Assembly: GCA_016790175.1 (NCBI GenBank)
Contig: JAEUPI010000050.1
Span: 1 to 41,679, forward strand
Direction of reading: 5' to 3'
Length of the DNA stretch: 41,679 nt
Origin: Burkholderiaceae bacterium
Lineage (GTDB): Bacteria > Pseudomonadota > Gammaproteobacteria > Burkholderiales > Burkholderiaceae_C
Positions 1 through 41,679 of the stretch are shown here, piece after piece; position 1 is the stretch's first letter, and every line of letters begins with the position of its first letter. The notes below the pieces were generated by a model that worked only from the letters and a program-made list of their open reading frames with translations, did no database searches and had not been told where the DNA came from. The translations under genes were made by a program, and so were the position numbers.

Positions 1-755
1 TGCTTGTCGTAGCTGGGCGGGTTGTCGCCTTCCTTGTACGACGCAACCGGCCAGAACCGCGACGAATCGGGCGTAAGGATCTCGTCCATCAGAGTCAATG
101 TGCCGTCGGTGTCGAGACCAAACTCGAACTTCGTGTCGGCAATGATGATGCCACGAGCCTGAGCGTGTTCGGCGGCCTCGCGATACAGGCGGATCGCGAT
201 GTCGCGCACTCGCGCAGCCATGTCACTACCGATGAGTCTTGCTGCCTGCGTGAAGCTGATGTTCTCGTCATGCTCTCCGGCGGCCGCCTTGGTGGCCGGT
301 GTGAAGACGGGCTCGGGGAGCTTGGAGGCGTTTCGCAGACCCTTCGGCAGGGCGAGACCGCAGATCGATCCTGACTGCTGGTACTCCTTCCAGCCCGATC
401 CGGCGAGGTAGCCGCGCACCACGGCCTCGATGGGCAATGGTTGCAGACGCTTGACGAGCATCGAGCGACCGCGCACCTGATTCACTTCGTCATGCGCCAC
501 AACCGATTCCGGCGACATACCCGTCAAGTGGTTGGGTACCACGTGCGCCAACCTGCCGAACCAGAACAGCGCCATGCGTGTGAGCGTCTCGCCCTTTCCA
601 GGGATCGGCTCGCCCATCACGACGTCGAAGGCCGAGATGCGGTCGCTGGCGACCATGAGGATGCGATCGCTTCCCACGGCATAGTTGTCGCGCACCTTGC
701 CTCGGGCGATCAGCGGCAGAGATTTCAGGTGGGATTCGTAGAGGGCGTCGGCCAT
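1..755 (-). CDS. purC: phosphoribosylaminoimidazole-succinocarboxamide synthase (SAICAR synthetase), 3' end cut by window edge
   Basis: PurC joins aspartate to CAIR in an ATP-dependent step of de novo purine synthesis in the cytosol. The minus-strand reading frame begins [20 protein letters not shown] and continues with [15 protein letters not shown] and the stretch [12 protein letters not shown], all typical of the family. About 251 codons are present and the C-terminus lies beyond base 1. The ATG at 753-755 fits the usual family N-terminus. It lies 124 bases downstream of fba in the same orientation, so the two may be co-transcribed. purE and purK, which act just before it, are about 20 kb away on the other strand. 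The identification is firm; only the end is missing. Confidence 0.96.
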
Positions 756-821
756 GGCGCGCGGGTCGATCTGTGGCTGTGAGGAGCGGTCATTGTGCCC
801 GCGCCCGCCATAGACGACGAA

Positions 822-846
822 GCCCGCCGGCTCGACGCGGGCGGGC
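822..846 (-). terminator. possible stem-loop downstream of fba
   Basis: Between the fba stop and the purC start, gcccgcc (822-828) can pair with ggcgggc (840-846), a 7-bp GC stem with an 11-base loop. No T-tract follows on the minus strand, so it may be a weak or Rho-assisted terminator, a processing site, or chance in GC-rich DNA. Confidence 0.25.
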
Positions 847-879
847 GGGCCCTGGTGTTCGACGACCGATCGCGCCGCG

Positions 880-1944
880 TCAAACGACGGTCTGCGCGAG
901 CTCCCCTTGTGTGTACTTCTGCGACATCACGGTCAGACCCAACGGCTTGATCTTGCCGGCCTGGCCCTCGCACCCGAACTGCAGGTAGCGCTCCTTGCAG
1001 ACGCGGTACGCCGCTTCGCGTGCCGGTTTGAGCCATTCGCGAGCATCGAACTTGTCGGGGTTTTCGGCCATGAACTTGCGCACGGCGCCTGTCATCGCCA
1101 GGCGGATGTCGGTGTCGATGTTGATCTTGCGCACGCCGTGCTTGATCGCCTCCTGGATCTCCTCGATCGGCACGCCGTAGGTCTCCTTCATCTTGCCGCC
1201 GTACTGATTGATCAAGGCAAGCAGCTCCTGGGGCACCGACGACGATCCGTGCATCACCAGATGGGTGTTGGGGATGCGCTTGTGGATCGCCTTCACGCGG
1301 CTGATCGCGAGGATGTCACCGGTCGGCTTTCGGCTGAACTTGTAGGCGCCGTGACTGGTGCCGATGGCGATTGCGAGCGCGTCGAGTTGGGTCGCCTTCA
1401 CGAACTGCGCGGCCTCTTCCGGGTCGGTCAGCAGCGCGCTGTGGTCGAGCTTGCCTTCGGCACCGATGCCGTCTTCCTTGCCGGCGGTGCCGGTTTCCAG
1501 GCTGCCCAGGCATCCGAGTTCGCCTTCGACAGTGACGCCCACCTTGTGCGCCATTTGCACCACCGTCCGGGTGACGTCGACGTTGTAGTCGAAGTCCGCG
1601 GGCGTCTTGCCGTCTTCGCGCAGCGAGCCGTCCATCATCACCGAACCGAAGCCGAGGTCGATCGCACCCTGGCAGACCTTGGGCGAAGTGCCATGATCCT
1701 GGTGCATCACCAGCGGAATCTGCGGGTAGGCCTCGGTGGCGGCCTGGATCAGGTGCTTGATGAAGGACTCGCCGGCGTACTTGCGTGCGCCGGCGCTGGC
1801 CTGCAGGATCACCGGGGCGCCGACCTCGGCGGCCGCGGTCATCACGGCCTGCACCTGCTCGAGGTTGTTCACGTTGAAGGCCGGAATGCCGTAACCGTTC
1901 GCGGCGGCGTGGTCCAGCAGTTGTCGCATGGAGACGAGTGCCAT
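880..1944 (-). CDS. fba: class II fructose-1,6-bisphosphate aldolase
   Basis: Cleaves fructose-1,6-bisphosphate to dihydroxyacetone phosphate and glyceraldehyde-3-phosphate (or the reverse), using a divalent metal. The 354-residue protein starts [10 protein letters not shown]. Class II signatures are visible: HQDHG at about 81-85 (catalytic Asp83, metal ligand His84), VEGELG near 139-144, TSHG with His198 and MHGSSS with His232. The ATG at 1942-1944 is preceded by AGGA at suitable spacing. The open frame extends much further upstream (to 2511), but that part is the antisense of the pyk 3' end and does not resemble an aldolase. It sits between pyk and purC, all on the minus strand, as part of a glycolytic gene group with pgk. 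Confidence 0.97.
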
Positions 1945-2020
1945 GATGGTGAATCCTGTCGGGTGTCGATGAAAGCCGGCCACCGAGCCGATGGCCGTGA
2001 CCGGGCCGTGACTCACAGGG

Positions 2021-2026
2021 ATTCTA
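2021..2026 (-). promoter_or_regulatory. possible -10 element upstream of fba
   Basis: On the minus strand TAGAAT lies about 76 bases upstream of the fba start codon, after the pyk terminator hairpin. No convincing -35 hexamer is visible at 16-18 bases. The same CGTAGAAT string occurs upstream of yajC. The call rests on the hexamer and its placement only. Confidence 0.25.
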
Positions 2027-2165
2027 CGGAGGCAGCCTCGATTCGGCACGCCTTGGTCGTGGGGGACTGTGCAGGCGTTGCGGCCTCGATTGCGGCAAGG
2101 CAATGCCGGCGTGAAGGTGGCGCTCAGCCCTCGCGCGCGAGACGCGCTTGGTCCTTCGTCAGCAA

Positions 2166-2192
2166 CAGGGTCGCCCGCAGTGGGCGACCCTG
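2166..2192 (-). terminator. stem-loop terminator after pyk
   Basis: cagggtcgccc (2166-2176) pairs perfectly with gggcgaccctg (2182-2192), giving an 11-bp stem and a 5-base loop 10 bases after the pyk stop codon. On the minus strand the hairpin is followed by TGTTGCT, a weak T-rich run. This is the best intrinsic-terminator candidate in the glycolytic cluster and probably separates pyk from fba transcription. Confidence 0.75.
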
Positions 2193-2201
2193 TGCGCGGA
2201 C

Positions 2202-3632
2202 TCAGCCGACGCGGCAGACCTTGAGCATGTTGGTGCCGCCAGGGTAGCCCATCGGTTCGCCACAGGTGATCGCGTAGGTGTCGCCGGGCTTGAGCACGTC
2301 GCGGCGCACCAGCACGCGTTCGGCTTCGGCGAGAGCCTGATCGCGGTCGGTGAACGACGGCATCAGGATCGGAAACACATTGCGGTAGAGGGCCATGCGC
2401 CGTTCGGACCCGGCCTTCGATGTCAGCCCGAAGATCGGCACGTGGATCAGGTGCCGGCTCATCCACAGCGCCGTGGAGCCGCTCTCGGTGAGCGCGATGA
2501 TGGCCTTGCAACCGAGATGGTGAGCGGTGAAGAGCGCACCCATCGCGATACTCTGATCGATGCGCCCGAAATGTCTGTGAGTGAAGTCGGCGTCGAGCTC
2601 CACGTCCTCGGCACGCTCGGCTTCGAGCGCGATCAATGCCATGTGCTCGACGGTTTCCACCGGGTAGGAGCCGGCTGCCGTCTCGGCACTGAGCATCACG
2701 GCGTCAGTGCCGTCGAGCACCGCATTGGCCACGTCGCTCACCTCGGCGCGCGTGGGCACCGGGTTCGTGATCATGCTCTCCATCATCTGCGTGGCGGTGA
2801 TCGCCAGCTTGTCCATCTCGCGGGCCATGCGGATCATGCGCTTCTGCAGCGCCGGTACCGCGGCATTGCCAACCTCGATCGCGAGGTCGCCGCGCGCGAC
2901 CATGATGCCGTCGCTGGCACGCAAAATGGCCTCCAGCTGCGGGATCGCCTCGCTGCGTTCGATTTTCGCGATCATGGCCGGCTTGTGGCGTAACGATTCT
3001 CCGGCCACGTTGGCGAGTTGGCGCGCCATCTCCATGTCGGTCGCGCTCTTCGGGAAGCTCACCGCCACGAAGTCGGCCTGAAAGGCCATGGCGGTCTTGA
3101 TGTCTTCCATATCCTTTGCGGTGAGCGCCGGCGCCGTGAGACCGCCGCCCTGCTTGTTGATGCCCTTGTTGTTAGACAGCACACCGCCGATCTTCACGAT
3201 CGTGTGCACCTGCTCGCCGCGCACGGCGTCGACGGTCAGCACGATCAGGCCGTCGTTGAGCAGCAGGGTGTCACCAGGCTTCACGTCGCGCGGCAACTCC
3301 TTGTAGTCCAGGCCCACGGCGCGGATGTCGCCAGGCTCCGCGCGCCCCGCGTCGAGCACGAAGGCGTCTCCGTTCTTCAGTGTCACCTTGCCTTCGGCGA
3401 ACTTGCCGACGCGGATCTTGGGGCCTTGCAGATCGGCCATCAGGGCGACCGGCTTGCCCACGCGTTCGGCGGTGTCGCGCACCAGCTGCGCCCGGGCGAT
3501 GTGATCGGCCGCACTGCCATGGCTGAAGTTCAGGCGTACCACGTCGACGCCGGCGCGCAGCAGCCGCTCCAGCACGGCGGGTTCGCTCGATGCCGGGCCC
3601 AGCGTGGCGACGATCTTCGTGGCGCGGGGCAT
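2202..3632 (-). CDS. pyk: pyruvate kinase
   Basis: Transfers phosphate from phosphoenolpyruvate to ADP, the last step of glycolysis. The 476-residue protein starts [15 protein letters not shown]. It shows RLNFSHGS (33-40), the ADLQGPKIR segment (67-74), the signature [10 protein letters not shown] (221-230, with Lys223 and Glu225) and the metal-site loop [12 protein letters not shown] (244-255), followed by a C-terminal regulatory domain. The start at 3630-3632 is chosen because GGAGAAG lies just upstream; an in-frame ATG at 3701 would add 23 residues unlike the family. Downstream in the same orientation is fba, upstream is maeB with an 80-base gap. Confidence 0.97.
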
Positions 3633-3712
3633 GGGTTGTTCTTCTCCAGGCAGGATCGGCAAGGCACGCATTATCGTGGCCGCGCGCCCACGGCCGGTCA
3701 TCGCCGTGAAAG

Positions 3713-6019
3713 TCAGCGCGAAGGCTCGCGCAATGCCGCGGCGTCGGCCACGGCCAGCGCCGTCATATTCACCACGCGACGCATCGTGGCCGACGGCGTC
3801 AGCACGTGTACCGGCGCTGCCGCACCCAGCAGGATCGGCCCGACCGTCACGTTGTGACCCCCGGTGACCTTGAGCACGTTGAACAGGATGTTCGCCGCAT
3901 CGAGATTCGGCAGCAGCAGCAGATTGGCCGAGCCGGTCAGCGTGCCGCCAGCGAGGTAGCCCTTGCGAACGTCCTCGGACAGGGCGGCGTCACCATGCAA
4001 CTCGCCGTCGCACTCCACATCGCTCACCTGCCTGACGAACAGATCGCGCGCGGCGCGCATGCGGCGCGCCGATGCCCGCTGCGACGAGCCGAAGATCGAG
4101 TGCGACAGAAAGGCCACCTTCGGCGGCAAGCCGAAACGCCTGACCTCTGCCGCCGCCATGCGGGCGATGTCGGCCAGGTCCTCGGCGCTCGGCTCCTCGT
4201 TGACGAAGGTGTCGGCGATGAACAAGGTGTGCTTGTCGAGCATCAGCGCGTTCATCGCTGCCATCGTGCGCGCGTCGGGCCGCGTGCCGATCACGGCCTT
4301 CACGTGGCCCAGGTGCGCATCGTACTGGCCGACCAGGCCGCACAGCATGCCGTCGGCCTCGCCCCGGCGCAGCATCAGCGAGCTGATCAGCGTGTTCGAG
4401 CGCCGCACCGCGGCCTTGGCCGCCTCGGGCGAAACGCCGTCGCGCCCCATCAGCTTGTGGTACAGCTCCCAGTAGCTGCGAAAGCGCGAATCGTTCTCCG
4501 GATCGACCAGCTCGAAGTCGCTGCCCGGCTTCAGGCGGAGGCCAGCGCGCTCGATGCGCATCTGGATCACCGCCGGACGGCCGACCAGGATCGGTCTGGC
4601 CATGTGCTCGTCGAGCACCACCTGCACGGCGCGAAGCACGCGCTCGTCTTCGCCTTCGGCATACACCACACGCGCAGGCTGTGCCTTGGCCACTGCGAAG
4701 ACGGGCCGCATGAACATGCCGGTCTGGTAGACGAAGCGCGACAGCTGCTGCGCATAGGCGTCGTAGTCGGCGATCGGCCGCGTGGCCACGCCCGACTCCG
4801 CGGCGGCCTTCGCCACCGCCGGGGCGATGCGCAGGATCAGTCGCGCGTCGAACGGCTTGGGAATGATGTAGTCGGGGCCGAAGCGCAGTTCTTCGCCAGC
4901 GTAGGCCGTGGCCACTTCGTCACTTGTCTCGGCCTTGGCCAATGCGGCGATCTCGCGCACGCAAGCGAGCTTCATCGCCTCGGTGATCTTCGTGGCGCCG
5001 CAGTCGAGTGCGCCTCGGAAGATGTAGGGGAAGCACAGCACGTTGTTCACCTGGTTCGGATAGTCCGATCGCCCGGTGGCCACGATGCAGTCCGGCCGCG
5101 CCTGCTTGGCAAGTTCGGGCCGGATCTCGGGTTCCGGATTGGCCAACGCCAGGATGATGGGCTTCGGCGCCATCGTGGCCACCATCTCCGGGGTCAGCAC
5201 GCCCGAGGTCGAACAACCGAGGAAGACGTCGGCCCCGCGCACCACGTCGGCCAAGGTGCGGGCGTTCGTCTTCTGGCAGTAGCGCTGCTTCGATTCGTCG
5301 AGTTTGTCGCCACGGCCCTCGCGGACCACACCCTTGGAGTCCACGGCGAACACATGTTCGATCTTCACGCCGAGCCCGACGAACAGATCGAGACACGCGA
5401 TGGCCGCCGCGCCCGCGCCGGAGGCCACCACCTTCACGTCGCCGAGTCTCTTGCCCACCAGCTCCAGACCGTTGATCAGTGCGGCGGCGGAGATGATCGC
5501 GGTGCCGTGTTGATCGTCGTGAAAGACCGGGATGTTCAGTCGCTCGCGCAGCTGGCGTTCGATGGCGAAGCATTCCGGCGCCTTGATGTCCTCGAGATTG
5601 ACGCCGCCGAGCGTGGGCTCCAGCGCTGCGACAATCTCGACCAGCTTGTCCGGGTCCTTCTGCGCGAGCTCGATGTCGAACACATCGATGCCGGCGAACT
5701 TCTTGAACAGGCAGCCCTTGCCCTCCATCACCGGCTTGCCGGCCAGGGGGCCGATGTCGCCGAGCCCGAGCACCGCAGTGCCGTTGGTCACCACGCCCAC
5801 CAGATTGGCGCGCGAGGTGTACTCGGCGGCCTTGGTCGGATCGGCTTCGATGGCCAGGCACGCATAGGCCACGCCGGGCGAGTAGGCCAGCGACAGGTCG
5901 CGCTGATTCGACAGCGGCTTGGTCGGCGTGATCGAGATCTTGCCGCGCGTGGGTGCGCGGTGGTACTCGAGCGCCGCGTCGCGCAGGGCCATTTCTGCCG
6001 GGCTCAAGTCGAGCTTCAT
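3713..6019 (-). CDS. maeB: NADP-dependent malic enzyme with phosphotransacetylase-like C-terminal domain
   Basis: Oxidatively decarboxylates malate to pyruvate with NADP. The 768 residues match the usual length of the two-domain MaeB type. The N-terminal half carries [16 protein letters not shown] (Tyr46 region), [16 protein letters not shown], and [12 protein letters not shown], then a Rossmann segment with GAGAAAIA. From about residue 430 the protein resembles phosphotransacetylase ([11 protein letters not shown], later LSHSIFGSS and [11 protein letters not shown]); in this family that domain is thought to be regulatory rather than catalytic. The ATG at 6017-6019 follows a strong AAGGAGA. 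Its neighbour pyk also produces pyruvate, so the pair sits at the same metabolic node. Confidence 0.95.
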
Positions 6020-6046
6020 GCCTGTCTCCTTGTCGTTGGCGTGCGG

Positions 6047-6085
6047 GCATCCCAGGGTACGCCGGTTTCGGCGGCGCCGGGATGC
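6047..6085 (-). terminator. compound stem-loop between pgk and maeB
   Basis: gcatccc (6047-6053) pairs with gggatgc (6079-6085), and inside it cgccg pairs with cggcg around a gttt loop. The structure lies 61 bases past the pgk stop and 27 bases before the maeB start. There is no T-tract. It may end pgk transcription, or form part of the maeB leader near its ribosome binding site. Confidence 0.4.
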
Positions 6086-6146
6086 GGGCAAACCAAAGCA
6101 GTTTCGACGTGGACGCAGCAATAGGCCCGGGAGAAGAGGGCGCCGA

Positions 6147-7340
6147 TCAGGCCGTTGCGCGCCGGCTCAGAATCTCGAATGCGGGCAGCGTCTTGCCTTC
6201 CAGTATCTCGAGGAAGGCACCGCCCCCGGTGGAGATGTAGCCCACCTGCTCTTCGATGCCGTACTTGGCAATTGCGGCCAACGTGTCGCCGCCGCCGGCA
6301 ATGCTGAACGCGCTGCTCGCCGCAATGGCGCGCGCAATCGTCTCGGTGCCTTTGGCGAAGGCGTCGAACTCGAAGACACCCACGGGACCGTTCCACACGA
6401 TCGTGCCTGCCGCCTTGAGCTTGTCGGCCAACACTTGCGCGGTCCTGGGACCGATGTCGAGGATCATGTCGTCGGCCGCCACGTCGGCGGCTGACTTCAC
6501 GGTGGCCGGCGCGTCGGCCTTGAACTCCTTGGCCACAACCACGTCGACCGGAATGGGAACCTCGGCGCCGCGCGCCTTCATCGCGGCCATCACGGCCTGG
6601 GCCTCGGCCAGCAGATCGGGTTCGGCGAGCGACTTGCCGATGGCCAGGCCGGCGGCCAACATGAAGGTATTGGCGATACCGCCGCCGACGATCAAACCGT
6701 CGACGTTCTTCGCCAGGCTCTGCAGGATGGTGAGCTTGGTACTCACCTTGCTGCCGGCCACGATGGCCAGGAGCGGACGCCTCGGGTTGCTGAGTGCCTT
6801 GCCGATCGCGTCGATCTCCGCCGCCAGCAGCGGACCGGCGCAGGCGGTCTTGGCGAACTGCGCGATGCCGTAGGTGCTGGCCTCGGCGCGGTGCGCGGTG
6901 CCGAACGCGTCGTGCACGAAGACGTCGCACAGCGCGGCCATCTTCTTCGACAGTTCCTCGTTGTTCTTCTTCTCGCCCTTGTTGAGGCGGCAGTTCTCGA
7001 GCAGCACCACGTCGCCGGGCTTGACGTCGACGCCATCGACCCAGTTCGATTTCAGCGGCACCGGCCGGCCGAGCAGTTGCGCGAGTCGCTCGGCCACCGG
7101 GGCCAGCGAGTCCTCGGGCTTGAACTCGCCCTCGGTCGGGCGGCCGAGGTGCGAGGTGACCATCACCGCCGCACCGGCGTCGAGCGCCATGCGGATGCAA
7201 GGCAGCGAGGCACGAATGCGGGTGTCCTCGGTGATGCGCCCGGCCTCGTCCTGCGGCACGTTGAGATCGGCGCGAATGAACACACGCTGGCCGCGAACGC
7301 GGCCCTGATCGATGAGGTCTTGCAGGCGAAGGATCTTCAT
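6147..7340 (-). CDS. pgk: phosphoglycerate kinase
   Basis: Interconverts 1,3-bisphosphoglycerate and 3-phosphoglycerate with ADP/ATP in glycolysis. The 397-residue protein, normal for bacterial Pgk, begins [15 protein letters not shown] and has the signature [10 protein letters not shown] (21-30), [10 protein letters not shown] with the substrate-binding arginine, GGGIANTF, the nucleotide-binding stretch [10 protein letters not shown] and the C-terminal GGGDTLAAI loop. Start at 7338-7340. Downstream on the same strand are maeB, pyk and fba; upstream, 55 bases away, is the AzlCD pair, which has no obvious functional link. Confidence 0.97.
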
Positions 7341-7395
7341 GGTGTGTGGCGTTTCAGGTGAGTGAGGGAATCCGGTGCGCGTGGGGCGTGCGCTG

Positions 7396-7725
7396 CTACC
7401 AGCCGAGCCCGAGCCGCATTGCCAGCATCGTGCCGGTGCCGACGAGGATGGTGCCGAACATGTCGCGACGCCAGAAGAACCAGGCCGTGGCCGCTGCGGC
7501 GCCGTACAGGCGTGCGTCCTTCCAGGTCTGGATCAGCGTACCTTGCGTCATCACGATCTCTGGCGCGACCACGGCCACCATCGCGGCCAGCGGCGCATAG
7601 CGCAGGCTCTCGATCAACCACGCCGGCACCGGCACCTCGGCGCGGCGGAAGAAGAAGAACCCGCGCGTGATCCAGGTGATCGCCGTCATGCCGACGATGG
7701 CGATGGCGATCTCCCAGGCGCTCAT
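7396..7725 (-). CDS. azlD: AzlD family branched-chain amino acid exporter, small subunit
   Basis: A 109-residue, very hydrophobic protein with about four membrane segments (around residues 4-20, 40-58, 70-86 and 88-105). It has the family features [12 protein letters not shown] near the N-terminus and [24 protein letters not shown]. AzlD works with AzlC as a two-component exporter; members such as BrnFE export branched-chain amino acids and methionine. Its start codon overlaps the azlC stop as ATGA (7722-7725), which suggests translational coupling. The substrate here is not known. Confidence 0.87.
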
Positions 7726-8465
7726 GCGATCTCCTCGGCGCGGGCCGGCGGACGTGGACGTGCGTGGTCGATCACGATGCCGAGCGCCACCGCCGCGGCA
7801 ATCGCCACCAGGATGTTGAGCCGCAACGGCAACGCATATGCCGCCACCGCGGCGCAGGCGGCGACGACGGCCGCAATCCAGGTCGCGCGATCAGTGACCA
7901 GGGTGTATGTGATCGCGAGCAGGGCCATCGTGCCCGCGAAACCGAGACCCCAATGCATCGGCAGCTGGTGCGCGAGCGCGATCCCGAGCAGCGACGATGT
8001 CTGCCAGGCTCCCCAATTCACCGCCATGCCGCCCCAGAAGTAGGGCCACTGCTCGGGCGCGGGCCTGGGATCGGGGAATCGCCGCAAGAACGTCACGTAG
8101 TTCAGGTCGGCGCAAAAGTATGCGAGCGGCACACGCTGCCGTGCGGGCAGGTGGACCCAATACGGACGCCACTGCACGCTGAAGACCACGAATCGCAGGT
8201 TCACGCACAACGCCGTGGCCCAAACCACCCACATCGGCGCACCGCTGACGATCAGCGGCAACGCGGCGAGTTGCGACGTGCCCGAGAACACCAGCAGCGA
8301 CATCAGCACCGACCAGCCGACGCCGAGGCCGCTCTTGGCCATGGCGACACCGGCCACCAGCCCCCAGGCCGCCACACCGAGCGCGATACCGGCCATTTCG
8401 CGCGCGCCGCGGCCGAACTCCGGGTGGCGCCAGATCGGAATGGGGGTAGAGCACGGCGACGCCAT
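7722..8465 (-). CDS. azlC: AzlC family branched-chain amino acid exporter, large subunit
   Basis: A 247-residue inner-membrane protein. After a short cytoplasmic start (MASPCSTPIPIWRHPEFGRG) comes GIALGVAAWGLVAGVAMAKSG and then FSGTSQLAALPLI, a family hallmark, followed by LCVNLRFVVFSVQW and further hydrophobic helices to the C-terminus. It overlaps azlD by four bases. The family forms an amino acid exporter with AzlD, with branched-chain amino acids as the known substrates. No adjacent Lrp-type regulator is present, unlike in several described azl/brn loci. Confidence 0.9.
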   Translation of the reverse strand: MASPCSTPIPIWRHPEFGRGAREMAGIALGVAAWGLVAGVAMAKSGLGVGWSVLMSLLVFSGTSQLAALPLIVSGAPMWVVWATALCVNLRFVVFSVQWRPYWVHLPARQRVPLAYFCADLNYVTFLRRFPDPRPAPEQWPYFWGGMAVNWGAWQTSSLLGIALAHQLPMHWGLGFAGTMALLAITYTLVTDRATWIAAVVAACAAVAAYALPLRLNILVAIAAAVALGIVIDHARPRPPARAEEIA

Positions 8466-8604
8466 CGGCGAATTGTCCTACGCCGTTCCGGGGCTTCGAG
8501 CCGCCACGATCAATGCGCATGCGTGGTTCCCGACCCGATGGGGACATCTGGCAACCGGGCGAGTGGGTACCCCGCTTACACCGCCGGGTCGGCGACCGGG
8601 CGCC

Positions 8605-9105
8605 TCAGGATTCGTTGTGGACGGCCGCGTCGGCTGCGCCGTGAGCGTCCTTCGGCTTCGTTTTGTCGGACGGCTTGTCGACTGCCTTGTCGCTCGTCTT
8701 GTCACCGCCCTTGGCGCCTTCGCCTTTGCCGCCGGCCTTCGTTGGACCCTTCTCACCGGACTTGTCGACCGCCTTGTCGCCGGACTTGGTGGCCCGTTTG
8801 CCGTCACCGCTGCCGTCGCCGGCGTGCGCCACGGTGGACTCTGCGGAAAGCTGCGGAGCCACCGGATCGATCTTGTTCTCCCGCATGTAGTCGTTCATTT
8901 CGCGCCAGCCGGCATAGACCGCGGATTTGTCGGCCTTCCGATTCAGCGTGTAGCAATCCTCGATGGCGCGGCCTGCGTGACGGCAGGCACCGCCGATGGC
9001 CTTGCCGTCGGCTTCGCGCCTCGCGGCAATGGCTTCGGCGTCGTCGCCTCCAAGCAGGTTGCAGCCGGCGAGGGCTAGCGTGACGAGCAGCAGGACAGGG
9101 CGCAT
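8605..9105 (-). CDS. putative lipoprotein with Lys/Gly/Asp-rich repetitive tail
   Basis: A 166-residue protein of unknown function. It begins MRPVLLLVTLALAGC, a short signal with lipobox LAGC, so Cys15 is probably lipidated. Residues about 20-95 form a compact region with two further cysteines (ACRHAGRAIEDCYTLNRK). From about residue 100 to the end the sequence is low complexity, made of repeated GDK, SDK, VDK and KGG units, strongly hydrophilic and lysine-rich. Such a tail could be disordered and could contact peptidoglycan, lipopolysaccharide or nucleic acid, but that is a guess. It lies 139 bases upstream of azlC and 74 bases downstream of htpX on the same strand. Confidence 0.72.
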   Translation of the reverse strand: MRPVLLLVTLALAGCNLLGGDDAEAIAARREADGKAIGGACRHAGRAIEDCYTLNRKADKSAVYAGWREMNDYMRENKIDPVAPQLSAESTVAHAGDGSGDGKRATKSGDKAVDKSGEKGPTKAGGKGEGAKGGDKTSDKAVDKPSDKTKPKDAHGAADAAVHNES

Positions 9106-9179
9106 GCGACGGACCCGATGGTGCGTGACGCACGCATCTTCGGCCGTCGCACGGCCACCCGAATGCAGGAAATGGGGGG

Positions 9180-10028
9180 TTATCGCCCCGCAGCCATCGC
9201 GAGCAGGCGCTCCACGCGCTCTTCCGTCGACGGGTGCGTGGAGAACAAGCCACGCAACCCGCCCCCGGAAAGCGGGTTCATGATCATCATCTGCGCCGTC
9301 TCGGGGTGACGTTCGGCCGCGTGCAACGGGATGCCTTGGGCGTAGCGGTGAATCTTCTGCAGCGCCGAGGCCAATGCCTGCGGGTCGCCCGAAATCTCGG
9401 CGCCGCCGCGGTCGGCCTCGAACTCGCGCGCACGGCTGATGGCCATCTGGATCAGGCTGGCAGCCAGTGGCGCCAGAATGGCCACCAACAGCCCGGCCAT
9501 CGGATTCGCCGGGCGCCCGTCGTCGCTGCGGCCACCGAACATCATGCCGAAGTTGGCCAGCATGCCGATGGCGCCGGCCATCGTGGCGCTGATGGTCGAG
9601 ATCAGGATGTCGCGGTGCTTCACGTGCGCCAGCTCGTGCGCCATCACGCCGCGCAGCTCACGCTCGCTGAGTGCGCGAATGATGCCCGTGGTGGCCGCGA
9701 CGGCGGCATTGGCGGGATTTCTTCCGGTGGCGAACGCGTTGGGCGCGTCCTCGTCGATCAGATAGACGCGCGGCATCGGCAGATCGGCCCGAGTGGCGAG
9801 TTCGCGCACCATGCCGACGAACTGCGGGGCGGAGCTTTCATCGACCTCGCGCGCGTTGTACATGCGCAGCACGATCTTGTCGCTGAACCAGTAGCTGACG
9901 AAGTTCATCGCCAGTGCAACTGCCAGCGCCAGCATCATGCCGGCCTGACCGCCGAGCATGCGGCCGATCAGCATGAACAGCGCCGTGATGGCGGCCATCA
10001 GGATGGCGGTCTTCATCAGGTTGAACAT
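9180..10028 (-). CDS. htpX: membrane zinc metalloprotease HtpX
   Basis: HtpX is an inner-membrane M48 metallopeptidase that helps remove misfolded membrane proteins. The 282 residues include two N-terminal membrane helices (about 5-22 and 29-47), the zinc motif HELAH at 131-135, two more hydrophobic segments (about 148-165 and 177-197) and the third ligand motif REFEAD with Glu204. The C-terminus carries [15 protein letters not shown], conserved in the family. The next gene upstream on this strand is fmt, after 66 bases. In E. coli htpX is induced by Cpx stress; no such site was recognised here. Confidence 0.96.
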
Positions 10029-10094
10029 GGCGGGGGTCCTGCGCGTGGCGCGTGGTGGCGACGAGGGCTGTAGATGCGGCCGGCGGCCGACAGT

Positions 10095-11072
10095 TCAATC
10101 CGGCGGTGCCGGGGTGGCCGCGTCCAGGCGCGTGCCCAGGGCTGGCGCCTCGTGGGCCAGGCATTGCCTGGCGGGCAGGCGGCGGCCTCCGGGGAGCTGC
10201 AGCTCGATCAGCTCCAGGCAGCCGTCGCCGCAGGCGACCGTGATCGGCCCGGGCGACGTGGAGACGATCTGGCCGGGCTGGGCGCCCGGCACATGTGGGC
10301 GCACCGCGCCCCGCCAGGCTTTGATCGTCCGCTCGCCGAGGCGCAGCGTCGCGCCGGGAAACGGATCGAAGGCGCGCATTCGGCGTTCGATGGCCGCCGC
10401 GGCGTCGCGCCAATCGATCGCGGCTTCGCGCTTGTGAATCTTGTGCGCGTAGGTCACACCCTCTGTCGGTTGCACGACGTGCGCAAGACGGTTCTGCGCC
10501 AGCCGCTCCAGCGCCTCGACGATCAGGTCGGCACCGATCCCGGCCAGGCGATCGTGCAGCGAGCTGCTGGTGTCGTCGGCCGCGATCGGCTCGGTTCGGG
10601 CCAGGCAGATGTCGCCGGTGTCGAGGCCGGGGTCCATCTGCATGATCGTGATGCCGGTGATCGGGTCGCCGGCCTCGATCGCGCGCTGGATTGGCGCCGC
10701 GCCGCGCCAGCGAGGCAACAACGACGCGTGGATGTTCAGGCATCCGTGCCGCGGCAGATCGAGCAGCCAGGTCGGCAGGATCAACCCATAGGCGGCGACG
10801 ACGGCCACGTCGGGAGCTATTGCCCGCAGTGCGTCGCGGGCCTGCGCGGCGGCCTCGCCATGGCGACCGTCCAGGCGCAAGCCCGGCGGCTGCAGCAGCG
10901 CGAGGCCGTGGGAACGAGCGGCCTGCTTGACCGCCGAGGCCTGAAGCTGCAGGCCCCGGCCCGCCGGGCGGTCGGGTTGCGTCAGGACGAGTTGGATCTC
11001 GTGACCCGCGCCTACGATGGCCTGCAGCGCGGCGGCCGCGAACGGCGGAGTGCCCGCAAACACGACTTTCAA
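10095..11072 (-). CDS. fmt: methionyl-tRNA formyltransferase
   Basis: Adds a formyl group from 10-formyl-THF to the methionine on initiator tRNA. The 325-residue protein begins at a TTG codon (11070-11072) and reads [16 protein letters not shown]. Catalytic residues can be placed: Asn113 and His115 in [19 protein letters not shown], and Asp151 in MDPGLDTGD. The C-terminal tRNA-binding domain starts near residue 210. def lies 52 bases upstream on the same strand, the usual def-fmt pairing in which one enzyme adds and the other removes the formyl group. AGGA lies about 13 bases before the TTG, so initiation may depend partly on coupling. Confidence 0.96.
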
Positions 11073-11124
11073 GCGAACGATCCGTTCCTGTGGCGGCGAG
11101 GCGAGAAGTCGCGTCGTTGCGGGC

Positions 11125-11652
11125 TCACGCCGACCGGCGCTGGTCGACCGGGTCCTCGCGAGCCCGCTTGGCCAGCTTGGTGCGGATGCGCTCGCGTTTC
11201 AGCGGGCTCAGGTATTCCACGAACACCTTTCCGATCAGATGGTCCATCTCGTGTTGCACGCACACCGCCGTCAAACCTTCTACGCGCTGCTCGAACCAGG
11301 CGCCGTCGCGATCTTGCGCACGCACCGTCACTTCCGTGTGGCGCACGACCTTGTCGTAGATCGCGGGCACCGACAGGCAACCCTCCTCGCCGAGACTGGT
11401 CTCCGCGCTTCGCCAGACGATTTCGGGGTTGATCAGCACCAGCGGCCGGTCGCGTTGCTCGGAGGTGTCGATCACGATCACGCGCTCGTGCACGTCAACC
11501 TGGGTCGCGGCCAGGCCCACGCCTTCGGCGGCGTACATCGTCTCGAGCATGTCGGAGACCAAGGTGCGGATGCGTACATCGACCTGCGGCACCGCGCGGG
11601 CGACCTTGTGCAGTCGCGGATCCGGGTATCGAAGAATACTCAACTGGGGCAT
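11125..11652 (-). CDS. def: peptide deformylase
   Basis: Removes the N-formyl group from new proteins as they leave the ribosome. All three motifs of the family are present in the 175 residues: GVGLAATQ (44-51), EGCLSVP (90-96, metal ligand Cys92) and QHEMDHL (133-139, with His134, Glu135 and His138). The start reads [14 protein letters not shown], a typical N-terminus. Together with fmt it forms a two-gene unit. It is divergent from the LysM gene with 254 bases between the start codons, which must hold promoters for both directions. Confidence 0.97.
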
Positions 11653-11906
11653 GGGATCGGAACGGTCGGATCGTCGGGCGAAACAAGCGGCTACCGCTGT
11701 GGATCGGCTGCAACGGGCAAAGCCGTGACGGGCTCCACACGCTTTCGTATGCGAGGGCAGTTTCGTTGCGGCATCAAGGCTTTATGGGCAGAATCTACCA
11801 AGGAGCATGAGCATTCTGGCGGCGCTGGCACGCCGGTGTGTTCGGGTCGAGCAATGCCCTTGCACGGCCGCGATTTTGGCATCGCCCACGAGCGGAGACT
11901 GCGTTG

Positions 11907-13088
11907 ATGAATCGAACCGACAATGGCCTGAGCTTCCCACGCAAGATCCTGCCGTGGTGCGTCGGCGCTGCGCTCGTGTCGATAAACGCGCTGGCGGCGG
12001 CAACCACCTGGCCGGTGACGCCCGAACAGCGCAACACCGCGCAGCAGGTGGCCCAGGCCGGTGTGCCCCTGTCGGAGCTGGCCCCCAATGCGCCGGATTC
12101 GCACACCGTGCAAAAGGGCGACACCTTGTGGGACATCTCCAAGCTCTTCCTGCGCTCGCCATGGCGCTGGCCCGAGCTGTGGGGCATGAACATGGACCAG
12201 ATCCGCAATCCTCACCTGATCTATCCAGGGCAGATGCTGATGTTGGTCAAGGTGGGTGATCGGGCGATGCTGCGCGTGGCCCAGCCCGCGGGCGCCGGTG
12301 ACGTGCCCACCAACACCGTCAAGCTGTCCCCACGTGTGCGTGCGGAGACGTTGGACAGCGGCGCGATCCCCGCAATCCCGCTGCACCTGATCGGTCCGTT
12401 CCTCAACGAAGCGGTGGTTTTCAATACCGACGAGCTCGCCACGGCGCCGCGCATCGTGGCCTCACAGGAAGGGCGCGTGCTGATGTCGCGCGGCGAGACG
12501 GCCTATGTGCGTGGCGACCTGAAAGGCATGCGTGACTTCCGCGTGTTCCGCGACAGCAGGCCGTTGAACGATCCGATCACCGGCGAGTTGCTCGGCTACG
12601 AGGCCCGCTACGTCGGCACTGCCGAATTCGTCAAGGAAGGCGGCCTGGCCACGGCCGACGGCAAGAACGCGCAGATCGTGCCGGCGACCTTCCGAATGAC
12701 CAGCATCCGCCAGGAGGCTGGAATCGGCGACCGGTTGGCACCCGTGCCGCCGGCGGACTATTCCGCCTACGTGCCGCATGCGCCATCCAAGCCGCTGGAC
12801 GGGCGCATCGTCTCGATCTACGGCGAGGCGATGTCGGCGGGCCAGAACCAGATCATCACGATCAACAAGGGTACCCGCGACGGCGTCGAGCGTGGCCATG
12901 TGTTCGCGCTGTGGCGTGCAGGCACGACCGCGGTGGATCGAACCGATTCGTCGCGACCGGTGATGAAGCTGCCCGACGAGCGCGTCGGCACGCTGTTCGT
13001 GTTCCGCACCTTCGAACGGGTGTCGTACGCGCTGATCATCCAGTCGCAGGACCCGGTCAAGCCGGGCGACCGCTTCACGCAGCCCTGA
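11907..13088 (+). CDS. secreted LysM-domain protein
   Basis: A 393-residue exported protein. The signal peptide (KILPWCVGAALVSINALAA, cleavage near residue 30) is followed by a LysM domain at about 66-113, with SHTVQKGDTLWDISKLFLR and IRNPHLIYPGQMLMLVKV; LysM binds peptidoglycan glycans. The remaining 280 residues have no motif I recognise. The ATG at 11907 is preceded by GGAGA; an earlier in-frame ATG at 11838 would put 23 charged residues in front of the signal. Proteins of this kind next to dprA are common in betaproteobacteria, but their function is not established. The dprA start follows 16 bases after the stop, so the two are probably co-transcribed. Confidence 0.88.
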   Translation: MNRTDNGLSFPRKILPWCVGAALVSINALAAATTWPVTPEQRNTAQQVAQAGVPLSELAPNAPDSHTVQKGDTLWDISKLFLRSPWRWPELWGMNMDQIRNPHLIYPGQMLMLVKVGDRAMLRVAQPAGAGDVPTNTVKLSPRVRAETLDSGAIPAIPLHLIGPFLNEAVVFNTDELATAPRIVASQEGRVLMSRGETAYVRGDLKGMRDFRVFRDSRPLNDPITGELLGYEARYVGTAEFVKEGGLATADGKNAQIVPATFRMTSIRQEAGIGDRLAPVPPADYSAYVPHAPSKPLDGRIVSIYGEAMSAGQNQIITINKGTRDGVERGHVFALWRAGTTAVDRTDSSRPVMKLPDERVGTLFVFRTFERVSYALIIQSQDPVKPGDRFTQP

Positions 13089-13104
13089 TTCCGCAGGCCC
13101 GCCG

Positions 13105-14211
13105 ATGGCCGGGCGAGACGCCGACGAGCTCGCGGCTTGGCTGAAGTTGCTGGCCGCGCCGGGTATCGGGCGGCAGCAGCTGCGACGCGTGCTGGCGGCT
13201 TTCGGCACACCGCAAGACGTCTTCGCAGCCGCCGGCAACACCCTCGAACGATCATTGGGGGCCGACATGGCCCGCGCGCTTGCCGACGACACGGTAGCCG
13301 TCGATGTCGAACTGGCCAAGGTACAGCGCTGGCTCGATGCTGCGCCCGGTCGCGACTGGCTCGCTTTGGGCGATCCGCGTTATCCGGAGTGCCTGTTGCA
13401 GACGGCCGATCCTCCGTTGTTTCTGTATCTGCAGGGACGCACCGACTTGCTGCAAGCACGGTGCCTGGCCATCGTCGGCAGCCGGAACCCCACACCGCAG
13501 GGCGCCGACAACGCACGCGCGTTCGCGGAACACCTGGGGCGGGCCGGACTGGTGGTCGTGTCGGGCATGGCGCTCGGCATCGATGGCGCTGCGCACACCG
13601 GCGCCTTGGCGGGCGGCGCCGGCACCATCGCCGTCATTGGCACCGGCGCAGACCGTGTGTATCCCCGCCGACACCGCGACCTGGCGCACCGCATTGCCGA
13701 CACGGGCCTGATCGTCAGCGAGTTTCCGCTGGGCACGCCGCCACTGGCGCAGAACTTCCCGCAGCGCAACCGCATCATCGCCGGTCTCAGCGTCGGCACG
13801 CTGGTCGTCGAGGCGGCGTTGGAATCGGGATCGCTGATCACGGCTGCGCAGGCGGCCGATGCCGGTCGTGAGGTGTTTGCCATCCCTGGCTCGATCCATT
13901 CGCCCCAATCCCGTGGCTGCCATGCGCTGATCAAGCAGGGTGCCAAGTTGGTCGAGACGGCGCAGGACGTGCTCGACGAGATCGGGCAGAGCCCAACGGC
14001 GTCGCCGGCGCACCAGCGCGCACTGCCCGGCCTCGATACCGCCGATCCCTTGATCGATGTCATGGGCTACGAGCCCGTCTCGCTCGACGCACTGCAGTCC
14101 CGCACCGGCTTGGCCACCGGTGCGCTCAGTGCACGATTGCTGGAGCTTGAGCTTCAGGGTCGGCTGGCACGCCTACCCGGTGGCCTGTACCAGCGAAGAG
14201 CGGCGTCCTGA
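13105..14211 (+). CDS. dprA: DNA processing protein DprA (Smf)
   Basis: DprA binds incoming single-stranded DNA during natural transformation and loads RecA. The 368 residues show an N-terminal SAM-like region, then a Rossmann-like core with IVGSRNPTPQG (123-133), VVVSGMALGIDGAAH, FPLGTPPLAQNFPQRNRIIA and EAALESGSLITA. A C-terminal winged-helix-like domain (about 295-365) starts after a variable linker. The full-length gene is consistent with a functional transformation apparatus, although DprA is also kept in species not known to be competent. It lies between the LysM gene and smg, a common order in this group. Confidence 0.96.
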   Translation: MAGRDADELAAWLKLLAAPGIGRQQLRRVLAAFGTPQDVFAAAGNTLERSLGADMARALADDTVAVDVELAKVQRWLDAAPGRDWLALGDPRYPECLLQTADPPLFLYLQGRTDLLQARCLAIVGSRNPTPQGADNARAFAEHLGRAGLVVVSGMALGIDGAAHTGALAGGAGTIAVIGTGADRVYPRRHRDLAHRIADTGLIVSEFPLGTPPLAQNFPQRNRIIAGLSVGTLVVEAALESGSLITAAQAADAGREVFAIPGSIHSPQSRGCHALIKQGAKLVETAQDVLDEIGQSPTASPAHQRALPGLDTADPLIDVMGYEPVSLDALQSRTGLATGALSARLLELELQGRLARLPGGLYQRRAAS

Positions 14212-14235
14212 CGCAAGGGGTATCGCCCTGCGGCG

Positions 14236-14241
14236 TATAGT
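14236..14241 (+). promoter_or_regulatory. possible -10 element directly before smg
   Basis: TATAGT ends six bases before the smg ATG at 14248. If it is used, transcription would begin at or next to the start codon and the mRNA would be leaderless. No good -35 hexamer is visible and the site is only 25 bases after the dprA stop. Confidence 0.35.
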
Positions 14242-14247
14242 GGCCCC

Positions 14248-14700
14248 ATGTTCGACGTTCTGGTCTACCTGTACGAGAACTACTGGCGGCCCGACGCCTG
14301 TCCGGACCACGATCAGCTGACGCGCAAGCTGTCGGCGGTGGGCTTCGAGAACGACGAAATCCAGGAGGCGCTGAGCTGGCTCGACGGCCTGCCCAAAGGA
14401 AGCGAAGGACAGGCCTTGCCGCCGGCTGGCAACAGCATTCGCGTCTACACGGCCGCCGAACATGATCTGCTCGGCGAGGAATCGATCGGATTCCTCAGCT
14501 TCCTGGAGTCTGCCGGCGTGCTGCCGCCGGCGATGCGCGAACTGGTGCTCGACCGCGCCAAGGCCGTGGGCAGTGGCCCGATCGCACTGGACGACCTGAA
14601 AGTGATCGTGCTGATGGTCTTCTGGAGTCTCGGCGAAGAGCCCGACACGCTGATCCTCGACGAGCTGTTCGTCGACCCGGACGAGCGGCTCATTCACTGA
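14248..14700 (+). CDS. smg: Smg protein (DUF494)
   Basis: A 150-residue, acidic protein of the DUF494/Smg family, found beside dprA in many beta- and gammaproteobacteria. It begins MFDVLVYLYENYWRPDACPD and has the conserved segments ALSWLDGL, EESIGFLSFLESAG and KVIVLMVFW. No enzymatic motif is visible, and the family's function is not known to me. The gap after dprA is 36 bases. topA often follows smg in relatives; here the next gene is on the opposite strand. Confidence 0.92.
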   Translation: MFDVLVYLYENYWRPDACPDHDQLTRKLSAVGFENDEIQEALSWLDGLPKGSEGQALPPAGNSIRVYTAAEHDLLGEESIGFLSFLESAGVLPPAMRELVLDRAKAVGSGPIALDDLKVIVLMVFWSLGEEPDTLILDELFVDPDERLIH

Positions 14701-14733
14701 GCGCGTGCGCGGTCCGAGCCCGCGACCCCGGTC

Positions 14734-17016
14734 TCAGTTCAACAGCCGCGACGGATCGGCATCGAGCTTGGCCAGCGCCGTACGCGTGGCGCGCACCGTC
14801 AGCGATTCCTCCTGCGCCGGTAGCAGCAGCCCGGCCTGCAGGAAGGCGGCCAACCGCTGCTGCTGGAACAGCACGCAGCGACCCTGTGGGGTGACGAACA
14901 GCGAGAGCTGCTTCTTCATGCCCTGCCATGCCAGCTGCACCGGCTCGTTGCGGCTGCGGTAGTCGAGCATGTACCAGCTGCCGACCTGCAGTTCCCTGGC
15001 CCAGGCCAGCATCGCCGGCGTGGGCATCGAACCGCCCTCGGCCACGACTTCCAGCTCGGAGCTTTCGTGCCCGGAGAGGTCGAGCACCATCGACTCGTCG
15101 ATCTTCACGTCCGCCGCGTCGGGCAGCAGCTCCTCGAGCGACTCCAGGCGCAATGTCAGGTCTTCCAGGCGATCGCTGGGAATGACGGCCGTCTTGGCGG
15201 TGAACGCAGCCGCCAGCGAGTTGTTGAGCGTCTGGATATGCTCGTCCTGCTTCTCGGGGCTCATGCCGGCCGAGGCCATGCCGTCGCGCAAGGTCTTCAG
15301 CAGCGGCGGCAGGCGACGGATCACCTCGGCGCGCTCCTCGCGCGTGACCTTGGCGCCGGCCGACCAGATCACATCGGTGGCGGCGCGCTTCATGGCCTTG
15401 GTCTGCTCGGCCTGTGCCCCGTAGCGCACGGCGGTGGTGGCCATCACGTCGGCCCAGACCTGGAACAGGAACTGGCGCACGTCTTCCTGCACCGGCACCT
15501 CGTTGAGCATGCGGCGAAGCTCGATCGTGTACTGGATGGCCAGCGTTTCGCGCTGCTCGATCTGCTGCGCCAGCGAAACGCCCTTGCGGGTGGCCTCGTT
15601 TTCGTTCTTGAAGTAGTGCTCGAGGAACTTCTCGAACTCGATCAGCACGGTCTGGAACACGCGCCGACCGGTATCCGGGTAGGCCTCGACCACCTGCACG
15701 ACGCGCTTGATCTCCTTGGCCAGCGCTTCGCCGGCTGCTTCGGTGGAGGTGTCGAAGCCCATCACACAGGCGCCCATGCGGTCGATCAGACGTCGTGCCG
15801 GATGGTCGATGGTGGCAAAGAAGTCGGGCTCGCTGACGGCCACGCGCAGCACCGGCATCTGCAGGCGCGCGAACCAGACGCGGATCGATGCCGGGATGCG
15901 ATCCTCTGTCAGGATGGCCTGGAACATCATGGCAACGATCTCGATCGTCGCACGCTCGATCGGCGTCGCTGCGGCCTGCTTGAGCGCCTGCTTGCGCTGC
16001 TGCAACTCGGCCAGCAGCGCCGGCGTGCTCATCACCTGCGCATCGCCGCGCTGAGTGGCCACCACCAGGCGCTGCTGCACCCCCACCTGTGCCGCCTGGA
16101 TGGCCGATACCAGCGCCGGCGATGCCGGCTGCATGTGAGCGGTGTCGCCAAAGCCTGGGCTGTGGCGGCCCACCAGGTTGTTCAGCCGGCCGAGCACCTC
16201 ACCCGCATGCTCGCGGCGCAGCGGACCGGCGCGCGTCATCAGGCGCGTCTCGTCGCCGACTCGCTGGCCGTGGCCGAGCGACCCGCGGGCCGACTCCGAG
16301 TAAGAGCCGCTCGCCTGGCCATCGCCCGAGCCGGTGGCGAGCCCGCCACCGCTGACGCCGCCGCGCGAGCGGCGGATCAGTGGCCGCAGGTCGATTTCGG
16401 GCAGCACCTTCTGGCTGATCAGCCAGCGGTTTGTCTCGTGGTAGGCCTCCTCCACCAGGTGCGCGAACTCATCGTGCAACACGGCCTGCAACTCGCGCCA
16501 TCCTTCCTGGTTCAGCCCCGAGGCCCGCCAGCCGTCGAGCACCACCCGGGCCATGACATGGGCTCGCAGCATGTCGTTGGTGTCGAGTTCGCTGCGGCGT
16601 TCGAGCGACGAAATGCGTGCGCGCAGGTCGGAGAATTCCCAGGACGCGCGATCCATGATGGCCAGCGCCAGCCGCGACGTCAGGATCTCGCGTTCAATCG
16701 TATCGTCGTCCACCAGCGACAACGCGGCGTCACCGGCACCCGGCAGATCCTGCATGCGCGTACCGACGCCACCTTGCGAAGCCAGCCGGCGCATGCCGTC
16801 GGCCATGGCCTGGCCCCAGGCGCTGCCGGATGTGCCGAGCGCCTTGCACAGATCGCGCCGCATCAGTGCAACCGCGGGGACCGTGGGCTTGTCGAGCAGC
16901 GCCAGTGCCGTCGTGGCAACGGCGCTGGCCAGGCCGGGCAGGCCGGACAGCAGATGTTCGGCATACCGGCGACGCGCCTGCTGGGCGAGTGGGCTGGGCG
17001 CGCTGCCGACAGACAT
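14734..17016 (-). CDS. DUF1631 family protein
   Basis: A large cytoplasmic protein (760 residues from the ATG chosen here) with no signal peptide or membrane helix. It is rich in helix and charge, with heptad-like stretches in the middle (LLAELQQRKQALKQAAATPI) and a Gly/Ser linker around GGVSGGGLATGSGDGQASGS. The C-terminal part (AWARELQVGSWYMLDYRSRN, then LFVTPQGRCVLFQQQRLA) resembles a small beta domain and is the most family-like portion. The ATG at 17014-17016 is preferred; an in-frame GTG at 17064 overlaps the secF end and could be used by coupling. It follows yajC-secD-secF on the same strand. Function is unknown. Confidence 0.78.
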   Translation of the reverse strand: MSVGSAPSPLAQQARRRYAEHLLSGLPGLASAVATTALALLDKPTVPAVALMRRDLCKALGTSGSAWGQAMADGMRRLASQGGVGTRMQDLPGAGDAALSLVDDDTIEREILTSRLALAIMDRASWEFSDLRARISSLERRSELDTNDMLRAHVMARVVLDGWRASGLNQEGWRELQAVLHDEFAHLVEEAYHETNRWLISQKVLPEIDLRPLIRRSRGGVSGGGLATGSGDGQASGSYSESARGSLGHGQRVGDETRLMTRAGPLRREHAGEVLGRLNNLVGRHSPGFGDTAHMQPASPALVSAIQAAQVGVQQRLVVATQRGDAQVMSTPALLAELQQRKQALKQAAATPIERATIEIVAMMFQAILTEDRIPASIRVWFARLQMPVLRVAVSEPDFFATIDHPARRLIDRMGACVMGFDTSTEAAGEALAKEIKRVVQVVEAYPDTGRRVFQTVLIEFEKFLEHYFKNENEATRKGVSLAQQIEQRETLAIQYTIELRRMLNEVPVQEDVRQFLFQVWADVMATTAVRYGAQAEQTKAMKRAATDVIWSAGAKVTREERAEVIRRLPPLLKTLRDGMASAGMSPEKQDEHIQTLNNSLAAAFTAKTAVIPSDRLEDLTLRLESLEELLPDAADVKIDESMVLDLSGHESSELEVVAEGGSMPTPAMLAWARELQVGSWYMLDYRSRNEPVQLAWQGMKKQLSLFVTPQGRCVLFQQQRLAAFLQAGLLLPAQEESLTVRATRTALAKLDADPSRLLN

Positions 17017-17050
17017 GTAGGGTGCGAATTCGGGGGAGGTTCGGACTACT

Positions 17051-18085
17051 CTACACCACGGCACCGGCGTTCGGATCGTTGGGATCGTGCTCCTTGCCGC
17101 CGGCGCGCAGCAGGTCCTCGCGCTTGACTCCGAGCCACATCGCGATCGCTGCCGCGACGAACACCGACGAATAGATGCCGAACAGGATGCCGATGGTCAG
17201 CGCGACCGCGAAGTAGTGCAAGGTCGGGCCGCCGAACAGCAGCATCGCCAGCACCATCATCTGCGTCGATCCGTGGGTGATGATCGTGCGGCTCATCGTG
17301 CTCGTGATCGCATGGTCGATCACTTCGCGCGTATTCATCTTGCGGTAGCGACGGAAGGCCTCGCGAATCCGGTCGAAGATCACGACCGATTCGTTGACCG
17401 AGTAGCCCAGCACCGCCAAGACTGCGGCAAGCACCGCCAGCGAGAACTCCCATTGGAAGAATGCGAAGAAGCCGAGGATGATCACCACGTCGTGCAGGTT
17501 GGCGACGATGGCCGCCACCGAGAACTTCCATTCGAAGCGGAAGGCCAGGTAGATCATGATCCCCACGACGACGAAGGCGAGCGCCTTCAACCCGTCGGCG
17601 TAGAGTTCCTTGCCGACCGCAGGTCCGACGAACTCGGTGCGTGAGAGCTTCACCGGTTCGGCGCCACCAGCGCCGCCGCAGGCGGGCCGGCTCACCTGCT
17701 CACCCTGCGGCGTCGTGTACTGGCGTGCCGAAACCGTGCCGCCCTCGGCGGCACACAGCCGTTGGAACACCGACGCGGCCACCTCACTCTGCTTGGTGTC
17801 GCCGCGAATCGGCAGCCGGATCATCACGTCGCGCGAGGTGCCGAAGTTCTGCACCTGCACTTCGCCGAAGCCCATGGCCTCGACCGCAGCGCGAGTCTTG
17901 TTGATGTCGGCGCTCTGTGCGTACTCCACTTCCAGCACCGTGCCGCCGGTGAACTCGATCGACAGGTGCAGGCCACGCGTGACCAGGAAGAAGACGGCAG
18001 CGGCGAACGTGAGAAACGAGACGACGTTGAACACCAGCGCGTGGCGCATGAACGGGATGTCACGCCGGATCCTGAAGAACTCCAT
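17051..18085 (-). CDS. secF: protein translocase subunit SecF
   Basis: Membrane subunit of the SecDF-YajC complex, which uses the proton gradient to help complete protein export. The 344 residues begin MEFFRIRRDIPFMRH, with the first helix near 17-36, the periplasmic domain beginning LHLSIEFTGGTVLEVEYA, and then five helices. Family marks include GYSVNESVVIFDRIRE and the late segment ALTIGILFGIYSSVFVAAAIA. A cysteine pair sits in the periplasmic loop, in a Gly-rich insert (SRPACGGAGGAEP). Its ATG overlaps the secD stop by one base (TGATG), so translation is probably coupled. Confidence 0.96.
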   Translation of the reverse strand: MEFFRIRRDIPFMRHALVFNVVSFLTFAAAVFFLVTRGLHLSIEFTGGTVLEVEYAQSADINKTRAAVEAMGFGEVQVQNFGTSRDVMIRLPIRGDTKQSEVAASVFQRLCAAEGGTVSARQYTTPQGEQVSRPACGGAGGAEPVKLSRTEFVGPAVGKELYADGLKALAFVVVGIMIYLAFRFEWKFSVAAIVANLHDVVIILGFFAFFQWEFSLAVLAAVLAVLGYSVNESVVIFDRIREAFRRYRKMNTREVIDHAITSTMSRTIITHGSTQMMVLAMLLFGGPTLHYFAVALTIGILFGIYSSVFVAAAIAMWLGVKREDLLRAGGKEHDPNDPNAGAVV

Positions 18086-19977
18086 CAGGCTTCCTCCGCC
18101 TTCACCGGCGCCGCGGCAGCCTGGTCGGGCCGCCACACCTGGCCGATCGACACGCCCTTGAGCTTCTTCTGCCGGCCGTACCAGAGGTTGACCAGGCCGC
18201 GCGAGAACATCACCGCCGAGAACATGCTGGTCAGGATGCCGAGGCAGTGCACCACCGCGAAGCCGCGCACCGGGCCGGAGCCGAAGGCGAGCAGCGCGAG
18301 GCCCGCGATCAGCGTCGTGATGTTGGAGTCCAGGATCGTGCCCCAGGCGCGCTCGTAGCCCGCATGGATGGCGGCCTGGGGCGAGGCGCCGCCGCGCAGT
18401 TCCTCGCGCACGCGCTCGTTGATCAGCACGTTGGCGTCGATTGCCATGCCCAGCGTCAGCGCGATGGCCGCGATGCCGGGCAATGTGAGCGTGGCTTGAA
18501 GCATCGAAAGCACCGCCACCAGCAGCAGGAGATTGAACGCGAGCGCGAGCGTCGAGAACAGGCCGAACAGCAGGTAGTACGCGCACATGAAGGCCGCGAT
18601 CGCGGCAAACCCCCAGCTCACGCTGGCAAAGCCCTTGTCGATGTTTTCCTTGCCGAGGCTCGGGCCGATCGTGCGTTCCTCGATGATCTCCATCGGCGCC
18701 GCCAGCGAGCCGGCGCGCAGCAGCAGGGCCACGTCGTTTGCTTCCGAGGTGGTCATGCGGCCCGAGATCTGCACCCGACCGCCACCGATCTCGCTGCGGA
18801 TCACCGGCGCGGTGACGACCTCGCCTTTGCCCTTTTCGAACAGCAGGATCGCCATGCGCTTGCCGACGCTCTCCCGCGTGACGTCGCGGAAGATGCGCGC
18901 GCCCTTGGCATCGAGCGTCAGGTGGACGGCCGGTTCCTGCGTCTGGCCGTCGAAGCCAGGTTGTGCATCCGTCAGGTTCTCGCCCGTCAGGATCACCTGG
19001 CGTTTGACGATCAGCGGCGCGCCACCGCGCTCGATGTAGCGCTCGGTGCCGAAGGGCACCGGCGCGTCGCCGCGCAGTGCCGAGACCGCTTCGGCGCTGT
19101 CGTCGACCATGCGGATCTCGAGCGTTGCGGTGCGGCCGATGATGTCCTTGGCCTTCGCGGTGTCCTGCACGCCCGGCAGCTGTACGACCACCCGGTCGAG
19201 ACCCTGCTTCTGGATTACCGGTTCGGCCACACCCAGTTCGTTCACGCGGTTGTGCAGCGTGGTGATGTTCTGCTGGATCGCCTGCTCCTGCACGCGATTC
19301 GCGGCTTCGGCCTTGAGCGAGCCGACGAGCCTTGCATCGCTGCCGTCGGCAACTTCGGCCCACTGCAGATCGGACAGCTGCTCGGTCAATACGGCACGCG
19401 CCTGTTCGAGCGCGCCGCGGTCGCGAAAGCGGATCGCCACGTCGTTGCCTTCGCGGGTGATGCCCGCGTGGCGGATGTTCTTGTCGCGCATCAGGCTGCG
19501 CATGTCGCCGGTGAACGACTCGGCCTTCTTCGTCAAGGCCGCCTTCATGTCCACCTGCATCAGGAAGTGCACGCCGCCACGCAGATCCAGCCCGAGGTAC
19601 ATCGGCAAGGCATGCATCGACGCCAGCCAGGTCGGCGAGCGCGACAGCAGATTCAGCGCGACGATGTAGCTCGGATCGGCCGCATCGGGATTCAGCGCCT
19701 TCGCGATCGCGTCCTTGGCCTTGATCTGGGTGTCGGTGTCGGCGAAGCGGGCCTTGACCGAGCTGCCGTCGAATTGGACGAAGTCGGCCTTGACGCCGGC
19801 CTGCTGCAGGATCGACTCGACCCGCGCCACGAGGCCGGCGTCGACCTTCAGCGTGACCTTGCCGCTGGAGACCTGCACCGCCGGCGCCTCGCCGAAGAAG
19901 TTGGGCAGTGTGAAGACCAAGCCCACCACCAGCGCCACGGCCAGCAGCAGGTACTTCCAGATCGGATAGCGGTTCAT
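18085..19977 (-). CDS. secD: protein translocase subunit SecD
   Basis: Partner of SecF in the Sec accessory complex. The 630-residue protein starts MNRYPIWKYLLLAVALVVGL with one membrane helix, followed by a large periplasmic region containing LGLDLRGGVHFLMQVD, the hallmark of the P1 domain, and NRVNELGVAEPVIQKQG. The C-terminal membrane domain (from about residue 465) has TLPGIAAIALTLGMAIDANVLINERVREE, where the conserved Asp lies in the proton path. It lies between yajC (28-base gap) and secF (one-base overlap). Confidence 0.97.
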   Translation of the reverse strand: MNRYPIWKYLLLAVALVVGLVFTLPNFFGEAPAVQVSSGKVTLKVDAGLVARVESILQQAGVKADFVQFDGSSVKARFADTDTQIKAKDAIAKALNPDAADPSYIVALNLLSRSPTWLASMHALPMYLGLDLRGGVHFLMQVDMKAALTKKAESFTGDMRSLMRDKNIRHAGITREGNDVAIRFRDRGALEQARAVLTEQLSDLQWAEVADGSDARLVGSLKAEAANRVQEQAIQQNITTLHNRVNELGVAEPVIQKQGLDRVVVQLPGVQDTAKAKDIIGRTATLEIRMVDDSAEAVSALRGDAPVPFGTERYIERGGAPLIVKRQVILTGENLTDAQPGFDGQTQEPAVHLTLDAKGARIFRDVTRESVGKRMAILLFEKGKGEVVTAPVIRSEIGGGRVQISGRMTTSEANDVALLLRAGSLAAPMEIIEERTIGPSLGKENIDKGFASVSWGFAAIAAFMCAYYLLFGLFSTLALAFNLLLLVAVLSMLQATLTLPGIAAIALTLGMAIDANVLINERVREELRGGASPQAAIHAGYERAWGTILDSNITTLIAGLALLAFGSGPVRGFAVVHCLGILTSMFSAVMFSRGLVNLWYGRQKKLKGVSIGQVWRPDQAAAAPVKAEEA

Positions 19978-20005
19978 CGGAGCGCGGGCACTCGCGGACC
20001 CGGGT

Positions 20006-20335
20006 TCACTTCACCGTGCCCTTGGGCAGCACCTGCACGACCGAGCTGCGCTGGACCTGGACCTCCACCCCGTTGGCGACCTCGACGTGGATGTAACTCT
20101 CCCCGAGCTTGGACACCTTGCCCAGCATGCCGCCGGCGGTGACGACTTCGTCGCCCTTGGCCAGCGCTTCGACCAGCGCCTTGTGCTCCTTCTGCCGCTT
20201 CATCTGGGGCCGGATCATGATGAAGTACAGCACCACGAACATCAGTACCAGCGGCAGCAGGCTCATCAGGCTGGATTCGGCGCCGCCACTGCTGGCGGCC
20301 GGCGCGGTCTGCGCAAGAGCTTGGGAGATGAACAC
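20006..20335 (-). CDS. yajC: preprotein translocase accessory subunit YajC
   Basis: Small membrane protein that associates with SecDF. From a GTG at 20333-20335 it reads 109 residues: MFISQALAQTAPAASSGG, then one membrane helix (about 24-42, SLLPLVLMFVVLYFIMIRP) and the cytosolic tail PQMKRQKEHKALVEALAKGDEVVTAGGMLGKV, typical of the family. The GTG is chosen because GAGG lies eight bases upstream and related proteins begin at this point; an in-frame ATG at 20362 would add nine residues and lacks a clear ribosome binding site. It is first in the yajC-secD-secF unit. Confidence 0.95.
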   Translation of the reverse strand: MFISQALAQTAPAASSGGAESSLMSLLPLVLMFVVLYFIMIRPQMKRQKEHKALVEALAKGDEVVTAGGMLGKVSKLGESYIHVEVANGVEVQVQRSSVVQVLPKGTVK

Positions 20336-20385
20336 GAGGCGATCCTCAATTCTGGGAGGCACCCGCTGGGCGGGCGGAACGGCGA

Positions 20386-20391
20386 ATTCTA
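20386..20391 (-). promoter_or_regulatory. possible -10 element for yajC-secD-secF
   Basis: TAGAAT on the minus strand, about 50 bases before the GTG of yajC, in the 172-base gap after the thioredoxin gene. It shares CGTAGAAT with the site upstream of fba. No clear -35 is visible. Confidence 0.3.
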
Positions 20392-20463
20392 CGGTTCGGT
20401 GCCGGCCTCGCCGTCGGGCCTCGCGCCGGGGCTCGCCCGACCGCAGCGTCTCGTGCGGGCGAT

Positions 20464-20481
20464 GGCGGCCCCGCAGCCGCC
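20464..20481 (-). terminator. possible stem-loop after the thioredoxin-TPR gene
   Basis: ggcggc (20464-20469) and gccgcc (20476-20481) form a 6-bp GC stem about 26 bases after the stop codon at 20508. A second inverted repeat, tcgggc and gcccga, lies next to it at about 20413-20440. Neither has a T-tract; both may be chance in this GC-rich gap. Confidence 0.25.
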
Positions 20482-20507
20482 TGGTCCGGCCCGCCCTCGA
20501 AGACGAC

Positions 20508-21452
20508 TCAGAACAGCGCCATGCTCAACTTGCGCCGGTACTGCTCGACCACCGGATCAGCCGGCGCCGTGGTGGATTTCCCGGCCACCTCGAGCGCGCC
20601 CCTGGCCGGTTCGGCCGCGGCTGCCTTTTGTGCGGGCTTGGTCATCAGTTCCAGGATGGCCACGTAGGTCCTGCGCGCGAGTTCCTCGTTCCAGGTCTTG
20701 TCTCGCATCACGATCTCGAGCAACTCGTCCATCGCCTCGGTGAATCGGCTGGCAGCGAAATGTGTCTGCGCGAGCTCGAAGCGGGCAGCGAAGTCGCGCT
20801 TGTTCGCCGCAATCGCGGCGGTCAGATCCGTGGCGGCGCGTGCCTTGGGCGCTGCCTCGCATGCATCGAGCCAGTGAGCCAGCGCCGCGATGCGCTGATC
20901 GATGGCGACCTTGCCGGCCACCGGCTCGAACGCCATGCGCGCCTGGTCCACGCGCTTCAGTTCGAGTAGCAGCTTCACATAGTCGCAGCGGGCGGCGTCG
21001 TTTCCCGGTGCCACCGCCACCGCCTGCTGCAGCCTGGCCAGCGCGGCATCGGTATCGCCCGCAGCCTCGAGTTCCTCGGCAGCCTCGGCTTCGGCTTCGG
21101 CTTGGACGTCGGCTGCCGTGGGCACGTGTTTGTCGAGGAAGGCGCGGATCTGGGCTTCGGGCAGCGCACCGACGAAACCGTCGACCGGTGCACCCTTGTC
21201 GAACAGCACGCAGAACGGGATCGAACGCACGCCGAAGGCCTGGCTCAGCTGACCGGCGATCTCGGGCTGATCGTCGCTGTTGAGTTTGGCCAGCGTGAAG
21301 CGGCCGGCATACGCAACCTCGAGCCGCTCGAGCAGCGGTCCCAGGGTACGGCAGGGCCCGCACCACGGTGCCCAGATATCCAGCAGCACCGGCGCGTTCA
21401 TCGACGCGTGGATCAGGTCGGTCTCGAAATTCTTCAGCGTGATGTCGATCAT
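20508..21452 (-). CDS. cnoX: thioredoxin-TPR co-chaperone (CnoX/YbbN family)
   Basis: A 314-residue protein with an N-terminal thioredoxin domain (about 1-110) and C-terminal TPR-like helical repeats (about 120-290). CnoX proteins protect unfolded proteins from oxidation and pass them to GroEL/ES and DnaK. The active site reads WAPWCGPC (Cys31, Cys34), so the redox pair is complete. E. coli CnoX has SxxC and is redox-inactive as a thioredoxin; proteins with both cysteines are reported to reduce substrates as well. The cis-proline loop is RSIPFCVLF, with a cysteine after Ile-Pro-Phe. It is divergent from purE with 93 bases between starts. Confidence 0.9.
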
Positions 21453-21498
21453 GGCGTGTGGGCGGCGCGTGTTGAGCGCCAGGTGCGGGCGGGCCTCC

Positions 21499-21504
21499 TA
21501 CAAT
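21499..21504 (+). promoter_or_regulatory. possible -10 element for purE-purK
   Basis: TACAAT lies 41 bases upstream of the purE TTG start in the 93-base divergent gap. TTGAGC at 21472-21477 could be a -35 but the spacing of 21 bases is too long for a standard sigma-70 site. A related string, cctacaatgc, precedes the MidA-like gene. Confidence 0.4.
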
Positions 21505-21545
21505 GCAAGCCCTTCTCGCGGCCGTTGCGAAAGAGAGCGCCCTTC

Positions 21546-22055
21546 TTGTCCGCCGAAGCGTCCTCCGATGCGCCCCTCGTGGGCGTGCTCATGGGTTCAT
21601 CCAGCGACTGGGAGACCCTGCAGCATGCGGCACGGATTCTCGCCGAGTTCGGTATCGCCCACGAATGTCGCGTGGTCTCGGCGCACCGCATGCCCGATGA
21701 CCTGTTCGCCTATGCCGAGACGGCGGCAGGGCGCGGGCTGAAGGCCATCATTGCCGGCGCCGGCGGTGCCGCCCATCTGCCGGGCATGCTCGCCGCCAAG
21801 ACCGTGGTGCCCGTGCTCGGCGTGCCGGTGCCGAGCCGCCATCTGCAGGGCGTGGACTCGCTGCACTCGATCGTGCAAATGCCGACCGGTGTGCCGGTGG
21901 CCACCTTTGCGATCGGGCATGCCGGCGCCGCCAATGCGGCCCTGTTCGCAGTGGCGATGATGGCCAACGACGACGCCGCACTGCGCCAGCGGCTGAACGC
22001 GTTTCGCGTGCGGCAGACCGAGGCTGCGCGCGCGATGAATCAGGAACTGAGATGA
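21546..22055 (+). CDS. purE: N5-carboxyaminoimidazole ribonucleotide mutase (class I PurE)
   Basis: Converts N5-CAIR to CAIR in purine synthesis, acting directly after PurK. The family motifs are clear: [28 protein letters not shown] (catalytic His47 in SAHR), [17 protein letters not shown] and [19 protein letters not shown]. No ATG fits the N-terminus. The TTG at 21546 (residues [15 protein letters not shown], 169 in total) is chosen because GAGAG precedes it by eight bases and the length is right. The open frame continues far upstream, but that part is antisense to the thioredoxin gene. Its stop codon overlaps the ATG of the micro-ORF that leads into purK. Confidence 0.94.
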
Positions 22056-22129
22056 AGCCCCCAAGCTCGCTCACGCTCGCGGCCCCCCGAGGGGGAGATC
22101 AGTGGCTTCGGGCGGCCGGGCGCCACTGA
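22052..22129 (+). CDS. micro-ORF inside repeat copy 1, leader to purK
   Basis: A 25-codon frame beginning ATG AAG and ending TGA. The peptide starts MKPPSSL and ends QWLRAAGRH. Its ATG overlaps the purE stop (ATGA at 22052-22055), with AGGA six bases before it, and its stop is separated from the purK GTG by one base. The second copy of the repeat encodes a peptide of the same length with the same beginning and end. Whether it is translated is unknown; it may act only as a coupling leader. From memory, predicted proteins with M(K/R)PPSSL segments are not rare in Burkholderiales, which would make this part of a dispersed repeat. Confidence 0.4.
22052..22129 (+). repeat. 78-bp palindromic repeat, copy 1 (purE-purK junction)
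   Basis: This copy and the one at 40439-40516 have equal length and are nearly identical, with two single-base indels that cancel and scattered substitutions near the centre. Blocks include gcccccaagctc, cgcggccccccgaggggg and cagtggcttcgggcggccgg. An inner C5-GA-G5 palindrome lies at about 22084-22095. A perfect 7-bp inverted repeat, cagtggc (22100-22106) and gccactg (22122-22128), flanks a 15-base loop that is identical in both copies. The hairpin ends two bases before the purK start codon. Confidence 0.85.
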
Positions 22130-22130
22130 A

Positions 22131-23291
22131 GTGAGCGCCATCGCTCGATGGCTGCCTGGCGCCACGCTGGGCGTGCTGGGTGGTGGCCAGCTCGGACGCA
22201 TGTGGGTGCATGCGGCGCAACGTCTGGGTTACCGCTGCGTGGTGCTCGACCCGGATGCGCAGTCGCCTGCGGGCGCCGTGGCCGACGTGCACCTTCGCGC
22301 TGCCTACGACGACGCCGATGCGCTGGCGCAGCTCGCGCAACAGGCGCAGGCGATCACCACGGAGTTCGAGAACGTGCCCGCGCAGACCTTGCGCGCGCTG
22401 GCGCAGTCGCGTTCGGTCGCGCCAGGGGCCGACGCCGTGGCCGTGTGCCAGGATCGTGCGCTCGAAAAAGCCCACTTCGGGCGCTGCGGCGTGCCCTGCG
22501 CACCCCATGCCGTGCTTCAGACCGAGGCCGATCTGGCGCGGGTGTCGCCGACGCTGCTGCCTGGCGTGCTGAAGACCTGCACACTCGGCTATGACGGCAA
22601 GGGCCAGCGCCAGGTGCGCAACGCAGTCGAGTTGCGGCAGGCCTGGCGCGAACTCGGCGGCTTGCGCTGCGTGCTCGAACAGCGGCTGGCGCTTGCTGCC
22701 GAACTCAGCGTCGTGCTCGCCCGCGGCCACGACGGATCGCTGGTGCATTTCGCCCCGATGCAAAACCTCCACCGCGATGGCATCCTCGCGCTCACCCTGT
22801 GGCCGGCGCCCGACGTGCCGCCGGCTGCGCAGGCACAGGCGGTGCAGGCGGCCAGCGCGATTGCCGAGAGCCTGCGCTATGTGGGCGTGATGTGCGTCGA
22901 ATTCTTCCTGCTCGACGATGGCCGGATTGCGGCCAACGAGATGGCGCCACGCCCGCACAACTCGGGCCATTGCACGATCGACGCGTGCGATTGCAGCCAG
23001 TTCGAATGGCAGGTGCGGGCAATGGCGGGCCTGCCGCTGACGCCGCCGCGCGCGCACAGTGCGGCCGCGATGCTGAACCTGCTCGGGGACCTGTGGGGTC
23101 CCGATGGCGTGCCGCCACCTTGGCACGAGGCACTCGCATTGCCCGGGGTGCATCTGCATCTGTACGGCAAGACCGAGGCCCGGCGCGCTCGCAAGATGGG
23201 TCACCTGACGGTGACGGCCGACAGGGCAGACGACGCGCTTCGCATCGCACGCGAGGCAGCGCGGCGCTTGGGCCTGCCTCTCAGCCTCTGA
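22131..23291 (+). CDS. purK: 5-(carboxyamino)imidazole ribonucleotide synthase
   Basis: ATP-grasp enzyme that carboxylates AIR with bicarbonate to give N5-CAIR, the substrate of PurE. The 386-residue protein has the N-terminal GVLGGGQLGRMWVHAAQRLGY, then TTEFENVPAQTL, the ATP-grasp segment KTCTLGYDGKGQ and FFLLDDGRIAANEMAPRPHNSGH. It starts at a GTG (22131-22133) with no ribosome binding site of its own; the preceding bases are the end of the palindromic repeat and the stop of its micro-ORF. Translation is therefore likely to be coupled to purE through the micro-ORF. The tsaC gene follows 11 bases later. Confidence 0.96.
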   Translation: MSAIARWLPGATLGVLGGGQLGRMWVHAAQRLGYRCVVLDPDAQSPAGAVADVHLRAAYDDADALAQLAQQAQAITTEFENVPAQTLRALAQSRSVAPGADAVAVCQDRALEKAHFGRCGVPCAPHAVLQTEADLARVSPTLLPGVLKTCTLGYDGKGQRQVRNAVELRQAWRELGGLRCVLEQRLALAAELSVVLARGHDGSLVHFAPMQNLHRDGILALTLWPAPDVPPAAQAQAVQAASAIAESLRYVGVMCVEFFLLDDGRIAANEMAPRPHNSGHCTIDACDCSQFEWQVRAMAGLPLTPPRAHSAAAMLNLLGDLWGPDGVPPPWHEALALPGVHLHLYGKTEARRARKMGHLTVTADRADDALRIAREAARRLGLPLSL

Positions 23292-23302
23292 GGCCGCGCG
23301 CG

Positions 23303-24277
23303 ATGCCGGTCCTCGATGGAGCGCGAATCGATGCGATCGAGCAGGCCGCACAGGCCTTGGCACGTGGCGAGCTCGTCGCGATGCCCACCGAGACGGTCTA
23401 CGGCCTGGCCGCGCGAGCCGACGACGACAACGCCGTCGGCGCGATCTTCCGCGCCAAGGGCCGGCCCGCCGATCACCCGCTGATCGTGCATGTGGCCGAC
23501 CGCGACGGCGCGTTGGCCTTTGCGGCGACGCTGAATCCGCGCGCCGAGCGGCTGATGGCCCACCACTGGCCGGGTCCGGTCACGGTGATCGTGCGGCGTG
23601 CCGAGGGCCGGGCCGAGGCCGCAGCGGCCGGGTTGCCGACGATCGGACTGCGCTGTCCTTCGCATCCGGTGGCCAGGGCCCTGCTTGCGCGCTGCGCCGC
23701 ACTCGGCGTGCACGGGCTGGCCGCTCCGAGTGCCAACCGCTTCGGCGCCGTGAGCCCGACCACCGCGGCGCACGTGGCCGCCGAGTTCGGCGACGCGCTG
23801 ATCGTGCTCGATGGCGGCGCCTGCGACCTGGGCATCGAATCGACGATCGTCGACTGCTCGACGCGGCGCCCGGTGCTGCTTCGGCCCGGCGTGCTCACGC
23901 GGGCCGAACTGGAGAGCACGCTGGGCGAGGCGCTCGTCGACGCCGACGATCAGGCCACGCCCGCCCCCGGCACGCTGGAAAGCCACTACGCGCCGAAGGC
24001 CACGCTGCGCTTGATGGAGACCCAGCAGCTGGGGCGGGCCCTGTCGGTGCTGCCCGCGAACATGACGGGGCTGGCGGTATATTCACGCTCCGCGCCGCGG
24101 CGCCATCGCTGGGTTCGGACCATGCCCGACGACCCGAAGGCCGTGGCCCGCGAGCTGTATGCCGTGCTGCGCGAGTTCGACGCCGCCGGCGTCAAGCTGA
24201 TCTGGGTGGAGCGCCCACCCGACATGCCCGAATGGGAAGGCGTGAATGACCGGTTGCAGCGCGCCGCCTCGACCTGA
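23303..24277 (+). CDS. tsaC: L-threonylcarbamoyladenylate synthase, Sua5 type
   Basis: Makes threonylcarbamoyl-AMP from threonine, bicarbonate and ATP, the first step of t6A modification of ANN-decoding tRNAs. The 324 residues hold a YrdC domain (about 1-205) with MPTETVYGLAARA (27-39), AKGRPADHPLIVH (51-63, Lys52 and Arg54) and AAPSANRFGAVSPT. The linker APGTLESHYAPK leads to a C-terminal Sua5 domain (about 225-324), so this is the long Sua5 form rather than the short TsaC. The short start MPVLDGARIDAIEQ is at 23303. tsaB, needed in a later step of the pathway, lies 1.35 kb downstream. Confidence 0.94.
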   Translation: MPVLDGARIDAIEQAAQALARGELVAMPTETVYGLAARADDDNAVGAIFRAKGRPADHPLIVHVADRDGALAFAATLNPRAERLMAHHWPGPVTVIVRRAEGRAEAAAAGLPTIGLRCPSHPVARALLARCAALGVHGLAAPSANRFGAVSPTTAAHVAAEFGDALIVLDGGACDLGIESTIVDCSTRRPVLLRPGVLTRAELESTLGEALVDADDQATPAPGTLESHYAPKATLRLMETQQLGRALSVLPANMTGLAVYSRSAPRRHRWVRTMPDDPKAVARELYAVLREFDAAGVKLIWVERPPDMPEWEGVNDRLQRAAST

Positions 24278-24312
24278 GGGCGGTGAGCCGAGCGGCCACA
24301 ACGGAAGAATCG

Positions 24313-25278
24313 ATGCGGATGTTCTCGACTGACACGGCCCGGCGCGGCGGCGTGGCGCTGATGGCGGCGATTGGCGGCTGGATGTTGCACGCATGCGGCG
24401 GCAGCACCGAGCAAATCGACCCCTTCGTGCCGCAACAGATCATCGTGCTCGGCGACGACAGCAGCGGCCTGGCCAGCGACGGCAAGCGTTACGGCGTCAA
24501 CGGCCTCGACAGCAGCGCGGTGTTCGACTGTCGCCTGCTGCCGATCTGGACACAGCAGCTGGCCGGGGCCTACGGCATGGTGACCGATCGCTGCACCACG
24601 GGCACGAGCGTGACGCCCACGGTGACCACACGCGCGGTGGCCGGTGCCAAGGCGGCCGACCTCGATGTGCAGATCGACGCCCAGCTGGTTACGCCGCCGA
24701 CTTCGAAGGACCTGTTCACGGTGATGATCGGTCTGCACGACATCATCGAGGTCTACGAGACCTTTGCCGGCGACAAGACCTGCGATTCCGATCCCACCGT
24801 CAACACGCCGATGGAGCTGGAACTGCGGGCGCGTGGCCATCATGTGGCCGAGCAGGTCAACCGCTTGATCGACGCCGGCGCGCGCATCATCGTCTCGACC
24901 GTGCCGGACCTCGGTCTGTCGCCCTATGGCCGCACGAGGGACGCCGCCAGCCCCGGACAGGCCGCGCTGTTGACCTGCCTGACCGCGACCTACAACGCCC
25001 GCGTGCGCGTCGACATCGTTCAGGATGGCCGCTATTGGGGGCTGGTGCTGGCCGACGACGTGGTGTCGGCGCTGACCAAGGTGCCGTCGGCCTATGGCCT
25101 GAGCAACGTGACCGATGCCGCCTGCACGACTGCCGTGCCCGATTGCACCACGGCCACGCTGGCCACCGGCGCCAGCGCGAGCACGCACCTGTGGGCCGAT
25201 GACCGGCGCCTCGGCCCGGTGGCGCACACGCAGCTGGCGGCGCAGGCCATCCGGCGCGCGAGCAACAACCCGTTCTAG
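24313..25278 (+). CDS. lipoprotein of the SGNH/GDSL hydrolase fold with altered catalytic motifs
   Basis: A 321-residue exported protein with a lipobox-like end to the signal (GGWMLHAC, followed by GGSTEQ). The body follows the layout of SGNH lipases: block I near IIVLGDDSSGL, block III at VMIGLHDII and block V at LWADDRRLGPVAH. In active enzymes these read GDS, GxND and DxxH followed by PT. Here GDS is GDD with Ser one place later, GxND is GLHD, and the block V His aligns with Arg. Loss of hydrolase activity is therefore likely, or a different chemistry. The ATG at 24313 follows GGAAGA; a GTG at 24283 is an alternative. It follows tsaC by 35 bases. Confidence 0.7.
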   Translation: MRMFSTDTARRGGVALMAAIGGWMLHACGGSTEQIDPFVPQQIIVLGDDSSGLASDGKRYGVNGLDSSAVFDCRLLPIWTQQLAGAYGMVTDRCTTGTSVTPTVTTRAVAGAKAADLDVQIDAQLVTPPTSKDLFTVMIGLHDIIEVYETFAGDKTCDSDPTVNTPMELELRARGHHVAEQVNRLIDAGARIIVSTVPDLGLSPYGRTRDAASPGQAALLTCLTATYNARVRVDIVQDGRYWGLVLADDVVSALTKVPSAYGLSNVTDAACTTAVPDCTTATLATGASASTHLWADDRRLGPVAHTQLAAQAIRRASNNPF

Positions 25279-25559
25279 GTCCCGGGCGCGCGCGCGGCCC
25301 GGGCCCGCAGCGCCATCGCGAGAATGGTGCCGGCCAGGGCCAGCGTCACGCCGTTGGCGATCACGATCGGCCACTGCCCGAGCATCCAGCCGTAGACCAG
25401 CCACAGCGCCACGCCGGTGCAGAACATCGTGTACATGCGCAGCGACAGGCCGGCGAAGTTGCGCGAGCGCAGGCTGTGCCAGACCTGCGGCACGAACGAA
25501 GCCGTGGTCAGTGCGGCAGCGAGATAGCCGACGGTATCGGGGGTCAGGAGCAGGGCCAT
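25275..25559 (-). CDS. SemiSWEET family (PQ-loop) transporter
   Basis: A 94-residue membrane protein with three helices (about 8-25, 39-57 and 63-83). The PQ-loop motif is present as ALTTASFVPQVWHSLRSRN, followed by GLSLRMYTMFCTGVALWLVYGW and ANGVTLALAGTILAM. SemiSWEETs dimerise to form small sugar transporters; the substrate here is unknown. The gene converges on the SGNH lipoprotein and their stop codons share the palindrome CTAG (25275-25278). It is divergent from tsaB, 68 bases between starts. Confidence 0.88.
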   Translation of the reverse strand: MALLLTPDTVGYLAAALTTASFVPQVWHSLRSRNFAGLSLRMYTMFCTGVALWLVYGWMLGQWPIVIANGVTLALAGTILAMALRARAARAPGT

Positions 25560-25627
25560 GGAGCACGCGGTTGCGCACGAAGCGGCGCGGGCGGCGCAAT
25601 GATCGCACGGCTACACTGGCGCCCCTT

Positions 25628-26353
25628 ATGGGGCCGCGACTGCTGGCGCTGGACACGTCGACCGATCGGCTGGCCGTCGCGCTCGCCGATGGGCCGCGGC
25701 AGTGGCTCGCCTGCGAGGCCGGTGGTGCACGCGCGTCGGCGCGACTGATTCCGTGCTTGATGGAGCTGCTGCAAGGCGCCGGCCTGAGGCCGGCCGACCT
25801 CGATGCGATTGCCTTCGGCGCCGGACCGGGGGCCTTCACCGGCTTGCGAAGCGCCTGCGCGGTGGCCCAGGGTCTGGCCTTCGGACTGCAGAGGCCCGTG
25901 CTGCCGATCGACAGCCTGATGGTCGTCGCCGAAGACGCGCATGCACAGCTGGGCCGACCGGTCGCTTCGTTGTGGGTGACGATGGATGCGCGCATGGACG
26001 AGATCTACGCCGCTCGATACCAGCCGACGGCCGATGGCTGGTGGGTACTCGATGCGCCGGCGTTGTGGAGCTTGCCGGCACTGCTGCAGCGCTGGCAGGT
26101 GCAACCGCCCGACTGCGTGGTCGGCAGTGCGATCGAGGCTTTCGGCGCGCGATTGCCCACCGGTTCGGCCTGGCGCGTACCTGGCGAGCGCGACCGTGCG
26201 CAGGCGCTGCTGTCGATCGCGCGTCGTCAATGGGCGCTGGGCCATTCGGTCGCCGCCGCGCAGGCGGGGCCGGTGTACCTGCGCGACAAGGTGGCGCTCA
26301 CCACCGCAGAGCGCGAAGCGGCCTCGGCGCAGCGCGCAGCGACATCGTCTTGA
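25628..26353 (+). CDS. tsaB: tRNA t6A biosynthesis protein TsaB
   Basis: TsaB is the inactive ASKHA-fold partner of TsaD in the threonylcarbamoyl transfer step of t6A synthesis. The 241 residues begin MGPRLLALDTSTDRLAVAL and include the family segments FGAGPGAFTGLRSACAVAQGLAFGL and VTMDARMDEIYAARY. The ATG at 25628 is ten bases after a TACACT hexamer (25612-25617), a possible -10, which would give a very short leader. Together with rimI and udg it forms a three-gene unit common in this group. Confidence 0.95.
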   Translation: MGPRLLALDTSTDRLAVALADGPRQWLACEAGGARASARLIPCLMELLQGAGLRPADLDAIAFGAGPGAFTGLRSACAVAQGLAFGLQRPVLPIDSLMVVAEDAHAQLGRPVASLWVTMDARMDEIYAARYQPTADGWWVLDAPALWSLPALLQRWQVQPPDCVVGSAIEAFGARLPTGSAWRVPGERDRAQALLSIARRQWALGHSVAAAQAGPVYLRDKVALTTAEREAASAQRAATSS

Positions 26354-26387
26354 GTCACGTTCTCGGGCCAGGAAGGCGGGTATCGTC

Positions 26388-26861
26388 GTGACCCCGGCCG
26401 ACAGCATTCGGCTGCTGCCGATTCATCTGCAGGATCTCGAGACCCTGATGGGCATCGAGACGGCGTCGTACCGTTTTCCGTGGAGCCGCGGCAACTTCGT
26501 CGACTCGCTGGCGGCCGGCTACCGCATGACCAAGCGCGTCGACGCAGGAGGTGGCTGGCTCGGATATTTCGTCGCGATGCGCGGCGTCGACGAGACGCAC
26601 CTGCTCAACCTCACCGTCGCGCCGGCGCACCAGCGGCAAGGCCATGGGCGCGCGATGCTCGACGAGCTGGTGCGCTGGACCCGCGAGCTCGGCGCGGCGC
26701 GGCTGTGGCTCGAAGTGCGCGAGAGCAATGTGGATGCGCAGCGCCTGTATCGCCGCTACGGGTTTCGCGACGCCGGCCATCGGCGCGGCTACTACCCGGC
26801 CGGCCCGCTCGGACGCGAGAATGCCATCGTGATGCACCTGGAGCTGGGAGACGCGGCGTGA
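26388..26861 (+). CDS. rimI: ribosomal protein S18-alanine N-acetyltransferase-like GNAT
   Basis: A GNAT acetyltransferase of 157 residues. Acetyl-CoA binding motif A is clear in LTVAPAHQRQGHGRAMLDELV, followed by LEVRESNVDAQRLYRRYGF and a C-terminal segment with GYYPAGPLGRENAIVM, as in RimI. RimI acetylates the N-terminus of ribosomal protein S18; adjacency to tsaB supports this assignment. The GTG at 26388 (MTPADSIRLLPIHL) is chosen, with AGGAAGG about 11 bases upstream; no ATG fits. Its stop overlaps the next start by one base (TGATG). Confidence 0.9.
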   Translation: MTPADSIRLLPIHLQDLETLMGIETASYRFPWSRGNFVDSLAAGYRMTKRVDAGGGWLGYFVAMRGVDETHLLNLTVAPAHQRQGHGRAMLDELVRWTRELGAARLWLEVRESNVDAQRLYRRYGFRDAGHRRGYYPAGPLGRENAIVMHLELGDAA

Positions 26862-27721
26862 TGCGCTGGAGCGAGCGCCAGCGCACGATGCTGGCTGCGA
26901 TGGGCATCACGCTCTGGGCACCACGGTCGGCGCCCGAGGCCGATGCACCGGCGGGCGATCCGGCCATGCACGAGGCCACCCGGGGGCCCGCGCGCGGGCC
27001 TACGCACGGCCCCACGCACGCAGCGAGGCGTGAACCGCAGCCGGTGCGTCGCCCGCCTGCCGCCGCCACGACGAGCTCTGCCGATGCGCACGCGCCGGTA
27101 CGGCCCGAATCGGTGACCGACCGCGATGCGCGTGCGCGCGAGATCGGCTTGCTCGAGTGGCCTGCCCTGCGCGAACGGGTCGCGTCATGCCGCGCCTGCC
27201 GGCTCTGCGAAGGCCGGCGGCACACGGTGTTCGGCGTCGGGAACCCGCAGGCACACTGGATGATCGTTGGCGAGGCGCCGGGCGAGCAGGAAGATCGGCT
27301 CGGCGAACCCTTCGTCGGCCCGGCGGGCGAGCTGCTCGACCGCATGCTGCAGGCGCTCGGCCTCACGCGCGGCGAGGCCGGACCGCAGCATCAGGTGTTC
27401 ATCGCGAACACACTGAAGTGCCGTCCGCCGCGCAACCGCAACCCCGAGCCCGACGAGCTCGCCCTGTGCGGCGCCTTCCTGCATCGCCAGATCGAACTCG
27501 TGAATCCGCGGCTGATCCTGGCGATGGGGCGTTTCGCGGTGCAAGCGCTGCTCGAGAGCAGCGAACCGATCGGCCGCCTGCGCGGCCGCGTGCACCGCTA
27601 CCGCGGTCGGCCGGTGGTGGTGACCTACCACCCGGCCTACCTGCTGCGCAGTCCCGCCGAAAAGGCGCGGTCGTGGGCCGACCTGTGCCTGGCGGCGAGC
27701 CAGCTCAGCACTCCCGCGTGA
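26861..27721 (+). CDS. udg: family 4 uracil-DNA glycosylase (Fe-S type)
   Basis: Removes uracil from DNA. Four cysteines placed as in family 4 enzymes (Cys110, Cys113, Cys187, Cys203; the last pair 16 apart as in characterised members) would hold a 4Fe-4S cluster. The active-site motif is GEAPGEQED (137-145) and the second motif VTYHPAYLLRSP lies near the end. The first 95 residues are not part of the catalytic domain: a helix-like start, then a low-complexity Pro/Thr/His/Arg linker (GPARGPTHGPTHAARR). The protein has 286 residues. It overlaps rimI by one base. Confidence 0.92.
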   Translation: MRWSERQRTMLAAMGITLWAPRSAPEADAPAGDPAMHEATRGPARGPTHGPTHAARREPQPVRRPPAAATTSSADAHAPVRPESVTDRDARAREIGLLEWPALRERVASCRACRLCEGRRHTVFGVGNPQAHWMIVGEAPGEQEDRLGEPFVGPAGELLDRMLQALGLTRGEAGPQHQVFIANTLKCRPPRNRNPEPDELALCGAFLHRQIELVNPRLILAMGRFAVQALLESSEPIGRLRGRVHRYRGRPVVVTYHPAYLLRSPAEKARSWADLCLAASQLSTPA

Positions 27722-27746
27722 AATCGCGTTCGTGCCTTCGCCAGGC

Positions 27747-27770
27747 GAGCGGCTCCTTCTGGAGCCGCTC
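27747..27770. terminator. hairpin between convergent udg and glmU
   Basis: gagcggctcc (27747-27756) pairs perfectly with ggagccgctc (27761-27770) around a 4-base loop (ttct). It lies 26 bases after the udg stop and 9 bases after the glmU stop, in the right place to serve both. Neither side has a clear T-tract, but the stem is perfect and stable. Confidence 0.7.
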
Positions 27771-27778
27771 GTCCAGGC

Positions 27779-29149
27779 TCAGCCCTTCTCCTTCTTCTTG
27801 ACCGGCCGCGCCCAGCCGGCGATCGTGGTCTGCCTGGCCCTCGCCACCGTGAGCTGGCCGGCCGGCGCATCTTTGCCGATCGTGCTTCCGGCGCCGATGG
27901 TCGCACCTTCGCCGACCGTGACCGGCGCCACCAGCACGCAGTTGGAGCCGACATGCACATTCGCGCCGATCACGGTCCGGTGCTTGTTCGCACCGTCGTA
28001 GTTGGCGGTGATCGAGCCGGCGCCGTAGTTGACGCGCTCGCCGACCGTGGCGTCGCCCAGATAGGCCAGGTGGTTGGCCTTTGCGCCGCGCGCGAGGGTG
28101 GCGTTCTTGACCTCGACGAAGTTGCCGATGTGCACCTCGGGCCCGAGATCGGCGCCGGGCCGAAGCCGCGCGAACGGGCCCACCTGCGCGCCGGCACCGA
28201 TGTGTGCGCGGGTGAAGTCGGTGAACGGCAGGATCTCGGCGCCGGCCTCGATCACCGTGTCGCGGATCACGCAGTGGGCACCGATGCGCACGCCGTCGCC
28301 GAGTTCGACACGGCCTTCGAAGACGCAGTTGACGTCGATCTCCACGTCGCGACCGCAATGCAGTTCGCCGCGCACGTCCAGCCGAGCCGGGTCGGCCAGC
28401 CGCACGCCGCCCGACATCAGCGCCTCGGCCTGGCGACGCTGCACGCGCCGCTCCATGTCGGCCAGTTGCAGCGGATCGTTGATGCCCAGCACCTCGGTTT
28501 CGTCGCCCACCGGGAGCGTCGTGACCGGCACGCCTTCAGCCACGGCCATCGCGACGATATCGGTCAGGTAGTACTCGTGTTGTGCGTTGTCGTTGCGCAA
28601 GGCGCCGACCCAGCGACGCAGCTGCGCCGTCGGAGCGGCCATCGCGCCGGTGTAGACCTCGCGGATCCGGCGCTGCGTCGGCGTGGCGTCCTTGTGTTCG
28701 ACGATGCCGCGCACCGCCGTGCCGTCGCGCACGATGCGGCCGTAGCCGCTGGGGTCGGCGAGCTCGACGGTCAGCAGCACCAGCGCGCCACCGTTGCTGG
28801 CGGCAGCCAGCCGCTGCATCGTCGCGCTGGCGAGCAGCGGCACGTCGCCGTTGAGGATCAGCGTGGTGCCATCGCCGTCGAGGAAGGGTGCCACCTGCTG
28901 CACGGCATGGCCCGTGCCGAGCTGCGGTTCCTGTCGCACACAACGCACCGGCTGCCCGGCGAGCGTCTGTTCCACCTGTTCGGCACCGAATCCGGTGACC
29001 ACGTGTGTGCGCTCGGCCTTCAGCGCGGCGCAGCTGGCCAGAACATGCTGCAATAAGGGCCGCCCGGCGAGCCTGTGCAGCACCTTGGGCCGCTCCGACT
29101 TCATCCGCGTGCCCTTGCCTGCCGCCATGATCACGATGTCCAGCGCCAT
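27779..29149 (-). CDS. glmU: bifunctional UDP-N-acetylglucosamine pyrophosphorylase / glucosamine-1-phosphate N-acetyltransferase
   Basis: Catalyses the last two steps to UDP-GlcNAc, the precursor of peptidoglycan and lipopolysaccharide. The 456-residue length is typical. The uridyltransferase domain has MAAGKGTRMKSERPKVLH (8-25), QLGTGHAVQQV and LNGDVPLL. From about residue 255 hexapeptide repeats form the left-handed beta-helix (ENCVFEGRVELG-like region, then GPFARLRPGADLGPEVHIGN), ending with the acetyltransferase site around NYDGANKHRTVIGANVHVGS. Its start codon overlaps the 5' end of the divergent DUF6279 gene. Confidence 0.96.
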   Translation of the reverse strand: MALDIVIMAAGKGTRMKSERPKVLHRLAGRPLLQHVLASCAALKAERTHVVTGFGAEQVEQTLAGQPVRCVRQEPQLGTGHAVQQVAPFLDGDGTTLILNGDVPLLASATMQRLAAASNGGALVLLTVELADPSGYGRIVRDGTAVRGIVEHKDATPTQRRIREVYTGAMAAPTAQLRRWVGALRNDNAQHEYYLTDIVAMAVAEGVPVTTLPVGDETEVLGINDPLQLADMERRVQRRQAEALMSGGVRLADPARLDVRGELHCGRDVEIDVNCVFEGRVELGDGVRIGAHCVIRDTVIEAGAEILPFTDFTRAHIGAGAQVGPFARLRPGADLGPEVHIGNFVEVKNATLARGAKANHLAYLGDATVGERVNYGAGSITANYDGANKHRTVIGANVHVGSNCVLVAPVTVGEGATIGAGSTIGKDAPAGQLTVARARQTTIAGWARPVKKKEKG

Positions 29150-30020
29150 CCCGGTTGCCTCGCGCCTGAAAGCTTGGATTATCGCGGCCTGCGTACTGGT
29201 TCTCGCAGGCTGCAGCGCCCTGCGGCTGGCCTACAACCAGGCGCCCGATCTCGTCTACTGGTGGCTCGACGGCTACTTCGATTTCGACGGCGAGCAGTCG
29301 ACCATGGCGCGCTCAGCGCTGGCGGACTGGTTCGCCTGGCATCGTGCGAACCAGTTGCCGGAGTACGCGGCGACGCTTGCCCGGGCGCGGCAGCAGGTGC
29401 TGTCCGATGTGACGCCGGAGCAGGTCTGCCGGTGGTGGAGCGAGCTGCGCGAACGCGCGTCGATTGCCTACGAGCGGGGAGTGCCGGCACTGGCCGGCAT
29501 CGTGCGCACGCTCAAGCCCGAGCAGGTGGCGCATGTGGAGAAGCGCTACGACAAGGGCGACGAGGATTTCCGCGCCGACTTCCTGCAGAGCACACGCGCC
29601 GAGCGACTGGAGGCGTCGATCAAGCGCACGGTGTCTCGCGCCGAAACGCTGTACGGCACGCTCGACGACCCGCAGCGTGCGCTGGTCGCCCAGGCCATGG
29701 CCGGCTCGCCGTTCGATCCGCAGATCTGGCTGGCCGAGCGCCAGGCCCGGCAGCGCGAAATCGTCCAGACGCTGCGCAGTCTGGTGGCCAACGGGGCCGA
29801 CAACGGCCGCACGCAGGCGGCGCTGCGGGTGTTCGCGGCGCACGCGTCGATGTCGCCGCGGCCGGCCTACCGCACCTACGCGGACCGGCTCACCGACTAC
29901 AACTGCCGATTCGCCGCGCAGCTGCACAACTCCACCAAACCCGACCAGCGGCAACGCGCGGTGGAGCGGCTGAAGTCGTGGGAGGACGACCTGCGCGCAC
30001 TGGCCGCGCCGAGGCCTTGA
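29136..30020 (+). CDS. DUF6279 family lipoprotein
   Basis: A 294-residue lipoprotein: the signal LKAWIIAACVLVLAGC puts the lipidated Cys at 26. The mature part begins SALRLAYNQAPDLVYWWLDGYFDFD, the family's recognisable N-terminal segment, and continues as a mostly helical, charged domain (QAMAGSPFDPQIWLAERQARQREIVQTLR) without catalytic motifs. Function is unknown. The start must be at ATG 29136 or 29127, because the signal follows at once; either choice overlaps the 5' end of glmU on the other strand (by 14 or 23 bases). Confidence 0.83.
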   Translation: MSSAIPVASRLKAWIIAACVLVLAGCSALRLAYNQAPDLVYWWLDGYFDFDGEQSTMARSALADWFAWHRANQLPEYAATLARARQQVLSDVTPEQVCRWWSELRERASIAYERGVPALAGIVRTLKPEQVAHVEKRYDKGDEDFRADFLQSTRAERLEASIKRTVSRAETLYGTLDDPQRALVAQAMAGSPFDPQIWLAERQARQREIVQTLRSLVANGADNGRTQAALRVFAAHASMSPRPAYRTYADRLTDYNCRFAAQLHNSTKPDQRQRAVERLKSWEDDLRALAAPRP

Positions 30021-30039
30021 ACCGTTTGGAGCCTGCCGC

Positions 30040-30633
30040 TCACGGCGCCAGCGGCACCGTGACGCTGCGCGGATTGACGCCGCTGCGCGGAAAGTCGGTC
30101 ATTGCGGCGCGGAACATCGCCTCGAGCACCTCGGCGCCGCCGGAAGAGTAGCCGTCGCTGCTGGCGCGTGCTTCGTACAGCGGCGTACCGTTGGCACGGT
30201 CGCGGATCAGCAGCGCGACTTCGCGGTCGAACCGGGTCTGCGTATAGGCCGGATACCGCCAGTAAGGCCCGATCCAGGGCCGCGGCCGCCAATAGCCAAA
30301 GCCGCCGCGCCACCACAGCGGGTCGTCCCAGGCCACGTAGTCGGTGCGCGTGATGCGGGCGCCGACCTGCACCAGCACGTCCGGTGTGGCGCCGGGCGCG
30401 GCGGCCGCGAAGCCGGCTGCGGCCAGCGCGCGGTGGGCGGCGTCTTCGAGCCGTTGCTGTTGCTCGGGGCGTGCCTGCTGCGAGGGCAGGCGATCGAACG
30501 CATAACTGCCCACCTTGCGGTCGGCGGGCCAGTCGCCGAAGGTGGCAATCTCGGCCTGCAAGGTGTTCATCGCGGCACAGCCGGCGAGCAAGGCCGCGGC
30601 CAACAGCATCGAGACGGTCTTCGGGAACCTCAT
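30040..30633 (-). CDS. DUF4136 family lipoprotein
   Basis: A 197-residue lipoprotein with signal MRFPKTVSMLLAAALLAGC (Cys19). The DUF4136 layout is visible: FGDWPADRKVGSYAFDRLPSQ early, RLEDAAHRALAAAGF, and the Trp/Tyr/Pro-rich stretch WWRGGFGYWRPRPWIGPYW near the middle, ending with LFRAAMTDFP-like helix. The family's function is not known. GAGGTG lies just before the ATG. It is last in a minus-strand set after ttcA (30-base gap). Confidence 0.83.
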   Translation of the reverse strand: MRFPKTVSMLLAAALLAGCAAMNTLQAEIATFGDWPADRKVGSYAFDRLPSQQARPEQQQRLEDAAHRALAAAGFAAAAPGATPDVLVQVGARITRTDYVAWDDPLWWRGGFGYWRPRPWIGPYWRYPAYTQTRFDREVALLIRDRANGTPLYEARASSDGYSSGGAEVLEAMFRAAMTDFPRSGVNPRSVTVPLAP

Positions 30634-30663
30634 CGCATCACCTCGTCGGACGCCGTCGCCGGA

Positions 30664-31614
30664 TCAGGCCTTGCGCGTTGTGCCGGCGATCGGTGGCACC
30701 GGCAACTCGACTGTCGGGATCGTGCCGCAGGCCTCCTCGTCGTCGAAGGCCTTGTCACCCCCCGGGTCGGCACGACCGGTGGGTTCGAGTGTGGTGAAGG
30801 GGTAGAGGTTCCGGTCCATCAGGTGTGACAGCGTGATCCGCCCCATGGCTGAAGCCATGTTGTCGATGCGGCCAGGGTACTGCCGTTCCCACTCGCGCAT
30901 CATCTTGCGCACCTGCACACGCTGCAGGTTCTCCTGGCTGCCGCACAGCGTGCACGGGATGATCGGGAATCGCCGGTGTTCGGCCCAGCGGATCAGATCG
31001 TCCTCGGCCACGTAGGCGAGCGGGCGGATCACCACGTGCCGCCCGTCGTCGCTCACCAGCTTGGGCGGCATGCCCTTCAGGCGCGAACCGAAGAACATGT
31101 TCATCAGCAGCGTGGCGACCATGTCGTCGCGGTGGTGGCCGAGCGCGATGCGCGTGGCGCCGAGCTCGCCGGCCACGCGATAAAGGATGCCGCGGCGCAG
31201 GCGCGAGCACAGCGAACACATCGTCTGGCCCTCGGGGATCAGACGCTTGACGATCGAGTAGGTGTCCTGCTGCTCGATGCGAAAGGTCACGCCGCGCGAG
31301 CGCAGATAGTCCGGCAACACCTGCTCGGGAAAGCCGGGCTGCTTCTGGTCGAGGTTGACGGCGACGATCTCGAACGGCACCGGCGATCGCTCGCGCAGGC
31401 TCAGCAGCAGGTCGAGCAGGGCGTGGCTGTCCTTGCCGCCGGAAAGGCAGACCATCACCTTGTCGCCGGCACCGATCATGTTGAAGTCGGCGATGGCCTG
31501 GCCGACCAGCCGGTGCAGACGCTTGGACAGCTTGTTGGTCTCGTGGGCGCGTCTGCGCTCGGCGGCAGCTTCTGCCGGTGCGCCGGCGAGGCCGGGCTCG
31601 GTGACGGTGTTCAT
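30664..31614 (-). CDS. ttcA: tRNA 2-thiocytidine synthetase TtcA
   Basis: Thiolates cytidine-32 in certain tRNAs, using ATP and a 4Fe-4S cluster. The 316 residues contain the PP-loop [15 protein letters not shown] (S58 to S63), the [16 protein letters not shown] motif (Cys133, Cys136) and [13 protein letters not shown] (Cys221, Cys224), as expected for TtcA; three of these cysteines hold the cluster in the known structure. The start overlaps the folB stop as ATGA (31611-31614), so it belongs to the folate-pterin set by coupling even though its job is tRNA modification. Confidence 0.95.
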
Positions 31615-32021
31615 GTCGATGAGGATGTGTCGTTTCTCATGCCGAAGACCTCGACGCCCACGGCCGCGCAGTCTGCGTAGACGTCGGGCTTTTCGGTGGA
31701 CACGCGCGCTGCACGCACGGCAGGGTGGGCGAGCATGGCGCGCAGCACGTCGTCGACGAGCGTTTCCTGCAGGTGGATGTGACCCCGTGCAACCCGCTCG
31801 GCGATCGTGCGACGGATGAAATCGTAGTCCACCACTTCCGTGAGCTTGTCGTGCTGCGGTGTCGAAACCGCGAGCGGGATGAACAGATCCACGTTGATCA
31901 CCACGCGCTGTTCGGCGCGCTTCTCGAAATCGTGCACGCCGATGTTGATGGTGACCTCGTAGTCGCGCAGGAAGAGTCGACGACAGTCGCGCAGGCTCGG
32001 CTGCAGCAGCAGGCTATGCAT
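31611..32021 (-). CDS. folB: dihydroneopterin aldolase family protein
   Basis: FolB cleaves dihydroneopterin to 6-hydroxymethyl-dihydropterin and glycolaldehyde in folate synthesis. The 136 residues show [36 protein letters not shown]-type N-terminal strands (residues 15-50), a conserved [11 protein letters not shown] helix and [17 protein letters not shown]; the conserved Glu is at about 86. Overlaps of 8 bases with the upstream SDR gene and 4 bases with ttcA indicate a tightly coupled unit. A role in making another pterin is possible given the SDR neighbour. Confidence 0.92.
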
Positions 32022-32793
32022 CGTTGCCCTCCCTGGCCATGAACATCACGTCGCGCGGTTGCGCCTGCAGGTGCTGGCCGCCGTCGACCAGCAGGTTCAC
32101 CCCCGTGATCGCAGGCGACTCCAGCAGGAAGCGCACCGCGCGCGCGATGTCCTCGGGCGCGGAGCTGCGCTGCAGCGGCGTCATGCGGTGTGCCCGCGCG
32201 AACTCGGCCTCGCTCATCGAACCCGAGGGCAGCGTCACACCGGGCGAGACCGCACACACACGCAGCGTCGGTGCCAGCGCGGCTGCCAGCATCGGCGTGG
32301 CGGCGGCCAGCGCCGCCTTCGACAGCGTGTACGACAGGTAGTCCGGGTTCGGGTTCGCGAGTTTCTGGTCGAGCAGGTTCACGACGCATCCCTGCGCGCC
32401 GCGGCGTTGCAGATGTGCATGCAGCGCGCGCGTCATTAGCAACGGCGCGCCGACGTTGACATGCTGATGCGCATCAAGCGCGTCGAAGCCGAAGGTCTCG
32501 AGACGGTCGTAGTCGAAGTGCGAGGCGTTGTTGACCAGCGCATCGAGTGGCCGCCCTTCCGCGACCGCCTGCGCCATCAGTGCGTCGCATGCTTGCGCAT
32601 CGGCCAGGTCGCCGAGGACGACGTCGACCCGCACGTCCCGTGCGCGCAGCGTTGCGGCCAGCGCCCGGGCGTCGGCCGCCGATGCGCGCGCGTGCAGGAC
32701 CAGATCGAACCCGGCCGCGGCGAGTTCGCGCGCGATCGCGCAACCGATGCGACGAGCCGCACCGGTGATCAACACACGGGGTCGCGTGGACAT
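32014..32793 (-). CDS. SDR oxidoreductase, pteridine reductase / FolM-like
   Basis: A 259-residue short-chain dehydrogenase. The cofactor motif is TGAARRIG (10-17), of the NADPH-preferring TGxxxRxG type seen in pteridine reductase PTR1 and FolM. The catalytic residues appear as Asp142 (VNLLDQK), Tyr155 and Lys159 (SYTLSK); PTR1 has Asp, Tyr and Lys with the same spacing (13 and 4), where most SDRs have Ser in place of Asp. Reduction of dihydropterins or dihydrofolate is therefore likely, and the overlap with folB supports a folate or tetrahydromonapterin role. The start at 32791-32793 faces the MidA-like gene, 18 bases apart. Confidence 0.87.
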   Translation of the reverse strand: MSTRPRVLITGAARRIGCAIARELAAAGFDLVLHARASAADARALAATLRARDVRVDVVLGDLADAQACDALMAQAVAEGRPLDALVNNASHFDYDRLETFGFDALDAHQHVNVGAPLLMTRALHAHLQRRGAQGCVVNLLDQKLANPNPDYLSYTLSKAALAAATPMLAAALAPTLRVCAVSPGVTLPSGSMSEAEFARAHRMTPLQRSSAPEDIARAVRFLLESPAITGVNLLVDGGQHLQAQPRDVMFMAREGNDA

Positions 32794-32799
32794 GATTCC

Positions 32800-32805
32800 T
32801 ACAAT
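32800..32805 (+). promoter_or_regulatory. possible -10 element directly before the MidA-like gene
   Basis: TACAAT ends six bases before the ATG at 32812, within the 18-base divergent gap. If functional, the transcript would be leaderless. The -35 region would lie inside the SDR coding sequence; no good hexamer is visible there. Confidence 0.4.
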
Positions 32806-32811
32806 GCGGTG

Positions 32812-33912
32812 ATGCCGGCCAGCGAGCAATGCCTCAGTGTATCGGCGAGCCTCCACGCCCGGATCGCCCAGGAGATCGCGTCGGCCGGCGGCTGGCTGCC
32901 CTTCGACCGCTACATGGCGCTGGCGCTTTACGCGCCCGGGCTCGGCTATTACGCCCGAGGCGGCCCGGTGTTCGGTGCATGGCCGGGTTCGGGCAGCGAT
33001 TTCATCACGGCGCCCGAGCTGTCGCCGCTGTTCGGCCAATGCCTCGCGGCGCAGCTGCGCCAGGCGCTGCAGGCCTGCGCCACGGAGACGGTGGTCGAAT
33101 TCGGTGCCGGCACCGGTGCGCTCGCCGAGGTGCTTCTCGACACGCTCGGCGACGAGCTGCCGCACTATCGCATCGTCGATCTGTCGGGCGCCTTGCGCGC
33201 GCGTCAGCAGGCGCGACTCGAACGCTTCGGCGGCCGTGTGCAGTGGCTCGATCGCTGGCCCGAGACGATGCACGCAGTGGTGATCGGCAACGAGGTGCTC
33301 GACGCGATGCCGATTCAGCTGCTGGCCTGGGACGGCAGCCAGTGGCACGAACGCGGCGTGGCCTGCCGGGGCGGTGCGTTCGCCTGGGACGACCGGCCGA
33401 CCGGCCTGCGACCGCCGGTGGCGCACGCCTTCGCGCCCGGCACGGTCGTGGAGCTGCATCGTCAGGCCGAGGCCTTCGTCGCGAGTCTCGCGCAGCATCT
33501 GGCGCGGGGCGTCTCGTTCTTCTTCGACTACGGATTTCCGGAGGCCGAGTACTACCATCCGCAGCGTACGGCCGGTACGCTGATGTGCCATCGCGCGCAT
33601 CGCGCCGATGCCCAACCGTTGGTCGATCCGGGCGAGAAGGACATCACCGCGCACGTGAACTTCACCGCCATCGCGCTGGCTGCGCAGGATGCCGGGCTCG
33701 ACGTGCTGGGCTATACCTCGCAGGGCCGGTTCCTCCTGAACTGCGGGCTGGCCGAACGCATGCGGATCGCGGACGTCGCGTCGCGCGCCGCTGCCCACAA
33801 ACTGATCGACGAGCACGAGATGGGTGAGCTGTTCAAGGTGATCGCGCTCGCGCGCGGTTGCACCTTCGATCCAATCGGCTTTTCAGCCGGCGATCGCACG
33901 CACCGGTTGTAA
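32812..33912 (+). CDS. class I SAM-dependent methyltransferase, MidA/NDUFAF7 family
   Basis: A 366-residue protein of the COG1565 type. Visible family features are WLPFDRYMALALYAPGLGYYA (28-48), DFITAPELSPLFG, the SAM-binding motif VVEFGAGTGALAEVLL (94-109), VIGNEVLDAMP and FFFDYGFPEAEYYHPQR. The mitochondrial relative NDUFAF7 methylates an arginine in a complex I subunit; the bacterial substrate is not known to me. It is divergent from the SDR-folB-ttcA set, with starts 18 bases apart, so the two directions must share a very small regulatory space. Confidence 0.9.
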   Translation: MPASEQCLSVSASLHARIAQEIASAGGWLPFDRYMALALYAPGLGYYARGGPVFGAWPGSGSDFITAPELSPLFGQCLAAQLRQALQACATETVVEFGAGTGALAEVLLDTLGDELPHYRIVDLSGALRARQQARLERFGGRVQWLDRWPETMHAVVIGNEVLDAMPIQLLAWDGSQWHERGVACRGGAFAWDDRPTGLRPPVAHAFAPGTVVELHRQAEAFVASLAQHLARGVSFFFDYGFPEAEYYHPQRTAGTLMCHRAHRADAQPLVDPGEKDITAHVNFTAIALAAQDAGLDVLGYTSQGRFLLNCGLAERMRIADVASRAAAHKLIDEHEMGELFKVIALARGCTFDPIGFSAGDRTHRL

Positions 33913-33917
33913 CGCCC

Positions 33918-34112
33918 ATGATCCGCTGGTTGATCGTGTTCGTGCTGGCGTTCCTGGTCTTCAACGGCCTGCGCGGCTGGCTGGAGCGCGTCGGGCTCGG
34001 CAGGCTGCCGGGCGACTTCAGCTTCCGCGTCGGCCGGCGCGAGATCTATCTGCCGCTGGCCAGTAGCGTGCTGCTGAGCCTGATCGCGATGGGCGTCGGG
34101 ATGCTCTTGTAG
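33918..34112 (+). CDS. DUF2905 small membrane protein
   Basis: A 64-residue protein with two membrane helices (about 3-16 and 43-62). It has the DUF2905 pattern: MIRWLIVFVLAFLVFNGL, then LERVGLGRLPGDFSFRVGRREIYLPLASSVLLSL. Function unknown. It begins six bases after the methyltransferase stop and is probably co-transcribed with it. The ATG at 33918 fits related proteins; an upstream in-frame start inside the previous gene would add an unrelated charged tail. Confidence 0.87.
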   Translation: MIRWLIVFVLAFLVFNGLRGWLERVGLGRLPGDFSFRVGRREIYLPLASSVLLSLIAMGVGMLL

Positions 34113-34121
34113 TCTTCGCGG

Positions 34122-34502
34122 TCACTCGCGAATCGCCCACTGATGCGCGCAATCGCGGCAGCAGACGGTGATCGCGCCTTCGGTCTCCGCGGGCTCGGCC
34201 AGCTTGAAGCGTGCATAGACGCCGCAGCGGGGGCAGTCGGCCTGGTTGGCCACGAACTCCGCGTGCATCAGCAGATAGAGGTATCGACGCAGTGCCCAGA
34301 TGCCGATGGCGCCGGCCGCGACGATGGCCAGCGCGTCGACGATCTGATCCTGCAGGCTGCGGAAGGTGAGCGCCGCCTCGACGGCGGCGAACACGGCCAC
34401 GGCGCACAGGAAGGTCAGCGTCAGGTGGGCGTGGCTCTTCAGCAGCTCGCGCTCGTACCACTTGCGAAACCCGAAGCGCTGGATGCCGTCGATCAGCCGC
34501 AT
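34122..34502 (-). CDS. hypothetical membrane protein with C-terminal zinc ribbon
   Basis: A 126-residue protein I cannot assign to a named family. Two hydrophobic segments (about 26-45 and 56-74) suggest a hairpin in the inner membrane. The C-terminal tail has CPRC (90-93) and CCRDC (114-118), which would form a two-knuckle zinc ribbon on the cytosolic side. It converges on the DUF2905 gene and follows cca by 45 bases on the same strand. A regulatory or quality-control role is possible but not shown. Confidence 0.7.
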   Translation of the reverse strand: MRLIDGIQRFGFRKWYERELLKSHAHLTLTFLCAVAVFAAVEAALTFRSLQDQIVDALAIVAAGAIGIWALRRYLYLLMHAEFVANQADCPRCGVYARFKLAEPAETEGAITVCCRDCAHQWAIRE

Positions 34503-34547
34503 GCGCCGGTTTGTACCCGAGGCGTCGGCCGCGCCTCGCGCAGGCGC

Positions 34548-35690
34548 TCAAGTCCCGGCAAAACCGTCGGCGATCGCTCGCATGCGCGCGTCGTGCAGCG
34601 CGCGCCCCATCGCCGGCCCGTCGGGCGGGGGAACCGGAAGGTCCTTCTGCAAGGCAGCCGCGCTCACGTCGCGCGCCAGGGTCAGGGCCTGCTCCAGGCG
34701 ATTCGCATCTCCGGCCGCGCCAGTCACGAGGCACAGTTGGAGCCAGGCCTGCAGCAGGCCACGGAACCGTTCCGGTCGGCGAAACGCGTCGCATCGCTCG
34801 AAGAGCATCAGCATTGCTGCGGGCGTGCCTCGAGCCAGGTCGGACAGGCCGGCATGCTCGCGCGCGAGCAGCAGTGCCATGTCGCGACAGTCGTTCGGCA
34901 CGCGCCAGCCATCGCAGAGCGTTTCGACGCGCCGTTCGGCCGCTGCGGCATCGGCAGTGCCGACGTCGACATGGCAGCACAACGCGAAGCGCTCCGGCAG
35001 CGCTTGCTGCGCGCGCGCACTGGCGGCCAGTGCCGATCGGGCCGTCGGCGGCAACCTGGCGCCGATCGCCGGGGCGAGGCGCTCGAGGGCGCCGCATCGG
35101 GCCAGCACGTCGAACATGCGCTCAGGCGCGCACTCCATCAATCCGCGCGCCACTTCCTGCCACACCCGCTCGGGCACCAGCGCATCGACTTCTCCCGACG
35201 ACACCAACTGCTGCAGCAGCAAGGTCGTCTCCGGCGCGATGTCGAAGTCGGGCCAGCGCGCGGCAAAGCGTGCCAGCCGGAGCAGGCGCACCGGGTCCTC
35301 GGCAAACGCCGGCGACACATGGCGCAGGACCCTGGCACGCAGATCTCGCTCGCCGCCATGGGGGTCGATGAGCGTCCCGGAGTCGGGGTCCAGCGCCATT
35401 GCGTTGATCGTGAGGTCGCGACGGGCAAGATCCTGCTCGAGGGTCACGTCGGGTGCGGCATGGAACACGAAGCCGTGGTAGCCCGCGCCCGACTTGCGTT
35501 CGGTGCGCGCGAGCGCCACCTCCTCGTGGGTCTGCGGATGCAGGAAGACCGGAAAGTCGCGGCCGACCGGACGGTAACCCATCGCGACCAGTTGTTCCTG
35601 CGTGGCGCCGACGACAACCCAGTCGCGGTCGTGTACCGGCAGGCCGAGCAGACCGTCGCGGACCGCACCGCCGACGACGTAGCTCTTCAC
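34548..35690 (-). CDS. cca: tRNA CCA-adding enzyme, class II, without intact HD motif
   Basis: Adds or repairs the 3' CCA end of tRNAs. The 380 residues start at a [29 protein letters not shown] (metal-binding Asp pair), [10 protein letters not shown] and the helical segment [16 protein letters not shown] match the bacterial class II enzymes. E. coli Cca is 412 residues and has an HD phosphohydrolase domain; here the corresponding region reads [14 protein letters not shown], the HHGHGP-type element is absent and the protein is shorter. The CCA activity should be intact, the phosphohydrolase activity probably not. slt lies 19 bases upstream on the same strand. Confidence 0.94.
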
Positions 35691-35709
35691 GACGGGCGGG
35701 GGGCGCCCG

Positions 35710-37731
35710 TCAGGGCAGCTCCACGTTGACGGCCGGAGCGCTCGCCTCGCGCGGGCCGATCGGCGCGCCCAGCCAGGCCTTCAGCGACAGCGTGCGGCCA
35801 TTGAGCAGCGACGCATAGACCGCGGCATTCGACAGCACCTTCTTCACGTAGTCGCGCGTCTCGTTGAACGGGATGTTCTCGGCCCAGACCGCCGGCTCGA
35901 TCGCCGGACCTTCGCGCCAACGCCGCGGGCGGCTCGGGCCTGCGTTGTAGGCCGCTGCCGCCATCGCCTGCGAGCCGCCGAAGTCCTCGAGCACCAGCTT
36001 CAGATAGGCCGTGCCCAGCTTCACGTTGAACTCCGGATCGACGATCAGCTCGGGCTTGAAGTCCAGCGCCGCCTTGCGCGCCACCCAGCGTGCGGTGCTC
36101 GGCATCAACTGCATCAGACCGCTGGCACCGACGCTGGAGCGTGCGTCGATGATGAAGCGAGACTCCTGGCGGATCAGGCCGTACACATAGGCCGGGTCGA
36201 GGCCGGTCTCCCTGCTGCGCGCGACCACCAGCTCGCGAAAGAGAATCGGGTAGCGCTGATCGAGGTCGATGTCGGTGCGCGTGCGGTCGCTGGTGTTGAT
36301 GCAGCGGTCCCACACTTCGCGTTCGCAGGCCAGCGCGGCGGCGGCGAACAGCTCGCGATCCGACATGCCGCGCAGCGTGAAATTCCATTCGCGCACGCCT
36401 TCGCTGCGCAGTCCGAGAGCGATCAGCTGCAGCGCCCTCGAAAGGCCGGGTGTGGCGGCCGCCTTGGTGCGGTCGGCTTCGCTCGGCACCGGTGCCAGCG
36501 GCGGCAACTCGGGCACGAATCCGATCTCCTCGGCGGCCAGCTTGCCGTAGAAGGTGAACGCCTCGGCGATTGACGCGAAGGCTTCGCGCGCCGCGCCGCG
36601 TTGCTCGTCACCGGCCTCGCCCTCGGCCGCGGTGGCAGCGAGCGCACGGGCGCGCCAGTAGATCCAGGTCGGGTCGCGTCGTTCGGCGGTCGACATGGCA
36701 TCGATCGCCCGCAGCACGAGCGACCAGCGCTGCCCATTGCCGCCGGCGCGCAACGCGGCGCGGGCGGCCCAGGCGAGCATCTCGTCGGTCCAACCGGCAT
36801 CGCGCGGGCTGGCGCGCAGTGACGCCCAGGCACGCTGGTAGTGGCTCGGCGCATCGTTCGAGAGCTTCTGGGCGGCCTGTTTGCCGATCGCCGCCCACAC
36901 CCAGGCCGCACGTTCGGGGCCCATGGCCGCCTGCCAGCGCTCGGCCATCAGGTTCGCTGCCGCGTCGGGATCGTTGGTTGCCGCACGCAGCACGGCCAGC
37001 GTGATCAATTCTTGCTGCTGGCGCGACGGCGAGCTGCCCTGGCGCCGCAGGTACCGCAGCGGGTTGTCCAGCAACTCCGATACGTCGCCGGCCGCCTGCC
37101 GATCGATCAACGGCGCGACATTGCGGGCCAGCCGTGCGCGGCCCTGCTCGATGGCCAGGCGCAGCTTGAGCCATACGTCGTCGCTGGTGAACACCTTGGC
37201 TTCCACCAGAGTGCCTGCCATGTGGGCGCAGCCGTCATCGGCCTCCCGTTGGCCCAGCCACAGCGCGCGTGCGCTCGTGCGCACCGACTTGCCCGCCAGG
37301 TGCTCGGTGAGTTGCCAGTAGCAGCTCACCTCGCGGTCGTCGTTCATGCGGAAGCGCGGGTAGTCACGTGCGAAGGCTGCCCACTCCCGCCGACGCCCGA
37401 GCTCGAGCAGCCAGTCGTTGCGAAAACGGTCTTCCACGTAGGAGCCGGGCCACCGCGCATAGAACGCCTCGGCTTCCTCGTTGCGAGCCTCGGTGATGCG
37501 ATTGCCGAGTTCCCAGTAGTCGACCCACATCGCCAGCGGATGCGATTCGGCGCGGGTGCTGTTGCGCAGTTGTGCCAGGCGTTTGCCGTCGCGCTTTCGC
37601 AGCGCTTCGCGCGCGTCGTTGATCGGGTCGGCGGGGGCTGGCGCCGCGTTCGTCGCGGCGCCGCAGACCACCAGGGCCAGCGCCAGGAGCCAGCCACGAA
37701 GGGTCGGACGGAGCTGCAGAAGGTGTGACAT
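35710..37731 (-). CDS. slt: soluble lytic murein transglycosylase
   Basis: Periplasmic enzyme that cleaves peptidoglycan glycan strands with formation of anhydro-muramic ends. The 673 residues begin with a signal peptide ([19 protein letters not shown], cleavage near 30). A long helical superhelix follows (about 35-490), then the catalytic domain with [12 protein letters not shown] (catalytic Glu523), [17 protein letters not shown] and [15 protein letters not shown], all standard for Slt70-type enzymes. cca follows at 19 bases and is probably co-transcribed. Confidence 0.95.
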
Positions 37732-37817
37732 CGATGCCGGAGAACGCTCGGGACGCAGACGCTGCCGACCGCAGCGGCGCCAACGGCTCGCACTGTAGCG
37801 CAGTCAACCCCGGGGCA

Positions 37818-38501
37818 TCAGGTGCGCGAGGTCCGGTAGGGCTCTTCGAAGTCGAGGAACTCGGCCTCGGCCATTGCCTCGGCGACCCAGGCCGCCACCG
37901 CCGGATTCTCGAACACACGCGTCACATAGGCGGCCGCTTCGCCGGGCAGCGGCAGGCCATAGGTGCGGATGCGTCCGGCCACCGGCGCATAGAACGCGTC
38001 GACGATGCCGAACGCGCCGAACAGATAGGGCCCGCCGCTGGCGGCCAGGGCATCGGTCCACATCCGGCCGACACGCTGCAGGTCGGCCTGTACAGTCGGC
38101 TGATCGGCCAGGATTCTCGCGCCGACATCGGGCAGCGACGCCTCGAGGTTCTGCGGGCAATGGCTGCGCAGCGCGGCAAACCCCGAATGCATTTCGGCGC
38201 ACAGTGACCGGGCGCGGGCGCGTTGCTGCATGTCGCGCGGCCACAGCGCATGGTGGGGGAAGCGTTCGGCCAGGTACTCGGCAATCGCCAGCGTGTCCCA
38301 CACCACGAGGTCGTCGTCGATCAGCACCGGCACGCGGCCGGCGGGAGACACCTGCAGGACGCGCTGTTTGAAGTGCGAATCCGCCGACATCGCGTCGAAG
38401 CGCACCATCACCTCTTCGAACGGGATGCCGAAGTGGCGCATCAGCACCCACGGGCGCATCGACCAGGACGAGTAGTTCTTGTTGCCGATGAGAAGCTGCA
38501 T
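37818..38501 (-). CDS. glutathione S-transferase family protein
   Basis: A 227-residue cytosolic protein with an N-terminal thioredoxin-like GST domain: MQLLIGNKNYSSWSMRPWVLM has the early Ser/Tyr residues expected near glutathione, VSPAGRVPVLIDDDLVVWDTLAIAEYLAERFP includes the cis-Pro (VPVL) and the glutathione-contacting segment. The C-terminal half is helical (FGIVDAFYAPVAGRI). The WDTLAI form is typical of one proteobacterial GST subgroup. The substrate is unknown. A LysR regulator lies 103 bases upstream on the same strand and might control it. Confidence 0.92.
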   Translation of the reverse strand: MQLLIGNKNYSSWSMRPWVLMRHFGIPFEEVMVRFDAMSADSHFKQRVLQVSPAGRVPVLIDDDLVVWDTLAIAEYLAERFPHHALWPRDMQQRARARSLCAEMHSGFAALRSHCPQNLEASLPDVGARILADQPTVQADLQRVGRMWTDALAASGGPYLFGAFGIVDAFYAPVAGRIRTYGLPLPGEAAAYVTRVFENPAVAAWVAEAMAEAEFLDFEEPYRTSRT

Positions 38502-38604
38502 GGGAGCGCTCCAAGACGGGGAGGGGCGATGTTAGGGTGCCGAGCGTTGCCCGATCATGCCCATTTCGCATCGCCGGCCGCTCGCCGGCGCATGAATCAC
38601 CGAG

Positions 38605-39573
38605 TCACCGCGTCGCGGGCTCGCCGAGCGCGGCGCGCGTGCGCGCGGCCTCGGTCCGGATCCAGTCGGCGCATTCATTCAACTCGGCGCGACGAATGGC
38701 CAGCGGCATCTCGATCAGGAAGTAGGCTGGTTCCGAAGCGAGCCGGCGTTGCCCGCCGAACAGCTCGACCAGCTCACCGCGCTCGATCAGATCGTGCACG
38801 AGCGGCATGCGCGCCAAGGCGATGCCCTGCCCGGCGAGCGCCCCCTGCACCTGCTGATGCGTGTAGTTCAGATAGATCCATCCGCGCGGTTCCAGCAAGG
38901 CCAGATCTTGCCCAGCCAGCCAGCGCCGCCAACTCACGCGAAAGCCCGACGTGGTGCGTGGGTCGTCCTCCTCGAGCAGCACGTGCCGGGCCAGATCGCC
39001 CGGGGCGTCGAGAGCCGGTACCTGTCCGTTGCGGCTCTGCTCGAGCAGCCGAGGGCTGGCCACCGGCGCGAGAAGCTCGCCGAACAGCCGTTCGGCCATC
39101 GGCGGCGCATCCTCGGGCAGACAGTAGCGAAGCAGCAGGTCGAGCTCGGGCTCGTCGAGATCGTTCAGACGGTCGTAGGCGGCGATGCGGATGTCGAACG
39201 GCGGCTGCGATTTCTGGAACTCTGCCAGTCGCGGCAGCAACCACAGCGTGGCGAAGGAAGCGAAGGTCGAGAGGCTCACCTGTGGTCTGCCGCGCCGGCT
39301 GCGGATTTCGCGCACGACGCGGTCAAGGTGTTCCAGCAAGGGCAGCGTGGCATGGCGCAGCGTTGCACCGGCCGGGCTGAGCTCGACGCGGCGCGTGCCC
39401 CGCACGAAGAGCGGCGTGCCCAGTTCGTCTTCCAGGGCCTTGATCTGCCGGCTCACGGCGGGCTGGGTGAGGTGCAACTCGTCGGCGGCCGCGCTGAACG
39501 ACAAGCGTCGCGCGACCGCCTCGAAGGTGCGCAGGTTGTCGAGGCCGAGTGGCCGCTGTTGGCGTTGATTCAT
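38605..39573 (-). CDS. LysR family transcriptional regulator (GcvA-like)
   Basis: A 322-residue regulator. The N-terminal winged helix (about 10-70) is canonical: LRTFEAVARRLSFSAAADEL, LTQPAVSRQIKALEDELG, PLFVRGTRRVELSPAG. The effector domain begins VSLSTFASFATLWLLPRL, a GcvA-type start. The ATG at 39571-39573 matches LysR proteins; an earlier in-frame start at 39627 would run through the operator-like repeats. It lies between the GST gene (same strand, downstream) and DUF2917 (divergent). Effector and targets are unknown; autoregulation is likely given the repeats over its start codon. Confidence 0.94.
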   Translation of the reverse strand: MNQRQQRPLGLDNLRTFEAVARRLSFSAAADELHLTQPAVSRQIKALEDELGTPLFVRGTRRVELSPAGATLRHATLPLLEHLDRVVREIRSRRGRPQVSLSTFASFATLWLLPRLAEFQKSQPPFDIRIAAYDRLNDLDEPELDLLLRYCLPEDAPPMAERLFGELLAPVASPRLLEQSRNGQVPALDAPGDLARHVLLEEDDPRTTSGFRVSWRRWLAGQDLALLEPRGWIYLNYTHQQVQGALAGQGIALARMPLVHDLIERGELVELFGGQRRLASEPAYFLIEMPLAIRRAELNECADWIRTEAARTRAALGEPATR

Positions 39574-39608
39574 GCTTGAATCGTATGAATGACGTGACTC
39601 GAATTCAT
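39568..39608. promoter_or_regulatory. candidate LysR operator (ATTCAT / ATGAAT repeats)
   Basis: Three copies of the same hexamer in alternating orientation: ATTCAT (39568-39573), ATGAAT (39585-39590) and ATTCAT (39603-39608), centred about 17.5 bases apart. The first two form ATTCAT-N11-ATGAAT, which fits the T-N11-A rule for LysR boxes. The first hexamer contains the regulator's start codon on the minus strand. The gap serves both lysR and the divergent DUF2917 gene. Confidence 0.65.
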
Positions 39609-39698
39609 TGGCGGATCGCGCAAGCATAGAGGATCATCGATGTGACGGATGTTCGACCGGTGGCTTGTCAATGTCGATTGAGGCAGAGGAGATTCATG

Positions 39699-40154
39699 AT
39701 GAATTGGTATCTCGAATCGAAAGCGGGCGCCTTGCTTGCCGGACCCTCGACGCTTCGCGTGGCGCGCCGCCTGCGGGTTGGTCAATCAGGATGCCTGAGC
39801 ATTTCCGGCGACGCCGTGTGGCTGACACGCGATGGCGAAGCCGAAGATCACGTGCTCGTCGCGGGGCAAGGCATGCGGCTGCGCTCCGGCGATGCGGTGC
39901 TGGTGCAGCCGTGGACGGCCGGCGGGGCGTCGCGGCTGCTGTGGCAGGCCGATCAGGCGCTGCCGCGCCTGTTTCGCTGGCGCGCTGCCGCGGCCGGCCT
40001 GGGCGCTCGCTTCTTCGGCGCGACGTCCGAGGCGCTACGGGGCGTGTCGGACCGCTTGGCGGCCCGGGCGCGAACCGCCGAAGCCATCGCGAGCCGGGCC
40101 CAGGGTTGCATGGCTTGCGGCGAGTCCATCGCCTCGTCGGGTGCGCTCCAGTAG
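39699..40154 (+). CDS. DUF2917 domain protein
   Basis: A 151-residue protein. The DUF2917 domain occupies about residues 1-80: MNWYLESKAGALLAGPSTL, GQSGCLSISGDAVWLTRDG and HVLVAGQGMRLRSGDAVLVQPW, a cupin-like pattern. The C-terminal half is Arg/Ala-rich and ends with CMACGESIASSGALQ, in which two cysteines could bind metal. Two ATGs are possible (39696 and 39699); the second has AGGAG at seven bases and is preferred. It is divergent from the LysR gene, an arrangement often seen for this family in Burkholderiales, and its last 202 bases overlap the TfoX-like gene on the other strand. Confidence 0.8.
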   Translation: MNWYLESKAGALLAGPSTLRVARRLRVGQSGCLSISGDAVWLTRDGEAEDHVLVAGQGMRLRSGDAVLVQPWTAGGASRLLWQADQALPRLFRWRAAAAGLGARFFGATSEALRGVSDRLAARARTAEAIASRAQGCMACGESIASSGALQ

Positions 40155-40393
40155 CCCAGCGTCACGGCGGCGCGGTCGCGACTCGAGTAGCTGAATGGCT
40201 CGCTGCCGGCACGCCGGAATTCGTCCTGCGACTGCGGGTCGGCCTTCAAGTACAGACGATCGTCGCTGATCAGGGCGATGAACAGCTCGTCGACATAGAG
40301 GCCCCAGCCGCCGAACATCCGCCTCGCGCGCGCGTGGCCCAGCGGGGCGAGCAGTTCCAGGCAATGCGCCACGAGCGCAGCCGGCGAAGCCAT
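39953..40393 (-). CDS. TfoX N-terminal domain protein
   Basis: A 146-residue protein whose first 105 or so residues match the TfoX N-terminal domain: LAPLGHARARRMFGGWGLYVDELFIALISDDRLYLKAD-type segment (residues 15-52), then PFSYSSRD and LGYWSAPDEAMDSP. In some gammaproteobacteria TfoX/Sxy proteins control competence; single-domain relatives like this one are widespread and mostly uncharacterised. The tail after about residue 110 is basic and low complexity (KKRAPRPAAAARQRNRRGSA) and is antisense to the DUF2917 gene. Presence of dprA in the window makes a competence link conceivable, no more. Confidence 0.8.
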   Translation of the reverse strand: MASPAALVAHCLELLAPLGHARARRMFGGWGLYVDELFIALISDDRLYLKADPQSQDEFRRAGSEPFSYSSRDRAAVTLGYWSAPDEAMDSPQAMQPWARLAMASAVRARAAKRSDTPRSASDVAPKKRAPRPAAAARQRNRRGSA

Positions 40394-40426
40394 CGCAGCA
40401 GTTTAGGCTCGCTCGCGCAGCGGCGG

Positions 40427-40432
40427 CACAAT
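40427..40432 (+). promoter_or_regulatory. possible -10 element before repeat copy 2 and fau
   Basis: CACAAT ends six bases before the ATG of the micro-ORF at 40439. TTTAGG at 40402-40407 could be a weak -35 at 19 bases. If used, the transcript would start at the micro-ORF start codon. Confidence 0.3.
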
Positions 40433-40438
40433 GCTCAT

Positions 40439-40516
40439 ATGAGGCCCCCAAGCTCACTTCGTTCGCGGCCCCCCGAGGGGGCGCGTCAGTGGCTTCGGGC
40501 GGCCGGGCGCCACTGA
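40439..40516 (+). CDS. micro-ORF inside repeat copy 2, leader to fau
   Basis: A 25-codon frame starting ATG AGG and ending TGA, one base before the fau ATG. The peptide starts MRPPSSL and ends QWLRAAGRH, as in copy 1, while residues about 8-16 differ because of a local frameshift between two compensating indels. There is no ribosome binding site in front; a -10-like CACAAT six bases upstream would make it leaderless. Translation is unproven. Confidence 0.38.
   Translation: MRPPSSLRSRPPEGARQWLRAAGRH
40439..40516 (+). repeat. 78-bp palindromic repeat, copy 2 (upstream of fau)
   Basis: Second copy of the element at 22052-22129, in the same orientation. It has the same C5-GA-G5 palindrome (about 40470-40481) and the same 7-bp inverted repeat, cagtggc (40487-40493) and gccactg (40509-40515), around an identical 15-base loop. 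The last 30 or so bases of the two copies are identical. The hairpin ends two bases before the fau start codon. Confidence 0.85.
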
Positions 40517-40517
40517 C

Positions 40518-41114
40518 ATGCCCGGAACCTTCAAGCTGCCGATCGAACCTTCGCGCGACAAGGGCGTGCTGCGCCGACAGTTGCAGGCCGAGCGGCAGGC
40601 GATGATCGATCGCCACCAGCGTGCCATGCACCTGCAGGAAGTGCTGCGTGTATGGCTGGTGACGCGTCCCGACCAGAGCATCGGCGCCTACTGGCCGATC
40701 AAGGGGGAGTTCGACGCGCTGCCGGCGTTGTACCGCTGGAGCGAGGCCGAGCCGGACCGGCGCATCGGCCTGCCGGTGATCGACCGCGAGACGAAGCAGC
40801 TGCGGTTTCACATGTGGTTCCCCGGCTGCCCGATGGAGGAGGACGCCTACGGCATTCCGAAGCCAAAGGACACGCCGGAGTTCGAGCCCACGCTGCTGCT
40901 GGTGCCCTGCGTCGGATTCGGCCCGCGCGGCACCCGGCTGGGCTACGGCGGCGGGTTCTACGACCGCACGCTGGCGGCGTTGCGGCCGCGGCCTTTCACG
41001 GTGGGCCTCGGATACAGCCACGGATTCATTCCGTGGCTGTCGCCCGAACCTCACGACATGCCGCTCGATGCCGTGCTGACCGAAGAAGGCGTGGCCTGGC
41101 AGCGGCCCGACTGA
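40518..41114 (+). CDS. fau: 5-formyltetrahydrofolate cyclo-ligase
   Basis: Converts 5-formyl-THF to 5,10-methenyl-THF with ATP, returning stored folate to the one-carbon pool. The 198 residues show SRDKGVLRRQLQAERQAM near the N-terminus and the family signature LLVPCVGFGPRGTRLGYGGG followed by FYDRTLA. The middle contains IGAYWPIKGEFD, also conserved. Its ATG has no ribosome binding site of its own and directly follows the repeat with its micro-ORF. It converges on ompW with 21 bases between stops. Confidence 0.94.
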   Translation: MPGTFKLPIEPSRDKGVLRRQLQAERQAMIDRHQRAMHLQEVLRVWLVTRPDQSIGAYWPIKGEFDALPALYRWSEAEPDRRIGLPVIDRETKQLRFHMWFPGCPMEEDAYGIPKPKDTPEFEPTLLLVPCVGFGPRGTRLGYGGGFYDRTLAALRPRPFTVGLGYSHGFIPWLSPEPHDMPLDAVLTEEGVAWQRPD

Positions 41115-41135
41115 GCCGCAACGGGCCTCGCTGGG

Positions 41136-41679
41136 TCAGAAGCGCTTGCCGACCCCGACCCCGAGCAACGTCGGGTCGACCTTGAACTTGCCCCGGTCGG
41201 TACCGTTCTGGTAGACGTTGGTCTTGATCTGCACCTTCTTGAGATCGACGTTGATCAGCCAGCCGCCGCCCACCGGGATGTCGGCACCGGCCTGCACGGC
41301 GAGGCCGTAGCTGTTGCGCTTGAGATTGACGGCGCCGCTGAGGATGTGCACATCGGAGATGTTGGTGTAGTTCACGCCTGCGCCGACATAGGGGCGGAAG
41401 GCGCCGAGTCCGGTGAAGTGATACTGCGCGGTCAGCGTCGGCGGCAGGTGCTTGAACGTACCGATTTCACCACCCACGGCGGTCGAGCTGACCGTCTGCT
41501 TCTGCGGGTAGGTCAGGATCAACTCGGCCGCGAGGTTCGGCGAGAAGAAATAGCTGATGTCGACCTCGGGAATGGTCTTGTTGTTGATCGTCAGACCGAG
41601 TCCCGTGCTGTCCTTGTTGGCCGAATCGAGGTGGACCGCACGCGCGCGGACGATCCAGCTGCCACTGTCCTGAGCCCAG
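41136..41679 (-). CDS. ompW: OmpW family outer membrane protein, 5' end cut by window edge
   Basis: Small eight-stranded beta-barrel porin. The frame is open to the window end and reads WAQDSGSWIVRARAVHLDS, where the first residues look like the end of a signal peptide (cleavage after WA). Typical OmpW segments follow: TIPEVDISYFFSPNLAAEL, LPPTLTAQYHF, FRPYVGAGVNYTNIS and the C-terminal DPTLLGVGVGKRF with final aromatic residue as required for outer-membrane insertion. The upstream start is missing. Proposed roles of OmpW include transport of small hydrophobic molecules. Confidence 0.94.
   Translation of the reverse strand, partial: WAQDSGSWIVRARAVHLDSANKDSTGLGLTINNKTIPEVDISYFFSPNLAAELILTYPQKQTVSSTAVGGEIGTFKHLPPTLTAQYHFTGLGAFRPYVGAGVNYTNISDVHILSGAVNLKRNSYGLAVQAGADIPVGGGWLINVDLKKVQIKTNVYQNGTDRGKFKVDPTLLGVGVGKRF

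Follow-up and report, generated by a model that had tools for sequence, protein, structure and literature searches.

A short repeat that lies at gene starts in Burkholderiales is very probably a dispersed element, formerly or still mobile, that relays translation to the gene behind it much as mycobacterial MIRUs do. Two copies lie in the window, the whole 41,679-nt stretch of DNA that was analysed (Table 1). In the proposed mechanism, the element would often enter DTGA stop/start overlaps inside operons, and sometimes leaderless-looking starts. It would bring a start codon at its left end and one open frame, the stop codon of which would overlap or abut the start of the displaced gene. Ribosomes due to start that gene, either by coupling from upstream or at the 5′ end of a leaderless mRNA, would translate a mini-ORF of about 25–30 codons, melt the terminal hairpin (with the stop codon in its 3′ arm), terminate, and restart on the gene; insertion would thereby be nearly neutral.

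Table 1. Features at the two window copies of the element (positions in the window).
Feature	Position	Strand	Remarks
purE (AIR carboxylase)	21549..22055	+	Stop TGA 22053–22055; 21549 is the edge of the tested stretch
Element copy 1	22052..22129	+	Mini-ORF, 25 codons + TGA; ATG overlaps purE stop (ATGA)
purK	22131..23291	+	GTG start 1 base 3′ of mini-ORF stop; Pfam PurK
CACAAT, putative -10-like box	40427..40432	+	6 nt 5′ of mini-ORF ATG
Element copy 2	40439..40516	+	Mini-ORF, 25 codons + TGA; stop 1 base 5′ of fau start
fau (5-formyltetrahydrofolate cyclo-ligase)	40518..41114	+	Pfam 5-FTHF_cyc-lig; start codon 1 base 3′ of mini-ORF stop

Both window copies are 78 nt long with an ATG-to-TGA frame, as an earlier note on this DNA had described. 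Copy 2 runs from ATG (40439–40441) to TGA (40514–40516), followed by C (40517) and the fau ATG (40518), and copy 1 is placed likewise at purK, with TGA (22127–22129), A, and GTG (22131). The two cancelling single-base indels reported in that note are seen in the alignment as one insertion and one deletion, and because of them the peptide ends are identical while the middle is read in a different frame. What is conserved between the window copies is the frame, not the peptide. Copy 1 is recovered above chance in a search of the window's genome (E 3.0e-22). Copy 1 lies between co-directional purE and purK; copy 2 does not follow a co-directional gene, its upstream neighbour being divergent according to the codon model. 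The element is missing, by reading, at the fau start of four genus relatives that have fau (no fau was found in genome G001), and in these four empty relatives CACAAT, which we take to be a -10-like box of a putative promoter, also lies 6–7 nt 5′ of the fau ATGA. Judging from these relatives, the mini-ORF start of copy 2 is suggested to have replaced a leaderless-looking fau start. Relatives at purK are without a sense-type copy, and genome G003 bears the reverse type (see below) there; the G005 gap is left out of this comparison.

The genome that contains the window (3.93 Mb in 283 contigs, 82% complete) has 22 matches to the element, which amount to 21 distinct copies because L008 and L010 are one place on two overlapping contig ends. 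In 15 of the 21, a frame crosses the element and stops within −4 to +5 of the chosen start of the next gene. This count includes L009 despite its uncertain gene start, and excludes L019, which meets the wider −8 to +9 rule, on the ground that its frame starts 17 nt within the upstream gene; the other uncoupled copies are L002, L014, L016, L018, and L021. L021, like L061 of the wider sample, continues in frame into the gene behind it, and this fusion would add an N-terminal extension to the protein. Among 40 genomes searched (the window's own included), 22 have matches, all of them among the 24 genomes of its own family, and no match was found in the 16 genomes from other families. The near-complete genome of a genus relative, G003, has 12 exact-core copies, of which 8 are coupled; the others have a frame of 127 codons (L171), no called gene (L178), a stop 13 nt inside the gene (L180), or no ATG frame (L182).

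Named genome records were scanned with the core only, leaving the ends free, and yielded at least 118 loci with at least 125 copies, mostly Burkholderiales by title among the matches listed; this sample overlaps partly with that of G003, as L172 and L040 are identical in sequence. Neighbouring genes and starts were taken from our own codon model (471 of 512 frames correct in a self-test on its training ORFs), and among possible gene starts the one closest to the mini-ORF stop was taken, a rule that the shuffles described below also follow. Of 125 copies among the matches listed, 71 have the same orientation as both neighbours, 8 are opposite to both, and 46 fall elsewhere, so that 54 lie outside co-directional gene pairs. 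Three of the 71 co-directional copies listed are inside a long co-directional ORF (L072, L079, L119) and 68 are at junctions. Removal of one junction copy without ATG within −4 to 20 of the upstream stop, and of six in which the core is not followed by a gene start (by reading, another unit comes next), leaves 61 testable copies. In 59 of these 61, among the matches listed, an ATG lies near the upstream stop and its frame ends within −8 to +9 of the downstream start; L058 and L081 are the two without coupling.

The earlier note had held that an ordinary REP-like element would lie mostly in convergent gaps or have broken frames. The genome-wide search that it proposed did not show this for the window's genome or G003, in which most copies are coupled. 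Its description comes nearer to the truth in Achromobacter, Bordetella, and Verticiella, which we take to belong to Alcaligenaceae: among the matches listed, 3 of 17 such copies are placed between co-directional genes and 8 behind a co-directional gene with no coding called 3′, for example L025, L051, L054, L083, L112, and L128 (Achromobacter) and L077 (Bordetella). The copies behind genes may represent a different use or a separate family branch, and the relay may belong to other branches of the family because few Alcaligenaceae copies lie between co-directional genes.

Among the 61 listed copies, swapping of left halves reduced the number coupled from 59 to a mean of 28.2 (maximum 38 in 1000 shuffles), and reductions were also obtained by swapping right halves (mean 29.6, maximum 40), both halves (mean 27.4, maximum 40), or cores (mean 39.5, maximum 50). 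Displacement of the start by 1 nt left 0 of 61 of these listed copies coupled, and by 2 nt, 12 of 61. When one copy per similarity cluster was retained among the matches listed, the coupled fractions were 10/10 at a threshold of 0.85 (shuffle mean 5.3; 10 reached in 6 of 1000), 17/17 at 0.88, 26/27 at 0.90, 35/36 at 0.92 (shuffle mean 17, maximum 26), and 49/51 at 0.95; at thresholds of 0.88 and above, no shuffle reached the observed coupling. Inside the 39-copy cluster formed at 0.85 among the matches listed, 37 are coupled (mean 18, maximum 28), and two small tight clusters show a weak excess (8/9, reached by 237 of 1000 shuffles, and 8/8, reached by 39 of 1000). From these shuffles, left and right lengths compensate modulo three beyond what near identity accounts for, with deeper relatedness only partly removed by clustering. 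The earlier note's idea of frame conservation and coupling is correct and general, and selection as its probable cause is supported by these counts and by the site of L013, where the coupled frame has 17 codons in the window's genome, 26 in G004, and 20 in G001, the differences in length being multiples of three.

A second type of the element has its mini-ORF on the opposite strand. Its pattern occurs in 24 places in 9 of 200 genomes of the family, with RTGA at the expected left position in 16 and absent there in 8. Of these 16, 13 are single units (74 or 77 nt), all of which repeat the same RTGA at the stop codon (10 ATGA, 3 GTGA); as the right tetranucleotide was taken from the stop codon, the real test is that the stop is TGA and is preceded by the same base. 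The remaining three are fused tandems (L247, L258) or run on (L241). The right RTGA coincides with the start called for the gene in 10 of these single units and with the start of the next unit in 2; L262 has its called start at another place. These identical ends look like a 4-bp duplication of a stop/start overlap. The reverse type often places GGGGGC a few bases 5′ of the gene start (by reading). In the sense type, ATGA is present at both ends in 23 of 59 copies among the matches listed. Tandem units either form chains in which every unit keeps a separate frame (L098, L104, L244, L246) or are fused to a single frame (L089, L093, L137, L247, L258). Longer variants with an extra hairpin-like stretch 5′ of the CCCCCCGAG block are present in G003 (L217, L238).

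An ordinary REP-like selfish palindrome, surviving in gaps, open by chance in G+C-rich DNA, and close to starts through short gaps, is an improbable explanation, even though copies are dispersed, hairpin-bearing, and sometimes tandem. Also in its favour, 203 of 346 element-free co-directional junctions at the same loci (L023–L140) are already tight (within −8 to 9); across the 346, the nearest start lies 114 times at −4, 26 times at −1, and 9 times at +1. In 58 copies selected as coupled among the matches listed, the mini-ORF start lies at −4 (14), −1 (7), or +1 (19) relative to the stop of the upstream gene, and the start of the next gene at +1 (26), −4 (14), or −1 (11) relative to the mini-ORF stop. 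Heavy use of −4 coupling is thus a general habit of these genomes, and TGA-N-ATG characterizes the element. The +1 spacing (9/346 versus 26/58 among the matches listed), the coupling of 59 of 61 copies listed versus about 28 after left-half swaps, and the identical RTGA ends of the reverse subfamily all argue against a REP-like palindrome. In addition, no Y1 transposase (PF01797, Y1_Tnp) was found in six genus genomes, three of them at least 90% complete, in a search whose control was positive in 5 of 14 genomes.

The sites at which the relay element would have inserted can be compared with orthologous starts in other genus genomes; the comparison, by reading or by scoring, covered 26 sites: purK, fau, L003, L005, L006, L007, L009, L011, L012, L013, L015, L017, L020, and L022 of the window's genome, and L143, L172, L174, L175, L176, L177, L180, L181, L182, L243, L251, and L263 of G003. 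Ten of the 26 have at least one insert-free relative with a DTGA overlap, in which the gene starts 4 nt inside the upstream stop. Such an overlap occurs in 26 of 35 short-gap relatives of these ten sites (purK 3/3, L005 4/4, L006 3/4, L007 1/3, L009 1/1, L172 3/3, L177 5/5, L180 1/4, L251 2/4, L263 3/4); relatives with an insert or a gap longer than 40 nt were excluded (L185, L186, L200, L201, L217, L218, L225, L281, L282), and for L007, L009, and L251 the protein alignment starts a few codons inside the gene. In relatives of fau, L011, L012, and L175, a -10-like box is read 5–9 nt 5′ of the start, which suggests leaderless mRNAs; the element has its ATG at that place. Individual candidate leaderless starts, with the box 5–9 nt 5′, are those at L011, L012, and L175 and in relatives L233, L234, L236, L237, L301, and L302. 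At the other 12 sites, no relative clearly shows a DTGA overlap or a leaderless-looking start; for L022, L181, and L243, one relative each has a possible −4 overlap. Upstream synteny was not found in the rows of L012, L017, and L175, in 2 of 4 rows of L003, and in 2 of 6 rows of L174.

At three junctions, one genome bears an insert of one type and another genome an insert of the opposite type, and the frame of every insert is open and coupled: purE–purK (sense in the window's genome, G000; reverse in G003, GTGA to GTGA), the L020/L222 junction (reverse in G000; sense in G003, 35 codons), and the L172/L282 junction (sense in G003; reverse in G001, ATGA to ATGA). A different insert precedes a pyrR-type start in G001 (L218), at a junction that holds the element in the window's genome; it has ATGA at both ends and an open frame of 25 codons, and may be a decayed copy or belong to another family. 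Gaps of about 94–140 nt at purE–purK in G005 (L185) and at the L007 junction in G002 (L201) possibly contain further inserts.

The last hairpin of the element covaries. At least six consecutive pairs beside the conserved loop are formed in 85 of 122 copies among the matches listed (125 minus 3 with N or a contig end), whereas 500 re-pairings gave a mean of 21.6 and a maximum of 31. The mini-ORF stop starts 4 or 5 nt past the loop block, and so within the 3′ arm, in 41 of 61 copies among the matches listed. RNAalifold, run on one alignment, returned a single pair with compensatory change because the terminal stem is misregistered in that alignment, and the folding energies of the window copies are no better than those of shuffled sequences (z −0.68 and −0.75).

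A regulatory leader of purine and folate genes, such as an attenuator or a riboswitch-like RNA, would fit this conserved hairpin and the position of both window copies 5′ of genes in linked pathways, and is still a very unlikely reading. The downstream genes are diverse: in the window's genome, Pfam assigns them to PurK, 5-FTHF cyclo-ligase, coproporphyrinogen oxidase, phosphoribosyltransferase, metallophosphoesterase, FAD/NAD/2Fe-2S reductase, two branched-chain permeases, a GntR/FCD regulator, an FAD-binding protein, SufBD, an MFS transporter, a LysE transporter, GDPD, and an ABC/UPF0261 protein, and no pathway theme was found among those tested. The targeting of purine and folate genes, which the earlier note had raised with caution, is therefore unsupported. 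A leader of these genes is also at variance with the relatives, which are without a sense-type copy at purK and fau, and with Rfam, no family of which matched the window or six loci at gathering thresholds. Least probable of all is a functional microprotein selected for its sequence, which the open frame of 59 of 61 testable junction copies (among the matches listed) would suit, but the middle frame differs between the window copies, the core frame of L005 and L008 is not that of L003 and L006, the mini-ORF of the reverse subfamily is on the opposite strand, and shortened versions retain coupling and lose the peptide.

If the translation relay is correct, a repeat family whose description in 2011 gave no function acquires one that can be tested, MIRU-like logic extends to a distant lineage as a second case, and the invasion of tightly packed operons by short mobile DNA is explained; translated mini-ORFs would then precede many Burkholderiales gene starts. 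A stronger version, for and against which we judge the chances even, is that these elements are a large Burkholderiales family of mobile translation relays that arose independently of MIRUs, recognize and duplicate DTGA, and comprise two subfamilies with mini-ORFs on opposite strands, so that they can occupy operons, tandem chains, and leaderless starts without gene silencing.

Among known repeats, REP/RAYT elements share with the present element the character of short interspersed palindromes, and differ from it in that no Y1 transposase accompanies it in the six genus genomes and that it occupies gene starts and has a coupled frame. The palindromic elements of Rickettsia are palindromic mobile repeats that reading frames tolerate; they lie in frame inside ORFs, whereas the element lies mostly between ORFs and terminates. 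BRE (Beta-proteobacterial repeat element) comprises dispersed and tandem repeats of 75–91 bp in Bordetella that occur also in Polaromonas, Acidovorax, Delftia, and others (PMC3110155). The parts of that paper available to us state that some BREs overlap ORF ends by a few bases, offer no function, report no predicted coding sequence in the tested sRNA regions (one with a BRE), and do not describe mini-ORFs at junctions (PMC3110155). The element resembles BRE in its length of about 75–90 nt, in some tandem pairs, and in the presence of Bordetella, Polaromonas, and Acidovorax among the matches listed; most Alcaligenaceae copies (14 of 17 listed) lie outside co-directional gene pairs. Compared by description, the element family probably includes the BRE repeats. 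The nine proteins examined beside the element at six Bordetella-labelled loci included no LexA-like protein and none that otherwise identified a published BRE locus, and literature searches returned nothing related for the core string and nothing beyond PMC3110155 for the BRE name.

The closest parallel is the mycobacterial interspersed repetitive unit (MIRU), reportedly described by Supply in 1997. MIRUs have a DTGA insertion target that is duplicated, form tandem copies, and follow the direction of neighbouring genes. We know of no clear palindromes in MIRUs, and the covarying terminal hairpin of the present element sets it apart from them. According to a review, MIRUs are apparently mobile and insert at start codons, with an inner ORF coupled at −4 nt, and this coupling likely minimizes the impact on the gene (PMC12548453). 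The element shares the overlap or abutment of inner ORF ends with flanking ORFs (59 of 61 copies among the matches listed; 15 of 21 in the window's genome) and the direction of its neighbours (71 same versus 8 opposite among 125 listed). It differs in its two subfamilies of opposite orientation, its frequent TGA-N-ATG end, and its presence at leaderless-looking starts, and mycobacteria belong to another phylum. The element, likened to MIRU by description, thus appears to work like a MIRU, and is not classed as one here.
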